64,000 nt of DNA from Aureimonas ureilytica DSM 18598 = NBRC 106430 (GTDB lineage: Bacteria > Pseudomonadota > Alphaproteobacteria > Rhizobiales > Rhizobiaceae). Shown piece after piece: positions 1 to 64,000 of this stretch. Numbering within the stretch: position 1 is the first letter of the stretch; each line of letters opens with the position of its first letter. Position numbers and translations under genes: made by a program. Under the pieces are notes generated by a model. The model saw nothing but the letters and a program-made list of their open reading frames with translations. It had not been told where the DNA came from and searched no databases. The stretch lies in assembly GCF_000382705.1 (NCBI RefSeq), contig NZ_ARQE01000002.1:62001-126000 (forward strand), given 5' to 3'.

Positions 1-36
1 TTCGAAGGCGAGAAACGCCTCAAGGCGCCGAACCGC

Positions 37-375
37 TCAGTTGCGGTGCAATTCCTTCAGGCGATAGGCGCCGTCGATCGGCCCATCGAACATGTCCGCC
101 ACCTGCGGATGGCGAACCGCAAGGCCGCTCTCGTCCGGAACGAGGTTCTGTTCCGAGACATAGGCGACATATTCGCTTTCCGCGTTTTCGGCGAAGAGGT
201 GGTAGAAGGGCTGGTCCTTGCGCGGACGCACCTCAGCCGGGATCGACTGGTACCATTCTTCGGTGTTGTCGAACTCGGGATCGACGTCGAAGATCACGCC
301 CCGGAACGGGAAGATCCGGTGCCGGACGATCTGTCCGATAAAGAAGCGGGCGGTCTGCGTGGAGCTTACGGTCAT
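37..375 (-). CDS. hspQ: heat shock protein HspQ (YccV-like, hemimethylated-DNA-binding family)
   Basis: This is a 112-residue protein if it starts at the ATG read leftward from 375 (MTVSSTQTARF). An in-frame start 12 codons further upstream exists, but it would add only basic, unconserved residues. The core matches the HspQ/YccV family: FPFRGVIFDVDPEFDNTEEW, then PFYHLFAENAESEYVAYVSEQNL. In Escherichia coli HspQ binds hemimethylated oriC DNA and acts as an adaptor or specificity enhancer for Lon; whether it does either here is inferred from the family. It lies 60 bp downstream of the flavin hydroxylase on the same strand and could be co-transcribed with it. No clear Shine-Dalgarno sequence is visible. 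Confidence 0.88.
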   Translation of the reverse strand: MTVSSTQTARFFIGQIVRHRIFPFRGVIFDVDPEFDNTEEWYQSIPAEVRPRKDQPFYHLFAENAESEYVAYVSEQNLVPDESGLAVRHPQVADMFDGPIDGAYRLKELHRN

Positions 376-435
376 CGGTCGCGGTCTAGCTTTCAGCCAT
401 TTCCTTCGCAAGCGACAAGAACTTCATCTCGTTCC

Positions 436-1653
436 TCAAACCCGCGCGTCGCTCGAGCCACGGGCGCGAAACGGGCCACGCAGGCGAAGCGACGAGCCGG
501 GCTCGATCCCCTCGCGCATGACGCTGCGTCGAAGAACCGGAACCCGCGAGAGGAGACCGACGCCGAGGCTGCGCGCGATCTGCACGGGCAGGAAACTCGA
601 TAGAAGCGAGCGGTTGAGAAGATCGACGGCGGCGGTGCGCGTCGCGACATCGCCGCTGCGCGCGCGCCCATAGGCCGTGATCAAGGCCTGCCCGCCCAGA
701 TCGTCGCGATGGCGGGTGGCGACCTCGATCAGGTCGGCGACGTCGCGCAGGCCGAGATTGAGGCCCTGCGCCCCGATGGGCGGGAAGACATGCGCCGCCT
801 CGCCGATCAGCACGCTCCGCTCGGCGCCGAAGCGCGTGGCGCTCGCGCCCGACAGGGGAAAGGACTGCACGTCGCCATCGACCTCGACCGCGCCGAGGAT
901 CGAGTGCATCTTCTCCTCGATCATCCGCGACAGACGCTCGGGTCGGGCAGCGGTGATGAGTTCGGCGGTCTCGGGTCGCTCGACCCAGACAAGCGAGGAA
1001 CGACGGCCGGGGAGCGGCACCTGCGTGAACGGGCCGGTCCGTGTGTGGAACTCGGTGGAAACGCCGTCGTGATCGCGCTGGTGGCGGAAGTTCAGGACGA
1101 TGGCGCTCTGCGGATAGGACCAGCTTCGCAGCGCGATGCCGGCCGCTTCGCGAACGCGCGAACGCCGCCCGTCCGCCCCGACGACGAGGCTTGCGCGCAC
1201 GCTCGCGCCCGAGCTCAGCGAAAGATGGGCATGGTCCGCCGAGGTCTCGATGCTCTCCAGCGCGTCCGGCAGAATGGTCAGCCGGTCGCCGAGATTCTCG
1301 GTCGCTTCGCGCAGAATGGCCATTAGGTCGGCGTTCAGGATATTGATGCCGAACCCATCCCGATCGATCTCGCTGGCGTGAAACTCGGCATTGGGTGCGC
1401 GAAAAAGGCGCATCGTATCGTCCACGATCCGCATGACGCGCAACGGCTCGCCGGCGGCTTCGATCGCTTCGGAAAGCCCGCACCGGCCGAGGAAGTCGAG
1501 CGAAGAGCCGATCAAGGCCGTGGACCGGCGGTCCTGCGGGGCGGGCGGTGCGATCAGAACCGTGTCGAACCCGGCCTTCGCCAGACCGATCGCCGCGCTG
1601 GTGCCGGCCAATCCGCCTCCGATCACGGCCACTTCACGACGGAGTGTCGACAT
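436..1653 (-). CDS. UbiH/UbiF/Coq6-family FAD-dependent ubiquinone hydroxylase
   Basis: The protein has 405 residues from the ATG at 1653, which has a GAGGAA ribosome site a few bases upstream; a longer reading frame starts 13 codons earlier without support. The N-terminal Rossmann motif VIGGGLAGTSAAIG binds the ADP part of FAD. The middle VVGADGRRSRVREAAGI is the DG motif of aromatic flavin hydroxylases. The C-terminal VLIGEAAHVFPPIGAQGLNLG is the second flavin-binding motif, with Glu where many families have Asp (GDAAH). The family adds hydroxyl groups to the benzoquinone ring during ubiquinone synthesis. Which ring position is modified cannot be told from the sequence; UbiL-type, multi-position enzymes are known in alphaproteobacteria. 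It is divergent from the pcs gene, with 95 bp between them. Confidence 0.88.
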   Translation of the reverse strand: MSTLRREVAVIGGGLAGTSAAIGLAKAGFDTVLIAPPAPQDRRSTALIGSSLDFLGRCGLSEAIEAAGEPLRVMRIVDDTMRLFRAPNAEFHASEIDRDGFGINILNADLMAILREATENLGDRLTILPDALESIETSADHAHLSLSSGASVRASLVVGADGRRSRVREAAGIALRSWSYPQSAIVLNFRHQRDHDGVSTEFHTRTGPFTQVPLPGRRSSLVWVERPETAELITAARPERLSRMIEEKMHSILGAVEVDGDVQSFPLSGASATRFGAERSVLIGEAAHVFPPIGAQGLNLGLRDVADLIEVATRHRDDLGGQALITAYGRARSGDVATRTAAVDLLNRSLLSSFLPVQIARSLGVGLLSRVPVLRRSVMREGIEPGSSLRLRGPFRARGSSDARV

Positions 1654-1693
1654 GGATTCCTCGTCTTTCCGATGGTCAGGCACGCAACGCACT

Positions 1694-1723
1694 GTATCTC
1701 TTTTCAGTGTTTTAACGAGATAC
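1694..1723. promoter_or_regulatory. spaced inverted repeat in the ubiH-family/pcs divergent promoter region
   Basis: GTATCTC at 1694-1700 and its exact complement GAGATAC at 1717-1723 are separated by 16 bases of A+T-rich sequence. The centres of the arms are about two helical turns apart, as expected for a dimeric regulator. It lies between the starts of two divergent genes, so it could affect either. No regulator is identified. Function is inferred only from symmetry and position. Confidence 0.4.
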
Positions 1724-1748
1724 GGCCTTTCGGACGGATGACAATCCT

Positions 1749-2537
1749 ATGTCGCCTGCGTTAGGCAGCGGAAATGGAATTCAGAGCGTGGCGGACGACG
1801 TGACATCGGGTTTTGGACATTGGCGCGCGTTCTCCGTTCACCTTTTGACGGCGAGCGGCGCATTCTGGGCGTTTCTGTCCATCATCGCGGCGGCGGAACA
1901 GAACTGGGTCCACATGTTCGCGTGGCTCGGCCTCGCCTTGTTCGTGGACGGGATCGACGGGCCGATCGCGCGCCGCATCGATATCAAGAACGTCCTTCCC
2001 AATTGGTCGGGCGACATGCTCGACGCGATCATCGACTATTCGACCTATGTGCTGATCCCGGCGTTCGGGCTCTACCAGTCGGGCATCATCGGCCGGCCCT
2101 GGTCCTTCGTGGCGGCCGGGCTCATCGTCGTGACGAGCGCCGTCTATTACGCCGACATGCGCATGAAGACGAAGGACAACCATTTCCGGGGTTTTCCGGT
2201 CACGTGGAACATGGTCGTCTTCACTTTCTTCGTGGTGCAGCCGGATGATTGGGCGGCCTTCGCCTTCGTCGTCTTCTGCTCGGTCGCGACCTTCCTGCCG
2301 ATCAAGTTTCTCCATCCCGTCCGCGTGGCGCGCTTCCGCACCTTCAATCTCATCGTCTTCGCGGCCTGGTCGGTGCTGGGCCTCATCGCGATCGGCTATG
2401 CGTTCGAGGCGCCGATGTGGGTTCGCACGGGCGTTCTCGTCACGGGTCTCTACCTGTTTGCGATCGGCGGCATCCTGCAGCTGATCGACAAGCTGACGGG
2501 CCGGCCCGAAGTCGCCGCGAAAGAGGAGCACGTCTGA
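1749..2537 (+). CDS. pcs: phosphatidylcholine synthase (CDP-diacylglycerol + choline)
   Basis: This 262-residue integral membrane enzyme joins choline directly to CDP-diacylglycerol to make phosphatidylcholine, a bacterial pathway common in Rhizobiales. The CDP-alcohol phosphatidyltransferase signature appears as DGIDGPIARR followed by GDMLDAIID, the modified DGxxAR...GxxxDxxxD active site typical of Pcs. About eight hydrophobic helices fill the protein, and RAFSVHLLTASGAF near the N terminus is family-typical. The ATG at 1749 gives a slightly longer N terminus than usual; a GTG at 1788 is a possible alternative. The stop overlaps the next start (TGATG at 2535-2539), so translation is probably coupled to the oxidoreductase downstream. 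Confidence 0.93.
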   Translation: MSPALGSGNGIQSVADDVTSGFGHWRAFSVHLLTASGAFWAFLSIIAAAEQNWVHMFAWLGLALFVDGIDGPIARRIDIKNVLPNWSGDMLDAIIDYSTYVLIPAFGLYQSGIIGRPWSFVAAGLIVVTSAVYYADMRMKTKDNHFRGFPVTWNMVVFTFFVVQPDDWAAFAFVVFCSVATFLPIKFLHPVRVARFRTFNLIVFAAWSVLGLIAIGYAFEAPMWVRTGVLVTGLYLFAIGGILQLIDKLTGRPEVAAKEEHV

Positions 2538-3511
2538 TGACCCATGCGATCGTTGTCGATGAAATCGGCGGACCCGAGGTCCTGAAGTGGCGGTCGGTCG
2601 AAAGCCGCCCGCTCGGCACCGGCGAAATCCGCGTCCGGCAGGAGGCCATCGGCCTCAACTTCATCGACGTCTACTTCCGCGATGGCACCTACAAGGCGCC
2701 GAAGTTCCCATTCGTCCCGGGAAAGGAAGGCGCCGGCGAGGTCATCGAGCTGGGGCCGGACGTGTCGGGCATCGCGCTGGGTGACCAGGTCGCCTATTGC
2801 GGCATCGACGGCGCCTATGCCGAAGAGGTGGTGCTGCCGGCCGCGCAGGCTCTCGTCCTGCCGGAGGGCGTGGACACGCGAACGGCGGCCGCCATGATGC
2901 TGAAGGGCATGACGGCCGAGTATCTGCTGCGCCAGACCTTTCCCGTCCGCCCGGGCCACACGGTTCTGATCCATGCGGCGGCCGGCGGCGTCGGCCTGAT
3001 CGCGGGCCAGTGGGCCAAGCATCTCGGCGCGCGCGTCATCGGCACGGCGGGGTCGGACGAGAAATGCGCGCTCGCGCTGGAGCATGGCTACGACCACGTC
3101 ATCAACTACCGCAGCGCCGACTTCGTGGCGGCGGTGGCCGATCTGACGGATGGGCGCAAATGCGACGTGGTCTACGATTCGGTCGGCCGCGATACGTTCC
3201 CGCAAAGCCTCGACTGCCTGCGCCGTCGCGGGATGTTCGTCAGCTTCGGGCAGTCGTCCGGCAAGATCGCGCCCTTCGACATCGGCATTCTCAACCAGAA
3301 GGGTTCGCTCTTCATGACGCGGCCGAGCCTATTCGGCTACACGGCAACGCGCGAGGAGCTCCAGGCCTGCGCCGGTGCCCTGTTCGACGTGGTTCGCAGC
3401 GGCGCGGTGAAGATCCGCATCAATCAGACCTTCCCGCTCCGCGAGGCGGCCAAGGCCCACGAGACTCTGGAAGCGCGAGGCACCACCGGCGCGTCGATCC
3501 TGACCGTCTAG
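2537..3511 (+). CDS. zinc-independent NAD(P)H:quinone oxidoreductase (MDR family)
   Basis: The protein has 324 residues. I take the ATG overlapping the pcs stop; the open frame continues upstream within pcs, but that part is a shadow. It is a medium-chain dehydrogenase/reductase: a GroES-like N-terminal half with GLNFIDVYFRDGTYK, and a Rossmann half with the nucleotide motif AAGGVGLIAGQWAK. No zinc-binding cysteine cluster is present, which places it with the QOR type (NADPH:quinone reductases reducing quinones by one electron) and not with alcohol dehydrogenases. Its true substrate is unknown. It is coupled to pcs, and 25 bp separate it from the acyltransferase gene. Confidence 0.88.
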   Translation: MTHAIVVDEIGGPEVLKWRSVESRPLGTGEIRVRQEAIGLNFIDVYFRDGTYKAPKFPFVPGKEGAGEVIELGPDVSGIALGDQVAYCGIDGAYAEEVVLPAAQALVLPEGVDTRTAAAMMLKGMTAEYLLRQTFPVRPGHTVLIHAAAGGVGLIAGQWAKHLGARVIGTAGSDEKCALALEHGYDHVINYRSADFVAAVADLTDGRKCDVVYDSVGRDTFPQSLDCLRRRGMFVSFGQSSGKIAPFDIGILNQKGSLFMTRPSLFGYTATREELQACAGALFDVVRSGAVKIRINQTFPLREAAKAHETLEARGTTGASILTV

Positions 3512-3536
3512 CTCGCCGCCAGAGAGAAGCCACTTC

Positions 3537-4787
3537 GTGCCCTCCATTCCGACCGACACGGCGCGCGCGGAAGCGCTTCCCGCCTATCAGGATCCGCGCG
3601 TTCGGAACCGGAATCTGCAATGGATGCGCGCGCTCGCCGCGCTCTTCGTGCTTCTCTACCATGCGAGCGTCTATCTCGGCCAAGTCGTCGGGGACGCGTC
3701 TTTCCTGCGCGTCTTCGACGGGCGGTTCGGGCTGATCGGGGTTGCGATCTTCTTCGCGACCTCCGGCTATCTCATGGCCGAGATCCTGCCCAAAGCCGAT
3801 CCCTGGCGTTTCCTCCTGCACCGGGTCGTGCGCATCTACCCGATCTTCTTCGTGGTGCTCCTGTCGCTGCTCCTGGTACGGCGGCGGCTCGGCGAGGTGG
3901 ACCTGTGGGCAGTTACGCTCGTGCCGGTGGGCGAGGGGCGCATCTACTATCTCGGCGTGGAATGGACGCTCCTGTTCGAGACGACCTTCTACGTGTTCCT
4001 GTTTCTGTGCAGTCTGGCCGGGTTGCGTCATAAGCTTCCGTGGATCGCCGGTTTGTGGCTGGTCGTGATCGCCATCGGAACGGTGCTTTTCAGCAGCCTG
4101 CAACCGACCCTCACGCCGAAGATCGAGTTCCTGCCGCTGATGGCGGTCAACTCGGCCTTCGCGCTCGGCCTTCTTATTCCGCATCTGCGGGACCGCGGCC
4201 TCTTTCAGCCCGCCGCCGCGACCCTGGCGGTTGGCTTCATCCTGCTCCTCAGCATTTTCCCGTTCGGCTACGATCGCTGGCTGGCCTCCTTCGCGGCGGT
4301 GCTCCTGGTCGGGCTCGTCGCCTCGCACCGTCCTCGCCAGGATGGGCGCCCCGGCCTCGTCTCGCGCCTGGCGGACCGATACGGCGATTGGAGCTACGCC
4401 CTTTATCTCTGCCATGCACCGCTCGTTGTCGCGATCTACCTGAAGCATCCCCCGCTGCCGAGCTGGGGCCTGTGGACGCTCGCCGTCCTCGTTCCGCTCG
4501 CCGTCGCCGTGCCATACGGCCTCTTGGATCTCGCGCTGTACCGGCGTCTCAAGGGCTGGGTGGATCGAAGCAGCCAGACCACCTGCACGCTAATGGCATG
4601 CGCTTACACGGCCTTCTTCATCGCCGTCGCCGCGACAGCGTCGCTCGTCGGCACCGGCCCGACGCCGATCCTGACGCGCCAGCCGGTGGCCAAGCCCGTC
4701 CCGCCACCAGCGGAAACCGCCGTGCCGACGCTCATACCCGAGCCCGCGACGCCGCAACCGCCCACGCCGGAAACGACACGTCCTTAG
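3537..4787 (+). CDS. acyltransferase 3 (OafA/YrhL-like) membrane protein
   Basis: This is a 416-residue protein from a GTG start preceded by AGAGAGAAG. It begins with RNRNLQWMRALAALFVLLYHAS, the usual first helix of acyltransferase-3 proteins with the catalytic-type histidine, and has about ten membrane helices. Members move acetyl or other acyl groups from the cytoplasm onto sugars of lipopolysaccharide, exopolysaccharide or peptidoglycan. The last 50 or so residues after the final helix are rich in Pro and Thr (KPVPPPAETAVP and similar), an unusual flexible tail. It ends 270 bp before the Pel-like operon on the same strand, so it could modify that polymer, but no direct link is seen. The alternative is a glycan or Nod-factor-like acetyltransferase with another target. 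Confidence 0.85.
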   Translation: MPSIPTDTARAEALPAYQDPRVRNRNLQWMRALAALFVLLYHASVYLGQVVGDASFLRVFDGRFGLIGVAIFFATSGYLMAEILPKADPWRFLLHRVVRIYPIFFVVLLSLLLVRRRLGEVDLWAVTLVPVGEGRIYYLGVEWTLLFETTFYVFLFLCSLAGLRHKLPWIAGLWLVVIAIGTVLFSSLQPTLTPKIEFLPLMAVNSAFALGLLIPHLRDRGLFQPAAATLAVGFILLLSIFPFGYDRWLASFAAVLLVGLVASHRPRQDGRPGLVSRLADRYGDWSYALYLCHAPLVVAIYLKHPPLPSWGLWTLAVLVPLAVAVPYGLLDLALYRRLKGWVDRSSQTTCTLMACAYTAFFIAVAATASLVGTGPTPILTRQPVAKPVPPPAETAVPTLIPEPATPQPPTPETTRP

Positions 4788-4833
4788 GGCGCGATGTCCT
4801 CTCTACCGAGGTGACGTAGCGGCGGATCCAATT

Positions 4834-4890
4834 TCAGGCGCTGCGCCGACAGGCTCCGAACATAGACATGTCCCACGGGCACCGTTTCAT
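4834..4890 (-). CDS. possible 18-residue peptide with a strong ribosome site
   Basis: The short frame reads MKRCPWDMSMFGACRRSA and then stops. It has a perfect AAGGAG Shine-Dalgarno sequence at 4903-4898, seven bases before the ATG; few genes in this window have one as good. The peptide is rich in Met, Cys and Arg with one Trp. It is too short for a normal gene call and I do not recognise it. It lies in the A+T-rich region between the acyltransferase and the Pel-like operon and points away from the operon, so it is not an obvious attenuator leader for either. A chance match remains possible. Confidence 0.35.
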   Translation of the reverse strand: MKRCPWDMSMFGACRRSA

Positions 4891-5019
4891 GATGGCACTC
4901 CTTTTCGACTGAGGCGCGCGGGCTTCCGGATATTGGTCGAAACTGGGTATCAAACTGAGAAGTTTAAGCAATTCGATTTGATGCTCGCCCTCTTTGCGGG
5001 GACCGATTGATCCATTAAG

Positions 5020-5036
5020 AGTTTGTTCAGCAAACT
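5020..5036. promoter_or_regulatory. inverted repeat upstream of the Pel-like operon
   Basis: AGTTTG at 5020-5025 and CAAACT at 5031-5036 are perfect arms around TTCAG. With a one-base bulge the symmetry extends to AGAG...CTCT. The centre lies about 30 bp before the ATG of the first operon gene, inside the A+T-rich stretch 4930-5045 where the promoter should be. It could be an operator or a hairpin in the leader RNA. There is no independent support. Confidence 0.35.
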
Positions 5037-5057
5037 GCTCTTGAGAGATCGCGAACC

Positions 5058-7316
5058 ATGCGCCTTTTCGCGCTGGCCATGGCTGTTTTCCTGCTCGTCC
5101 CCATGGCAGCCTTCGCTGCCGGGCCAAAGGGCGATTCCGTCAAACGCGAAGTCCTGGGTCTCTACGACAGCGCTTTCGAAGAGACGCCCACCGACACGAT
5201 GCTCCACACGAACGTGGAGATGCCGCTCAACCATCTCGGCTATATCCTGCGCTACCACGATCTGCGTCAGGGCCCGCCGCCGAGGGAACTCGCCGAGCGC
5301 GCGGTGGCTGTCGTCACCATGTTCACCTACGAGGTCGGCGATCCCCGCGCCTTTCTGACATGGCTGGAACAATCAGCCGACATCGTGCCTCGTTTCATCT
5401 CGATGGGACAGATCGGCGCGAACCTGACGGAAGCCAATATCCTGCGCGCGAACCGCGTGTTCGAGCGGCTCGGCCTGCGTATCGTGTCGGACTACGTCCC
5501 GAACTTCATCGCAGCCAACGTCGTCACGTTGGATCGAAGCCTCATCGGCTTCGAAAGCCAGGTCGACCCCCTCCCGCCGGGACACCCCGTTGTGGTGCGG
5601 GCGGGTGAGGGCGCCAATGTCGCGCTGGAATACGAGACGGATCGTCCCGGCGGAGCCTTGCGCAGCATTGTCGTGGCGACGGGGCCGGGCGGCGGCTATG
5701 TCGCGGGCGGCTTCGCGCAATCCTTCGACGAGGCGCTCAATCTCAAGCGCTGGATCATCGATCCGTTCGAGTTCCTCCAGCGCGCGCTTGGCGGACCGGA
5801 TTTTCCGGTGCCCGATACGACGACCCTCTCCGGTCGTCGCATCTATTTCAGCCATGTCGATGGCGATGCCTGGAACAATCTGTCCTACGCTTCGATCGAC
5901 ATGTCGAAGCCTCAGCCCTCCAGCGAGGTCATGCTGGAGCGCCTGATCCGACCCTATCCCGATCTGCCGGTGAGCGTCGGAATCGTGGGCGGCGACATCG
6001 ATCCCGAGATGGGCGGCGGTGAGGCGGCGGCGAAGGTCGCCAAGGCGATCTACGCGCTGCCGCAGGTGGAAGTGGCGAGCCACACGATGACGCATCCCTT
6101 TTTCTGGGAGTTCTTCGATCCTTACGATCGCGAACGTGAGCTGAAACTGATCGAGGAAGTGTCGCCCCGCGCAAACGGCTTGGTCGAGACCCTGACCTCC
6201 GCCCTGAAGCTGACGCCATCGGGCGCTTCGACACACAACCGTTTCGTCGCCGGTTCCAACGACCTGCCGCGCGCCTATCTGCGCGATCCCTTCAGCTTCG
6301 AGACGGAGATCGGCGGTGCGTTGAAGCTTGCCGAAGGTCTGGCGCCCGCGGGCAAGAAGGCTGCGCTCTATCTTTGGAGCGGCGATACGCATCCGACCGA
6401 GACCGCCATACGCGCCACACGTGAAGCGGGCGTGCGCAACATGAATGGTGGCGACGTGCGTTTCGACACGCACCGCCCTTCGATCGGCTATGTGGCGCCG
6501 CTGTCGCGCACGGTCGGCCGCGAGCGGCAGATCTATTCGGTCAACAGCAACGAGAACAACTACACCGAGCTGTGGACGAACCATTTCTACGGCTTCCGCA
6601 ATGTGCGCGAAACCTTCGATCGCACCGGTGCGCCGCGCAGGCTCAAAGGCGTCAACGTCTACTACCACAGCTATTCCGCCGAGCGCCCGGCCGCGCTCGA
6701 CGCCGTGCGCTACCATCTCGACTGGGCACGCACAGCGCGTCTCACGCCAATCCGCGCATCCCGCTACGCTGCGGCGGCGGACGGTTTCTTCTCGACCGAG
6801 ATCACGCAGCTTTCTCTGGAGCGATGGACCGTGTCGAAGCGCGACGGTTTGGACACGGTGCGCTTCGACCGAGCCGATGAGCGTCAGGTGGACATGGCGG
6901 CGAGCATGGGGGTCCTCGGTTCGACGAGGAGCCAAGGCTCGCTCTACGTCTCGCTCGATCCCAGCGTGGCAGATGCCGTCGTCGCACTCGAACCGCGCCG
7001 CGATCCGGTGGAGGCGACGGACGCCCTCCATGCGTCGATGGTCGACAGCCGTTGGCTGGTGGAAACTCTCAAACGCGAGCCCGGCCGTGTTACCTTCCGC
7101 GCGGAAGGTTTCGGCCCGGGCGATTTCACATTCGAAAACCTGCCCGCGGAGCCCATGATCGTGACGGCGCGCGACGGCAAGACGCTGATCGCGGAGATCG
7201 AAATCGCTCCCAAACCCGCGCAGCCGGTCTCCTTCTCCCTGCCGGCAGGAACGCCGAGACCCATCGACGTCTCGATCGCCTGCGCGACGTCGCGCCATGC
7301 GGAGCGTCATCGATGA
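5058..7316 (+). CDS. PelA-like polysaccharide deacetylase without the hydrolase domain
   Basis: The protein has 752 residues. A signal peptide (MRLFALAMAVFLLVPMAAFA) sends it to the periplasm. The first half is a Rossmann-like/amidotransferase-like part. The deacetylase part carries FSHVDGDAW with Asp268 and Asp270 and SHTMTHPF with His342 and His346, matching the metal-binding Asp and HxxxH of PelA (CE18). Further PelA-type blocks follow: YLWSGDTHPTE, NMNGGDVRFDTH, NNYTELWTNHFYGF and VNVYYHSYSAERP. A beta-rich C-terminal region ends the protein. Pseudomonas PelA has an N-terminal glycoside hydrolase domain; here it is missing, and a GH114-like protein is encoded separately at the other end of the operon. 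The likely role is partial removal of N-acetyl groups from an amino-sugar polymer during export. Its stop overlaps the next start by four bases. Confidence 0.85.
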   Translation: MRLFALAMAVFLLVPMAAFAAGPKGDSVKREVLGLYDSAFEETPTDTMLHTNVEMPLNHLGYILRYHDLRQGPPPRELAERAVAVVTMFTYEVGDPRAFLTWLEQSADIVPRFISMGQIGANLTEANILRANRVFERLGLRIVSDYVPNFIAANVVTLDRSLIGFESQVDPLPPGHPVVVRAGEGANVALEYETDRPGGALRSIVVATGPGGGYVAGGFAQSFDEALNLKRWIIDPFEFLQRALGGPDFPVPDTTTLSGRRIYFSHVDGDAWNNLSYASIDMSKPQPSSEVMLERLIRPYPDLPVSVGIVGGDIDPEMGGGEAAAKVAKAIYALPQVEVASHTMTHPFFWEFFDPYDRERELKLIEEVSPRANGLVETLTSALKLTPSGASTHNRFVAGSNDLPRAYLRDPFSFETEIGGALKLAEGLAPAGKKAALYLWSGDTHPTETAIRATREAGVRNMNGGDVRFDTHRPSIGYVAPLSRTVGRERQIYSVNSNENNYTELWTNHFYGFRNVRETFDRTGAPRRLKGVNVYYHSYSAERPAALDAVRYHLDWARTARLTPIRASRYAAAADGFFSTEITQLSLERWTVSKRDGLDTVRFDRADERQVDMAASMGVLGSTRSQGSLYVSLDPSVADAVVALEPRRDPVEATDALHASMVDSRWLVETLKREPGRVTFRAEGFGPGDFTFENLPAEPMIVTARDGKTLIAEIEIAPKPAQPVSFSLPAGTPRPIDVSIACATSRHAERHR

Positions 7317-8686
7317 CGCCGCTTCGTCTGACCCTCGGCCTCGGGATCGCTGCCGCGGTGGCGGCCGGATTTCTGATTCCCAGCACATCCGAGCGTCTCG
7401 CCATGCTGGCGCGCGACGGCCAGTTCAGCGCGGCGCTTCGCGAGGGTGACCGGGCGATCCGTTCGGGAAAGCACGATCCGAGAACGCTCGCCCGCCTCTT
7501 TCACATCAACAGCCTCGAAGGCGACCCGGAAACGGCACGGCGAGCGATCTTCGCCTATCTCGATCAGAAGCCGAACGACTCGTCGATGCTCTGGCGCGCC
7601 GCGGAATTTCTGGAGGAACAGGGCGACGTCGAAGGCCACATGGCCGTTCTCGCCAGACTGATCGATCGCACCGGCGCTCCGAACGCCATCGATCAACTTG
7701 CGAGCCTCTACCGCCTTCACGGGCGCTTCGCGGAAGAGCAGGACCTTCTGCTCGCCACCGATCCGGGCAAGCTGTCCGTGCCCATGCGCTGGCGAACAGC
7801 CGGTTTGCGGGTCCGTATCGGCGACTTGCCGGGCGCGGCCGCTCTCGTTCGCATGCTCGACGACGAGCCGGGCGCGACAGGGGCCGAGCAGCGGCCGCTC
7901 GCCTTCGAGATCCTGATGCGCGCGGGCGCTCCGGCCGAAGCCGGTCGGCGCGCCGAAGGCTGGCTCAAGACGGGCATGCTGGCGGACGAGCAGGCGCTCT
8001 ACGTCCTCAACCTCGCGACAGCCGGAGCCGGGGATGCGGCGCTCGCTCTCGCCTTGCGGGACGGGCGGCAGGTGACCGATCGAGCGTCGCTTGCCTGGTC
8101 GCTCGGAACGCGCGGTCATTTCGATCTCGCGGAAGACTTGATCGATCGTTGGATGGCCGGCGGCAACCAGCGTCTGCTAGGGCGTGCGACGACGCTCTAT
8201 GTCGATCTGGCTCTGTCCACCGGCTCGGTCGGACGGGTCTTGGCGCGGACGAGCGGGAAGCTGCGCTCGGACGATCCCGCGCTCCGGACTCAAGGCGCAA
8301 GGCTCGCGGCGACGCTTTTCGATCGCGCGGGCTACGCTTCGATCGCGTCCCTGCGCCCGCTCCTGACCGGGGAGGTCCTGGCCCGGGAACCCCTGTTCGG
8401 CGCCGCGCTGTCTCAGGCCGAGCGAAACGTCATGGCGGCACGCTACTTCCTGCGCAGCGCGAGCCTGGGCGAACTCGACGAGGCGGGCGCCCGCCTGTGG
8501 ACAGCCATGGCCGAGGAACTTCTCGGGGCCGGCGAGACGCTCGACATCTTGCGGACCGCATGGCGTGCCGATGCCCTGTCGCCCGCGATGCTGGCCGAGA
8601 TGCAGGGCGTCGCCCGCCGCAACCATCGCTTCGATCCCGCCTGGGCCGTGGTCGCTCGGCCGTCCCATGCAAGGCCCGGCGCATGA
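7313..8686 (+). CDS. PelB-like TPR scaffold protein lacking a beta-barrel
   Basis: The protein has 457 residues, with one N-terminal hydrophobic segment (LTLGLGIAAAVAAGFLIP) followed by helical repeats of TPR character through to the C terminus, such as ARDGQFSAALREGDRAI and RLHGRFAEEQDLLLAT. PelB of Pseudomonas is over 1,000 residues: an inner anchor, many TPRs and an outer-membrane barrel. This protein resembles only the first part and stops where the barrel would follow. The TPR part of PelB docks PelA; a similar role as a periplasmic scaffold for the deacetylase just upstream is inferred. Start and stop overlap both neighbours by four bases (ATGA). The assignment rests on gene order and architecture; direct similarity by eye is weak. 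Confidence 0.65.
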   Translation: MTPLRLTLGLGIAAAVAAGFLIPSTSERLAMLARDGQFSAALREGDRAIRSGKHDPRTLARLFHINSLEGDPETARRAIFAYLDQKPNDSSMLWRAAEFLEEQGDVEGHMAVLARLIDRTGAPNAIDQLASLYRLHGRFAEEQDLLLATDPGKLSVPMRWRTAGLRVRIGDLPGAAALVRMLDDEPGATGAEQRPLAFEILMRAGAPAEAGRRAEGWLKTGMLADEQALYVLNLATAGAGDAALALALRDGRQVTDRASLAWSLGTRGHFDLAEDLIDRWMAGGNQRLLGRATTLYVDLALSTGSVGRVLARTSGKLRSDDPALRTQGARLAATLFDRAGYASIASLRPLLTGEVLAREPLFGAALSQAERNVMAARYFLRSASLGELDEAGARLWTAMAEELLGAGETLDILRTAWRADALSPAMLAEMQGVARRNHRFDPAWAVVARPSHARPGA

Positions 8687-9270
8687 GAGCGGAACGTCCG
8701 TCCCCCGAACCGGCGAAGGCCGCGCGGACCGCGAACGTCTTCGCGCTCCGCCGCAGCCGGAAGGCTCAAAGCGCCTGGATCGTCGAAATGGCGATCCTCT
8801 TCGCTCTCCTGCTGGTTCTCGATCAGGCGATGCGGCCGAGCTTCGCGCTGCTGGACGTCGCTCCTCATCCGTTCTGGGCGCCCGTCATCGCCATGGCCGC
8901 TCTCTACGGCCTGATGGCGGGTCTGACGACCGCCGCCACGGCCACGCTTCTCCTGGCGTGGACGGCCCCGGCGCTCTCGCCGGCGATGGCCGACCATTTC
9001 CTGCAATGGATGCAGTTCTGGAAGGATCCCGTTCTGTGGCTTCTGGCCGCTCTCGCACTCGGCCTGCATTGCGACCGCGAAGCCGCGCAACGGTTGGAGC
9101 TGGAAGCGAGGGCGGCGGAGGCGGAGGCTCGCAGCGAGACCATCGCGGCCTACGCCACGACGCTGCGCTCGCAGATCGGTCGCTTGGAACGCGACGTCGC
9201 CCTGGCCGCCTCCAAACCCGCCGATCCGACACTCCATAACGATCATCCCATGTCGGAGGGGGCACAATGA
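8683..9270 (+). CDS. PelD-like membrane protein lacking the GAF/GGDEF c-di-GMP receptor
   Basis: The 195-residue protein begins at the ATGA overlapping the previous stop; the frame is open further upstream, but only as a shadow. After a basic N terminus come about four membrane helices (near residues 33-49, 64-80, 81-95 and 115-129), including HPFWAPVIAMAALYGLMAGL and FWKDPVLWLLAALALG, the pattern of the PelD membrane domain. A coiled coil (about 131-175, alternating Glu/Ala/Arg) follows. PelD is normally about 450 residues, with a GAF domain and a degenerate GGDEF that binds cyclic di-GMP. Both are missing, so this protein cannot sense c-di-GMP in the known way. It probably still forms the membrane core with PelE and PelG. 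Confidence 0.72.
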   Translation: MRAERPSPEPAKAARTANVFALRRSRKAQSAWIVEMAILFALLLVLDQAMRPSFALLDVAPHPFWAPVIAMAALYGLMAGLTTAATATLLLAWTAPALSPAMADHFLQWMQFWKDPVLWLLAALALGLHCDREAAQRLELEARAAEAEARSETIAAYATTLRSQIGRLERDVALAASKPADPTLHNDHPMSEGAQ

Positions 9271-9923
9271 CCGCCTCGGTAGGGGCTGTCGCTCCGCGGG
9301 AGAAGCTTGGCTGGGTGAAGCGTTTCGGCCTGCTTTCGGTCGCGACGCTCCTGGCGGCCTCGCTGGACACGCTCCTGATCTGGGCGACTTACTTCGACTA
9401 CATTCGGACGATCGTCCTCGTTCTTCTGCATCTCGTGCTCGCGGTAGCCGTGGGTTCGGCGACGAGCCGTCTTCTGGCGGACCAGACCCATGCCGTGCTG
9501 CTCGGTTGCGGGCTGGCGGTGATGGGGCCGTTCGGAGCGGCAGGCGCCCTCGTTGTCGCGCTCGCAGACCGGAGTTCGGCCGCGGGCCATCCCGAACTGG
9601 AGGACTGGTATCGCCGCCTGTCGGGCGAAGCGGAGCGCAACGCCTCCGAAATCATGCAGGCCGATATTCTGGAAGGGCGCGCCTACCGACCATCGCGCGT
9701 CGGCGCCGACAATTTCAGCAGAATTCTCGCGCATGGGACCGTGTCCGAACGGCAGGCGGTTCTGGGATTGCTGGTGCAGCATGACGAGCAAGGCTCGCTC
9801 GACCTGATGACGACCGCGCTTCGCAGCCCCGACGTCGCCGTTCGTGCCTCGGCGGCCGCCGCCGTGGCGCGCATGCGGGAGACCGCCGCCAGGACCGTGC
9901 CGACCCGAGAGGCGGTGCGATGA
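9267..9923 (+). CDS. PelE-like membrane protein with helical-repeat tail
   Basis: This protein has 218 residues. Several hydrophobic segments fill about residues 15-105 (GLLSVATLLAASLDTLLIW, IVLVLLHLVLAVAVG, LLGCGLAVMGPFGAAGALV). A soluble tail follows, with HEAT/TPR-like helices such as SERQAVLGLLVQHDEQGSL and SPDVAVRASAAAAVARM. PelE combines membrane helices with a helical-repeat cytoplasmic domain and belongs to the PelDEFG synthase complex, and the gene sits in the PelE position between the PelD-like gene and pelF. It overlaps both neighbours by four bases. It is shorter than Pseudomonas PelE. The call depends mainly on position and architecture. Confidence 0.7.
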   Translation: MTASVGAVAPREKLGWVKRFGLLSVATLLAASLDTLLIWATYFDYIRTIVLVLLHLVLAVAVGSATSRLLADQTHAVLLGCGLAVMGPFGAAGALVVALADRSSAAGHPELEDWYRRLSGEAERNASEIMQADILEGRAYRPSRVGADNFSRILAHGTVSERQAVLGLLVQHDEQGSLDLMTTALRSPDVAVRASAAAAVARMRETAARTVPTREAVR

Positions 9924-11437
9924 CCGGCGTTTCCCCCTTCGATCGGACGCTCGGCCAGCCTCTCGACGTCTGTCTCGTGGTGGAGGGCTGTTATCCCCAT
10001 ATCGCGGGCGGTGTGTCCACTTGGGTGGACTGGCTGATCCGCTCCCTGCCGGAGGTGCGGTTCGGCGCCGTCTCGCTGGTCGCCCCGGTCGGAGACCGCA
10101 CGGCCCGCTATCCCTTCCCGGACAATCTCCTGCAGTTTCAGGAAGTCGTCATGGGCGACCATCCGGCGCCGCGACGCGGCTGGAGCCAAAGCCTTGCGCC
10201 GTCCGCCGAACGGCTCGCCGGAGCGCTCGTGGCGTTCCTGAAAGAAGGACGCCTCACGACCCTTCGCGAGATCGTCGCCCTCGTGAACGATCCGAAGCGG
10301 CCCGTGCCGCTCTGGGCGCTCGAGCAGGGGCCTTATGCCTTCGAGCTCTGCCGCATCTCCTATCTGCAGCTCATGCCGCACGGCTCGTTCCGGGATTTCT
10401 TCTGGGCCTGGTCCTCGCTGATGGGCGGTCTCTTCGCCGTTCTCAAGGCGCCTCTGCCGGCCACGCGCGTCGTTCACACGATCTCGACAGGCTATGCCGG
10501 CTTGCTCGCCGCGCGCGCGGCTATCGAAGGCGCGAGCCGGGTCTTCATCACCGAGCATGGCATCTACACGAACGAGCGGCGGATCGAGATCCTCATGGCC
10601 GACTGGGTGGTGGACACGGTCGACAAGGGCCTGTCGATCCGCGATCAGCGCACCGACCTGCGCGATCTCTGGATCATGGCTTTCGAGAGCTATGCGCGCT
10701 GCTGCTACGAAGCCTGCGACGCGATCACCACCCTCTTCGGCGACAATCAGCCGATGCAGAAGGCGCTGGGCGCCGATCCCGAGCGTCTCCGGGTCATTCC
10801 GAACGGCATACCGGTCGAGCGCTTTTCCAGCATCGGGCCGGTGCCGTCGCAAGCGCGACCAACTGCGGCGCTGATCGGTCGCGTCGTCCCGATCAAGGAC
10901 ATCAAGACCTTCATCGAGGCGGCCGATCGGATGCGCCGGACGATTCCCGACGTCCATGCGGTGATCGCCGGTCCGGTGGACGAGGACCCGGCCTATGCAG
11001 CCGAGTGCCGCGAGATGGTGGCGCGGCGGGGGCTGGAGGAAACCGTATCCTTTCTTGGCCGCGTGGATGTGCGGGAGCTTCTCGCCGTCAGTCATGTCGT
11101 GGTACTGACGAGCCTCAGCGAAGCGCAGCCGCTGACCGTTCTCGAAGCCGGCGCCGCTGGCCGACCCTGCGTCACCACGAATGTCGGGGCCTGTCGCGAA
11201 ATGATCGAAGGTGCGGGCAACGATCCGGCCTTCGAGGGACCGGGCGGCGTCGTTACCGACATTCTCGACGCCGAAGCCATCGCCGAAGCGGTCTCACGCC
11301 TCCTCGCCGACGCGGACCTGCGCCGCACGATGGGTGAGAACCTGCGCCGACGCGTCGCGCGAAGCTATGCGTCGGACCTTTCCGCCGATCGATACCGCGC
11401 GCTCTACGACCGCGCGCCTGCCACCAAGGCGGCTTGA
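9920..11437 (+). CDS. pelF: PelF-type GT4 glycosyltransferase
   Basis: This 505-residue cytoplasmic glycosyltransferase is the likely polymerising enzyme of the operon. It opens with VCLVVEGCYPHIAGGVSTWVD, characteristic of PelF, and contains VFITEHGIYTNERRIEI and YEACDAITTLF, also typical of PelF. The second half is a GT-B fold with RVIPNGIPVERF, LIGRVVPIKDIKTFIEA and the GT4 EX7E motif (Glu401 and Glu409, in SEAQPLTVLEAG). PelF of Pseudomonas uses UDP-activated sugars to build an amino-sugar polymer; the exact donor here is unknown. It starts on an ATGA overlap with the previous gene and is followed after three bases by pelG. Confidence 0.93.
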   Translation: MTGVSPFDRTLGQPLDVCLVVEGCYPHIAGGVSTWVDWLIRSLPEVRFGAVSLVAPVGDRTARYPFPDNLLQFQEVVMGDHPAPRRGWSQSLAPSAERLAGALVAFLKEGRLTTLREIVALVNDPKRPVPLWALEQGPYAFELCRISYLQLMPHGSFRDFFWAWSSLMGGLFAVLKAPLPATRVVHTISTGYAGLLAARAAIEGASRVFITEHGIYTNERRIEILMADWVVDTVDKGLSIRDQRTDLRDLWIMAFESYARCCYEACDAITTLFGDNQPMQKALGADPERLRVIPNGIPVERFSSIGPVPSQARPTAALIGRVVPIKDIKTFIEAADRMRRTIPDVHAVIAGPVDEDPAYAAECREMVARRGLEETVSFLGRVDVRELLAVSHVVVLTSLSEAQPLTVLEAGAAGRPCVTTNVGACREMIEGAGNDPAFEGPGGVVTDILDAEAIAEAVSRLLADADLRRTMGENLRRRVARSYASDLSADRYRALYDRAPATKAA

Positions 11438-11440
11438 ACC

Positions 11441-12940
11441 ATGGCGGGGATCGGCTTCGAACTCAGACGTCTGGCGCGCGAAGGCGGGGTGATCCGGCCC
11501 GTCGCCTCGGCCGGCCATGGCGCGGTGGTGGCGGCGGGTCCTTGGCTGCTTACGGTTCTGGCGCTCAGCATCATCCAGCATCGCCTGCCGCGCTCCACGC
11601 AGGCCGCGTACGACCTTCAGGCACTGGTCATCTATGTCTTCTGCCTGTCGCTGGTGGTGACGGCGCCCCTTGTCGCGGGCGCGTTGCGGCTCGCCGCCGA
11701 CGATCTTCACCTGCGCAAGCCCGATCGAATCCGCGCGACCTATCTCGTCAGCCTCGCCGCCTCGATCGTCGCAACGGCTCTTGTGGCCCTGTTTCTCTTC
11801 CGCTTCGGCTTCGGATGGCGCGGCGAGCCGCTTCTCGCAGCCTCCGCCGCATCGGGCGCGACGGCGGCGATCTGGCCGGCGACGGCGTTTTGCGCCGCCA
11901 CACACGACTTCGGCTCCATCACGCGGGGCTTCGTGCTCGGTCTGATCCTCGCCGTCGGTGCAACGCTCCACGGCGCCTCCGCAGGCCTTACGCCACCCAT
12001 CCAGGCGCTGCTCTTCGCGGCCGGCCTCTGGTTCACGGCGGTCTGGTTGACTGGCCGGGTCCTGTCGACCTTTCCCGCCGACGTGCGGAACATCGGCGCC
12101 GCGCTCTGGCGCATCCTGGAGACGACGCGACGCCATTCGGCCGTCGTGCTCGGCGCCCTCGTCGCCACCCTGGCGATCTGGGTGGACTCCTGGATTCTCT
12201 GGTTCGGGCCCGCCGGGCTGGCCGTCGCCAGCGGATTGCCCACGGCGCCCTTCTACGACAGCGCCATGTTCGTGGCACGCCTGAGCATGTTGCCCGGCCT
12301 CGTCCTTTTTCTCGGTTCCGTGGACACCGGCGTGTTCCAGGCGGTACGCCGCTTCCTCGGCGCGGTCGAGGGGCACGCCAGCCTGTCCCGGATCGAGACG
12401 CTTTCGGTCGGCATGAGCCGCGAGATCGATCAGCTTCTCGTGCGAATGATCCTCGTTCAGGCGACCTTCAGCACGGTTGCCCTGGCGCTCGCGCCTGCGT
12501 TCGTAGAGCCGGCCGGGCTTCTCTACCAGCAGCTCGGAATCCTGCGGCTGGGCCTTCTGGCGGCGCTCTTCCATACAATCTTCTTCGCGGCGACGACGCT
12601 CCTTCTGCTGCTCGGGCAGGAGCGGCGCTTTCTCCTGGCGCAGCTCGCGTTCCTCGCTTCCAATGCCGCGCTGACCGGCGCGACCCTGGCGATCGGCCGC
12701 GACGCCTATGGCTTCGGCTATCTGGCTGCGACAGCCCTTTCTGCACTTCTGGCGATCTGGCTTCTCAAACGGTCGCAGGATGCGTTCGTCTATCTCACCT
12801 TCTCCGCCGCGCTCGAGCAAAGCCGCAACCGGCCCCCTTTGCCGCTCCAGGCCATTCCGATCCTCCTTCTTTCCCACCTACGCCGCATCGCCCTTCGAGC
12901 GACGACGCGTCCATCTCAGTCCCAGGAAACCGAACGATGA
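11441..12940 (+). CDS. pelG: PelG-like polysaccharide transporter
   Basis: This 499-residue integral membrane protein has about twelve predicted helices. It opens with MAGIGFELRRLAREG and SAGHGAVVAAGPWLLTVLAL, the family start of PelG. PelG belongs to the MOP/MATE-like exporter superfamily and is thought to move the growing chain across the inner membrane together with PelD, PelE and PelF. Three bases separate it from pelF, and its stop overlaps the start of the export-protein gene by four bases. It is close in length to Pseudomonas PelG. Confidence 0.92.
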   Translation: MAGIGFELRRLAREGGVIRPVASAGHGAVVAAGPWLLTVLALSIIQHRLPRSTQAAYDLQALVIYVFCLSLVVTAPLVAGALRLAADDLHLRKPDRIRATYLVSLAASIVATALVALFLFRFGFGWRGEPLLAASAASGATAAIWPATAFCAATHDFGSITRGFVLGLILAVGATLHGASAGLTPPIQALLFAAGLWFTAVWLTGRVLSTFPADVRNIGAALWRILETTRRHSAVVLGALVATLAIWVDSWILWFGPAGLAVASGLPTAPFYDSAMFVARLSMLPGLVLFLGSVDTGVFQAVRRFLGAVEGHASLSRIETLSVGMSREIDQLLVRMILVQATFSTVALALAPAFVEPAGLLYQQLGILRLGLLAALFHTIFFAATTLLLLLGQERRFLLAQLAFLASNAALTGATLAIGRDAYGFGYLAATALSALLAIWLLKRSQDAFVYLTFSAALEQSRNRPPLPLQAIPILLLSHLRRIALRATTRPSQSQETER

Positions 12941-14235
12941 TCCGGATCACGTCTCTGCTTCTCGCATCGGTCCTCACGCTTTCCGGCGGCTTGGGCACAG
13001 CGACAGGCGCTCTGGCCCAACCCGCGCCTTCCGGCGCGTCCTCGGCGCCCGACGGAGCGGGTTTCACCATCGGCGACAAGCTGCGCGTGACGTTCTTCGA
13101 GCAGATGGACATGCCAGGCGGGCAGGGCGGAGCTGCGCCGGCCACCACCTTCTACCAGCGCATCGACCTGACGTCGGACTACGTGGTCGGCGCCGACGGG
13201 CGGATTAGTCTGCCGCGTTTGGGCGCGATCAAGGTGGCAGGGCGCGATGCCGACAGCGTGAGCGCCGACATCCAGTCGGCTTATCTCGACGCGATGGGCC
13301 GGCCGGGCGACGTTCACGTCGCGATCCTGGAGCGCCAGCCTGTCTATGTGCTTGGTCCGGTGCGCTCGCCGGGAGCCTTTGCCTATGCCAGCGGGATGGT
13401 CGCCATCCAGGCCATCGCGCTGGCCGGCGGGCCGGAGCGGTTGCAGGATCGCCTCGCTCCGGTGGTCGAGGCCGGGCGCGAGACGGAACGCTCGGAGGAC
13501 GCGCGCACGCGCCTGACCCTTCTTCTGTCGCGGCGCGCCTGGCTGGAATCCGTGCGGGATGGAACGCCCCCTGTCGTGCCGGACGAGCTGGTGCGCCTCG
13601 TCGGGCGGACGAATGCCGGCGAGATGGTCGCCGCCGACGTCGCGGCAGGTCGCGCGGCCGCTTCGGCGCGCGAAAGCGAGATCGCCAATTTCCGCCAGCG
13701 TGCGCGGGCTTGGCGCGAGGAGATGACGGTCCTCAACCGCTCGCTGGGTGAAATCGAACGCGAAATCACCGAGCGCGGCGCACGGATACGCCAGGCGACC
13801 GAGCCCGATCCGCGCCTCAGCCGCGCCAGCGTCATCACTACGCAGCGCACCGAGCTCGTCGAACTCGAACGACGTCGGCGCGAAGTGCAGGCCTCGATCC
13901 ATCGCATCGAGCAGCAATTGTCGGAAACCGAGGCAGCCCGCGCGCGTGTTTCGCTGGAGTTCGACCGGACCATCGCGCAGGAGCTGGTGACGCTGACCAA
14001 CGACATCGTTCGCCTGCGCCAGATGGCCTCCAGCGCGTCCGAAATCGCCGGTTCCCTCGGAGATGCCGCGAGTTCGTCCGGCTCGGGCGAGTTCGACATC
14101 TCGATCATCCGAACGGCGGCGGACGGTGTCGAAACGCTCGCGGCGACGCCAACGACGCGGCTGATGCCGGGCGATGTCGTGCGGGTGACGCGCGGCGGCG
14201 CGGTCGTCGGGACGAGCGAGGCGGCGGTGCGATGA
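12937..14235 (+). CDS. ExoF/Wza-type polysaccharide export protein with coiled coil
   Basis: The protein has 432 residues from the ATG that overlaps the pelG stop; the open frame upstream is a shadow of pelG. A signal peptide ends near GALAQ; there is no lipobox cysteine, unlike Wza. A polysaccharide export domain starts near residue 42 (GFTIGDKLRVTFFE, then YVVGADGRISLPRLGAIKVAG). An SLBB domain near residue 133 reads RQPVYVLGPVRSPGAFAYA. A long coiled coil spans about 244-351. A second short export/SLBB-like segment (TRLMPGDVVRVTRGG) closes it. This layout resembles rhizobial ExoF. Classical Pel clusters use the PelB barrel and lipoprotein PelC to cross the outer membrane; this protein appears to take that place. 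Confidence 0.85.
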   Translation: MIRITSLLLASVLTLSGGLGTATGALAQPAPSGASSAPDGAGFTIGDKLRVTFFEQMDMPGGQGGAAPATTFYQRIDLTSDYVVGADGRISLPRLGAIKVAGRDADSVSADIQSAYLDAMGRPGDVHVAILERQPVYVLGPVRSPGAFAYASGMVAIQAIALAGGPERLQDRLAPVVEAGRETERSEDARTRLTLLLSRRAWLESVRDGTPPVVPDELVRLVGRTNAGEMVAADVAAGRAAASARESEIANFRQRARAWREEMTVLNRSLGEIEREITERGARIRQATEPDPRLSRASVITTQRTELVELERRRREVQASIHRIEQQLSETEAARARVSLEFDRTIAQELVTLTNDIVRLRQMASSASEIAGSLGDAASSSGSGEFDISIIRTAADGVETLAATPTTRLMPGDVVRVTRGGAVVGTSEAAVR

Positions 14236-15176
14236 GCGAGCGACAGGCGAGCCCCGATCCGATGCGTCGCTTGATCCTTGCCGGAGCGTTGGCTGCCCTC
14301 CTGCCGGGCGAACGAGCGCAGGCAGCAGCAACTCCACGGCCCGACAGCGAGGCCCGCCGTCTCCTGCGAGCGGCACGGCGTTGGGGTTGCCAGTATCAGG
14401 ATATCGATCTCGACGCGGTCGCAGAGTCCGATCTCGATCTCATCGCGCTCGAGCCGAGCCTGGACGACTGGTCGATGCGCTTCATCACGCCAGCCGACAT
14501 GGAGCGCCTGAAGCGCAAGCCGGACGGCTCGCGTCGCCTGGTTCTCGGCTATCTCCCGGTCGGCGAAGCCGACATCAAGCGCTGGTACTACACGGACGAC
14601 ATGCGGGCGGAGCCGCCGGCCTGGCTAGGGCCCGAAAACCCCAACTGGCCGGGCTCGCGCCATGCGCGCTACTGGGACCCGAGCTGGCGCGCACTGATGG
14701 CGACAGGCGACGATTCTCTGCTTCGGCGCATCCTCGCCGTTGGCTTCGACGGAGCTCTCCTCGACCGCGTCGATGCCTATGGCGACTGGCGCGAGGAGCG
14801 GCCAAGTGGCCAGAACGACATGATCGATCTCGTCGCAACGATCCGCGATATCGCCTCGGAGCGGAACCCCGATTTCCTCCTCGTTCCTCAGAATGCCGAA
14901 GACCTGCTCCTGTCGGCCCGCTATCGCCGATTGATCGACGGGCTCAACAAGGAAAGCCTCCTGACCGGCTTATCCGGCCCCGGCGTTCCGAATTCCGAGG
15001 ACGACGTGGACTGGAGCCTCAAGCGGCTGAAAAAAGCGCAATCCGATGGCGTCGCTATTTTCGCCACCGAGTATGTCAGTGACCCAGCAAGCCAGCGGCG
15101 GCTGTCCGACCGCCTCGAAACCTACGCCTTCAAACCCTTCTTCGGCGTTCGGGAACTGGACGTGTTGCCGGACTAG
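14232..15176 (+). CDS. GH114-like endo-alpha-1,4-polygalactosaminidase (PelA hydrolase counterpart)
   Basis: This protein of 314 residues has a signal peptide (MRRLILAGALAALLPGERAQA). The mature part is a TIM-barrel of the TM1410/GH114 type: DLIALEPSLDDW, VLGYLPVGEADIKRWYY, PAWLGPENPNWPG, ARYWDPSW, GFDGALLDRVDAYGDW, FLLVPQNAEDLL and GVAIFATEYVSD. Such enzymes cut alpha-1,4-linked galactosamine polymers, and the hydrolase domain of PelA is related. As it is secreted and is the last gene of the Pel-like operon (four-base overlap with the export gene), it is best read as the missing PelA hydrolase on a separate chain. Which acidic residues are catalytic is not certain by eye. Confidence 0.83.
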   Translation: MSERQASPDPMRRLILAGALAALLPGERAQAAATPRPDSEARRLLRAARRWGCQYQDIDLDAVAESDLDLIALEPSLDDWSMRFITPADMERLKRKPDGSRRLVLGYLPVGEADIKRWYYTDDMRAEPPAWLGPENPNWPGSRHARYWDPSWRALMATGDDSLLRRILAVGFDGALLDRVDAYGDWREERPSGQNDMIDLVATIRDIASERNPDFLLVPQNAEDLLLSARYRRLIDGLNKESLLTGLSGPGVPNSEDDVDWSLKRLKKAQSDGVAIFATEYVSDPASQRRLSDRLETYAFKPFFGVRELDVLPD

Positions 15177-15731
15177 CCGTCTATGGCAGAAGGAGGGTGT
15201 CAAAGCTTTCGGTTAATGTCGTCGATCTGCGCTCAAGGAGCGAGCTTGCCGTGCCATCGGCGGAAGCAAGCGTTTCAACGCTCTCGACTTGGTGCCGGTT
15301 CGAGGGGTCAGTCGCCACCCCGTGGCGTGTTGACGCCGCACGGCGCAAGGCGGTAAAGCCGAGAGCATCTAGCCCTCCCAAGGCTTGGATGGGTGGCCGA
15401 GTGGTTTAAGGCAGCGGTCTTGAAAACCGCCGTGCGGGGAACCGTACCGTGAGTTCGAATCTCACCCCATCCGCCACAACAGCCGACCGAGTGTCGGACA
15501 CCGGACCGCGAGCTTGAAGCGCTTTCCGGTCGCAGCGATTTGGTCTCTTGCAAGACGCTGAAGACCCATAAGCTGTCGTCTGAGTCCAATGACGTCCTGT
15601 CGCCGTTCATCAGGCATCGGATCGGCTGAACCAGAAAGTCGGTCGAGCAACGACCTTCTCGAAGCGCCTCGAACTCTCGACAATGCCCGAACCCGTCCCA
15701 TCTGTACGGTATTGACATTGGAGTGACGGGT
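15177..15731. other. intergenic stretch around tRNA-Ser
   Basis: Apart from the tRNA at 15387-15476 no gene is seen in these 555 bases. A weak promoter-like pair TTGACG at 15330-15335 and TAAAGC at 15354-15359 (18-base spacer) precedes the tRNA. Ten bases after the tRNA there is a hairpin, CCG-A-GTGTC-G-GACAC-CGG at 15487-15504, with no T run. The remainder shows no coding signal. No duplicated tRNA 3' end or integrase is present, so there is no sign of an integrated element. Confidence 0.5.
15387..15476 (+). tRNA. tRNA-Ser(UGA)
   Basis: The 90-base gene folds as a class II tRNA. The acceptor stem GGATGGG pairs with CCCATCC before the discriminator G and an encoded CCA at 15474-15476. The D arm is GCCGAGTGGTTTAAGGC. 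The anticodon loop CTTGAAA has TGA at 15421-15423, which reads UCA-type serine codons. A long variable arm (GTGCGGGGAACCGTACC) and the T arm GAGTTCGAATCTC complete it. A long variable arm is expected for serine. Confidence 0.97.
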
Positions 15732-16472
15732 TTGAGCGCTGTTTCCGACCGCGACGAAGACGCCCAGGACATTCTGATCCGCCGCCTACAGGCGATCGAC
15801 AACCTCACTGCGCAGGACCGACATCTGATTTCGTCCTTGCGTTTCGACGTCGTCGACATTCCCCCCCGAACAGATTTCGTTCGGGAAGGCGATCGGCAAA
15901 CGAAATGCTGCCTTCTGATGGATGGTGTCGTCATCCGCTCGAACTTCACCCGTTCGGGCGAGCGGCAGATCCAGTCCGTCCATATTCCCGGCGACGTTCC
16001 GGATCTGCAGAGCTTGCATCTGAGGCGGATGGACCACTATATCGGAAGCGTCTCCCAATGCCGCGTCGCGTTCGTGGCGCATGATCAGATGCTGCGGGTG
16101 CTGCGGGACTCTCCCCATCTCACGGCGATCCTGTGGCGCGAGACGCTGATCGACGCCGCGCTCTATCGCGCCATCATCGTGCGCAATGCGCGGCTCGGCT
16201 CGACGGAACGGTTGGCACATTTCATCTGCGAGATGTGGTGCCGTTTCGATGCGGTGGGTCTGACGGATCGCAACGGTTTCGCATTCCCGATGACACAGGA
16301 AATGGTGGGGCAGGTGCTCGGGCTCAGCATCGTCAGCGTCAACCGTTCGATGCAGATTCTGCGATCCGACCGGCTCGTCGTCTGGGACCGGGGGCGGATC
16401 GACATTCTCGACTGGACGCAGCTCGCCGAGATCGCTCAATTCGACCCGACTTTCCTGCATTTGAACGAATAA
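15732..16472 (+). CDS. Crp/Fnr-family transcriptional regulator
   Basis: The protein has 246 residues if it starts at the TTG at 15732, which has GGAG eight bases upstream; a GTG at 15723 overlaps that ribosome site and is less likely. The N-terminal half is a cyclic-nucleotide-binding-type beta-barrel (FDVVDIPPRTDFVREGDRQ, then CCLLMDGVVIRSNFTRSGERQ). The C-terminal winged helix (about 165-235) has MTQEMVGQVLGLSIVSVNRS and a recognition helix. No FNR-type four-cysteine iron-sulfur pattern is seen, and cAMP-contacting residues are not conserved by eye, so the signal is unknown. It stands alone after tRNA-Ser. Confidence 0.88.
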   Translation: MSAVSDRDEDAQDILIRRLQAIDNLTAQDRHLISSLRFDVVDIPPRTDFVREGDRQTKCCLLMDGVVIRSNFTRSGERQIQSVHIPGDVPDLQSLHLRRMDHYIGSVSQCRVAFVAHDQMLRVLRDSPHLTAILWRETLIDAALYRAIIVRNARLGSTERLAHFICEMWCRFDAVGLTDRNGFAFPMTQEMVGQVLGLSIVSVNRSMQILRSDRLVVWDRGRIDILDWTQLAEIAQFDPTFLHLNE

Positions 16473-16580
16473 CGGGCCAAGCTTCGAAGGTTGCGCGAGC
16501 GGGGAAGGTCCCGCCGGCGGCCGACGGATTGACTTGCCGAACTCGTCGCGGCACACCAAACGCTCATTCGGACGGTGTCG

Positions 16581-16973
16581 ATGCGCGATTACTACACGAT
16601 TACGGAACTCACCCGCGAGTTCGATATCTCGACGCGGACGATCCGTTTCTACGAGGACGAGGGGCTGATCTCGCCGATCCGGCGGGGGCGCACGCGCTTG
16701 TTCCGCCATTCGGACCGCCATCTTCTCCGCATGATCCTGCGCGGCAAGCGTCTCGGCTTCTCGATCGCGGAAATTCGCGAAATCATGGGAATGTATCGCA
16801 CGCCGCCCGGTGAAGCGGGGCAGTTGCGGGCGATCGTGCGCCGGGTCAGCGAGAAGCGCAGCGAACTCGAACAAAAGCGGCGCGATATCGAAGACCTCCT
16901 CGCCGAGCTCGATCAGGCCGAAGAGGCTTGCCTCACGCGAATGGCCGAACTTGGAATCTCGCCGACGACGTAA
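16581..16973 (+). CDS. MerR-family regulator (LiuR-like)
   Basis: The protein has 130 residues from the ATG at 16581 (MRDYYTITELTREF); a GTG two codons upstream is possible. The MerR helix-turn-helix and wing are clear: ITELTREFDISTRTIRFYEDEGLISP and RRGRTRLFRHSDR, with GFSIAEIREIMGMY next. A dimerisation coiled coil (VRRVSEKRSELEQKRRDIED) fills the rest. It resembles LiuR, which controls branched-chain amino acid degradation in other proteobacteria, but no such genes are next to it. There is no cysteine cluster of a metal sensor; the single Cys near the C terminus is not typical. It follows the Crp-like gene by 108 bp. Confidence 0.87.
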   Translation: MRDYYTITELTREFDISTRTIRFYEDEGLISPIRRGRTRLFRHSDRHLLRMILRGKRLGFSIAEIREIMGMYRTPPGEAGQLRAIVRRVSEKRSELEQKRRDIEDLLAELDQAEEACLTRMAELGISPTT

Positions 16974-16988
16974 CGCTGCCGCCGGCCA

Positions 16989-17948
16989 TCAGGGCTGGGC
17001 GCTCGGTTCGAAGGAACATGCGTTTACGGTGTCGCGGACCTTCGCGCTTCCGCTTTCCGAGAGCTGCCCCCGAAGCAGCTTTTCGAGAAGGTCGTCCGCC
17101 TTCAAGCGCGTTTCGACACAGCCGCAATAGGACACGCAGAAGGCCGTATCCCGGTCCTTCTCGCAGGTCTGCTGGCAACTTGCCCGAAACGCCTCCGTCT
17201 GATCCGGGGGCGAGATCGTGGCGGCCAGAGCGACGAGGCCGAACGAGATCGGCTGGTGCAGGAGGTAGAAGAGCAGCGAATGTCGGCCGAGCGTCGAAAG
17301 CGGCCAGAGCGCCTTCAACGGGTCGTTGAGACGCGCGAGGCGCGGCCAAGCGCCGATGCGATCGAAGAGCTGCGCCAGGGCGATGCCGATCAGAATGGCA
17401 CCGAACCACGGAAACAGCGGCACGAAGTCGTTCGACAGGGGCGGGTGTTCGGAAAAGCCGATCCAGGCGAGCCAGCGACTGTCAGTCAGCGCAGTCGTGA
17501 AGAGGGATGGCAGCCCAATCACAACCGCGGCGCTTGTGGCCGTCGCCCAGAAGGGCAGCGTGAGGAACGCAAGGCCGAGCAGGCTGCCAAGCGCGATCAG
17601 ATGCAGGATGCCGAAGAAAACGAAGCCCTGCGGCGTCAGCCAGAAGGTGGCGATCGAGATGGCGAGGGCACCGGCGCCAATCTGCAGGAAGCGCTTGCGA
17701 AAGGATGGCCAGCGGATCGCGCGAGCATGGGCCAGAACGAGGCTGACGCCGACGAGGATCAGGAAGCTCGAAGCGATGCAGCGCGCAAACAGCTTCCAGC
17801 CGCCGACCTGCGCGAAGCCGGCCGGGAGGTAGCCGAAAAATTCGAGATCCCAGGTGAAGTGGTAGACGAGCATCGCCAGAAGCGCGACGCCACGGGCGAC
17901 ATCGAGCAGTTCGATGCGCCCACGCTGGGTTTTCTCAGGTACCGTCAT
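16989..17948 (-). CDS. DUF1624 membrane protein with cysteine-rich C-terminal tail
   Basis: This protein has 319 residues. It opens with RIELLDVARGVALLAMLVYHFTWDLE, the first helix of the heparan-alpha-glucosaminide N-acetyltransferase-like (DUF1624) family with its conserved His. About seven or eight hydrophobic helices follow, as does LGRHSLLFYLLHQPI near the end of the membrane part. Members are predicted to move acyl groups across the membrane; the target is unknown. The last 65 residues form a soluble tail with six cysteines at 258, 262, 271, 275, 277 and 311, that is CX3C-X8-CX3CGC plus one more. The gene is convergent with the MerR gene and 15 bp away from it. Confidence 0.8.
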   Translation of the reverse strand: MTVPEKTQRGRIELLDVARGVALLAMLVYHFTWDLEFFGYLPAGFAQVGGWKLFARCIASSFLILVGVSLVLAHARAIRWPSFRKRFLQIGAGALAISIATFWLTPQGFVFFGILHLIALGSLLGLAFLTLPFWATATSAAVVIGLPSLFTTALTDSRWLAWIGFSEHPPLSNDFVPLFPWFGAILIGIALAQLFDRIGAWPRLARLNDPLKALWPLSTLGRHSLLFYLLHQPISFGLVALAATISPPDQTEAFRASCQQTCEKDRDTAFCVSYCGCVETRLKADDLLEKLLRGQLSESGSAKVRDTVNACSFEPSAQP

Positions 17949-18015
17949 CGCGCGTCCACTGGTTCGATCGCCGTTCCGCCTATCTCAATTGCGGAAGGAA
18001 GGCGAACGGAAGTTC

Positions 18016-18882
18016 ATGGCCGTCGCCTTCAAGCCGATCGAGGACATCCGCATGAAAATGATCGAAGCGTCGGGCGCGCGCATTCCCGCCCTTGGGCTCG
18101 GCACCTACAAGCTGACCGGCGAAACCTGCGTCGGCATGGTCGCCAAGGCCATCGAGGGCGGCTATCGCCATATCGACACGGCGCGCATGTACGGCAACGA
18201 GCGGGAGGTGGGCGAAGGCATTCGGGCGAGCGGCGTCGATCGCTCGGACCTCTTCGTGACCACCAAGATCTGGTATGAGGATATCGGAGCCGACCGGCTG
18301 GTCTCGACCGCCGAAGCCGCAGTCGAAGCGCTGGGCACCGGCGCGGTCGATCTTCTTCTGATCCACTGGCCGAACGCCCGCATTCCCCTGGAGGATTCGA
18401 TCTCGGCCCTGAACGCGGCGCGCGAAAAGGGACTGACGCGCCATATCGGCGTGGCGAACTTCCCGAGCACGTTGATGGACGACGCGGCCGCGATGAGCGC
18501 CGCGCCGCTCGTCTGCAATCAGGTCGAGTATCATCCGCTTCTGTCGCAGGAAGCCGTGCTGGCCGCCTGCGAGCGGCACGACATGGCGCTGATCGCCTAT
18601 TCGCCCATCGGGCAGGGCGGCGAATTGCTCCAGCACCCGACCGTGACCGGCATCGCCCAACGCCTTGGGCGCACGCCCGCTCAGGTCATCCTGCGCTGGG
18701 AGATCGAACAGCCGCGCGTCGGCGCCATTCCGCGCACGTCCAACCCCGATCGCCTGTCTGAGAATTTGGACGTCTTCTCGTTCGAGCTGTCGGACACCGA
18801 CCGGACGGCGCTGAACGACATGACCCGCCAGCGCAAGCGTCTGGTCGATCCGAGCTTCGCTCCGTCCTGGGATAGGGTTTGA
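18016..18882 (+). CDS. aldo/keto reductase
   Basis: The protein has 288 residues from the ATG at 18016, which follows a purine-rich GGAAGG-type stretch; a longer frame to 17914 exists but overlaps the promoter of the divergent gene. The family (beta/alpha)8 barrel and NADPH site are clear: IPALGLGTYKL, YRHIDTARMYGNEREVG, LLLIHWPN, YSPIGQGG and the cofactor block AIPRTSNPDRLSENL. The catalytic tetrad reads Asp54, Tyr59, Lys84 and His117. It probably reduces small aldehydes or ketones such as methylglyoxal or 2,5-diketogluconate-like compounds; the physiological substrate is unknown. Confidence 0.92.
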   Translation: MAVAFKPIEDIRMKMIEASGARIPALGLGTYKLTGETCVGMVAKAIEGGYRHIDTARMYGNEREVGEGIRASGVDRSDLFVTTKIWYEDIGADRLVSTAEAAVEALGTGAVDLLLIHWPNARIPLEDSISALNAAREKGLTRHIGVANFPSTLMDDAAAMSAAPLVCNQVEYHPLLSQEAVLAACERHDMALIAYSPIGQGGELLQHPTVTGIAQRLGRTPAQVILRWEIEQPRVGAIPRTSNPDRLSENLDVFSFELSDTDRTALNDMTRQRKRLVDPSFAPSWDRV

Positions 18883-18964
18883 CACAAGCCCCTCGGCTTG
18901 GTCAGAGGAAGGCGGGGGCGGCACGGTCGCCTCCGCAGATGCAGCAGAGAATGGTGATCGGTCG

Positions 18965-19783
18965 ATGTTTTTCGCGCTCTCGAAGATCGGCTGGTATCTC
19001 GTTCAACCCCTCGTCGGCATTCTCCTTCTCTTCGCGGCCGGCCTCGTCTGTCTCCTTCTGAAGCTGCCGAAAACCGGCTTCGGCCTGCTTGCCGTCGCCT
19101 TCCTCGTTCTTGCCGTCGTCAGCCTCTCGCCGCTCGGCCTGATGATGCTCGCGCCGCTCGAGAATCGCTTCCCCAAGCCGGCGCTGCCCGAACGCGTGGC
19201 GGGCATCGTCGTGCTGGGCGGCTCGTTCGACACCCGCGTGGCGCGCACGCGCGGCGAGCCGGAACTGAACGACGCGGCGGACCGCATCACCACGGCGCTG
19301 GCGCTGGCTCTCCGGTTTCCCGAGGCCAAGGTGATCTTCAGCGGCGGCGCTGCGGCGATGTTCGAAGAGGACGTCACCGAATCGTCGGTCGCTGAGCGAC
19401 TCTTCGGAGAGCTCGGCCTTCCCGCCGACCGGCTCGTTCTGGAGGACCGCTCGCGCAACACGGTGGAGAACGCGCGCTTCTCCAAGGAGATCGCCGCGCC
19501 CAAGCCCGGCGAAACCTGGCTTCTCGTGACCTCGGCGGCCCATATGCCGCGCGCCGTCGGCTGCTTCCGTGTGGCAGGTTTCGACGTTCTGCCCTATCCG
19601 ACCGACTATCAGACGCCGGGCGGCAATCTCATCTACCAGCCCTCGACCGCGACGGTGCGGAACCTCGAAAAGGTCCACTTCGCGATCCGGGAATATCTGG
19701 GACTGCTCGCCTACTGGCTGACGGGCAAGACCGACGCGCTGTTTCCCGCGCCGGCCTCTTCGGACGCCGGCGCCAATCGGTAG
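18965..19783 (+). CDS. YdcF-family (DUF218) membrane-anchored protein
   Basis: This protein has 272 residues. Two N-terminal membrane helices (YLVQPLVGILLLFAAGLVCL and GLLAVAFLVLAVVSLSPLG) precede the DUF218 domain: AGIVVLGGSFDTRVA, KVIFSGGAA, LEDRSRNTVENARFSKEI, WLLVTSAAHMPRAVGCFR and DVLPYPTDYQ. This is the layout of ElyC/SanA-like proteins, which in E. coli affect the use of undecaprenyl-phosphate and envelope integrity. The biochemical activity is not established. The 3' end overlaps that of the DUF3253 gene on the other strand by 73 bp. Confidence 0.87.
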   Translation: MFFALSKIGWYLVQPLVGILLLFAAGLVCLLLKLPKTGFGLLAVAFLVLAVVSLSPLGLMMLAPLENRFPKPALPERVAGIVVLGGSFDTRVARTRGEPELNDAADRITTALALALRFPEAKVIFSGGAAAMFEEDVTESSVAERLFGELGLPADRLVLEDRSRNTVENARFSKEIAAPKPGETWLLVTSAAHMPRAVGCFRVAGFDVLPYPTDYQTPGGNLIYQPSTATVRNLEKVHFAIREYLGLLAYWLTGKTDALFPAPASSDAGANR

Positions 19784-20016
19784 ATCCCCTTGAAGTCGCG
19801 CGGGTCCACGGCACGGCCCTTGCGCAGGATGCGGACCTCACCGGACAGGGCGAGATCGACTGCCACCTGCCGGATCGGCGCCATGAGCAGGCGCCAGACC
19901 TTCTCGTCCGATCCGCCGAGCTGCCTCGCGATCTCGGACGGGCAGACGGTCTTGCCTTCTCCGCGCTCGGTGACGGCTGACAGAATGGCGGCGCGGATGT
20001 CCCGGGGTTTCGTCAA
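19711..20016 (-). CDS. DUF3253 protein, winged-helix-like
   Basis: This 101-residue protein starts at a TTG with GAGGA eight bases upstream; the start overlaps the previous stop (TTGA). It matches the small DUF3253 family: RDIRAAILSAVTERGEGKTVCPSEIARQL, WRLLMAPIRQVAVDLA and EVRILRKGRAVDPRDFKG. The pattern suggests a winged-helix fold, and function is unknown. Its last 24 codons overlap the end of the YdcF gene on the opposite strand. It is coupled with the DUF599 gene. Confidence 0.8.
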   Translation of the reverse strand: MTKPRDIRAAILSAVTERGEGKTVCPSEIARQLGGSDEKVWRLLMAPIRQVAVDLALSGEVRILRKGRAVDPRDFKGIYRLAPASEEAGAGNSASVLPVSQ

Positions 20017-20729
20017 AGCGTTGCGTCCTCATGGATCGGATCGAGGCACGCATTGGCCTCGGAAAAGAACTGGCGGCGCGCCAGAATCAGGATGACCGTC
20101 AGCGTTGTCGCGATCAGCACGAACGGGCCGATGAACCAGCCGAGATAGGCCATGCCGAAGAAAATGGCGCGCAGGCCCGAATTGAAGTGGCGGGCGGCGA
20201 TCTGGTTCATGCGCAACGCGCGCTTCAAGGCCAGTTCGGCCATCGCCGGATCGGCTTCGGCCTCCCGCACCATCGGCACGGCCCCGATCAGGATCGTGCA
20301 ATAGTTGAAGAGGCGATAGGCCCAGCCGAACTTGAAGAAGGCGAAGACGAAAATCGTCACCAGCCCGAAAAGCTTGATCTCCAGAAGCGCCCGGTCGAAA
20401 TTTCCGCTGAGCGGCAGGTCGGTCACGACGCTCGCGATATGGTCGATCGATCCCATCAAGGCGAAACAGCCGCCGATCGCGAAGATGCAGGCCGAGGCGA
20501 AGAAGCCGGTGCCCTGTTGGAGGCCCGTCATGATCGCCGTGTCGATCATCCGCAGATCGCGGTTGAGCATGGTCCGCATCCAGGCTTCACGCTGGCGGTT
20601 CATGCGCCGGCTGAGGCCTCGCTTGGACAGGGCGGTGCCATCGACGGCGAAGGCATAGATCGTCCAACCGACGCTGAAGGTCAGGAGGGCGAGCAGGTTT
20701 TCGAGATCGAGGATCTCCTGGAACGACAT
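20013..20729 (-). CDS. DUF599 integral membrane protein
   Basis: This protein has 238 residues from the ATG at 20729 (MSFQEILDLENL); a TTG seven codons upstream is a weaker choice. It has about four membrane segments, for example LLALLTFSVGWTIYAFAV, FFASACIFAIGGCFALMG, LVTIFVFAFFKFGWAYRLF and FFGMAYLGWFIGPFVLI. Short family blocks such as MNRQREAWMRTML and ARHFNSGLRAIFFG match DUF599. Function is unknown. It is followed by the coupled DUF3253 gene. Confidence 0.83.
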   Translation of the reverse strand: MSFQEILDLENLLALLTFSVGWTIYAFAVDGTALSKRGLSRRMNRQREAWMRTMLNRDLRMIDTAIMTGLQQGTGFFASACIFAIGGCFALMGSIDHIASVVTDLPLSGNFDRALLEIKLFGLVTIFVFAFFKFGWAYRLFNYCTILIGAVPMVREAEADPAMAELALKRALRMNQIAARHFNSGLRAIFFGMAYLGWFIGPFVLIATTLTVILILARRQFFSEANACLDPIHEDATL

Positions 20730-20845
20730 GGTTGGCCGCTCTTTCGGCAAAGGGCCGCCGCGGCCAAATGCCCGCAGCCCGGCAAATCGGGGAGCGCGGT
20801 TCCGCCGGCCTTGACCTTGCCGCGATAGAGACGGATGGAGCGCTG

Positions 20846-21277
20846 ATGTCGCTCCATATGATCAAACTCTGCGTCGGTGTCGAATCCATCGAGGACCTGC
20901 AGACGCATGTCGCCCTTCGCCTGGAGACGCAGCGGCGGGCCGGGCAGAGGCCCGAGCAAACCCATGTCACCCGCGTCATGCCCAAACGCGCCGCCGAGAT
21001 GCTGGAGGGCGGCTCGCTCTATTGGGTGATCAAGGGGCAGGTGCAGGTTCGCCAGCCGCTCCTGCGCTTCGACGCCTTCACCTCGGAGGACGGGATCGAG
21101 CGCTGCCGCATCGTTCTCGCCCCGGAGTTCATTGCCACGCGCTGGCAGCCACGCCGGGCCTTTCAGGGCTGGCGCTACCTGACGGTGGAGGATGCGCCGC
21201 CCGATCGCAGCGCGGCGGATGGCGAGCCCCTGCCGCCGCAGCTGGAACGCGAGCTCGCCGAACTGGGGCTCCTGTAG
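20846..21277 (+). CDS. DUF1489 protein
   Basis: The 143-residue protein starts at an ATG preceded by TGGAG. It has the conserved blocks of the alphaproteobacterial DUF1489 family: HMIKLCVGVESIEDLQ, HVTRVMPKRAAEMLEGGSLYWVIKG and CRIVLAPEFIATRWQPRRAFQGWRY (shown here in part). No catalytic motif is known. It is a soluble, probably cytoplasmic protein. It is divergent from the DUF599 gene and convergent with the next one, five bases apart. Confidence 0.85.
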   Translation: MSLHMIKLCVGVESIEDLQTHVALRLETQRRAGQRPEQTHVTRVMPKRAAEMLEGGSLYWVIKGQVQVRQPLLRFDAFTSEDGIERCRIVLAPEFIATRWQPRRAFQGWRYLTVEDAPPDRSAADGEPLPPQLERELAELGLL

Positions 21278-21281
21278 GAGC

Positions 21282-21587
21282 TCAGAAGCGACCCGGACGG
21301 CCGTAGCAGATGCGCACGGCCGGCGTGCCCGTCGGCGTGTTGACCTTCAGATAGATCATGCCTTCCGGCTGCGCCGCGCGCCACGCCCGCGCGCCGTGGC
21401 ACAGAAGGAGACCCACGAGGTCCTTGGCGCGAACGCGGGACTTGCCGTCGCGATAATCGCCGAGACGCGAGGCCGCCTGCTGGAGCGGATGAAGGCCGAT
21501 CGAGGAAACGTTCGACGGCTTATCCCCAGCGGACGCAAAACCCAGGATTTCCTGCTCAACGGACATGGGAACCTCGAACTGACTCAT
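21282..21587 (-). CDS. hypothetical protein
   Basis: The 101-residue frame starts at an ATG at 21587 (MSQFEVPMSVEQE); an upstream start at 21626 would add 13 residues. I do not recognise it. It is soluble, with basic residues in the middle (RLGDYRDGKSRVRAKDLVG), one Cys in LLLCHGARAW and one in VRICYGRPG near the C terminus. The sequence just before the start has a small palindrome, ACAAC-GG-GTTGT. It lies between the DUF1489 gene and the D,D-carboxypeptidase gene and is on the same strand as the latter, 64 bp downstream of it. Confidence 0.65.
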   Translation of the reverse strand: MSQFEVPMSVEQEILGFASAGDKPSNVSSIGLHPLQQAASRLGDYRDGKSRVRAKDLVGLLLCHGARAWRAAQPEGMIYLKVNTPTGTPAVRICYGRPGRF

Positions 21588-21651
21588 ACAACGGGTTGTG
21601 TCGAAAACTTCGGCGGCTGGCGTCATAGCGTCCCAAGGGACGGTGCGACGG

Positions 21652-23097
21652 TCAGTTCGCGGCGATCGCGTAGCAGGCGTAGGACCGGGCCTTCAGAACC
21701 TCGCAGGCGGCGTTCGCGTCGGCCTTGGAGCCGAAGCCGGCGAAACGCGCGCGGTAAAGGGTCTGCGAGCCGTTCGCCACGGACTCGGTGAACGGGGTGG
21801 CGCGCGACAGCGCGGAGCCGCCACGGACCTTCGCTTCCGCCAGCATCTCGCGGGCGGTTTCCTCGGCGGGGGTCGCAGCGATCTGAACCACCCAGCCCGA
21901 GGCGGCGAGCGAGGCCGTGACGGGCGCCGCCGCGACCGGCGCGTTGGGAATGCCGACGCGGGGACGGGGAGCCGCCAGCGCGTTCGAGGTCGGGATCTCC
22001 ATGGCTTCGCGCCGTCCAAGCGCGGCCTTCAGCGCATCGCGACCGATCACGGACCGCTCGGGCGCCGTGATCGCGTTCATGGCGCCGGCGGCGTTCGAGC
22101 CATAGGCCTGCGCGACGCGCTCGTTGATGGAGGACGCGCGACGGGTCGGAAGCGGAACGCTGGTCGGCAGTTCGGCGACATGCGCGGCGACGGACGGGCC
22201 GCGCGTGGACGGCGCGTAGGAGGCCACAACCGGGTCACCGCTGCGGGTGCTGACCTCGGGGAGATACTTGGTGACCAGCTCGGCCATGTGATCGTCGCGC
22301 GAGCGCGCCGTGCGACCGCCCATCACCACCGCGACGAGCTTCTTGTTGCCGCGCAGAACCGAGGTGACGAGATTGAAGCCGGAGGCGTTGATATAGCCCG
22401 TCTTGATGCCGTCGACGCCCTGGATTCGCCCGAGAAGACGGTTGTGGTTGCCGATCACCTGACCGCGGAAATTGAACGAGCGGCGGCTGAAATAGCTGTA
22501 ATATTGCGGGAAATGCTCGCGAAGCGCGATGCCGAGCGTCGCCATGTCCCGCGCCGTGGTCATCTGGCCGGGATTGGGCAGGCCGTTGGCGTTGCGGAAC
22601 GTCGTGCGCGTCATGCCGAGCCGGTGCGCCTTGCTCGTCATCATCTCCGCGAACTGACTTTCCGTGCCGCCGAGGAACTCGCCGATCACCACCGAGGCGT
22701 CGTTGGCCGAACGCGTCACGAGCCCGAGAATGCCTTCTTCCACCGAGATCGTGGAGCCCGCCTTCAAGCCGAGCTTGGAGGGCGGGCGCGCGGCGGCGTA
22801 GGCGGACACCTTCATCGGAGTCGAGAGGGTCACTCGTCCGCTTTCGAGCGCGTCGAACAGCAGATAGAGCGTCATCATCTTGGTCAGCGAGGCGGGATAG
22901 CGACGATCGTCGCCGTTCCTGGAGAAGAGCACCTTGCCATTGTTGGCGTCCATGACGATCGCGGAATAGCGTTCGTCCTTGGCCTGCGCGTGAGCGCCAG
23001 GCGCCGTTGCCAGCAGACTGGCGCCGACCAGGAGCGTTCCCACCGTCATGGATGCACGCTTGGTGAGAAGATCGATCCGGGAAGGGGCCTTGAGCAT
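21652..23097 (-). CDS. D-alanyl-D-alanine carboxypeptidase with SPOR domain
   Basis: The 481-residue protein starts at the ATG at 23097 behind a GAGAGAG stretch; the frame is open further upstream but without support. A signal peptide ends near PGAHAQA. The penicillin-binding domain of the DacA/DacF type (peptidase S11) carries the three active-site motifs: Ser70-Leu-Thr-Lys73 in YPASLTKMM, SAN in TRSANDASVV, and KTG in GIKTGYINASG. A Pro/Ala-rich linker leads to a C-terminal SPOR domain (about 400-481, GWVVQIAATPAEETA through CEVLKARSYACYAI). SPOR domains bind denuded glycan at the septum, so this enzyme probably trims peptide stems at the division site. The promoter is shared with the divergent phasin gene. 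Confidence 0.92.
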   Translation of the reverse strand: MLKAPSRIDLLTKRASMTVGTLLVGASLLATAPGAHAQAKDERYSAIVMDANNGKVLFSRNGDDRRYPASLTKMMTLYLLFDALESGRVTLSTPMKVSAYAAARPPSKLGLKAGSTISVEEGILGLVTRSANDASVVIGEFLGGTESQFAEMMTSKAHRLGMTRTTFRNANGLPNPGQMTTARDMATLGIALREHFPQYYSYFSRRSFNFRGQVIGNHNRLLGRIQGVDGIKTGYINASGFNLVTSVLRGNKKLVAVVMGGRTARSRDDHMAELVTKYLPEVSTRSGDPVVASYAPSTRGPSVAAHVAELPTSVPLPTRRASSINERVAQAYGSNAAGAMNAITAPERSVIGRDALKAALGRREAMEIPTSNALAAPRPRVGIPNAPVAAAPVTASLAASGWVVQIAATPAEETAREMLAEAKVRGGSALSRATPFTESVANGSQTLYRARFAGFGSKADANAACEVLKARSYACYAIAAN

Positions 23098-23407
23098 AGG
23101 CAGCTCTCTCGTCTCTGGCATTGCGAGACGCCGCGTCCCGGCCGCAAGGCCGATCCTTAACCAACTGCGTGGCCTGGCGTTCTCATCTTGTGGGAAAGAT
23201 ACGCCCGAGGGCCTTACCAATCCGTTTATGGTTGCCGGAACCTTGTGATCAGAAGGTGGCATTCGCCTCAAGTTTTCGACAACGCACGGGTCGCATGCGC
23301 TTTTTCCTCGAAACCCTCGATTGTGGCTTGAAGTTTTTTGTGCAGTGCAATATGCGTATGTGCGCTGCAGATGGATTGCAGTTCTGGTGGGATACGGGAG
23401 CAGTGCA
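23098..23407. other. divergent promoter region, dac gene / phasin
   Basis: No gene is seen in this 310-bp A+T-richer gap. It must hold the promoters of both flanking genes. The phasin promoter and its TGCA repeats are listed separately. On the left side no clear promoter for the carboxypeptidase gene can be picked with confidence. Confidence 0.5.
23328..23381 (+). promoter_or_regulatory. phasin promoter with TGCA repeats
   Basis: TTGAAG at 23328-23333, a 17-base spacer and TATGCG at 23351-23356 form a plausible promoter, placing transcription start about 45 bases before the phasin ATG. TGCA occurs at 23341, 23345, 23366 and 23377, between and after the promoter boxes. PhaR, the repressor of phasin genes in Paracoccus, is known to bind TGC-rich sites, so this may be its operator. 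The assignment is inference; no exact published site is matched. Confidence 0.45.
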
Positions 23408-23767
23408 ATGAACATGTATGCGGACGCTGGGCAGGCCAGCAAGGAAGCCATGGACACCTTCATCAAGTCGGTTTCGACCGTGACGAAGGGCTTCCAGCAG
23501 ATTGCCGCCGAGACCGGCGACTTCACGAAGCGCAGCTACGAGACTTCGGCCAAGATGCTCGAAGAGCTCGCCCAGACCCGGACGCCCGACAAGGCGATCG
23601 AGATCCAGACCGCGTATTTCAAGTCGTCCTACGACGCGTGGATGGCGCAGGCCACCAAGATGAACGAGCTCTACGCGAACATCGCGCGCGAGACGTTCAA
23701 GCCCTTCGAGACCAGCGTGAACAAGGCGACGTCCTACGCGCAGGACGCGATGCAGCAGGCCGCCTGA
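23408..23767 (+). CDS. phasin family protein
   Basis: This 119-residue protein is almost entirely helical and amphipathic (MDTFIKSVSTVTKGFQQIAA, SYETSAKMLEELAQTRTPDK, EIQTAYFKSSYDAWMAQATK), the phasin_2 pattern. Phasins coat polyhydroxyalkanoate granules; many alphaproteobacteria also have abundant phasin-like proteins with general roles. The block TPDKAIEIQTAYFKSSYDA is typical. The ATG has GGGAG eight bases upstream and a strong terminator follows, so the gene is monocistronic and probably highly expressed. Confidence 0.9.
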   Translation: MNMYADAGQASKEAMDTFIKSVSTVTKGFQQIAAETGDFTKRSYETSAKMLEELAQTRTPDKAIEIQTAYFKSSYDAWMAQATKMNELYANIARETFKPFETSVNKATSYAQDAMQQAA

Positions 23768-23798
23768 ACCACGACGTCTTCAGTCTGACGTTTTCCGA

Positions 23799-23827
23799 AA
23801 GCCCGGCGCTCCGCCGGGCTTTTTTCG
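23799..23827 (+). terminator. intrinsic terminator after the phasin gene
   Basis: The arms AAGCCCGGCG and CGCCGGGCTT pair around CTC, and the 3' arm runs into six or more T residues. It is a canonical strong terminator 30 bases after the phasin stop. Confidence 0.93.
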
Positions 23828-23943
23828 TTTGGGCCGGAAACACGGCCCGTCGCGCCCTTGCGCGGCCTTCGCGAATCCTGTCGAGTCCGGTGCTCGAACG
23901 CTCAACGGAATGAAATTCGGCTGCGGCGGGATGGCGTCTTAAA

Positions 23944-24369
23944 ATGGACGATCCCACACATACATATCAGCCGAAGGCGAAGGTGACGGCATTGAACGAC
24001 ATGGTCATGGGCATTGAGGCTCCAGCATCGAAGGTTCGCTCCCAGGCGGGCGACGACGAGGGCGTCGGCAACGACCGCGGCACATCCGTCATCACGCGCA
24101 CCAAGCCGAAAACCAAACGGCCGAATCTTTACAGAGTGCTTCTTCTGAATGACGATTACACTCCGATGGAGTTCGTCATTCACGTTCTCGAACGGTTCTT
24201 CCAGAAGGACCGGGAAGCCGCGACCCGCATCATGCTGCATGTCCACAAGCATGGCGTCGGCGAGTGCGGGGTCTACACCTACGAGGTCGCCGAGACGAAG
24301 GTCACGCAGGTCATGGATTTCGCCCGCCAGCATCAACATCCGCTTCAATGCGTGATGGAAAAGAATTGA
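23944..24369 (+). CDS. clpS: ClpS adaptor protein
   Basis: ClpS brings N-degron substrates to the ClpAP protease. From the ATG at 23944 it has 141 residues; ClpS proteins are usually 100-120, and ATGs at 24001 or 24007 would give the usual length. No strong ribosome site separates these options. The core is fully conserved: [20 protein letters not shown] (the [10 protein letters not shown] signature that binds N-terminal residues), [18 protein letters not shown] and [16 protein letters not shown]. It sits eight bases before clpA, an arrangement that fits joint expression. Confidence 0.94.
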
Positions 24370-24377
24370 GGTGAAGC

Positions 24378-26891
24378 TTGCCGACATTTTCTCAAAGCCT
24401 CGAAAAGTCGCTGCATCAGGCGCTGACCTACGCCAACGAACGCCATCAGGAATTCGCCACGCTCGAACACCTCCTTCTGGCGCTGCTTGACGACAAGGAC
24501 GCGGCCAACGTCATGCGCGGCTGCAGCGTCGATCTCGACGCGCTGCGCGGTTCGCTCGTCGAATATATCGACACGGAACTCGCCAATCTCGTCAGCGGCA
24601 GCGACGAGGATTCCAAGCCGACCGCCGGGTTCCACCGCGTGATCCAGCGCGCCGTCATTCACGTCCAGTCGTCCGGCCGGGACGAGGTGACGGGGGCGAA
24701 CGTCCTCGTCGCGATCTTCGCCGAGCGCGAGAGCCACGCCGCCTTCTTCCTGCAGGAGCAGGAGATGACGCGATACGATGCCGTGAATTTCATTTCGCAT
24801 GGAATTTCCAAGCGTCCGGGCGCGTCCGAGGGACGAACCGTTCGCGGAACGGAGGACGAGCAGTCGGTCATGGGGAACGAGGACGAAGGGCGTCGCAAGA
24901 CCGCGCAGGATGCCCTGACGGCCTACTGCGTCAATCTGAACGAGAAGGCCAAGACGGGTCGGATCGACCCGCTGATCGGCCGCGCGAGCGAGATCAACCG
25001 GACCATCCAGGTCCTGTGCCGTCGCTCCAAGAACAATCCGCTCTATGTCGGCGACCCTGGCGTGGGCAAGACGGCGATCGCCGAAGGCCTCGCCAAGCGC
25101 ATCGTCGAGGGCGACGTGCCGGAAGTTCTGGCGGATGCCACGATCTTCTCGCTCGATATGGGCACGCTGCTCGCCGGTACGCGCTACCGCGGCGATTTCG
25201 AGGAGCGGCTGAAGCAGGTCGTCAAGGAACTCGAGGAATATCCCGGCGCGGTTCTCTTCATCGACGAGATCCACACGGTGATCGGCGCGGGGGCGACCTC
25301 GGGCGGCGCGATGGATGCGTCCAACCTCCTGAAGCCGGCGCTGTCGTCCGGCGCGATCCGCTGCATCGGCTCCACGACCTACAAGGAATATCGCCAGTTC
25401 TTCGAGAAGGACCGCGCGCTCGTGCGCCGCTTCCAGAAGATCGACGTGGCCGAGCCGTCCGTCGAGGACGCGATCTCGATCCTCAAGGGCCTCAAGCCCT
25501 ATTTCGAGGAATTCCATCACGTCAAATTCTCGAACGACGCCATTCGCTCGGCCGTCGAGCTATCGGCGCGCTACATCAACGACCGCAAGCTGCCGGACAA
25601 GGCGATCGACGTGATCGACGAGACCGGCGCGTCGCAGATGCTGCTCCCCGAGCCCAAGCGCAAGAAGAGCATCGGCGTGAAGGAGATCGAGGCGACCGTC
25701 GCCACGATGGCGCGCATTCCGCCGAAATCCGTGTCGAAGGACGACGAGGAGGTTCTGTCGAACCTCAACGAGCAGCTCAAGCGCGTCGTCTACGGTCAGG
25801 ACGCGGCGATCGAGAGCCTGACGACTGCCATCAAGCTGGCGCGCGCCGGCCTGCGTGAGCCGGAGAAGCCGATCGGCTCCTACCTGTTCTCCGGCCCGAC
25901 CGGCGTCGGCAAGACGGAAGTGGCCAAGCAGCTCGCCTCGGCGCTCGGCATCGAGCTTCTGCGTTTCGACATGTCGGAATACATGGAACGCCACACGGTC
26001 TCGCGGCTGATCGGCGCACCTCCGGGTTATGTCGGCTTCGACCAGGGCGGTCTCCTGACCGATGGCGTCGACCAGCATCCGCATTGCGTGCTGCTGCTCG
26101 ACGAGATCGAGAAGGCCCATCCGGACCTGTTCAACATCCTCCTGCAGGTCATGGACCATGGGAAGCTGACGGATCACAACGGCAAGAAGATCGACTTCCG
26201 GAACGTGATCCTGATCATGACGACCAATGCCGGCGCGTCTGAAGCGCAGAAGGCGGCGATCGGCTTCGGCTCGTCCCGGCGGACGGGCGACGACGTGGAG
26301 GCGATCAACCGCCTGTTCACGCCGGAATTCCGTAACCGCCTCGACGCGATCATTCCGTTCGGCGCGCTGCCGACCCCGGTCATCCACGAGGTCGTGCAGA
26401 AGTTCGTCATGCAGCTCGAAGCCCAGCTCTCCGAGCGCGGCGTGACCTTCGAACTCGCGCCCGAGGCGATCGCCTGGCTCGCGGACAAGGGCTACGACGA
26501 GTACATGGGCGCGCGTCCGCTCGGCCGCGTGATCCAGGAATACGTCAAGAAGCCGCTGGCGGACGAGGTTCTGTTCGGCAAGCTGAAGCGCGGCGGCACG
26601 GTGAAGGTCACGGTCGTCACCGACGAGGCCGGCGTCAAGACGCTGCATCTCGAGGCCATCGCCGACGAGAACTTCGGCAAGGCGCGCAAGCCGGGCGAGG
26701 GGCGCGTGAAGCGCGCCAAGGTCGGCCCGAACGGCGAGGACGTCATCGACGAGGACGACGAGGATTTCGGCGATGACGAGGCCGAACTCGCGGCGGCCGA
26801 CGCGGAAGCCGAGCGCCCGGCGGACGAGCCGGGAACGCGGCCCGGCAAGCGGTCGGGGACGGTGCCGAAAGTTCCCCGCAAGCTGAATTGA
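24378..26891 (+). CDS. clpA: ATP-dependent Clp protease ATP-binding subunit ClpA
   Basis: This 837-residue AAA+ unfoldase starts at a TTG with GAGG six bases upstream. An N-terminal Clp_N repeat domain binds ClpS ([28 protein letters not shown]). NBD1 has [15 protein letters not shown] near residue 224 and [12 protein letters not shown]2 has [16 protein letters not shown] near residue 505 and [12 protein letters not shown]. ClpA feeds substrates to ClpP. The C-terminal tail after about residue 775 is long and acidic ([18 protein letters not shown]), then becomes Pro- and Arg-rich; this extension is longer than in E. coli ClpA. A terminator follows. Confidence 0.96.
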
Positions 26892-26902
26892 TGGGTTAAG
26901 AG

Positions 26903-26926
26903 AAGGCCGCCTCCGGGCGGCCTTTT
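26903..26926 (+). terminator. intrinsic terminator after clpA
   Basis: GGCCGCC pairs with GGCGGCC around TCCG, flanked by AA on the left and TTTT on the right. It begins 11 bases after the clpA stop. Confidence 0.9.
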
Positions 26927-26962
26927 CCATTGCGGCCCCCGGACAGAACCTTGGGGCCTGCC

Positions 26963-27697
26963 ATGGACATTCCCGACGCCTTGCCGCCCGACCAGACCCG
27001 CTATTGGCTCGGCCGAGGCATGCGGCAGGTGATTTCGGCGCCGGCCCTGATTCTCGTGACGGCGCATCTCGGCTTTGCGGGTCTGGCCCGCGACGCAGGC
27101 GTCACATGGTTCGAAGCCTCCTTCATGGTCTTCACCATCTGGGCGCTGCCGGCCAATCTCATCATGCTCGGCGCGATCACCGCCGGATTGTCGCTGGCGG
27201 CGACGGCGGTGGCGGTCGGCCTGTCGTCGCTGCGGCTCATGCCCATGGTGATCTCGCTGATGCCGGAACTAAGGGCGGAGGGGACGCGGAAGCGCACGCT
27301 CCTGTTCCTCTCGCATTTCATCGCGGTGACGGCCTGGGTCGTGTCCCGCGAGCGGTTTCCCGACATTCCCCGACGCTACCGAACCACGTTCTTCGCGGGC
27401 TTCGGCGTCACGCTGACGCTCGTCAACACGATCATCGTCGCACTGGCCTTCAACCTGATGGGCCAATTGCCGGCTCTCGTGACCGGCGCGCTGGCGTTCC
27501 TGACCCCGGTCTATTTCCTGACGTCGCTCTATGGCTCGTCGCGCGACATCACCGGACGGCTGGCCTTGTTTCTGGGGATGCTGGCGATCATCCCGGCCAA
27601 TCGAATGACGCCCGACTTCGACATTCTCGTCGCGGGCATCGCAGCTGGCATCGCCTCGCTGTTCGCCGGGCGCATCCTGGAAAGGCGCAAAGGTTGA
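26963..27697 (+). CDS. azlC: AzlC-family branched-chain amino acid exporter, large subunit
   Basis: The protein has 244 residues from the ATG at 26963. AzlC features are clear: YWLGRGMRQVISAPALILV, FTIWALPANLIMLGA, LSSLRLMPMVISLMPELR and SLYGSSRDITGRLALFLG, with about five or six membrane helices. AzlC-AzlD pairs export branched-chain amino acids. The stop overlaps the azlD start (TGATG at 27695-27699), so the two subunits are translationally coupled. Confidence 0.88.
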   Translation: MDIPDALPPDQTRYWLGRGMRQVISAPALILVTAHLGFAGLARDAGVTWFEASFMVFTIWALPANLIMLGAITAGLSLAATAVAVGLSSLRLMPMVISLMPELRAEGTRKRTLLFLSHFIAVTAWVVSRERFPDIPRRYRTTFFAGFGVTLTLVNTIIVALAFNLMGQLPALVTGALAFLTPVYFLTSLYGSSRDITGRLALFLGMLAIIPANRMTPDFDILVAGIAAGIASLFAGRILERRKG

Positions 27698-28065
27698 TGT
27701 CGAGCGATCTCAGCTACACCGCCTTGAGCGCGCCCTGGTGGCCCTTCGTCTTCATTCTCCTGGCCGGCTGGCTTCCGACCGATGTCTGGCGTTGGCTGGG
27801 CGTTCTGTCGTCCGGGCGGATCGACGAGACGTCCCCTTTCATCGTCGCAGCGCGCGCCATCGCGACGGGTCTCGTCGCGGCCGTTATCGCTCGCCTCGTG
27901 CTTTATCCCGGCGGATCGCTCGCGGGGATTCCCGACTGGATTCGCATCGCGGCGCTCGCCGGCGGCTTCCTCGCCTATCTCTGGCTCGGCCGCCAGACGC
28001 TGATCGCTATCGTGGTCGCCGAGATCATCCTTCTGGGCGTGCCCTGGATGCTGGGAATTCTTTGA
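27697..28065 (+). CDS. azlD: AzlD-family branched-chain amino acid exporter, small subunit
   Basis: This is a 122-residue, four-helix membrane protein. The family features are LAGWLPTDVWRWLGV near the N terminus, SPFIVAARAIATGLVAAVI and the C-terminal helix LIAIVVAEIILLGVPWMLG. It partners AzlC, whose gene it overlaps by one base. A GC-rich hairpin lies just after its stop. Confidence 0.87.
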   Translation: MSSDLSYTALSAPWWPFVFILLAGWLPTDVWRWLGVLSSGRIDETSPFIVAARAIATGLVAAVIARLVLYPGGSLAGIPDWIRIAALAGGFLAYLWLGRQTLIAIVVAEIILLGVPWMLGIL

Positions 28066-28097
28066 CCCCGAGCGGCGCGGAAAGGCCTCGCTCGGGG
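28066..28097. terminator. hairpin between convergent azlD and HIT genes
   Basis: CCCCGAGCG at 28066-28074 and CGCTCGGGG at 28089-28097 are perfect nine-base arms around a 14-base loop. There is no T run on either side, so it may act as an inefficient or Rho-assisted terminator or as an RNA 3' end. It lies between two genes that converge. Confidence 0.5.
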
Positions 28098-28119
28098 CGC
28101 TAAGTTCCGAACCCGGACC

Positions 28120-28545
28120 TCAGGCGAGATGGCGGCGGATCGCCTCCGCCTGTTCGGCGAGAAGCGCGGGGTCTGCCATGCCGCCCGAACCATGGCCCTG
28201 AAGCGGCACGCCCTCGAAGCGGGGGATGACGTGGACATGCAGGTGAAAGACCGTCTGTCCGGCCGGAGCCTCGTTGAACTGCATCACCGAAACGCCGTCG
28301 GCGGCGAAGGCCGCCTTTGCGGCGCGCGCCAGCCGCGCGGCCTGCACGATCACGGCCTGCAGCGTCGTGTCGTCGGCGTCGAGGAGATTGCGCGAGGGCG
28401 CCTTCGGGATCACGAGGCAGTGCCCCTTGGATTGGGGCATGACGTCCATGATCGCCACGACCTCGTCCGTCTCGAAAATCTTCGCGCTCGGAAGCTCGCC
28501 GCGCAGGATTCTTGCGAAGATGTTGGTGTCGTCATACGGCGTCAT
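28120..28545 (-). CDS. HIT-family nucleotide hydrolase
   Basis: The 141-residue protein has the histidine-triad motif HLHVHVIP, preceded by FNEAPAGQTVF. The N-terminal part reads NIFARILRGELPSAKIFETDEV and PQSKGHCLVIPKAP, as in bacterial HinT-like proteins. HinT-type enzymes cleave AMP from phosphoramidates such as AMP-lysine. The role in this organism is unknown. It lies 57 bp downstream of the GNAT gene. Confidence 0.9.
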   Translation of the reverse strand: MTPYDDTNIFARILRGELPSAKIFETDEVVAIMDVMPQSKGHCLVIPKAPSRNLLDADDTTLQAVIVQAARLARAAKAAFAADGVSVMQFNEAPAGQTVFHLHVHVIPRFEGVPLQGHGSGGMADPALLAEQAEAIRRHLA

Positions 28546-28602
28546 GGAAAGCCCGAATCTTTGGGTGCGATGAGCCGATCATAAGGGCGCGCCGAGGCAG
28601 GT

Positions 28603-29805
28603 CTAGCTGCAATCGCCTTTGCGGAAGGGCGTGTGGTCGGCGAGAAGATCGTGCATCCGCTCCACGTCGCGCCGCTCGCGGTCGAGATAGGCGCTGACGG
28701 CCGAGCGCAGGCCGGGATGCGCGATGTAATGCGCCGAATGGGTGGTCACCGGCTCGTAGCCGCGCGCAAGCTTGTGTTCGCCCTGCGCGCCCGCTTCCAC
28801 GACCTCCAGTCCATGCTCGATCGCATAGTCGATCGCCTGATGGTAGCAGACCTCGAAATGCAGGAACGGGTGGTCCTCGACGCAACCCCAATAGCGCCCG
28901 TAGATCCGACCGGCCCCGACGAGATTGAGCGCGCCGGCGATATAACGCCCGTCGCGCTTGGCCATCACCAGAACGACATGATCGCCCATCCGCTCGCCGA
29001 GCAGCGAGAAGAAGGCGCGGTTGAGATAGGGCCGCCCCCATTTGCGGGCGCCCGTGTCCTGGTAGAAGGAGAAGAAAGCGTCCCAGGCCGCTTCGCTTAA
29101 AGACGAGCCGGTCAGCCGCTCGATCGTGATGCCGTTCGAAAGCGCATCGCGCCGCTCCTTTCGCAGCGCCTTGCGCTTGCGGGACGCTAGCGTTTCCAGA
29201 AACGCGTCGTAGCTCTCATAGCCGCGATTGACGAAATGGAACTGCTGATCCGTGCGCTGGAGAAACGCGTCGTCCGACAGGGCCGCGCGATCGCGCTCCG
29301 TCAGAAAGGTGGCATGGGCCGACGAGGCGCCAGACGCCTCGACATAGCCCTTGATGGCCTGCGCGAGGGCATGGCGACGCCAGTCGGCGTCGGCGCTCGA
29401 CCCGACGAGGAGGCGGGGGCCGGTGGCCGGTGTGAAGGGCACCGAGAGCTGAAGCTTGGGATAGTAGCGCCCGCCGGCCCGCTCGAACGCATCGGCCCAG
29501 CCGTGGTCGAAGACATATTCTCCCTGGCTGTGGCTCTTCAGATAGGCGGGAGCGACCGCGATGATCTGATCGTCCTCGTCCGACAGGACGAGATGCTGCG
29601 GCAGCCAGCCCGCCGCCCGGCCGGTGCAATGCGAATCCTCCAGGCACTTCAGGAAGGCGTGGCGGACGAAAGGATTGAGCGAGCGGCCCGGATCGTCGGC
29701 GGCGAGGACATCCCAGAGCGCGGCGTCGATATCCGACAGGCTTTCGACCACCCGGAGCGTCAGTTCGCCCCGGGCGTCGATGGAAGTGTCCGCGTCATCC
29801 GTCAT
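28603..29805 (-). CDS. GNAT/FemAB-like N-acyltransferase (DUF482, COG3146)
   Basis: The protein has 400 residues from the ATG at 29805, with GGGGA before it; a TTG five codons upstream is the other option. It matches the DUF482 'peptidogalycan biosynthesis' family: NPFVRHAFLKCLEDSHC, AVAPAYLKSHSQGEYVFDH, YYPKLQLSVPFTPATGPRLL, SRKRKALRKERRDAL, YGRYWGCVEDHPFLHFEVCY and GAQGEHKLARGYEPV. The fold is a double GNAT, similar to FemAB and MprF-like transferases. The substrate is unknown. It sits 21 bp after the glycerophosphodiesterase gene. Confidence 0.87.
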   Translation of the reverse strand: MTDDADTSIDARGELTLRVVESLSDIDAALWDVLAADDPGRSLNPFVRHAFLKCLEDSHCTGRAAGWLPQHLVLSDEDDQIIAVAPAYLKSHSQGEYVFDHGWADAFERAGGRYYPKLQLSVPFTPATGPRLLVGSSADADWRRHALAQAIKGYVEASGASSAHATFLTERDRAALSDDAFLQRTDQQFHFVNRGYESYDAFLETLASRKRKALRKERRDALSNGITIERLTGSSLSEAAWDAFFSFYQDTGARKWGRPYLNRAFFSLLGERMGDHVVLVMAKRDGRYIAGALNLVGAGRIYGRYWGCVEDHPFLHFEVCYHQAIDYAIEHGLEVVEAGAQGEHKLARGYEPVTTHSAHYIAHPGLRSAVSAYLDRERRDVERMHDLLADHTPFRKGDCS

Positions 29806-29826
29806 CTCGATCCCCGCCAAGAAGGG

Positions 29827-30543
29827 TCAGCGCGGCGGCGTGAACCCCTCGAACGTCATCTGGTCCACGAGGCGCGCGCTCTTCTCGGCCTCGGCCGGCG
29901 TCCGAACCGTCCAGCTGATCGCCGGCGCGCCTTGCTCGTTCCGAACCCAATCCACGAAATCGTTCGGAAGATGGTGAATGTTATAGGACGTGAAGTCGCA
30001 GCGTCGCGCGAAAATCGCGCGGTGTTCGGCGAGAAGCTCCGGCCGGGTGCCCTCGGCGGTGAGGCCGATCGGATAGGTCTCCCGAACCTGCTCCGTCTGC
30101 TCGAGCAGCCAGCTATCGAAGGACATGAGGGCGAGCGGCCCCGCATACCCTTCGACCACGGCGGCCACGGCATCCACGAAGCCCGCATCCTCCGCCTCGC
30201 TCGCGCCTTTCAGTTCCACCACCAGCGGCACCTGGCCGGCGACGAGTTGGAGAAGCGCGGCAAGGGTCGGGATCGTGTCACCGGTGCCCCCGAGACGCAG
30301 CCCTCCGAGTTCGACAGCGGATGTCTGGCGAACCCGACCCTCGCGCCCGGTCAGGCGCTTCAGGTCGTCGTCATGGAAGACCACGGGCACGCCGTCGGAG
30401 GACAGGTGCACATCGCATTCGATCGCGTATCCGCCTGCGATCGCGGCTCGAAAAGCCGAGATCGAATTCTCGAAGACGGTCTTGTTGCCGTCATGGAGCC
30501 CGCGATGGGCGATCGGGCGATCCTTGAGCCAACCGGCCTTCAT
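29827..30543 (-). CDS. glycerophosphodiester phosphodiesterase (UgpQ-like)
   Basis: The protein has 238 residues from the ATG at 30543. The GDPD family motifs are present: IAHRGLHDGNKTVFENS with the catalytic His-Arg, AIECDVHLSSDGVPVVFHDDDL, and LVVELKG. It hydrolyses glycerophosphodiesters to glycerol-3-phosphate and an alcohol. There is no signal peptide, so it acts in the cytoplasm. As the host makes phosphatidylcholine, glycerophosphocholine from lipid turnover is a reasonable substrate, though this is inference. It follows the RidA gene by 13 bp. Confidence 0.9.
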   Translation of the reverse strand: MKAGWLKDRPIAHRGLHDGNKTVFENSISAFRAAIAGGYAIECDVHLSSDGVPVVFHDDDLKRLTGREGRVRQTSAVELGGLRLGGTGDTIPTLAALLQLVAGQVPLVVELKGASEAEDAGFVDAVAAVVEGYAGPLALMSFDSWLLEQTEQVRETYPIGLTAEGTRPELLAEHRAIFARRCDFTSYNIHHLPNDFVDWVRNEQGAPAISWTVRTPAEAEKSARLVDQMTFEGFTPPR

Positions 30544-30556
30544 GGGAGTGCGAAGC

Positions 30557-31021
30557 TCAGGCGATTTCGAACAGGGCTTCGATTTCCACCGCGGCATCCA
30601 GCGGCAGCGCCGGGACGCCTACGGCCGAACGCGCGTGACGGCCGCGATCGCCGAGGATTTCGACCAGGAAGTCCGAAGCGCCGTTCGCCACCTTGTGCTG
30701 CTCGGTGAAGCTCGCCTCGCTCGCCACGAAGACCGTCAGCTTCAGAAGGCGGCCGATCGCTTCCAGATCGCCGAGCGCGGCCTGCGCCTGCGCCAGGATG
30801 TTGATCGCGCAATGGCGCGCCGCGATCTGGCCGTCTTCCAGCGAGACATTGGCGCCGAGCTTGCCGGCGACGGCGATCTTGCCATCGGCGAGCGGCAATT
30901 GACCGGAGGTCTGGAGCAGGTTGCCAAAGCGGACCCAGGGCACATAATTGGCCGCCGGAGCCGCCGCATTGGGCAACTGGACGCCGGCATCGGCCAGACG
31001 GCTGCTGATCGTGCTGCTCAT
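30557..31021 (-). CDS. RidA-family (YjgF-like) protein
   Basis: The protein has 154 residues from the ATG at 31021 with GAGGA upstream. It matches the longer RidA subfamily: LQTSGQLPLADGK, AINILAQAQAALGDLEAIGRL and GRHARSAVGVPALPLDAAVEIEAL (in part), with the conserved Arg of RSAVGV. RidA removes reactive enamine/imine intermediates. This subgroup is less studied and its substrate is uncertain. It is the first of a four-gene run on the minus strand with the GDPD, GNAT and HIT genes. Confidence 0.88.
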   Translation of the reverse strand: MSSTISSRLADAGVQLPNAAAPAANYVPWVRFGNLLQTSGQLPLADGKIAVAGKLGANVSLEDGQIAARHCAINILAQAQAALGDLEAIGRLLKLTVFVASEASFTEQHKVANGASDFLVEILGDRGRHARSAVGVPALPLDAAVEIEALFEIA

Positions 31022-31119
31022 GCGAATCCTCATCAGGTTTGAGCCTCGCGCGAGGGCTAGCAGGTTTTGCCCGGGCCTTCGAGAGCGCCGAGCGCCATCA
31101 CAAGGAAAGTTCGACCCTC

Positions 31120-31926
31120 ATGCGGCTTCGTCATCTGGCCTTCATGGCCGTGCTTCCCGTTCCCGGCGCGCTGGCGGCTCCCGCCAACACGCTGGCCCCG
31201 CACGAGGCGGTCTACGAACTGACGCTCGATCAGCCCGGCTCCGGCATCAACGGCGCGGAGGGTCGCATTGCCCTCCAGCTCAAGAACGACACCTGCGAGG
31301 GCATGGATCTCGACTACCGTTTCGTCGTCCGGTTTCAGGAGGACACGGAGCTGACCGTCACCGACCAGCACACACTGTCGAAGGAATCGCGGTCGGGCGA
31401 TCGGTTCGAATTCGAAACCAGGACCTCGATCGACGGCGCGCCGCAGGAAACGGTGAAGGGCAGGGCCGTGATCGAGGGCGACAAGACCCGCATCGACTAC
31501 GAATTGCCGGTGAACCGGCAGACCGAGATCGCGAAGGCGGCGTTCCCGCTCGGACACACCGCGCAGATCATCGAAAAGGCCAAGGCGGGCCAGCGAATCT
31601 TCGAGACGCGCCTGTTCGACGGCGACAACGAGGCCGAGAAGGGACTGACCACGACGGCGATCATCACCCCGGGCAACGGCAAACCCGCCGACCCCGCTCA
31701 GCCGGCGATCGACGCTTCGCTGGCGGGCCTTCGCTCCTGGATGATCGTCGAATCCTACTACAACAAGGACAGCGACCGGGACGGGATGCCGATCTTCGAG
31801 ACTCGCTACAGGCTCTATGAAAACGGAGTTTCGGACGATCTGACTATGGATTTCGGCGCCTATGCGTTGAAGGGGCGGTTGTCGCGTCTCGAACTCCTCG
31901 AAAACGCCTGCAAACCGACGCCCTGA
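31120..31926 (+). CDS. eipB: EipB-like periplasmic envelope protein (DUF1849)
   Basis: The protein has 268 residues from the ATG at 31120; AAGGAAAG lies a little far upstream. A signal peptide (MRLRHLAFMAVLPVPGALAA) is followed by DUF1849: HEAVYELTLDQPGSGINGAEGRI (in part), YRFVVRFQEDTELTVTDQ, FPLGHTAQIIEKAK and SWMIVESYYNKDS. EipB of Brucella is a periplasmic protein that maintains the envelope and has one conserved disulfide; here Cys59 and Cys264 can form it. It is the only gene on its strand before the rpsB operon. Confidence 0.88.
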   Translation: MRLRHLAFMAVLPVPGALAAPANTLAPHEAVYELTLDQPGSGINGAEGRIALQLKNDTCEGMDLDYRFVVRFQEDTELTVTDQHTLSKESRSGDRFEFETRTSIDGAPQETVKGRAVIEGDKTRIDYELPVNRQTEIAKAAFPLGHTAQIIEKAKAGQRIFETRLFDGDNEAEKGLTTTAIITPGNGKPADPAQPAIDASLAGLRSWMIVESYYNKDSDRDGMPIFETRYRLYENGVSDDLTMDFGAYALKGRLSRLELLENACKPTP

Positions 31927-32124
31927 GGCGACCCATGAGGCCACCCTGGTAAGGAGCGCGAAACCTTCCTATCTTGCCGAGGTCGGCGGGATGGTGTAAG
32001 CGCCCGCCTATTCCACACACGGATTTACGAGGATCGGGCTCGCTGAGCCCAAAGGTTCTCGCCGGTGGCAGGTTATCCAATCTGCTTCTGTCCGTGGAGG
32101 TTCAACCGGTTAAAGGACAATTCC
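31927..32124 (+). other. rpsB leader region
   Basis: This 198-bp gap has no gene. It must contain the rpsB promoter and leader. Several short G+C-rich complementary stretches are present (for example GGGCTCGCTGAGCCC near 32035-32050), which could fold as a leader structure. The conserved S2 autoregulatory element of gammaproteobacteria cannot be recognised by eye. Confidence 0.35.
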
Positions 32125-32916
32125 ATGGCTCTGCCTGATTATTCCATGCGTCAGCTCCTCGAGGCTGGCGTCCACTTCGGACACCAGACCCATCGCTGGA
32201 ACCCGAAGATGGCGCCCTACATCTTCGGCGCGCGCAACAACATCCACATCATCGACCTCGCGCAGACGGTTCCGCTGCTGCACAAGGCGCTGCAGTCCGT
32301 GTCCGACACGGTCTCGCGCGGCGGCCGCGTGCTCTTCGTCGGCACCAAGCGCCAGGCGTCCGAGATCATCGCCGATGCGGCGAACCGTTCGGCCCAGTAC
32401 TACGTCAACGCCCGCTGGCTCGGCGGCATGCTGACGAACTGGAAGACGATCTCGAACTCGATCCAGCGTCTGCGCAAGCTCGACGAACTCCTCTCCGGCG
32501 AAGCCCAGGGCTTCACCAAGAAGGAGCGCCTCAACCTGCAGCGCGAGCGCGACAAGCTCGACCGCGCGCTGGGTGGCATCAAGGACATGGGCGGCGTGCC
32601 GGACATGATCTTCATCATCGACACCAACAAGGAGTCGATCGCGATCGACGAGGCCAAGCGTCTCGGCATTCCGGTCGTCGCCGTGGTCGATTCGAACTGC
32701 GATCCTTCCCGCATCGACTACCCGATCCCGGGCAATGACGACGCCGCCCGCGCCATCTCGCTCTACTGCGACCTGATCGCCCGCGCCGCCGTCGACGGCA
32801 TCGCGCGTCAGCAGGGCTCGATGGGCGTGGACATCGGCGCGATGGAAGAGGCCCCGGTCGAGCCCGCGCTCGAAGGCGAGACCTCGGAAGAGACCGAAGC
32901 GTCCGCAGCGGCCTGA
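32125..32916 (+). CDS. rpsB: 30S ribosomal protein S2
   Basis: The protein has 263 residues from the ATG at 32125 with AAAGGA upstream. It begins [19 protein letters not shown] and has the S2 signatures [42 protein letters not shown] and [20 protein letters not shown]2 binds the 30S subunit late, near S1. The C-terminal 20 or so residues are acidic and Ala-rich, usual in Rhizobiales. The gene pair rpsB-tsf is conserved. Confidence 0.98.
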
Positions 32917-33026
32917 TCGCTCGCGAGCCACCAGTAATGCCGGCGGCGCCGCAGCGTCGCCGACCCTCACGGCGCACCCTTCCCACGAGGTTCGGTGCGC
33001 CAATTTTTTAAGACAGAGGCCAATTC

Positions 33027-33953
33027 ATGACGATCTCCGCTTCGATGGTGAAGGACCTGCGCGAGAAGACCGGCGCAGGTATGATGGACTGCAAGACCGC
33101 GTTGGCCGAGACCAATGGCGACATGGAAGCCGCGATCGACTGGCTGCGCGCCAAGGGCATCGCCAAGGCTGACAAGAAGTCGGGCCGCACTGCCGCCGAA
33201 GGTCTCGTGGGCGTCGCCGCCGGCGAGAACAAGGCCGTGGTCGTCGAGGTCAACTCCGAGACCGACTTCGTTGCGCGCAACGACGCCTTCCAGACGCTCG
33301 TGCGCAACGTCGCCAGCGTCGCGCTGACGACCGACGGTTCGACCGACGCGGTCGCCGCCGCCACCTATCCGGCCGGCGAGAAGAACGTCGCCGACACGAT
33401 CAAGGACGCGGTCGGCACGATCGGCGAGAACATGAACCTGCGCCGCTCGGCTCAGCTCACGGTCTCGAACGGCGTCGTCGCGACGTATATCCACAACCAG
33501 GTGGCGGACGGCCTCGGCAAGATGGGCGTCCTCGTGGCGATCGAGTCCGAGGGCGACAAGGCGGTTCTGGCTGCCTTCGGCCGTCAGGTCGCGATGCATG
33601 TCGCCGCCACCAGCCCGCTCGCTCTCAGCGAGACCGAGATCGACTCGGCGACCGTCGAGCGCGAGAAGGCCGTGTTCTCCGAGCAGGCTCGTCAGTCGGG
33701 CAAGCCGGACAGCATCATCGAGAAGATGGTGGAAGGCCGCATGCGCAAGTTCTACGAGGAAGTGGTTCTGACGAAGCAGGCCTTCGTCATCAACCCCGAC
33801 CTTACCGTCGAGAAGGCGCTGGAAGCAGCCGCCAAGGACGCGGGCGCTCCGGCCAAGATCACCGGCTTCGTGCGCTTCGCTCTCGGCGAGGGCATCGAGC
33901 GCGAGCAGAGCGACTTCGCGGCGGAAGTCGCGGCGGCAGCCGGCAAGAAGTAA
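33027..33953 (+). CDS. tsf: elongation factor Ts
   Basis: This 308-residue protein catalyses GDP/GTP exchange on EF-Tu. The signatures are [19 protein letters not shown] and [15 protein letters not shown] (the TDFV contact with EF-Tu), and later TLMHVAAT-type residues ([13 protein letters not shown]). It lies 110 bp after rpsB and is followed by a terminator-like hairpin. Confidence 0.98.
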
Positions 33954-33991
33954 GCTCGAAGCGGCTTTCCCCGCTTCTTGTTCCTTATGGG

Positions 33992-34020
33992 GGGCGTCCG
34001 CTTGAGAAGCGGGCGCCCTT
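33992..34020 (+). terminator. hairpin after tsf
   Basis: GGGCGTCCGCTT pairs with AAGCGGGCGCCC (one T-G pair) around GAG, a twelve-pair stem. The following TTCCTG is a weak T tract, so termination may be partial and pyrH may be partly read from the rpsB-tsf promoter. Confidence 0.65.
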
Positions 34021-34058
34021 CCTGTATCGCAAGCCGGCATCAAATTCGGGAAACTTGC

Positions 34059-34772
34059 ATGACCGTCCGTTTCAAGCGCGTTCTTCTGAAGGTTTCGGGC
34101 GAAGCGCTGATGGGTAGGCAGGGCTTCGGCATCGACGTCGCCGTGGCCGATCGCATCGCCGGCGACATTCGCGACGCGCGCGAACTGGGTGTCGAGATTT
34201 CCGTGGTGATCGGCGGCGGCAACATCTTCCGGGGCGTCGCCGTGGCGTCCAAGGGCGGCGACCGCGTGACCGGCGACCACATGGGCATGCTCGCCACCGT
34301 CATCAACGCCTTGGCGCTGCGCACGTCGCTGACCAAGCTCGGCATCGACGCCATCGTCCTGTCGGCGATCGCGATGCCCGAAATCTGCGAGAGCTTCTCG
34401 CAGCGCGCGGCGCTCGCCCATGCCGATCGCGGCCGCGTCGTGATCTTCGCGGGCGGAACGGGCAATCCGTTCTTCACCACCGATTCCGCCGCCGCACTTC
34501 GCGCAGCCGAAATGGGCGCGCACGCGCTCTTCAAGGGAACGCAGGTCGACGGCATCTATTCGGCCGATCCCAAGCTCGTTCCCGACGCGACGCGCTTCGA
34601 GCAGCTGACGCATGACGAGGTGCTGAGCAAGGGACTCGCGGTGATGGACGTCACCGCCGTCGCGCTCGCCCGCGAGAACCATATTCCGATCGTGGTGTTT
34701 TCGATCCACGAGCAAGGCGAGTTCGGTCGAATCCTGTCGGGCGGTGGCCGTTCGACGATCGTGTCTGACTGA
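34059..34772 (+). CDS. pyrH: UMP kinase
   Basis: The protein has 237 residues from the ATG at 34059 (MTVRFKRVLLKVSGEALMG); the frame is open 27 codons upstream but crosses the hairpin. The amino-acid-kinase family motifs are clear: KVSGEAL, VVIGGGNIFRG, ALAHADRGRVVIFAGGTGNP and TDSAAALRAAEM. It phosphorylates UMP to UDP for RNA, DNA and sugar-nucleotide synthesis. It stands 40 bases before frr. Confidence 0.97.
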   Translation: MTVRFKRVLLKVSGEALMGRQGFGIDVAVADRIAGDIRDARELGVEISVVIGGGNIFRGVAVASKGGDRVTGDHMGMLATVINALALRTSLTKLGIDAIVLSAIAMPEICESFSQRAALAHADRGRVVIFAGGTGNPFFTTDSAAALRAAEMGAHALFKGTQVDGIYSADPKLVPDATRFEQLTHDEVLSKGLAVMDVTAVALARENHIPIVVFSIHEQGEFGRILSGGGRSTIVSD

Positions 34773-34811
34773 ACGCAAACCAAGCTACACGAACTTCTGA
34801 GGGGTATTCCT

Positions 34812-35369
34812 ATGGCCGGTCCGGATCTGAACGAACTGAAGCGTCGCATGGACGGCGCCGTGACCTCCTTCAAGGGCGATCTCGCGGGCCTTCGGACGGG
34901 GCGTGCGTCCGCCAACCTTCTCGATCCGATCGTCGTCTCGGCCTATGGCTCGCAGATGCCGCTCAATCAGGTCGCCAACGTGACGGTTCCCGAGCCGCGC
35001 ATGGTGGCCGTTTCGGTCTGGGACAAGGGCATGGTCGGTGCCGTGGAGCGCGCGATCCGCGAGAGCAATCTCGGCCTCAACCCGATCACCGACGGTTCCA
35101 CCTTGCGCATTCCGCTGCCGGAACTGAACGAGCAGCGCCGCAAGGAACTGGTGAAGGTCGCCCACACCTACGCCGAAAGCGCACGCGTGGCAGCTCGCCA
35201 TGTGCGTCGCGACGGCATGGAGACCTTGAAAAAGGCCGAAAAAGACGGTGACGTAAGCCAGGATGACAGCCGCGTGACGGCCGATCGCATCCAGAAGATG
35301 ACCGACGAAACGATCACCGAAATTGATAAGTCGCTTTCCGTCAAGGAAGCGGAAATCATGCAGGTCTAG
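34812..35369 (+). CDS. frr: ribosome recycling factor
   Basis: This 185-residue, helix-rich protein frees ribosomes after termination together with EF-G. Family blocks are [51 protein letters not shown] and RNVRRDG-type ([13 protein letters not shown]). The start is preceded by GAGGGG. The distance to uppS is 45 bases. Confidence 0.98.
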
Positions 35370-35414
35370 TTTCGAAGCGGACGACAAGTCACGAGCGGCA
35401 AGGCGGAGAACGCG

Positions 35415-36140
35415 GTGGAACAGGTGCGTCAGCCCGAACACGTCGCCATCATCATGGATGGCAATGGGCGCTGGGCGAAGGCTCGCGGGCTGCCGCGCAC
35501 GCTGGGGCATCGGCGCGGCGTGGAGGCTGTCCGTGAGGCGGTGCGCACGGCGCGCGAGCTCGGCATCCGCTATCTCACGCTCTTCGCCTTCTCCTCCGAG
35601 AACTGGCGGCGGCCCGCCGAGGAAGTCGGCGAGCTCCTGCGCCTCCTGAAGGTCTTCATTCGCCGCGACCTTGCCGAGCTTCATCGCGAGGGCGTGCGCG
35701 TTCGGGTCATCGGCGAGCGGGAGAACCTGCCGCGCGATGTGCGTGGCCTTCTGGAAGAGGCCGAGACGCTGACAGTCGGGAACGACCGCAACATTCTCGT
35801 CATCGCCTTCAACTACGGCGCGCGGGACGAGATGGCCCGCGCCATGCGCCGGATCGCCGCCAAGCTCGGCACCGGGGAACTCACGGCCGACCTGATCTCG
35901 CCCGATCTCGTGGATCAGCATCTCGATACGGCCGGCATTCCCGATCCCGATCTCATCATCCGCACGAGCGGCGAGCTGCGCCTCAGCAACTTCCTGCTCT
36001 GGCAGGCCGCTTATTCCGAATTCGCCTTCCTGCCTTGCCTTTGGCCGGATTTCGATCGCGCCGCCTTCACGGCCGCCGTGCAGGACTTCGCGATGAGGGA
36101 CCGCCGGTTCGGCGGTCTGTCGCGCGAAATCGCTTCCTGA
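35415..36140 (+). CDS. uppS: undecaprenyl diphosphate synthase
   Basis: The protein has 241 residues from a GTG start with GGAG upstream. It has [19 protein letters not shown] with the catalytic Asp, [29 protein letters not shown] and [20 protein letters not shown], all diagnostic of cis-prenyltransferases. It makes the C55 carrier lipid for peptidoglycan and for LPS O-units. Three bases separate it from cdsA. Confidence 0.97.
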
Positions 36141-36143
36141 CGC

Positions 36144-36995
36144 ATGGGGCTCGGTCTCGGACGCCTCGCCGCCACGCAATCCTGGACGGATCTGCGCTCG
36201 CGACTCATCTCCGCAATCATCCTCGGCATCGCCGTTCTGGTGCTCACGTTCCTGGGCGGCGTTGCGTTCCGGCTCCTGTGCTGCGCAGCCTGCGTGATCG
36301 TCTTCGACGAATGGTCGCGCATGACCCGCGCCAAGCGGGCGGGCGACATCTACATCTTCGCCCGGCGCGCGCTCTATGTCGCGCTGGCCGCCTTCTTCTT
36401 CGGATTTCATGGCTGGGCGCTGACGATCGTCGGGGCGTCCGCGGCCTTCATCGCCATCGTGGATCGGGGCGAGCAGAAGGCGAACTGGGTGCTCGGCGGG
36501 CTCGTCTATGCGGCGACCGCCGGCATGGCGCCCGGCATCCTCCGGGACAGCGGCACCGAAGGCCTGGCGGCCCTCGGCCTCGTCATCTGCATCGTTTGGG
36601 CCACCGACATCTTCGCCTATTTTTTCGGCCGGACCTTCGGTGGTCCGAAGCTCCTGCCCATGGTCTCACCCAAGAAGACCATCTCCGGCGCGCTGGGCGG
36701 TCTTCTGGCCGGCGTGCTCTTCGGGGTCGGATTCGAGTATTGGCTGACGGGCGACGTGACCCCTCTGGTTCTCGTCCTGTCAGGCATTCTGTCCGTCGTC
36801 GGTCAGGCGGGGGATCTCTTCGAATCCTGGGTCAAGCGTCGGTTCGGCGTGAAGGATTCGGGACGCCTCATTCCCGGACATGGCGGTTTGATGGACCGGA
36901 TCGACGCGCTCATCATATCGACCGGCGTCATGCTGATGGCCGGCCTCCTCGGCTCCGGCATCGAGCATCCGGCGCGCGCGATCTTCGACTTCTGA
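36144..36995 (+). CDS. cdsA: phosphatidate cytidylyltransferase (CDP-diglyceride synthase)
   Basis: This 283-residue protein has about seven membrane helices. The C-terminal signature is VGQAGDLFESWVKRRFGVKD followed by SGRLIPGHGGLMDRID. It makes CDP-diacylglycerol, the precursor of all phospholipids, including the phosphatidylcholine made by Pcs in this window. It begins three bases after uppS. Confidence 0.96.
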   Translation: MGLGLGRLAATQSWTDLRSRLISAIILGIAVLVLTFLGGVAFRLLCCAACVIVFDEWSRMTRAKRAGDIYIFARRALYVALAAFFFGFHGWALTIVGASAAFIAIVDRGEQKANWVLGGLVYAATAGMAPGILRDSGTEGLAALGLVICIVWATDIFAYFFGRTFGGPKLLPMVSPKKTISGALGGLLAGVLFGVGFEYWLTGDVTPLVLVLSGILSVVGQAGDLFESWVKRRFGVKDSGRLIPGHGGLMDRIDALIISTGVMLMAGLLGSGIEHPARAIFDF

Positions 36996-37079
36996 CGCAA
37001 ATATGATGGCATTCTCTCCCCGGAGAAACGGACGCGGTGCTAGAGCCCTCGCGTCTCCTCCGCGATAAAGGCGCTTCCC

Positions 37080-38219
37080 ATGGATTTCGCGAGCCTGCCG
37101 GACGCGATCTGGAACTCCGCTCTGATCAAGATCGTGCCGTTCCTTTTCGTCCTGACCGTGATCGTGTTCTTTCACGAACTCGGCCACTACCTCGTGGGGC
37201 GCTGGTCGGGCATCAAGATCCTGGCCTTCTCGGTCGGCTTCGGCCCGGAGCTTCTCGGGTTTACCGACCGTCACGGGACCCGATGGAAGCTCTGTGCCAT
37301 CCCGCTCGGCGGCTATGTGAAATTCTTCGGCGACGAGAACGCAGCCAGCGTTCCGAGTGAGGCGGCGCTTCGCGACGCCAGGCCTGAAGACCGTGCGCGG
37401 GCGTTTCAGAGCGCCAGCGTCGGCAAGCGGGCAGCGACCGTCGCGGCGGGGCCGATCGCCAACTTCATTCTCGCGATCGCCATCTTCGCCGGGACCGCCT
37501 ATGCGACCGGCATCATGGTCGGGGACCCGATCGTATCGGAAGTCCGCGAAGGATCTCCGGCGTCGCAGGCGGGCATCCTGCCGGGCGATCGCATCGTGGC
37601 GGCCGACGGAACCCGCATCCGCTATTTCAGCGATCTTCAGCGTTATGTATCGACCCGCGCGGATACGCCGATCCAGGTCGAACTCCAGCGGGACGGGCAG
37701 TCGCGCGCCGTCAGCGTGACGCCGGAACTCCAGACGCAGACCGACGGATTCGGCAACAGCTTCCAGGTTCCGGTCATCGGGATCGTCGCCAACAGCCAGC
37801 AGGCAGACTTCCGAATCGAGAATCTCGGCGTGGTCGATGCGCTCAAATATGGTGTGTCGCAGACATGGTTCGTGACCGAGCGAACCGTGGCTTTCATCGG
37901 CGGCATCTTCGGGGGACGCGAGGGGTCCGATCAGATCGGCGGGCCGATCAAGATCGCCCAGGTCTCCAGCCAGGTCGCGACCCTTGGATTCGCGCCGCTT
38001 CTGAACCTCGCGGCGCTTCTGTCGATCTCGATCGGCCTTCTGAACCTACTGCCCATTCCCATGCTCGATGGCGGACATCTTCTGTTCTACGCCTTCGAAG
38101 CTGTCAGGGGAAAACCCTTGAGCGAGCGCGTTCAGGAAGTTGGTTTTCGGATAGGCCTCGCTCTTGTGCTCATGCTTATGGTATTCGCATTCTGGAACGA
38201 TCTATCGAGTCTGTCTTGA
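37080..38219 (+). CDS. rseP: RIP metalloprotease RseP
   Basis: This 379-residue intramembrane zinc protease has the active-site helix FFHELGHYLVGRWSG (HELGH) and the second site LNLLPIPMLDGGHLL with the LDG motif. One PDZ domain lies between (VREGSPASQAGILPGDRIV), fewer than the two PDZs in E. coli RseP but usual in this order. It cleaves anti-sigma factors and signal-peptide remnants. dxr, often between cdsA and rseP in other bacteria, is absent here. Confidence 0.95.
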   Translation: MDFASLPDAIWNSALIKIVPFLFVLTVIVFFHELGHYLVGRWSGIKILAFSVGFGPELLGFTDRHGTRWKLCAIPLGGYVKFFGDENAASVPSEAALRDARPEDRARAFQSASVGKRAATVAAGPIANFILAIAIFAGTAYATGIMVGDPIVSEVREGSPASQAGILPGDRIVAADGTRIRYFSDLQRYVSTRADTPIQVELQRDGQSRAVSVTPELQTQTDGFGNSFQVPVIGIVANSQQADFRIENLGVVDALKYGVSQTWFVTERTVAFIGGIFGGREGSDQIGGPIKIAQVSSQVATLGFAPLLNLAALLSISIGLLNLLPIPMLDGGHLLFYAFEAVRGKPLSERVQEVGFRIGLALVLMLMVFAFWNDLSSLS

Positions 38220-38418
38220 AGATCGAACGGGGACTTTTGGGGGTTAGCGATTCATTCACCAACTCGCCCGCCGGCGTGGCGGTCGTGCAACTCTTTTCCG
38301 TTTCCTAAAGGGATTCGGTTCAGTTTGGTTGAATGCGTCCGCAAAGCCGATACAAAACGCACGGCCTGCCGACGTTCGCTTTCGGCGCTGTCGGCGAAAT
38401 GAAAAAAGGTGAGTGGCC
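38220..38418 (+). other. intergenic region before bamA
   Basis: No gene is seen in these 199 bases. A separate bamA promoter is possible; no sigma-E-like motif can be named with confidence. A G+C-rich self-complementary patch (CGCCCGCCGGCGTGGCGG near 38266-38283) may fold. Confidence 0.3.
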
Positions 38419-40836
38419 ATGTCGGCTGGTTCGAAGCTTCTGAGCGCAATGTCTGCAGCGGCTCTTTCGTCTACCGTGCTCGCAGCTTCAACCGTTACTA
38501 TGGGTCTCGTGACCCTGTCCGAAGCTGAAGCGGCCGTCGTGAACCGCGTCGAAGTGCGCGGAAATCAGCGCGTCGACGCCGATACGGTGCGCAATCTGAT
38601 CGAGATCAAGCCGGGTCGCAACGCGAGCGACGCCGATGTCGACGCCGCCGTCACGAAGCTGTTCTCGACGGGTCTCTTCTCCGACGTTCGCGCACGCCAG
38701 CAGGGCGGTGTGCTGATCGTCGACGTGTCCGAGAATCAGATCGTCGGCGATGTGATCTTCCAGGGCAACAACAAGATCAAGAACGAGCAGCTCGCCGCGA
38801 CGGTTCAGACCGCGACGCGCGCGCCTTACAACGCGTCCACCGCGCAGGCCGACGTCGACGCCATCAAGGCGGCCTATGTCCGCATCGGTCGCTCCGACGC
38901 GACCGTCTCGGTTCGCACGGTCGCGGCCGAAGGCAATCGCGTGAATGTCGTGTTCGACATCAACGAAGGCGATCGCACCGGTATCGAGAGCATCAACTTC
39001 GTCGGCAACAACGCTTACGGCGACTCGCGTCTGAAGCAGGTCATCTCGCTGCGCGAATCGGGTCTCTTCAGCTTCCTGCAGCGCAACGACATCTATGACG
39101 AAGATCGTCTGCGCGCGGACGAAGAGGCGCTTCGTCGCTTCTACTTCAACCGTGGCTACGCCGACTTCCGGATCGTGTCCTCGGTGGCCGAGCTCGATCC
39201 CAACAAGAACCGCTACTTCGTCACGATCACCGTGGACGAGGGCGAGCGCTACACCTACGGCGCGGTGAACATCGACTCGACCGTTCCGGGCATCGACGCC
39301 CAGGCGCTCCAGTCGCAGCTCAAGACCACCCCGGGCGAGACCTACAGCGCCGAGCAGGTCGAGGACACGCTGGTCAACCTGACCAACGCCGTCGCGAACC
39401 AGGGCTACGCCTTCGCTCAGGTCACGCCGCGCGGCAATCGCGACTTCGCCAACAACACGATCTCCATCGACTACGTGATCGACCAGGGCGCGCGCGCCTA
39501 TGTCGAGCGTATCGAAATTCGTGGCAACACGAAGACGCGCGACTACGTCATCCGTCGCGAGTTCGACGTTTCGGAAGGCGACGCCTTCAATCAGGTTCTC
39601 GTGCAGCGCGCTAAGAAGCGTCTCGAGGCCCTGCGCTTCTTCAAGACCGTCAACGTTTCCACGGCGCCGGGCTCCCAGCCCGACCGCGTGGTTCTCGTGG
39701 TGCAGGTCGACGAGCAGTCCACCGGCGAATTTTCGGTCGGTGGCGGCTACACGACGGGCGGCGAAAACTCCGGTCCGGTCGCTGAAGTCGGCATCACCGA
39801 GCGCAACTTCCTCGGTCGCGGCCAGTTCGTGAAGGTCTCCGCGGGCTTCGGCGAGGACACGCGCAGCTACAACCTGTCGTTCACCGAGCCCTATTTCCTC
39901 GGTCGCCGTCTGGCCGCCGGTTTCGATCTCTACCGCACCGAGAACTCCTCCTCGACGGCCTATGACATCAAGCGGACGGGTGGTTCGCTCCGCCTCGCCG
40001 CGCCGATCACCGAGGATCTCACGGCGCAGGTCGCCTATAACTACAAGGAAGAGACCTTCGGCGACGACCGGGGCGTTCAGGTCTTCGGGCCGAACGGTCT
40101 GCCGGTCTTCGTGAACGGTCAGCCGTTCTTCAGCACCTGCGGCAACACGCCGAGTGGTCCGCTCTACACGCTCTCGCCGATCATCAATCGCGCGATCTGC
40201 GACAGCCCGTACTCGACCTCGTCGATCTCCTACGCGCTGACCTACAACACGCTGGACAACCAGCGCGATCCGCGCGACGGCCTGTTCGTTCAGGTCGGCC
40301 AGGAAGTGGCGGGCCTCGGCGGCGACGCCAAGTTCCTGCGCACGACGGGTCGCGGCTCGTTCTTCAGCCTCCTGTCCGAAGAATACGACGTGATCGGTCA
40401 GCTGAGCGCGGGTGCGGGCAATGTCACGGCGCTGGGCGACGACCTCCGCGTCTTCGACAACTTCTTCAAGGGCCAGGACATCGTTCGCGGCTTCAAGTAT
40501 CAGGGCATCGGTCCGCGCCAGTTCGGCGTCGCCATCGGCGGCACGAACTACGCCAACGCTTCGGCGGAAGTCACTTTCCCGCTGCCGCTGATCTCGCGTG
40601 ACCTCGGCTTCCGCGGCGCGGCTTTCGCCGACGCCGGTTCGCTTTGGGGTCTCGACAATGTCGGGAACCAGCTGGGCATCGAAGGCGAAGACTTCTCGCT
40701 GCGCGCGTCCGCAGGTGTCGGACTGATCTGGGCCTCGCCCTTCGGCCCGCTGCGCGTGAACTACGCAGCGCCGCTCGCCAAGGAGAACTACGACAAGTTG
40801 CAGCAGTTCTCGTTCGGCTTCTCCTCGCGCTTCTAA
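38419..40836 (+). CDS. bamA: outer membrane protein assembly factor BamA
   Basis: The protein has 805 residues from the ATG at 38419 with AAAGGTGAG before it; a GTG two codons upstream lies inside the ribosome site. A signal peptide ends near SEAEAA. Five POTRA domains follow (first: VNRVEVRGNQRVDADTVRNL), then the 16-strand barrel (EFSVGGGYTTGGEN onward), with the VRGF-type lid motif seen as DIVRGFKYQGIGPRQ and the terminal aromatic residue in GFSSRF. BamA inserts outer-membrane proteins. It leads into the lipid A genes. Confidence 0.98.
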   Translation: MSAGSKLLSAMSAAALSSTVLAASTVTMGLVTLSEAEAAVVNRVEVRGNQRVDADTVRNLIEIKPGRNASDADVDAAVTKLFSTGLFSDVRARQQGGVLIVDVSENQIVGDVIFQGNNKIKNEQLAATVQTATRAPYNASTAQADVDAIKAAYVRIGRSDATVSVRTVAAEGNRVNVVFDINEGDRTGIESINFVGNNAYGDSRLKQVISLRESGLFSFLQRNDIYDEDRLRADEEALRRFYFNRGYADFRIVSSVAELDPNKNRYFVTITVDEGERYTYGAVNIDSTVPGIDAQALQSQLKTTPGETYSAEQVEDTLVNLTNAVANQGYAFAQVTPRGNRDFANNTISIDYVIDQGARAYVERIEIRGNTKTRDYVIRREFDVSEGDAFNQVLVQRAKKRLEALRFFKTVNVSTAPGSQPDRVVLVVQVDEQSTGEFSVGGGYTTGGENSGPVAEVGITERNFLGRGQFVKVSAGFGEDTRSYNLSFTEPYFLGRRLAAGFDLYRTENSSSTAYDIKRTGGSLRLAAPITEDLTAQVAYNYKEETFGDDRGVQVFGPNGLPVFVNGQPFFSTCGNTPSGPLYTLSPIINRAICDSPYSTSSISYALTYNTLDNQRDPRDGLFVQVGQEVAGLGGDAKFLRTTGRGSFFSLLSEEYDVIGQLSAGAGNVTALGDDLRVFDNFFKGQDIVRGFKYQGIGPRQFGVAIGGTNYANASAEVTFPLPLISRDLGFRGAAFADAGSLWGLDNVGNQLGIEGEDFSLRASAGVGLIWASPFGPLRVNYAAPLAKENYDKLQQFSFGFSSRF

Positions 40837-40837
40837 G

Positions 40838-40855
40838 GGCGAGGGTCCGCTCGCC
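40838..40855 (+). other. hairpin at the lpxD start
   Basis: GGCGAG at 40838-40843 and CTCGCC at 40850-40855 pair around GGTCCG, two bases before the lpxD ATG. There is no Shine-Dalgarno sequence for lpxD in this spacer. The hairpin might limit lpxD translation or act in coupling to bamA; it has no T run and is not a terminator. Confidence 0.4.
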
Positions 40856-40857
40856 TC

Positions 40858-41916
40858 ATGACGGCTTCATCATTCTTCCAGCGCGGTGAGGGTTCGACCC
40901 TTGCCGCGCTGGCGTCTCTTTGCGGCGGCGAACTTCGCGATGTCGCGAGCGCCGACCTCATCGTCCATGGGCTTGCGGCCCTCCGACAGGCCGGCTCCGG
41001 CGACGTCGCGCTGTTCGAGAACCCGAGCTATTCGGCCGATCTCGAAACCTCGCATGCCGGACTCGTGGTGACGTCCAAGCGGCACGCATCGCTCGTGCCC
41101 GAACGCATGGCCGTTCTGATCGTGCGAAGCCCGCAGGTCGCCTTCGGCCAGATCGGACGCGCGCTCTATCCCGACGCCCTGCGGCCGACTTCGATCGAAG
41201 CGACCGGGACGATCTCGGCGCAAGCCTTCGTGCATCCGAGCGCCTCTCTCGAGTCCAACGTAACCGTCGAGCCCTTCGCTTCGATCGGTCCCGGAGTCGC
41301 CATCGGCTCGGGAACGATCGTTGCCGCAGGTGCGTCGATCGGCGCTGGATGCCAGATCGGTCGCGGCAGCTTCATCGGCCAAAACGTGACGGTGCAGCAC
41401 GCGCTCATCGGCAATCACGTCATCCTCCATCCGGGTGTCCGCGTCGGGCAGGACGGGTTCGGTTACGTGCCGGGGCCCGCAGGCCTCGAAAAGATGGTCC
41501 AGATCGGCCGCGTCATCATTCAGGATCGGGTCGAGATCGGCGCCAATTCGGCGGTCGATCGCGGTGCCGTGCGGGATACCGTGATCGGCGAAAACACCAA
41601 GATCGATAATCTCGTCCAAGTCGCCCATAACGTCGTGATCGGCCGCAATTGCGTCATCGTCGGTCAGGTCGGCATTGCCGGCAGCGTGACGATGGGCGAC
41701 GGTGTGGCGATCGGCGGCCAGAGCGGGGTCAATGGTCATGTCACGATCGGCAACGGCGCGCAGATCGCCGCCGTCAGCGTCGTGGCGGCCGACGTTCCAG
41801 CTGGGGCTCGTTGGGGCGGGACACCGGCGCGCCCCGTGCGCGAATGGATTCGCGAGATGACCGCGCTCAAACGAATTGCTCATTCAAGCCGAGGAAACGA
41901 ACGTGACGACGGGTGA
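40858..41916 (+). CDS. lpxD: UDP-3-O-(3-hydroxyacyl)glucosamine N-acyltransferase
   Basis: This 352-residue acyltransferase carries out the third step of lipid A synthesis. An N-terminal uridine-binding part is followed by a left-handed beta-helix of hexapeptide repeats ([27 protein letters not shown]). The catalytic His sits in [12 protein letters not shown], and [13 protein letters not shown] follows. It begins 21 bases after bamA behind a hairpin and without an obvious ribosome site. Its end overlaps fabZ by 14 bases. Confidence 0.96.
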
Positions 41917-42376
41917 GGCCGCCACGACGCTGGAGAGCGTCGATATCCTGAAGATCATGCAGCTCCTGCCGCATCGTTATCCGTTCTTGCTGGTCGATCG
42001 GATCATCGAGATCGACGGAGATCGCAAGGCGATCGGCATCAAGAACGTGACGGCGAGCGAGCCCCATTTTCAGGGCCATTTCCCGCATTACCCGGTGATG
42101 CCGGGCGTCCTCATCATCGAGGGAATGGCGCAGACGGCCGGGGCGATCTGCCAGCTCGCGACGGGCGGCAACGCCAATTCGATCGTCTATTTCATGACCA
42201 TCGACAACGCCAAGTTCCGCAAGCCCGTGGTTCCCGGCGATACGCTACAGTACCATGTCACGCAGACCAAGAAGCGCGGCAATATCTGGAAGTTCGACTG
42301 CGTCGCGACGGTGAGCGATCAGAAGGTGGCCGAGGCGACCATCAGCGCGATGCTCGTTCCCGAGGATGCCGGCTGA
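41903..42376 (+). CDS. fabZ: 3-hydroxyacyl-ACP dehydratase FabZ
   Basis: The protein has 157 residues from a GTG at 41903 with GAGGAAA upstream; a TTG nine codons earlier lacks this site. The hot-dog fold motifs are [13 protein letters not shown] and [19 protein letters not shown] with the catalytic His and Glu. It dehydrates hydroxyacyl-ACP in fatty acid synthesis and so competes with LpxA for the same substrate pool; its position between lpxD and lpxA is conserved. Three bases separate it from lpxA. Confidence 0.96.
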
Positions 42377-42379
42377 TCC

Positions 42380-43189
42380 ATGGAGCAGGGCACGCGAATT
42401 CACCCGACATCCGTTGTCGAGGACGGCGCTCAGATCGCGGATGGATGCGAGATCGGCCCGTTCTGCCATATCGGTCCCCGTGTCGTTCTGGGGGCTGGCT
42501 CGACGCTGCGCTCGCATGTCTCGATCGCCGGCAATACGCGGATCGGTGCGGGCGCTCGCATCTACCCGTTCGCCTCGATCGGTCATGACCCGCAGCATCT
42601 GAAGTACAAGGGCGAAGACACACGGCTCGTGATCGGCGACAATTGCCTGATCCGCGAGCACGTGACGCTCAACCCCGGGACGGTTCAGGGGCATAGCGAG
42701 ACCACGGTCGGCGACAATTGCGCCTTCTTCACCGGCTCGCATGTCGCGCATGATTGCGTCGTCGGCTCCAACGTGACGCTGATCAACCATGTCATGCTGG
42801 CCGGCCATTGCGTGGTCGGCGATTTCGCCACCATCGCCGGCGGGTCGGGCATTCACCAATTCACCCGCATCGGGCACCATGCCTATGTCGGCGGGCTCGC
42901 GGCGGTCGAAGGCGACGTCATTCCGTTCGGCATGGTGCTCGGCAATCGCGCCTATCTTTCGGGCCTCAACGTGATCGGCATGAAGCGCGCGGGCTTCGGC
43001 CGCGAGGCGATCCGCAATGTCCGCAAGGCCTACCGAATGCTGTTCTCGGACGATCTGACCTTCCGGGAGAATCTCGAAGAGGTCGAAGCCGAGTATCCGG
43101 AGGACCCGCTGGTGCAGGACCTTCTCGGTTTCATCCGCTCGGGCGGCGATCGCGCGCTATGCTTTCCGCGCAGCACGCGGCCCGTGTGA
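42380..43189 (+). CDS. lpxA: UDP-N-acetylglucosamine acyltransferase
   Basis: This 269-residue hexapeptide-repeat enzyme carries out the first step of lipid A synthesis. The motifs are RIHPTSVVEDGAQIADG at the N terminus, IGHDPQHLKYKGEDT, LIREHVTLNPGT, the catalytic His in SHVAHDCVVG and GLNVIGMKRAGF before the helical C-terminal domain. The stop overlaps the lpxI start by four bases (GTGA). Confidence 0.97.
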   Translation: MEQGTRIHPTSVVEDGAQIADGCEIGPFCHIGPRVVLGAGSTLRSHVSIAGNTRIGAGARIYPFASIGHDPQHLKYKGEDTRLVIGDNCLIREHVTLNPGTVQGHSETTVGDNCAFFTGSHVAHDCVVGSNVTLINHVMLAGHCVVGDFATIAGGSGIHQFTRIGHHAYVGGLAAVEGDVIPFGMVLGNRAYLSGLNVIGMKRAGFGREAIRNVRKAYRMLFSDDLTFRENLEEVEAEYPEDPLVQDLLGFIRSGGDRALCFPRSTRPV

Positions 43190-44070
43190 GCACCGGCGAA
43201 GCGCTTCGACCCGCAGAGCCGGGCGAGCGCATCGGGATCGTCGCGGGCGGCGGCACACTGCCCGCGCTTGTGGCGCGCGAAGCCGAGCGCCTCGGTTGGC
43301 GCCCCTTCATCGTCGCGATCGCGGACGGTCGACAGGCATCCTGGGGTGACTGGGAGTGCATCTCGCTCCATTGGGGCCAGACGGGCGACGTGTTCGGCCA
43401 TTTGCGTCGGCGCGGCATTCGCACGCTGATCTTCGCCGGCACGATCTCGGTGCGTCCGGACTATCGGTCGATCTGGCCGAGCTGGCAGACGCTGCGAATG
43501 CTTCCCGAGCTCTTCGTGATGACGCAGGGCGGGGACGACAGTCTCCTTCGAGCCGTCGCAGGCGCCTTCGAGCGACGCGGATTTTCCGTGGTCGGCGTTC
43601 AGGCCATCGCGCCGACGCTTCTCCTTCCACGCGGCGATCTGACCGGCAGCGATCGCTGGCCTCGCCATCGCGAGGCGATCCAAAGGGCGGAGCGCGCGGC
43701 CATGCAGCTCGGACTGCTCGATATCGGCCAGGCGGTCGTCGCTTCGGCTGACCGGGTAATCGCGATGGAAGGGATCGAAGGCACGCGGGAAACGCTGCTT
43801 CGGGTCGCGGAACTGCGAAAGCGCGGCCGGATCGGAAAGGCCGAGACCTGCGTTCTCTTCAAGGCGTTCAAGCCGCAGCAGGACAGCCGTTTCGATCTGC
43901 CGAGCATCGGCGTCGAGACCATCGCGCAGGCGGAGGAGGCGGGACTCGTCGGCATCGCCATGAGCGCCGAGCGCTCCCTCGTCATCGAGCCTCAGAAAGT
44001 GGCGGAAGCGGCCGCAAGGGCGGGGCTGTTCGTCTTGGGCCTCGACCAGGAAACGGGAGATGCCGCGTGA
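43186..44070 (+). CDS. lpxI: UDP-2,3-diacylglucosamine diphosphatase LpxI
   Basis: The protein has 294 residues from the GTG overlapping the lpxA stop; an ATG at 43159 inside lpxA would add nine residues. It opens with GERIGIVAGGGTLPALVA and includes TQGGDDSLLRAV, VVASADRVIAMEGIEGT and AETCVLFKAFKPQQDSRFDL(in part), typical of LpxI (DUF1009). LpxI replaces LpxH in alphaproteobacteria and makes lipid X by attacking the other phosphate. It overlaps lpxB by four bases. Confidence 0.95.
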   Translation: MSTGEALRPAEPGERIGIVAGGGTLPALVAREAERLGWRPFIVAIADGRQASWGDWECISLHWGQTGDVFGHLRRRGIRTLIFAGTISVRPDYRSIWPSWQTLRMLPELFVMTQGGDDSLLRAVAGAFERRGFSVVGVQAIAPTLLLPRGDLTGSDRWPRHREAIQRAERAAMQLGLLDIGQAVVASADRVIAMEGIEGTRETLLRVAELRKRGRIGKAETCVLFKAFKPQQDSRFDLPSIGVETIAQAEEAGLVGIAMSAERSLVIEPQKVAEAAARAGLFVLGLDQETGDAA

Positions 44071-45242
44071 AGATCGCTTTCGTCCTCGGAGAGGAATCGG
44101 CCGATCGGATCGCGGGCGAAATCGCACGAGCCTTGCGCCACCGCCTTGGAAGCGACGTCGAATTCGTGGGTCTGGGAGGTGACGCGCTGAAGCGCGAAGG
44201 ACTCGACAGTCTTTTCGACATCGAGGAGCTGTCGATCATCGGGGTCGGCGCCATCCTGTCGCGCCTGCCGATGCTTCTGGCTCGTTTGCGACAGACCGTC
44301 GATTTCCTCCTCGCCGAGCGGCCGGACGTGATCGTCACGATCGACAGTTTCACGTTCACCAATCGCGTGGCGTTGAAGGTTCGTCGGAAATGGCAGGAGG
44401 CGCGGATCGTCAATGTCGTGCCGCCCGCGATCTGGGCTTACAAGCCCCGCCGCGCCGAGGCGCTCCGGCAAGCGGTCGACCATTCGGCCAGCCTGTTTCC
44501 CTTCGAGCCGCGTTTTCTCGAAGACAATGGCGGGCCGCCCGCGACCTATGTCGGTCATCCGCTGATGGGCGACCCGCGACTGCGGGCCATTCTGCAGCGG
44601 GAGGGCGTGGCCGGCATGCGCCCAGCCGGCGAGCCGCCTCATCTCCTCATCCTGCCGGGGTCGCGGCGCGGCGAGATCGAGCGGCTGATGGACGATTTCG
44701 GCCAGATCTACGCGCGGCTGCACGAGCGCATTCCAGGGCTGACGGCGAGCCTTCCAGCGGTGCCGCGCGTGCGCTCACTCATCGATCGCAAGCTTTCGAC
44801 CTGGGCCGTGCAGCCGACCATCCTGGAAGGCGACGATGCGAAATGGGCTGCCTTCGGCACGGCGGATGCAGCGCTCGCCGCGAGCGGTACCGTTTCGCTG
44901 GAGCTGGCGCTGGCAGGCGTTCCCATGGTCCTGGCCTACCGGCTCGACCCGGTGTCCTATCTCCTGCGCCATCTCATGACCGGCTGGACAGCGGCGCTGC
45001 CGAACTTCATTGCCGGGCACCCGCTGGTTCCCGAGCACTTCCACGAGTTCGTCCGCCCGGAAACGCTGGCGCGGCGGCTGGAACGGCTGTTGCGGAACAC
45101 GCCCGAGCGCACGGCACAGCTCGCGGGCCTTCAGGAGATCCGGCAGGCGATGGACGTGCCGCGTCCCCCGGGGGAGACGATCGCCGATCTCGTTCTCGAT
45201 CAGATCGAGCGACCGATAGCGGATAAAAAAACAGGCGCCTGA
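44067..45242 (+). CDS. lpxB: lipid-A-disaccharide synthase
   Basis: The protein has 391 residues from a GTG overlapping the lpxI stop. This GT19 enzyme joins lipid X and its UDP form. Family blocks are VLGEESADRIAGEI, VGLGGDALKREGLDSLFDI, VVPPAIWAYKPRRAEAL, LPGSRRGEIERL and ASGTVSLELALAGVPMVLAYR(in part). The stop codon lies in the loop of the terminator that follows. It closes the bamA-lpxD-fabZ-lpxA-lpxI-lpxB run. Confidence 0.96.
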   Translation: MKIAFVLGEESADRIAGEIARALRHRLGSDVEFVGLGGDALKREGLDSLFDIEELSIIGVGAILSRLPMLLARLRQTVDFLLAERPDVIVTIDSFTFTNRVALKVRRKWQEARIVNVVPPAIWAYKPRRAEALRQAVDHSASLFPFEPRFLEDNGGPPATYVGHPLMGDPRLRAILQREGVAGMRPAGEPPHLLILPGSRRGEIERLMDDFGQIYARLHERIPGLTASLPAVPRVRSLIDRKLSTWAVQPTILEGDDAKWAAFGTADAALAASGTVSLELALAGVPMVLAYRLDPVSYLLRHLMTGWTAALPNFIAGHPLVPEHFHEFVRPETLARRLERLLRNTPERTAQLAGLQEIRQAMDVPRPPGETIADLVLDQIERPIADKKTGA

Positions 45243-45256
45243 GGCGCCTGTTTTCG
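45226..45256. terminator. bidirectional terminator between lpxB and gltA
   Basis: AAAACAGGCGCC at 45228-45239 and GGCGCCTGTTTT at 45243-45254 are perfect complements around TGA, which is also the lpxB stop codon. A-rich sequence on the left and T-rich sequence on the right let it work on both strands, ending lpxB on plus and gltA on minus. Confidence 0.93.
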
Positions 45257-45268
45257 TTCAAAGGGCGA

Positions 45269-46555
<1,287 letters not shown>

Positions 46556-46876
46556 GCGTTACCCCTTCTGCGCGAGCCCGGACGCGTGCGGCCGCTCAAT
46601 GCGCCGGACGCCGGTTTCGTGCGAATGCGTATCGGAAAGGTGGTTAATGAACAAGTTTCCGCCGCGTAACAAATCTTGCGCCGCAACACTCGATCCAGTC
46701 TTGACTGTAGGCGGGTTGCGTCACGCTGTCTTGCGGTGCACCTGACGCGTTTCGTAACCGCCTGAGGCAAAAGGCAAGTTTTCGCCATTGGGAGAGCGGC
46801 GAACGGATGAAGAAGAGACTCCACCCGTTCGCGGCGAATGCCGAACTTGGAAAACGCTTGGTTGCCAAAAGCGGCC
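46556..46876. other. intergenic region gltA-gltX
   Basis: No gene is seen in these 321 bases. The left side should hold the gltA promoter (transcribed leftward) and the right edge holds the gltX terminator. GCGAACGG at 46799-46806 and CCGTTCGC at 46825-46832 form eight-base inverted arms 18 bases apart. A short plus-strand frame from 46807 runs antisense into gltX and is not accepted as a gene. Confidence 0.4.
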
Positions 46877-46887
46877 TCAGGCGGCCG
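46867..46887 (-). terminator. terminator at the end of gltX
   Basis: Read on the minus strand, CGGCC pairs with GGCCG around GCCTGA and is followed by CTTTT. The TGA in the loop is the gltX stop codon. The stem is short, so strength is moderate. Confidence 0.6.
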
Positions 46888-48301
46888 TCTGATCCTTCAA
46901 GCGGGCGAGCGACTCGTCGCGGCCGAGCACGGCCAGCACGTCGTAGACGCCGGGCGAGGTCGACTTGCCCGTCAGGGCCGCGCGAAGCGGCTGCGCGACC
47001 TTGCCGAGCTTCAGGCCGGCCGCTTCGGCATGGGCCTTGATCACCGTTTCGAGTGACGCGACGTCCCAGCTTTCGACACCCTCCAGGGCGGGCAGAAGCC
47101 CGCGAAGGATGTCACGCCCATCCTTGGCGAGGATTTCGGCGGCCTTCTCATCGAGCGGAAGCGGGCGCTGGGCGAAGAGATAGGCCGTGCTTTCGGTCAA
47201 CTCGACTAGGGTCTTGGCCCGTTCCTTCAGACCGGCCATCGCGGCGCCGAGCCTATGGCGAACCATCGCGTCGTCCATCTGGCGAAGAATGTCGCCGTTC
47301 GGCAGGTACGCGCGCTCGGTCATCAGCGTTTCCACGAGTTCCTCGTCCGAGGAGCCGCGAATCCAGTGCCCGTTGATGGCGTCCAGCTTGGCGAAGTCGA
47401 AGCGCGCGGCGCCCTTGTTGATATCGACGATGTCGAACCAGGAGATCATGTCTTCGATCGACATCACCTCGTCGTCGCCATGGCTCCAGCCGAGGCGCAC
47501 CAGATAGTTCAGAAGCGCCTTCGGAAGGTAGCCCATGCCGCGATAGGCATCGACGCCGAGCGCGCCATGGCGCTTGGAGAGCTTGGCCCCGTCCGCGCCA
47601 TGGATCAGCGGGATATGCGCCATGACTGGCACGTCCCAGCCCATCGCCTGATAGATCAGGGTCTGGCGTCCGGCGTTCGTCAGATGGTCGTCGCCGCGAA
47701 TGATATGGGTGACGCCCATATCGTGATCGTCCACCACGACGGCATGCATGTAGGTCGGCGTGCCGTCCGAGCGCAGCAGGATGAAGTCGTCGAGATCCTT
47801 GTTCGGAAAGCGAACGTCGCCCTGCACCTTGTCGCGGACGACGGTCTCGCCATCGAGCGGCGCCTTGATGCGAATGACCGGCTTGACGCCTGCCAGCGCT
47901 TCGGACGGGTCGCGGTCGCGCCAGCGGCCGTCATAGCGGGGCGGGCGCTTCTCGGCCTTCGCCTTTTCGCGCATTTCGTCCAGCTCGGCCGGGGTGGCAT
48001 AGCAGTAATAGGCCTTGCCGGCCGCGACGAGTTCCTCGGCGATTTCGCGGTGGCGGGCGGCGCGGGCGAACTGCGAGATCGGCTCGCCATCCGCCTTCAG
48101 ACCGAGCCAGTCCAGCCCCTCGATGATCGCCTGCACCGCGGCGTCGGTCGAGCGCTCGCGATCGGTGTCCTCGATGCGCAGGAGCATCTGCCCGCCCATT
48201 CGGCGGGCGTAGAGCCAATTGAACAGGGCGGTGCGGGCACCGCCGATATGGAGAAAGCCCGTGGGCGAGGGGGCGAAACGTGTCACCACGCGATCGGTCA
48301 T
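46877..48301 (-). CDS. gltX: glutamyl-tRNA synthetase
   Basis: This 474-residue class I aminoacyl-tRNA synthetase has the HIGH-type motif in [20 protein letters not shown] and the KMSKS-type motif in [12 protein letters not shown]. The anticodon-binding domain fills the C-terminal third. Many alphaproteobacteria have two GltX proteins, one of which also charges tRNA-Gln; which of the two this is cannot be told here. It is divergent from comEC. Confidence 0.96.
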
Positions 48302-48436
48302 CTCTGTGCCTTTGAAAGCCGGGCGCGACGGGGTCGCAAGCCCTTGCGGGTCCTGCGCAAACGCCGATCGCCTCGGGCTGCGCTTTCATCCCGGGCTGTG
48401 TAACATACGCCGAAGAGGACTCAAGGCGGGGCGAAC

Positions 48437-50719
48437 GTGCCGGCATCGGGGGCGGAAACCAGACCTCTGGCGGGGCAGCGCGAGGACGGCTCGTCCGCCT
48501 CTGCCGTTCCGTCCGCTGCCTCCGCACCGCACCCGCATGGCCCGACCGCTTGGCGCAAATGGCTCGCGCAGGAGATCGAGACGGAACGGGCGCTCAGGTC
48601 CGCGTTTGCGCTCCTGCCCATCGGAATGATGCTCGCGATCGGCCTCGTCTTTGGAACCGGATGGCGGCCCGCCGTCTGGCTCGGCCCCGCGATCGGTGTC
48701 GCGTGCATAGGCGGCAGCATCGCAGGCGCTGGTTGGCCCTTCCTGCGGTCGGTGCTTCTCGTTCCGCTTGGCTTCGCTCTCGGCCTATTCGCCAGTTGGG
48801 TCGAACTGACGGTAACGCGCACCACGATCCTGTCCGGCGATGCCACGGTTCGCATCGTCGGCCGCGTCGGGCTGCGCGAACAGGACGATCGTGGCCGATA
48901 TCGCTACACGATCGATCTCGAACGCACGGAGCGCCCGACGCTGAGCCGCCCGCCGGAGCGGGTCCGCGTTCTCGTGTCCAGCCGCCACGCTCCCTTGAGC
49001 ATCGGCGCCCGCTATGAAGGTCTCGTGCGCCTGCGCCCGCCTGCCGGCCCCGCATTCCCGGGCGCTTACGACTTCGCCTTCATGCCCTTTTTCGAGGGCA
49101 CCGGGGCGTTCGGCTATTCGCTCGGGCCGCCCAAGCCTTCGGAGGCACCTGCCGAGCTTTCCTTCATGGAATGGATCGCCGACCTTCGTCTCGGCATGGG
49201 CGAGCGCATTCGCGCGGTTCTGCCCGACGAACGCGGGGCGGTGACGGCCGCGCTCATCAACGGCGAGCGAGCCGGCATTCCCGACGAGATCGAAAACGCC
49301 CTGCGCGCGACGGGCCTCGCGCATGTTCTGTCCATCTCGGGTTTCCACATGGCGCTCGTCGCCGGCATGGTGATGGTGCTCGTGCGCTCCGTCCTCGCCG
49401 CCTTTCCCGCGATCGCCCTTCGATGGCAGGTCCGCAAGATCGCGGCGCTCGCGGCTCTCTTCGTCACGGGATTCTACTTCCTTCTGGCGGGCGACAACGC
49501 GGCGACAGAGCGCTCCTTCATCATGATCGCTATCATGCTCGGCGCGGTCCTGGTAGACCGCCCCGCGCTGACGCTTCGCAACGTCGCGATCGCCGCGCTT
49601 TTCGTCATGGCGATTTCGCCTCATGCGCTCATGACCGCGACGTTCCAGATGTCCTTCGCCGCGACGGCCGCCTTGATCGGGGCCTATGGCGCCTATGCGC
49701 GCTGGTCGCGCGGCTCGGAGGCAGCGGGCTCGTCGTTCCGCACGCTTCTTCTCGTCATCGTCGGCGTCTTCGTCTCGTCGCTGATCGCAGGGGCGGCGAC
49801 GGCACCCTACGGCATTTATCACTTCCAGCGCGCCGCCCCGTTCGGGCTTCTCGCGAACGTCCTCGCGACGCCGATCTTCTCGTTCTGGATCATGCCGCTG
49901 GCGCTCGCGAGCGCCTGCCTGATGCCCTTCGGGCTCGAATATCTGGCACTCCGCCCGATCGGTTGGGGGCTCGATCTCGTGTTCTGGATGGCAAAGAGCT
50001 TCGCGAACACGCTGCCCGATTATGCGGTCGGTCAGATCGGCGCGCGAAGCCTTCTGTGCTTCACCGCCGCCTTGCTGCTTCTATCTTTTTGCCAGAGCCG
50101 GCTGCGATGGACGGCGCTCCTGCCGCTAATGCTCGGTCTTGCCCTCATCCCACCGACGGTGCGGCCCGAACTGCTCGTGTCCGAGGACGCGAAGGATGTC
50201 GCCGTGATCTTAGAGGGCGGTCGCGTCCTCCATCTGCGCAAGCGGCCGAACCGTTTCATCTCGCAGCAATGGGACCGCGCCTTCGAGCTGAACGTCGCCC
50301 GGGGGAAAGGGCGGACGTCGGGTTTCGACTGCGCTGATAATATCTGCCGCGCTCAAACGCGGTCGGGCCTGCGCGTCGCCTGGACGGATAAGCTGGAGCG
50401 AATCGGCGAGGTCTGCGACACGGCTGATGTCGCGATCGTCGCGCGCGCGCCGCGCATGAGGGCCTGTCGATCCGGCGCGCGGCTCGTCACCCTTCGAACG
50501 CTTCGTGAAACGGGTGCGCTGGCATTGGAGCGAAACGATGCCGGATGGCGTCTCGCCGCGTCGGTTCCATCTCCTTTCGAGGAATGGAATCGCCATCGAG
50601 CCGAGCCTTGGCCCGAACGGCAGGCGCGAGAAACCTCCGACCGCGTGCGCCCCAAGACGGGCGATCCCTCCGTCAGTGATAGCGCCGAATCAGTCCGACA
50701 AGGCGACCCTGAACCTTGA
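48437..50719 (+). CDS. comEC: ComEC/Rec2-family DNA uptake protein
   Basis: The protein has 760 residues from a GTG start. A cytoplasmic N terminus leads to membrane helices, an OB-fold-like DUF4131 part and the competence domain ([39 protein letters not shown]). The C-terminal part is a shortened, soluble region where other ComEC proteins have a metallo-beta-lactamase domain; no HxHxDH motif is visible, common in alphaproteobacteria. It imports single-stranded DNA across the inner membrane in competent cells; competence here is unproven. Its 3' end overlaps the end of lexA by 47 bases. Confidence 0.88.
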
Positions 50720-51404
50720 CCCGGCCGGCTTCGAGAACGCGCGTCTCGTAGGCCGGATTGGCGGCTTCCAGTTCCACCATCGCGCCACGGCGACGAAACC
50801 GCTTCAGCGTCGCCTCTTCCTCGTCGATCAACGCGACGACGATCTCGCCGGCCGTCGCCGTATCCGCGCGTTGGATCAGAACCGTGTCGCCGTCGAGAAT
50901 GCCGGCATCCTCCATCGAATCGCCTTTGACCTCCAGAGCGTAGTGCTCGCCCTGGCCGAACATCTCGATCGGCAAAGCGATGGAGCGGCTGGTCTGCTGA
51001 ATCGCTGATATCGGAACACCGGCGGCGATCCGGCCCATCACGGGCACCGGCATGGAATCGTTTGCCGCATCCGGCGCTTCCGTCCGCGAGGCCGCCGCCC
51101 CACGGGGCGGGAAGGCGATCACCTGCGACTCCCCGACCTCCGCCTCGCGCGCCTGCGCCGCGTTTCCGTCCTTGGCCTTCGCACCCATCGAATCGGGCAG
51201 TCGTACGACTTCCAGCGCCCGCGCCCGGTTGGGCAGACGGCGAATGAACCCGCGCTCTTCCAGAGCGGTGATCAGGCGGTGAATGCCCGACTTGCTCTTG
51301 AGATCGAGCGCCTCCTTCATCTCGTCGAAGGACGGGGGGACGCCGACGGTTTGCAGGCGATCATGAATGAAGAGGAGCAATTCATGCTGCTTGCGGGTCA
51401 ACAT
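50673..51404 (-). CDS. lexA: LexA repressor
   Basis: The protein has 243 residues from the ATG at 51404 ([17 protein letters not shown]); upstream codons lie in the operator region. The winged helix ([19 protein letters not shown]) is followed by a linker and the S24 protease domain. The cleavage site is Ala128-Gly129 in RIAAGVPIS, the nucleophile Ser163 in [10 protein letters not shown] and Lys201 in ATLKRF. It represses the SOS regulon and its own gene through the two boxes upstream. Confidence 0.98.
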
Positions 51405-51420
51405 CGATCGTATCCAACCA

Positions 51421-51461
51421 AAACAAAACCTGAACAAAGCTTATATGTTCTGTTTGTGTTC
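51421..51461 (-). promoter_or_regulatory. two LexA boxes upstream of lexA
   Basis: GTTC-TGTTTGT-GTTC occupies 51447-51461 on the plus strand, an exact match to the alphaproteobacterial LexA box GTTC-N7-GTTC. A second, weaker box at 51421-51435 reads, on the minus strand, GTTC-AGGTTTT-GTTT. Both lie 17-57 bases before the lexA ATG. The orientation and spacing suggest autorepression. Confidence 0.87.
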
Positions 51462-51475
51462 TGCAAGGAACCCCG

Positions 51476-52687
51476 TCAACTCAATCGCACGAACTCGCAG
51501 GGGTCACCCGGCTGCCCGGCCGGAGCGTGGGGTGGCCGCACCAGGAGAACGTCGGCCTGCGCGAAAACGCTGAGAAGCGACGAATCCTGCCGGGGTGCGG
51601 GCATGATCACCGGCTGGTTCGAATCCCCCGGAACGATCCGGCTGCGCATGAACTCCGCGCGGTGGTCGTTCGCTGGAACGTCGGCGCCGAGCACGCCCTG
51701 CTCATAGGGCGCGCGGGCAGGGCGCCCGGCCAGGGCTTCCACCAGGGGACGCAGAAAGAGTTCGGCGGTGACGAGGCTGGAGGCGGGGTTGCCGGGCAGT
51801 CCGAGAAAGCGCAACGGGCCGAGACGGCCCGCCATCAAGGGCTTGCCCGGCCGCATCGCGACCTTCCAGAAATCCAGCGTCACGCCGCGCTCCCGCAGAA
51901 CCGGCCCGACGAGATCGTGATCGCCGACCGAGGCGCCGCCGATGGTCACGAAGACATCGGCCTCGTCTTCCAACGCGCGCTCGAACACGCGCACCAGCGA
52001 ATCCCGGTCGTCCTCGACGATCCCGTAGGAAAGAACCTCGCCGCCCGCCGCCTCGACGATCGCGGCGATGCCGAAGCCGTTGGAGGCGACGATCTGGGAC
52101 GGAGCGGGGCGCGTGCCCGGCATGACGAGTTCGCTACCGGTCATCAGGATCGCGACGCGTGGCCGCCGGTAGACCTCGACGTCCGCATGCCCTCCGCTCG
52201 CGGCAAGCGCGATGCCGGCCGGGCGGAAAAGCGCGCCTGCGGGCAACAGCACATCGCCTTCGCGAAAGTCATTTCCCGCTGGCCGGATATGGCGCCCCAC
52301 AGCGACGGGCTCGCGCACGAGCACGGTCCCGGCCTCCAGCCGTTCGGTGTTCTCCTGGATGACCACCGCGTCGGCTCCGACAGGGACGGGCGCCCCCGTG
52401 AAAATCCTCACGGCCTGTCCGGCGCGCACCGAGCCCTCGAAGGGAACGCCGGCCGCCGATTCGCCGATCACGGACAGCGGGGTCTCAGCGGACGTCAGGT
52501 CGGCCGCGATCAGAGCGTAACCATCCATCGCCGAGGCGTCGAAGGAGGGCTGCGTGAGGGTGGCGCGAAGGTCGGCCGCAAGGCGCCGACCGGCCAGAGC
52601 CGCAAGAGGCAGCCGCTCGGTCCGCGCCACCGGCGCGACATCCGACAGGAGTCGCGCCCGAGCGTCCTCGACCGGAACGAGGCTCAC
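51476..52687 (-). CDS. moeA: molybdopterin molybdenumtransferase MoeA
   Basis: The protein has 403 residues from a GTG overlapping the moaC stop (GTGA); the longer open frame is a shadow of moaC. Family blocks: [36 protein letters not shown](in part), [17 protein letters not shown] and [11 protein letters not shown], then [13 protein letters not shown]. It inserts molybdate into adenylylated molybdopterin. The coupling to moaC fits a cofactor operon. Confidence 0.95.
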
Positions 52688-53166
52688 GCCGCGCTCCAAC
52701 TGCCCGATCGACCGCCGGTCTTCTCGACAAGTCGGATATTGCTGATCACCATGTCGCGATCCACCGCCTTGGCCATGTCGTAGATCGTGAGGCAGGCGAC
52801 GGACACGGCCGTCAGCGCCTCCATCTCGATCCCCGTCTTGCCGGACACGCGGCACGTCGCCGTCACGCGGAGGCCGGGAAGCGCGGGCTCGAATTCGAGG
52901 TCCAGCGACACCTTCTCCAGCATGAGCGGATGGCAGAGCGGGATCAGCTCGTGCGTCTTCTTGGCGCCCATGATCCCGGCGATCCGCGCGATGGCGACGA
53001 CGTCACCCTTCTTGGCGCTGCCTTCGCGGATGAGCTCGAGCGTTTCCGCCTTCATCAGGACGAGGCCCTCGGCGCGGGCCGTGCGCACCGTCTCAGCCTT
53101 GTCGCCGACATCCACCATATGCGCGGCGCCATCCGGTTGAAGATGCGTCAGCGTGGCGCCGCTCAT
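52684..53166 (-). CDS. moaC: cyclic pyranopterin monophosphate synthase MoaC
   Basis: This 160-residue protein has the MoaC signatures [59 protein letters not shown](in part) and [17 protein letters not shown](in part). It acts in the first stage of molybdenum cofactor synthesis. It overlaps trpC (four bases) upstream and moeA (four bases) downstream. Confidence 0.97.
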
Positions 53167-53972
53167 GCGGCCGCCCCTTCCGAGCCGAACAGAAGCTGGC
53201 GCGCCGCCGCCTCGACATCGGCTTTGCGCATCAGGCTTTCACCGACGAGGAAGGTGCGCACGCCCGATTGCGCCAGACGCTGGCAATCCGCATGCGATTC
53301 GATGGCGCTTTCGCCGATGAGCATCCGGTCATCAGGCACGAGCTTTGCCAGGCGCTCGCTCGTGGATAGACTGGTCTCGAACGTGCGCAGATTGCGGTTG
53401 TTGACGCCGAAGAGCGGCGAGCGAAGCTTCAGCGCACGTTCGGCCTCCGCCTCGTCGTGAACTTCGAGCAGCACGTCCATCCCGAGATCGAAGGCGGCGT
53501 CTTCGAGGTCTCGCGCCAGCAAATCGTCCACGGCGGCGAGGATGATCAGGATGGCATCCGCTCCCCAGGCGCGGGCCTCCGAGACCTGATAGGTGTCGAA
53601 CAGGAAATCTTTCCGCAGCGCCGGGAGCGCGGTCGCGGCGCGGGCCTCGGTCAGATAAGCGGGCGAGCCCTGAAAGGAGGGAATGTCGGTCAGGACGCTG
53701 AGGCAGGCGGCGCCGGCGCGCTCATACGCTTGCGCGATCGCGACCGGCGCGAAGTCCGGCCGGATCAATCCTTTCGAGGGACTGGCCTTCTTGACCTCGG
53801 CGATCAGTGCGAACTGACCCGCCGCGTGCTTGCGGCGGAGCGCGTCGGCGAAGCCGCGCGGCGGCGCTTCGGTCCGGATGGCGTCTTCCAGAGCCGACAA
53901 AGGCGTCTCGCGCTTGGCGTGCGCGATCTCGTCTCGCTTGTAGGCCTCGATCTTCGTGAGAATATCCGTCAC
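53163..53972 (-). CDS. trpC: indole-3-glycerol phosphate synthase
   Basis: The 269-residue TIM barrel has [50 protein letters not shown](in part), [11 protein letters not shown] and [11 protein letters not shown]. It closes the indole ring in tryptophan synthesis. It is monofunctional, without a TrpF domain. It overlaps trpD and moaC by four bases each. Confidence 0.97.
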
Positions 53973-55000
53973 GCGCTTTTTCCCCCAACCGAACGGGACA
54001 CGGAAATGAGGCGCGACAACGCCTCGTTCGCGGCACCGCCAGCCAGCGACATCTCCGCCAGCGCGACGCCTTCCTCCAGCGAGGAAGCCTTGTCGGCCAC
54101 GATCAGCGCGGCGGCCGCGTTCAACAGGACGATGTCGCGATAGGCGCTCGGCTCGTTGGCGAGAACGCGGCGCAGCGCAGCCGCGTTGTGCTCCGCTTCG
54201 CCGCCCAGAAGATCGCCGATCGGATGCTCGCCGAGGCCGGCGTCGCCGGCCCGGATGACGGTCTCGCGAACCTCGCCCTGTTCCAGAATGGCGACATGCG
54301 TTTCACCGCACACGGTCATCTCGTCGAGACCGTCGCCATGGACGACCCAGGCCTTTTCCACTCCGAGCGCCCGGAGCGCTTCGGCGACGGGCAGAACCCA
54401 CTCGCGCGCATAGACGCCAAGGAGAAAACGCTTCACGCCGGCCGGGTTGGCGAGGGGACCGAGCAGATTGAAGATCGTCCGGGTTCCGAGCTCGACACGG
54501 CTCGGACCGACGAAGCGCATGGCTGCGTGATGCGTCGGTGCGAACATGAAGCCCATTCGGGCCGCCGCGATGACCTCGCCGATCTGGCCGGGCGTCAGGT
54601 CCACATCGACGCCGAGCGCCGCCAGAACGTCGGCAGAGCCCGACCGGGACGAAAGCGCGCGATTGCCATGCTTGGCGACGGGCACGCCGCAGCCGGCCAC
54701 CACGAAGGCCGCGCAGGTCGAAACGTTGAACGTCCCCGCCTGATCGCCGCCCGTGCCGACGATGTCGATCGAATCGGACGGAGCAGCGACGGGCGCCATG
54801 TTGGCGCGCATCACGTCGACCGCGCCGGCGATCTCCTCCACGGTCTCACCGCGCACGCGCAGCGCCATCAGGAAGCCACCGATCTGGGAAGGCGTGGCCT
54901 CGCCCGACATCAGAATGGAGAAGGCGCGACGCGCTTCCTCGCGGTCGAGCGCGCCGCCGGACGCGACCTTGTTTAGAAGCGGCTTCATGCCTGCGCTCAT
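53969..55000 (-). CDS. trpD: anthranilate phosphoribosyltransferase
   Basis: This 343-residue protein has the PRPP-binding block [16 protein letters not shown] and [17 protein letters not shown]. It adds phosphoribose to anthranilate. The start at 55000 overlaps the ppiD stop by four bases; MKPLL four codons later is a possible start. trpE, trpG and trpFBA are not in this window. Confidence 0.97.
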
Positions 55001-56883
55001 CGCACGCCCACCTTTGCCTGCTGGATCGCGGCCTGGTTGTAGGACACATCGATGCCCGACTGGAGCTCGGTGATGAAGCTCTGCTCCAGATCGCCGCGCA
55101 GCGCCTGCGACAGGCCGTCCTTCGTCGTCTGCGCGACGACGGAGGCCGGGTCGGCGAGCGGAGCGACCTCGGACACCTGCAGCACCAGCGCTTCGCCGGA
55201 TTCGCGCGCGGGGGTGGAGGCCACGAGACCCTGCGGCCCCGAGAAGGCCGCGCGCATTCCGGCTTCTCCGAGAACCGGCACGGCGGTGGAGCGGGTCAGG
55301 CCCGGCGCAGTCTGCGGCGTCAGACCTTCGACCTCGGCCATGTCCTGGAACGACTGGCCCTTCTGCACGCGGTCGGCCAGCGCGCGACCCCGGTCGATCA
55401 CCATCTGCACGGCTTCGTCCTGCTTCCAGTCGGCGAGAACGCGATCGCGCACCTCCTCCAGCTTGCGATCGCGCGCGGGCGTGATCTCGCCGAGCACAGG
55501 GAAGACGTAGCTGTTCCCATCGAAATTCACGGGGGCGATGTCGCCGCCTTCCTCGGCGCCGAACACGGCGGCGAGAACCTGCGCCTTGCCGGGGATCGTC
55601 TCGATGCTCTCGCCCGTGGGCGTCACACCTTCGCGCGACACGGCCGGCACGGTCTCGACCGTCACGCCGGCCTGCTGCGCGGCTTCGGCGAGCGGCGCAC
55701 CGCTCTGGAGAGCTTCGGTCAGCGTGTTGTAGGCGTTGGTGATCCTGGCATTCGTCGCCGACTTGGCGAGCGTGTCACGGATCTCGGTGCGCACGGCGTC
55801 GAGCGGGCGAACCACTTCGGGCTGGACCGAGGTCACCTCGAGAATGACGGGACCGAACGGTCCATCCACGACGGCGGTCGGAACGTTCGGCTGGGCCGAG
55901 AAGGCCGCGTCTCCGAGCGCGCCATTGCCGAGTTCGGCACGTCCGATCGTGCCAAGATCCGCGACCTGGCGACCGGCCGCCATGGCGGCATCGGCGAGCG
56001 ACGCGCCGTTTCGGATCGCGGTCTCGGCCGCGTCCGCCGCCGCACGGTCGGGGAACACGACCTGTTGCACCGCGCGACGCTCGGGCGTCGTGAACTCGGC
56101 CCGGTTCGCTTCGTAGTAGCGGGTGATTTCCTCGTCCGTCACCTTGTCGGTCTCGGCCATCGTGGCGCGCGTCAGCGCGACATAGGTGAAGGCGCGATAT
56201 TCCGGCGCGCGGTAGGTGTCCGTCTGCTCGGTGAAATAGCTGGCGAGTTCCTCCTCGCTCGGATCGGCGATGCTGTCGGCCGGCTGCGGCTGGAGAACCA
56301 CATACTGGATGGTCCGCCGCTCGCCATTATAGGCGCCGAGCGCATCCACGAAGGCGGCGGGAATCGTCACGTCGTCCGTCACGGAGCCGATCAGCTGGCT
56401 GCGAACGGCGGTTCGCCGGAGGTCCGCCAGATAGGCGGCTTCGTTCAGACCGGCATTGGCGAGGACCGCGCGCATCACGTCGCGGGAGAACTGTCCGCTC
56501 CCGTCGTGGAAGGCCTCCTGCTGCTGAATCAGGGAGATCATGCCGACGTCCGAAACACCAAGCCCGGCGCGTTCGGCCGCCTGGTCCACCACGGCGCCCG
56601 CGCGGAGCTGTGCGAGAACGGTCTGGTCGACACCGAACATCGCCGCCTGCTCGGCCGTCGGCCGCCGCTGCAACTGCTGGCCCAACCGGTTCATGGCCTG
56701 CTGATAGGCCTGTTGATACTCGGCCACCGTCACGCGCACGTCGCCGGCTTCGAGCACGGTCGTGCCGGCCCCCCGCGTATGCAACACGTCCGTGATGCCC
56801 CAAACAACGAAACTGAGGGCCAATGCACCCAGAAAAAATTTGGCAACCCAGCCCGAGGCACCGCGACGCATCTGGTTCAGCAT
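54997..56883 (-). CDS. ppiD: PpiD-like periplasmic peptidyl-prolyl isomerase
   Basis: This 628-residue protein has one N-terminal membrane anchor ([19 protein letters not shown]), a SurA_N-like chaperone part ([18 protein letters not shown]) and a parvulin domain in the middle ([19 protein letters not shown] and following). It assists the folding of exported proteins at the Sec exit. Being the first gene of the chain before trpD-trpC-moaC-moeA, it shares their transcript. The orientation is divergent from tpiA. Confidence 0.93.
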
Positions 56884-57048
56884 TCGCTGCGAACTCCGAT
56901 CAATCCATCTTCGCGATGTCGAATAGGCATTCCGGCCACGGAAAGAAAGAAGCTCTTCGCTCGCAGGGGTTTGATTTCGGCAATCCGGCTCGCTAGCTCA
57001 TCGTCCGGCGCGGCTCCGAACGAGCCACGCCAAACCGGGGAGAGAGAC

Positions 57049-57813
57049 GTGACGCGCCGAAAGCTGATCGCGGGAAACTGGAAGATGAACGGCCTGACGG
57101 GGCACCTCGACGAGGTGCGGGCCATTTCCGAAGGGAGCCGCGATGGAGCGATCGACATCGACATTCTCCTGTGTCCGCCGGCGACGCTCATCCGCCCGAT
57201 CAGCGACATGCTGAGCGAGGGCGGACATGTGCAGGTCGGCGGGCAGAACTGCCATAAGGCCGAAAAGGGCGCCCATACGGGCGAAGTGTCGGCCGAGATG
57301 CTGCGCGATGCCGGCGCGACCCATGTCATTCTCGGCCACTCGGAGCGCCGCGCCGATCACGGCGAAGGCAACGATACCGTGCGCGACAAGCTCGCAGCCG
57401 CCCATCGCGCGGGGTTGGTCGCCGTGGTCTGCATCGGCGAGACGCTGGCGCAGCGCGAGGCCGGCGAGACGCTGACGGTCCTCGGCGACCAGCTGGCCGG
57501 CTCGCTCCATGACGACGTCTCCCCCAGCGATACTGTGATCGCCTACGAGCCGGTCTGGGCGATCGGAACCGGCAAGACCGCGTCGCCCGACGATGTCGCC
57601 GAAGTGCACAAGCATCTGCGCCAGCGTCTCGGCGAACGGTTCGGGGAGGAGCGCGGGCAGGGCTTCCGCCTTCTGTATGGCGGGTCGGTTCAGCCGGGCA
57701 ACGCGGCGGCCCTCATGGCCGTGGCCGACGTCGACGGCGCGCTGGTCGGCGGGGCGAGCTTGAAGGCCCAGGATTTCCTCGCCATCTGCGAGGCGGCCCG
57801 TAACTGCCGATAG
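57049..57813 (+). CDS. tpiA: triose-phosphate isomerase
   Basis: The protein has 254 residues from a GTG with GGGGAGAGAG upstream; the open frame before it is a shadow. The active site is complete: Lys12 in GNWKMNG, His97 in LGHSERR and Glu167 in AYEPVWAIGTGK. It connects the two triose phosphates of glycolysis. It leads into secG after 80 bases. Confidence 0.97.
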   Translation: MTRRKLIAGNWKMNGLTGHLDEVRAISEGSRDGAIDIDILLCPPATLIRPISDMLSEGGHVQVGGQNCHKAEKGAHTGEVSAEMLRDAGATHVILGHSERRADHGEGNDTVRDKLAAAHRAGLVAVVCIGETLAQREAGETLTVLGDQLAGSLHDDVSPSDTVIAYEPVWAIGTGKTASPDDVAEVHKHLRQRLGERFGEERGQGFRLLYGGSVQPGNAAALMAVADVDGALVGGASLKAQDFLAICEAARNCR

Positions 57814-57893
57814 CGGTTGCACAATAGGGTTGGAATAAAGCGAGGCCTCCTATAGAAGGCGCGCAACTCTCGAACGATTGTGCGCGAACTCCC

Positions 57894-58496
57894 ATGCAGA
57901 CTGTCCTGATCGTCATTCATCTTCTGATCGTCCTCGCGCTGGTGGTGGTCGTTCTGATTCAACGCTCCGAAGGCGGTGGCCTCGGCATGGGAGGCGGCAG
58001 CGGCGGCGGCCTGATGACGGCGCGCGGCGCGGCTAACATGCTGACCCGCACGACGGCGATCCTGGCGACGCTGTTCTTCATCACCTCCATGGCGCTGGCC
58101 ATCATGGCGCGCTACGGATCGGACCCGCTGGACATCCTGAACCGCGTGCCCGCCGGCCAGACCGCGCCGGGTGCGGCACCGGCAGCCGGCGGATCGCTGC
58201 TCGACCAGCTCGGCGGCCTGCCCGATCAGTCCTCGACCAATGGCGGCGTCCCCGCCGGCGGAACTTCGGCCAACGGAGCGGCACCCGCTTCCGCACCGAC
58301 GACGCCCGCACCGGCGCAGAACCAGGGCGGGGTGCCCACCGGCGCCGATGCCGCTCCGGCTCAGCAGATTCCCGCCAATCCCGCTCCGCAGGCGCCGAAT
58401 GCCGGCTCTCAGCCGACCGTTCCGCCGGTGGAAGCGCCGGCGCCCGGTGCGACCAATGGCGCGGCGAGCACGACGCCCGCTCAGCCGGCGCAGTAA
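57894..58496 (+). CDS. secG: preprotein translocase subunit SecG
   Basis: The protein has 200 residues. The SecG core lies at the N terminus: two helices (VLIVIHLLIVLALVVVVLI and TAILATLFFITSMALAIM) with the conserved loop QRSEGGGLGMGGGSGGG. The remaining 110 residues are a low-complexity Ala/Pro/Gly/Gln tail. Such tails are common in alphaproteobacterial SecG and their role is unknown. A strong terminator follows. Confidence 0.95.
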   Translation: MQTVLIVIHLLIVLALVVVVLIQRSEGGGLGMGGGSGGGLMTARGAANMLTRTTAILATLFFITSMALAIMARYGSDPLDILNRVPAGQTAPGAAPAAGGSLLDQLGGLPDQSSTNGGVPAGGTSANGAAPASAPTTPAPAQNQGGVPTGADAAPAQQIPANPAPQAPNAGSQPTVPPVEAPAPGATNGAASTTPAQPAQ

Positions 58497-58514
58497 GCTC
58501 GGGCTCTCACCTGA

Positions 58515-60230
<1,716 letters not shown>

Positions 60231-60231
60231 C

Positions 60232-61086
60232 ATGCTTGCGAAAGACGCCGCGATGACCCGACCCAACGCCTCCGTCAATCTTCGCGGCGTCACCTTCGCG
60301 CAGGATCGGCCCTTCGCGCTGATCGCCGGCCCCTGCCAGATGGAAAACCGCGATCATGCGATGATGATCGCGGAGCGCATGAAGCGTCTGACGGCCGATC
60401 TCGGGATCGGCTATGTCTTCAAGGCGAGCTTCGACAAGGCGAACCGGACCAGCCTGTCCGGCCGTCGCGGCATCGGCCTTGGCGGCGCGCTTCCCGTATT
60501 CGACGAAATCCAGCGCACTTTCGACATTCCCGTCCTGACCGACGTCCATACGGAAGAGCAGTGCGCCGAGGTCGGCGAAGTCTGCGACGTCCTGCAGATC
60601 CCGGCCTTTCTCTGCCGCCAGACCGATCTCCTGATCGCCGCCGCGCGCACGGGCCGGGTGGTGAACATCAAGAAGGGCCAGTTCCTCGCCCCTTGGGACA
60701 TGCGCAATGTCGCGGCCAAGGTCAGCGAGAGCGGCAATCCCAACATCCTCCTGACCGAGCGCGGCGCCTCCTTCGGCTACAACACGCTCGTGTCCGATTT
60801 CCGCTCGCTTCCGATCATGGCCGAGATCGGTGCGCCGGTCGTGTTCGACGCGACGCATTCCGTCCAGCAGCCGGGCGGGCAGGGCGGCTCTTCGGGCGGC
60901 GAGCGGCGCTTCGTGGAAACACTGGCGAAGGCGGCCGTCGCGGTCGGCGTCGCCGGCCTCTTCATCGAGACGCACGAGAACCCCGACACCGCGCCGTCGG
61001 ACGGGCCGAACATGGTGGCGCTCGACGACATGCCCGAGCTTCTGCGCCGCCTGAAGGCGCTCGACGCAGCCGCCAAGGCGTTCTGA
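60232..61086 (+). CDS. kdsA: 3-deoxy-8-phosphooctulonate synthase
   Basis: The protein has 284 residues from the ATG at 60232, one base after the pyrG stop; an ATG at 60253 (MTRPNASVNL) gives 277 residues and aligns better with rhizobial relatives, and neither has a clear ribosome site. Motifs: IAGPCQMENRDHA, KASFDKANRTSLSGRRGIG, LTDVHTEEQCAE, FLCRQTDLLIAAA and DATHSVQQPGGQGG. It joins arabinose-5-phosphate and PEP to give KDO-8-phosphate for the LPS core. Confidence 0.96.
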   Translation: MLAKDAAMTRPNASVNLRGVTFAQDRPFALIAGPCQMENRDHAMMIAERMKRLTADLGIGYVFKASFDKANRTSLSGRRGIGLGGALPVFDEIQRTFDIPVLTDVHTEEQCAEVGEVCDVLQIPAFLCRQTDLLIAAARTGRVVNIKKGQFLAPWDMRNVAAKVSESGNPNILLTERGASFGYNTLVSDFRSLPIMAEIGAPVVFDATHSVQQPGGQGGSSGGERRFVETLAKAAVAVGVAGLFIETHENPDTAPSDGPNMVALDDMPELLRRLKALDAAAKAF

Positions 61087-62445
<1,359 letters not shown>

Positions 62446-62474
62446 TCCGACGCGACGCTGAAAACTGATCGAAG

Positions 62475-62501
62475 GGGTCGCCGAAAGGCGGCCCTTTTTT
62501 T
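62475..62501 (+). terminator. intrinsic terminator after eno
   Basis: GGGTCGCC pairs with GGCGGCCC (one T-G pair) around GAAA, followed by seven T residues. It begins 30 bases after the eno stop. Confidence 0.93.
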
Positions 62502-62586
62502 GCGTTCGCGAAAGCTGTGGCAAGGATTCGTCAGGCTTAACGGCGTTTTAACGGGGTCTTGCGAGAGTGGCGGGACGGAGAGTCAC

Positions 62587-62907
62587 ATGCGCACCAAACA
62601 ACGACGGAAATCCTGGTTCACGCCTTTGATCGTTCCCGCGATCACGCTTCCCTGCCTCGCCTATTTCGCGGCGCAGTCGCAGACCGGACGCTATGGGCTC
62701 GAGGCGAGCGAAGAGATGAAGATCGAACTCGCCGCAAAGACGAAGAGCTACAACGACCTCGTTCTCACGCGTAAAGCGCTCGAACAACGCGTCAAGTTGC
62801 TCAGTGATGGGACGCTGGAGCGTGATATGATCGACGAGCGGGCTCGTCGGGCTCTCAACATGTCCAACGAGACCGAGATCACCATTCTAGGAAACTGGAA
62901 AGGATAA
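62587..62907 (+). CDS. ftsB: FtsB/DivIC-type septum formation initiator
   Basis: The protein has 106 residues from the ATG at 62587 with GGAGAG upstream. It has a short basic N terminus, one membrane helix (LIVPAITLPCLAYFAAQ), then GRYGLEASEEMKIELAAKTK, a coiled coil and DMIDERARRALNMSNETEI, matching the FtsB/DivIC family of divisome bridge proteins. Its place between eno and pdhA is conserved in the group. Confidence 0.93.
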   Translation: MRTKQRRKSWFTPLIVPAITLPCLAYFAAQSQTGRYGLEASEEMKIELAAKTKSYNDLVLTRKALEQRVKLLSDGTLERDMIDERARRALNMSNETEITILGNWKG

Positions 62908-63052
62908 CTGGATTTCGGTTATATATTGCCGCATTGCAGCAATTAACTGAAGTCAAGTTAAGCCCGCTCGATCCCTTGCCCTGCAGGTCGCTGTCGCTAT
63001 ACTGCGCGCCGATCGGTCCGCTTTCGCGGGCGTCGAGGACGAGGAATCACTG
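62908..63052 (+). other. intergenic region before pdhA
   Basis: This 145-bp, A+T-rich gap should hold the pdhA promoter. TTAACT at 62943-62948 and AGTTAA at 62956-62961 form a small inverted repeat. No regulator can be named. Confidence 0.35.
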
Positions 63053-64000
63053 ATGGCAACGGGTAAGCAGAAGGCCGGCGTAGTCGACGTGGCCGAACAG
63101 GACGCGCAGTCCTCTGCCGAGATCGTCAAGACGCTCGAAAGCTTCGAGCCACCCGCTCCCCTGGAGTTTTCCCGCGACGAGGACATGCGCGCCTATCGCG
63201 ACATGCTCCTGATCCGTCGCTTCGAGGAAAAGGCCGGCCAGCTTTATGGCATGGGCCTGATCGGCGGCTTCTGCCATCTCTATATCGGCCAGGAAGCGGT
63301 CGTCGTCGGCATGCAGATGTCGATGAAGGAAGGTGATCAGGTCATCACCGGCTATCGCGACCATGGCCACATGCTGGCCACGGGCATGGAATCGCGCGGC
63401 GTCATGGCCGAGCTCACGGGTCGCCGCAACGGCTACTCGAAGGGCAAGGGCGGCTCGATGCACATGTTCTCCAAGGAGAAGAACTTCTACGGCGGCCACG
63501 GCATCGTCGGCGCCCAGGTTTCCCTTGGAACGGGCCTCGCCTTCGCCAACCGCTATCGCGGAAACGACTCGGTCTCGATCACCTATTTCGGCGACGGCGC
63601 GGCCAACCAGGGCCAGGTCTACGAGAGCTTCAACATGGCCTCGCTGTGGAAGCTCCCGGTCATCTACATCATCGAGAACAATCGCTACGCCATGGGCACG
63701 GCGATCAACCGCGCCTCGGCCGAGACGAATTTCGCTCATCGCGGCATCTCCTTCAAGATTCCCGGCATCCAGGTTGACGGCATGGACGTCCGCGCCGTGA
63801 AGGCGGCGGGCGACCTCGCGGTCGCGCATTGCCGCGAAGGCAAGGGGCCGATGATCCTGGAGATGATGACCTACCGCTATCGCGGCCACTCCATGTCGGA
63901 CCCCGCCAAGTACCGCACCCGCGACGAAGTGCAGAAGATGCGCGCCGAGCGCGATCCGATCGAGCAGGTTCGCCTCCGTCTCATGGAAGCGCACAATGCC
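63053..64000 (+). CDS. pdhA: pyruvate dehydrogenase E1 component, alpha subunit (partial)
   Basis: The gene runs off the right end; 316 residues are present from an ATG with GAGGAA upstream. Core features: YRDMLLIRRFEEKAGQLYGM, GFCHLYIGQEAVVVGM, GYRDHGHMLATGM, KGKGGSMHMFSKEKNF and the thiamine-diphosphate motif from GDG at 180-182 to NN at 209-210. The alpha subunit decarboxylates pyruvate with the beta subunit of the complex. The last residues seen, after TYRYRGHSMSDPAKYRT, belong to the conserved phosphorylation-loop region. The continuation (pdhB, pdhC) would lie outside the window. Confidence 0.97.
   Translation, partial: MATGKQKAGVVDVAEQDAQSSAEIVKTLESFEPPAPLEFSRDEDMRAYRDMLLIRRFEEKAGQLYGMGLIGGFCHLYIGQEAVVVGMQMSMKEGDQVITGYRDHGHMLATGMESRGVMAELTGRRNGYSKGKGGSMHMFSKEKNFYGGHGIVGAQVSLGTGLAFANRYRGNDSVSITYFGDGAANQGQVYESFNMASLWKLPVIYIIENNRYAMGTAINRASAETNFAHRGISFKIPGIQVDGMDVRAVKAAGDLAVAHCREGKGPMILEMMTYRYRGHSMSDPAKYRTRDEVQKMRAERDPIEQVRLRLMEAHNA

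Follow-up and report, generated by a model that had tools for sequence, protein, structure and literature searches.

An ExoF-type OPX protein within a Pel-type exopolysaccharide operon of Aureimonas ureilytica that carries no recognizable PelC or PelB β-barrel

The window, i.e., the 64,000-nucleotide stretch of Aureimonas ureilytica DNA analyzed here, contains eight intact open reading frames at positions 5058–15176, all on the + strand; six of the seven junctions are 4-base ATGA overlaps, with a 3-base gap between F and G as the sole non-overlapping junction. This check of reading frames and junctions bore out the eight co-directional, coupled genes described in the initial annotation, as well as its A-B-D-E-F-G gene order, which matches that of Pel in Pseudomonas aeruginosa. 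The features are as follows:

5058..7316, + strand: A, PelA-like deacetylase (CE21 type); PDB 9cgy (PelA structure), 1.6e-61
7313..8686, + strand: B, PelB-like anchored TPR protein, 457 aa; model, Foldseek, and hhalign
8683..9270, + strand: D, PelD-like membrane part, 195 aa; hhalign
9267..9923, + strand: E, PelE-like membrane protein, 218 aa; hhalign
9920..11437, + strand: F, PelF glycosyltransferase (GT4); NF038011 and DUF3492
11441..12940, + strand: G, PelG membrane protein; PF16933
12937..14235, + strand: X, ExoF-type OPX protein, 432 aa; PF02563, model, and Foldseek
13069..13323, + strand: sub-region of X, Poly_export (PES) domain, residues 45–129; PF02563
13444..14076, + strand: sub-region of X, predicted helical hairpin, residues 170–380; model and LipC/HlyD alignment
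14232..15176, + strand: Y, TM1410/GH114-type glycoside hydrolase; PDB 2aam and PF03537

PelF and PelG are as clear from their sequences as had been stated, with F matching NCBIfam NF038011 (1.3e-115) and DUF3492 (1.7e-67), and with G matching PF16933 (7e-85) as the sole such match in the genome. For B, the AlphaFold model (pLDDT 88.3) is an all-helical TPR superhelix that matches TPR superhelices in Foldseek comparisons; an N-terminal hydrophobic helix provides an anchor, and hhalign comparison with the TPR part of canonical PelB gave 97.9% (4e-13). Model and profile comparison thus both recover the anchored TPR scaffold of a Pel system. The model contains no strands and no C-terminal β-barrel, the protein ending after its TPRs, in keeping with the earlier description of a PelB-like protein devoid of a barrel. 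The relationship of D and E to PelD and PelE is one of gene order and of profile-profile comparison between eight-row families, in which the eight D proteins of X-bearing loci matched canonical PelD at 97.3% (2e-11) and the eight E proteins matched canonical PelE at 96.4% (1e-9); HMMs built from canonical PelD and PelE only did not reach the window proteins at E ≤ 10, and a first PelE model that contained the window row was not used as evidence. At the profile level, the TPR, PelD-like, and PelE-like proteins are therefore all related to their Pel namesakes, as initially proposed. The C-terminus of E additionally shows a weak HEAT-like match. In D, neither a GAF nor a GGDEF domain was recognized, and PF16963 was absent at E ≤ 1 from the window protein and from 9/9 relatives (control, 2.2e-43); the c-di-GMP switch of PelD has probably been lost. 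This missing receptor domain did not figure in the initial annotation, nor did the identity of gene Y as the hydrolase half of PelA.

Protein A, with a hydrophobic, signal-peptide-like N-terminus, matches a canonical-only PelA model at 3e-52, with the N-terminal hydrolase domain fused within PelA of the Pseudomonas type being absent. A separate gene is found instead: Y matches PDB 2aam (4.4e-24) and PF03537 (4.7e-12), and fused PelA open reading frames in canonical loci (e.g., L059 and L068) are recognized by both the Y and the A models. By these sequence matches, Y represents the PelA hydrolase domain, encoded as a gene of its own. In four of seven X-bearing loci examined, PelA no longer has its catalytic-base aspartate or its two metal-binding histidines; this, along with a PelD protein lacking a recognizable receptor domain, would fit an operon that is degenerating, or whose polymer stays cell-bound rather than being exported, with X a chance bystander. 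We hold this to be very unlikely, given that A in the window retains all seven CE21 catalytic positions (H266, D268, D270, H342, H346, E499, and H537, with the positions taken from the sections of PMC12022489 drawn on here), that the eight window reading frames are all intact and coupled, and that several families have retained the gene set.

PelC, reported missing in the initial annotation, is absent from the operon and was not found elsewhere in the window genome (G000) at E ≤ 1 with a model recovering 2/2 controls; likewise, no PelB barrel was found in G000 at E ≤ 1 using a 27-row barrel model that recovered 4/4 controls. Across the X-bearing genomes searched, there was no credible match to PelC in 9/9 (controls 2/2 and 1/1) nor to the PelB barrel in 5/5 (controls 4/4). 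Sub-threshold matches do persist in other X-bearing genomes, namely G307 (E 0.017, 41 residues with a stop), G349 (0.084), and G351 (0.56) for the barrel, and G351 (0.14) and G307 (0.80) for PelC. Profiles can miss strongly diverged barrels, and an earlier six-row barrel model, which recovered only one of its two true controls and failed on G434, was therefore replaced by the 27-row one; a diverged barrel or PelC homologue elsewhere in the genome could in principle export the polymer, leaving X coincidental. Against the control recovery of the models ultimately used, and their silence in G000, we give this account very little credence.

The gene for X lies between pelG and the hydrolase gene, with translational coupling on both sides. 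In the protein, the Poly_export domain scores above cut-off (PF02563, 7.2e-14), its SLBB match (3.9e-5) reaches 23.8 bits and thus falls below the 27-bit Pfam cut-off, and its start resembles a signal peptide, with no N-terminal cysteine. In the model, a long helical region forming a hairpin is accompanied by C-terminal strands; the PES, SLBB, and long helical parts noted previously are hence all present, albeit with SLBB under the Pfam threshold. The best Foldseek match is the class-3 OPX protein WzaB (9n9a), with a Wza structure matched as well. Structure comparison gave Z 15.6 with LipC and Z 13.9 with HlyD, aligned within residues 173–382, values to be read in light of long helices often reaching Z ~13 and of possible similarity to families beyond those listed. 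Pfam scanning detected Wza_C (PF18412) in 0/9 X members at E ≤ 1, and 18 residues follow the PGDV motif in X (18–30 in nine members); the Wza_C call thus stems from Pfam and tail length, as distinct from the HHpred criterion described in the part of PMC9603273 used here. Taken together, the model, the structure matches, and the Pfam scan describe X as an ExoF-type protein, i.e., a class-3-like OPX head joined to a type I secretion adaptor-like hairpin, with no Wza_C. The initial comparison of X with both ExoF and Wza consequently holds for the former but not the latter: Escherichia coli Wza (class 1) shares the PES and SLBB domains, whereas X has neither the Wza_C match nor the N-terminal cysteine. 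A Wza-type pore was rejected, as no outer-membrane (OM) segment was recognized in the model, tail length, or Pfam scan of nine members. Of the overall reading proposed for this DNA, a Pel-type synthase operon with an OPX member stands, but the suggestion that X itself constitutes the OM exit is not supported. A partner pore is therefore probably needed.

A search for the same gene set in other genomes, as the initial annotation had recommended, showed that the cluster recurs with the OPX protein conserved alongside it; the cluster is therefore more than a chance arrangement. X lies in or near a Pel cluster in 10 genomes, including those of Aureimonas, Bosea, and Methylobacterium, with variable surrounding gene order: after pelG in seven, adjoining other pel genes in two, and ~16 kb from pelG in one. 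PelC or the PelB barrel occurs in 0/9 X-bearing loci, and X in 0/37 loci with PelC and the barrel. Among 397 sampled genomes of the order, five matched the X model below 1e-100, and each of them belongs to the 11 genomes whose PelG match exceeds the cut-off; the Fisher value for this co-occurrence (6e-9) is overstated, as these genomes themselves supplied 4/9 rows of the model, and assumes that both searches drew the same 397. ExoF-like proteins as such are common in the order (116/397 genomes at 1e-25). Looking beyond the order, a class-wide sample of 385 genomes yielded X at E ≤ 1e-60 in one, the window's own. In 72,556 plasmid records, PelG had no match at 1e-20, and X had only partial ExoF-like matches, in two. 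Weak X-model matches at L031 (20259–21344) and L100 (15577–16938) were discarded, being HlyD adaptors according to Pfam.

In nine distinct related genomes, the PelB-like protein has no barrel and a full-length X is lacking; the barrel-less Pel form thus exists without X. Of these, seven display A-B-D-E-F-G, with the other two (G428 and G381) displaying B-D-E-F-G and no pelA within the fetched stretch. The proposal that X stands in place of the barrel accordingly holds in that no barrel was found, but replacement alone does not account for the whole pattern. Such X-less genomes with a similar gene set, the lack of a recognizable OM segment in X, and the separate barrels with which Myxococcus class-3 OPX proteins work (in the portions of PMC9603273 and PMC9601211 considered) would all suit X being an accessory factor for assembly or length control, with the exit formed by an unlinked, unrecognized OM barrel common to the X-less relatives. 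This we view as possible though rather unlikely, since no barrel gene recurs beside X across loci, and X remains with the cluster while gene order changes.

We thus favor, with moderate confidence, a Pel-type synthase-dependent operon in which the OM stage has been rebuilt and X would act as the export conduit. PelF would polymerize an amino sugar, the polymer being a putative α-1,4 GalNAc/GalN by analogy with the PelF and PelA families. By sequence, the inner-membrane apparatus consists of PelF, PelG, the shortened PelD, and PelE, of which PelG/D/E would carry the polymer across. PelA would then deacetylate the polymer on PelB, which is reduced to a TPR rail with an anchor, and X oligomers would form a periplasmic conduit handing the polymer to the OM. 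The partner pore is probably encoded outside the operon, either as an unlinked barrel or as a TolC-type channel meeting the X hairpin. A more elaborate version, which we consider quite unlikely, would have the PelB rail feed an X ring whose hairpins dock on a TolC-type channel, yielding a tripartite exit in lieu of a dedicated barrel, with the ExoF-type branch perhaps serving a deacetylase-GT2 synthase likewise.

ExoF itself functions in a Wzx/Wzy pathway, whereas X is embedded in a PelF/PelG operon. In our tree, 9/10 Pel-linked X rows group with six ExoF-like rows (support 88/99, below the star threshold), with G307 outside the group on a long branch; a single clade of Pel-linked X leaving out G307 was not rejected (AU p 0.144), such that a single origin is neither shown nor excluded. 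Three of the six in-group ExoF-like rows (L179, L180, and L181) lie directly downstream of a synthase-like deacetylase-GT2 gene, hinting at a second OPX-synthase pairing, and the other three (L176, L177, and L178) have several glycosyltransferases nearby, with no flippase or polymerase recognized by Pfam. The notion that the nearest ExoF-like relatives reside in Wzx/Wzy clusters was set aside, as such families occur only beside two out-group rows: L182, with Polysacc_synt_3 and Wzy_C, and L183, with Polysacc_synt and Bac_transf (Pfam). Recruitment of X from a Wzx/Wzy pathway is hence only one possibility, because the Pfam neighbors do not bear out such a context. Unlike the relatives examined, in multi-glycosyltransferase clusters or at the side of deacetylase-GT2, X sits with PelF and PelG.

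Relative to P. aeruginosa pelABCDEFG, the operon shares the PelA deacetylase, anchored PelB TPR protein, PelD/PelE membrane parts, PelF, and PelG, but has no PelC, PelB barrel, or recognizable PelD GGDEF domain, while its hydrolase is a gene of its own and an OPX protein is added. Bacillus cereus pelDEA(DA)FG, as presented in the sections of PMC7112168 used here, likewise pairs a deacetylase-only PelA with a separate PelA-type hydrolase; it differs in gene order and in a PelD that keeps its GGDEF domain. In this comparison, the OPX protein and the anchored TPR protein belong to the window operon. Alphaproteobacterial ExoF-type OPX/OMA proteins, per the relevant parts of PMC2850547, share with X an OPX head and adaptor-like helical region. 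Myxococcus xanthus EpsY/EpsX and WzaX/S/B share the OPX head without an OM-spanning part; in the passages drawn on, however, EpsY has the D1 and D2 domains only, unlike X with its hairpin (PMC9601211), and such class 3 (D1D2) proteins belong to Wzx/Wzy pathways with a barrel partner, whereas X is in a Pel operon.

Current schemes distinguish two exits, assigning OPX proteins to Wzx/Wzy and ABC pathways and TPR-plus-barrel exits to synthase pathways; according to PMC9603273 (2022), no crossover of OPX with synthase-dependent proteins had been identified. The synthase operon described here includes an OPX protein, and this arrangement extends to several families within a single order. Should X indeed export, synthesis and OM exit would be exchangeable modules, and comparing systems could test the roles of PelB and PelC. 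A natural three-way contrast is available in the X-bearing, X-less, and PelC-bearing forms; one genome, G416, encodes two Pel loci, one with X and one without.

A real, recurrent variant of Pel has an ExoF-type OPX protein in place of, or in addition to, the outer-membrane module of the canonical, Pseudomonas-type system, i.e., PelC and the PelB barrel. In the window, this variant is encoded by eight genes:

5058-7316, + strand: A, PelA-like deacetylase (752 aa)
7313-8686, + strand: B, PelB-like anchored TPR protein (457 aa)
8683-9270, + strand: D, PelD-like protein (195 aa)
9267-9923, + strand: E, PelE-like protein (218 aa)
9920-11437, + strand: F, PelF (505 aa)
11441-12940, + strand: G, PelG (499 aa)
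12937-14235, + strand: X, ExoF-type OPX protein (432 aa)
14232-15176, + strand: Y, TM1410/GH114-type enzyme (314 aa)

As the initial annotation had described, all eight genes are co-directional and tightly joined, with 4-base ATGA overlaps at six of the seven junctions and a 3-base gap at the other. Its assignments of F and G from sequence are borne out by matches to PelF (NF038011, 1.3e-115) and PelG (PF16933, 7e-85), the latter being the single PelG match in the whole genome. Protein A matches the PelA structure 9cgy (1.6e-61) only across the part beyond the hydrolase domain, and, when aligned with 9cgy and with fused PelA ORFs, it retains all seven of the CE21 catalytic positions named for PelA (PMC12022489), i.e., H266, D268, D270, H342, H346, E499, and H537. 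Protein Y matches PDB 2aam (4.4e-24). As the A and Y models match the same single ORF in some PelC-bearing loci (e.g., L059 and L068), Y is thus the hydrolase half of PelA encoded as its own gene.

Protein B, which has a hydrophobic helix at its start, is confidently modelled as helical throughout, with no strand (pLDDT 88.3), in agreement with the earlier reading of a PelB-like protein without a barrel; the structural matches of this model are TPR superhelices. That the TPR, PelD-like, and PelE-like proteins might be unrelated to their Pel namesakes, a possibility raised at the outset, is countered by profile comparison: (i) B matches the TPR part of canonical PelB (97.9%, 4e-13), which for TPR repeats is supporting but not decisive, (ii) the D family of eight X-bearing loci matches canonical PelD (97.3%, 2e-11), and (iii) the corresponding E family matches canonical PelE (96.4%, 1e-9), with swapped D/E partners at a probability of ≤1.6%. 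Direct searches with canonical-only PelD and PelE HMMs gave no match to D or E of the window. Pel production in P. aeruginosa and B. cereus requires c-di-GMP bound to the GGDEF domain of PelD (PMC7112168). In contrast, PF16963 was matched neither in D of the window nor in any of nine other alphaproteobacterial D proteins, with a Ralstonia control scoring 2.2e-43, which argues that c-di-GMP control at PelD has probably been lost. Split PelA and PelD variants are already known from Gram-positive Pel systems (PMC7112168); these two features are thus not new.

The Poly_export (PES) domain of X scores above the Pfam cut-off and its SLBB match below, with both matching all nine members of the X alignment (E≤1). 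The N-terminus is hydrophobic, with no cysteine within the first 60 residues. An AlphaFold model from the nine-row alignment (pLDDT 78.8, pTM 0.48) places a helical hairpin (residues 170-380) between a beta head and C-terminal strands, which are followed by a disordered tail. Its top Foldseek match is the class-3 OPX protein WzaB of Myxococcus (9n9a, 5e-7), followed by Wza heads. Among type I secretion adaptors, the hairpin aligns with LipC over 205 residues (Z 15.6) and with HlyD over 191 residues (Z 13.9), by a modest margin over unrelated helical matches (Z ≤12.3). The same architecture, an OPX-type head with an adaptor-like hairpin, was described for ExoF-related alphaproteobacterial OMA proteins by Xiao and others (PMC2850547). 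Beyond its last conserved motif, X has just 18 residues left (18-30 across the nine members), and none of the nine matches Pfam Wza_C (E≤1), an absence that is Pfam-based, as opposed to the HHpred-based definition of Wza_C in PMC9603273. The putative exporter with PES, SLBB, and helical parts after PelG is therefore as initially annotated, including its likeness to ExoF, but given the short tail and absent Wza_C, its likeness to Wza does not hold.

PelC is absent from the operon, as noted before, and neither it nor a PelB-type barrel was matched elsewhere in the window genome (99.98% complete) at E≤1, using a 22-row PelC model that found both controls (1e-75, 1e-61) and a 27-row PelB-barrel model that found all four at 8e-88 or better. 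The two Poly_export matches in this genome are X and a short protein on a different contig.

When the same gene set was sought in other genomes, X was found within or near a Pel cluster, in varying order, in 10 genomes, each counted once: the window genome, Aureimonas endophytica (L017), Bosea sp. AAP35 (L018), Methylobacterium (L022, L023, L024), G416, G307, G351, and G349. It follows pelG in seven of these, is divergent from pelD in G307, follows pelB in G351, and lies ~16 kb from pelG in G349. Neither PelC nor a PelB barrel occurs in any of the nine loci containing both PelG and X, and the X model has no match (1e-3) in 37 PelC loci, all of which carry the PelB barrel. Genome-wide, PelC had no credible match in nine of the X-bearing genomes (all but A. 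endophytica), two matches being trivial (E 0.14 and 0.80). The barrel model, run on five X-bearing genomes, had no match in the window genome or G416 and short matches only in G307 (E 0.017, containing a stop), G349 (0.084), and G351 (0.56).

PelG itself was matched in none of 60 relatives (20 of the same genus). Among 397 genomes sampled from the order, 11 have it above the cut-off (13 including weak matches). A scan of named genomes listed the 80 best among at least 544 PelG relatives; the loci studied are thus part of the total. The X model scored <1e-100 in five of the 397 genomes, all PelG-bearing, after which scores drop to 5e-82 and then to an ExoF-like tail, many members of which are from genomes without PelG. 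Fisher's test for this association gives 6e-9, a value that is overstated, as four of the nine model rows derive from these same genomes. In a class-wide sample of 385, only the window's own genome carries X at 1e-60.

X accompanies the barrel-less Pel form without being universal there, as nine distinct genomes have a PelB-like protein but neither a barrel match in it nor X nearby: three Hyphomicrobiaceae (L019, L020, L026), G427 (near-identical to L019), Oricola L021, Pseudovibrio L031 and L054, G428, and G381, together with a second locus of G416 (L103). Genomes G364, G380, and G310 were counted once with L031, L020, and L026, respectively, by identical match coordinates. The PelB-like proteins (154-535 aa) have no barrel match, and in five of the nine genomes the piece is far shorter than B of the window (154-272 aa). 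Whole-genome searches of all nine for full-length X gave partial matches only, and a weak earlier barrel model had no match in the six genomes searched. Among the other, earlier-fetched Pel loci, a generic OPX model found nothing at 1e-3 within the fetched flanks. With X in L100 and none in L103, G416 offers a natural pair for comparison. On the opposite strand, the Hyphomicrobiaceae loci L019 and L020 each have three GH114-type hydrolase genes and L026 has four, of which one is a partial match. The short-PelB model also matches PelB-like proteins of the acidobacterial loci L025, L033, L034, and L038, which are 1285-1484 aa long; PelC and a recognised PelB barrel are absent there.

In a quick PelF+PelG tree, eight of 10 X-bearing loci fall in a group of eleven with three X-less loci (SH-aLRT 86), and G351/G349 branch separately. 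When X and ExoF-like proteins are placed in one tree, nine of 10 Pel-linked rows and six ExoF-like rows form one poorly supported group; by these sequences, a single origin of Pel-linked X is neither shown nor rejected. Several glycosyltransferases lie near three of the six (G248, G037, G291), joined in one case by an epimerase. In the other three (G256, G269, G347), the gene immediately upstream is a large one with a polysaccharide deacetylase domain and a chitin-synthase-like GT2 domain, followed in G347 by a GH18 gene. Two ExoF-like rows outside the group were the only ones with recognised flippase and polymerase genes alongside.

L179 9017-12442, L180 9303-12806, L181 9152-11719, minus strand: large deacetylase + GT2 proteins, directly upstream of the ExoF-like OPX gene

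As this gene looks like a further amino-sugar synthase, the ExoF-type branch including X may serve more than one synthase, which we offer as a lead; these three loci possibly pair an OPX protein with a second synthase. The L179 protein has a weak GH18 match, and a GH18 gene follows in L181.

According to PMC9603273, no PCP/OPX crossover with synthase-dependent proteins had been identified, although its table includes a small number of PgaA- and BcsC-like barrels encoded close to OPX genes. Fission of pelB, pelA rearrangement, and locus gains have been reported, with no OPX protein named in those passages (PMC7112194). Among the matches listed in open-licence full texts, titles and abstracts leave a Pel + OPX arrangement undescribed (Methylobacterium, alphaproteobacteria, Rhizobiales, Bosea, Aureimonas).

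Mechanistically, PelF would polymerise the sugar chain, PelG with D and E would carry it across the inner membrane, PelA would deacetylate it on an anchored PelB rail, and X would serve as the periplasmic conduit, with Y trimming or clearing stray polymer. Myxococcus class-3 OPX proteins work with a separate 18-stranded barrel (PMC9603273, PMC9601211); for X, the hairpin offers a TolC-type channel as a candidate alternative partner. No barrel gene recurs among the neighbours of X or the operon, the only barrel among those scanned being a TonB-dependent receptor next to X in G307. The initial observation of a rearranged Pel-like operon that lacks PelC and a PelB barrel and includes an export-type protein holds, its interpretation being half right.

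Other features of the Pel loci and their surroundings:

L017 3579-5828, L022 2768-4984, L024 2811-5024, L100 13528-15429: PelA lacking both metal-binding histidines as well as the catalytic-base aspartate
L017 13094-16393, L098 11324-17215, L102 12431-18229, L175 1-7219: large related proteins beside Pel genes
Window 3537-4787, + strand: Acyltransferase_3 membrane protein (PF01757, 4.5e-24), 270 bases upstream of pelA
Window 16989-17948, minus strand: heparan-alpha-glucosaminide N-acetyltransferase-like protein (PF07786, 9.7e-75), 1.8 kb downstream of Y
L100 15577-18767: HlyD adaptor and ABC transporter genes

The loss of these residues makes PelA of A. endophytica, of two Methylobacterium, and of G416 look like a pseudo-deacetylase; the window's PelA retains them. 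The large proteins share 38-63% mutual identity in long matches; the two scanned (L017, L098) are RTX-type, with a polysaccharide deacetylase domain at the Pfam cut-off in L017 and below it in L098. In three of these four clusters, the fetched stretches yielded no pelA, so deacetylation may have shifted outside the cell. The HlyD adaptor and ABC transporter genes lie directly upstream of the G416 Pel operon.
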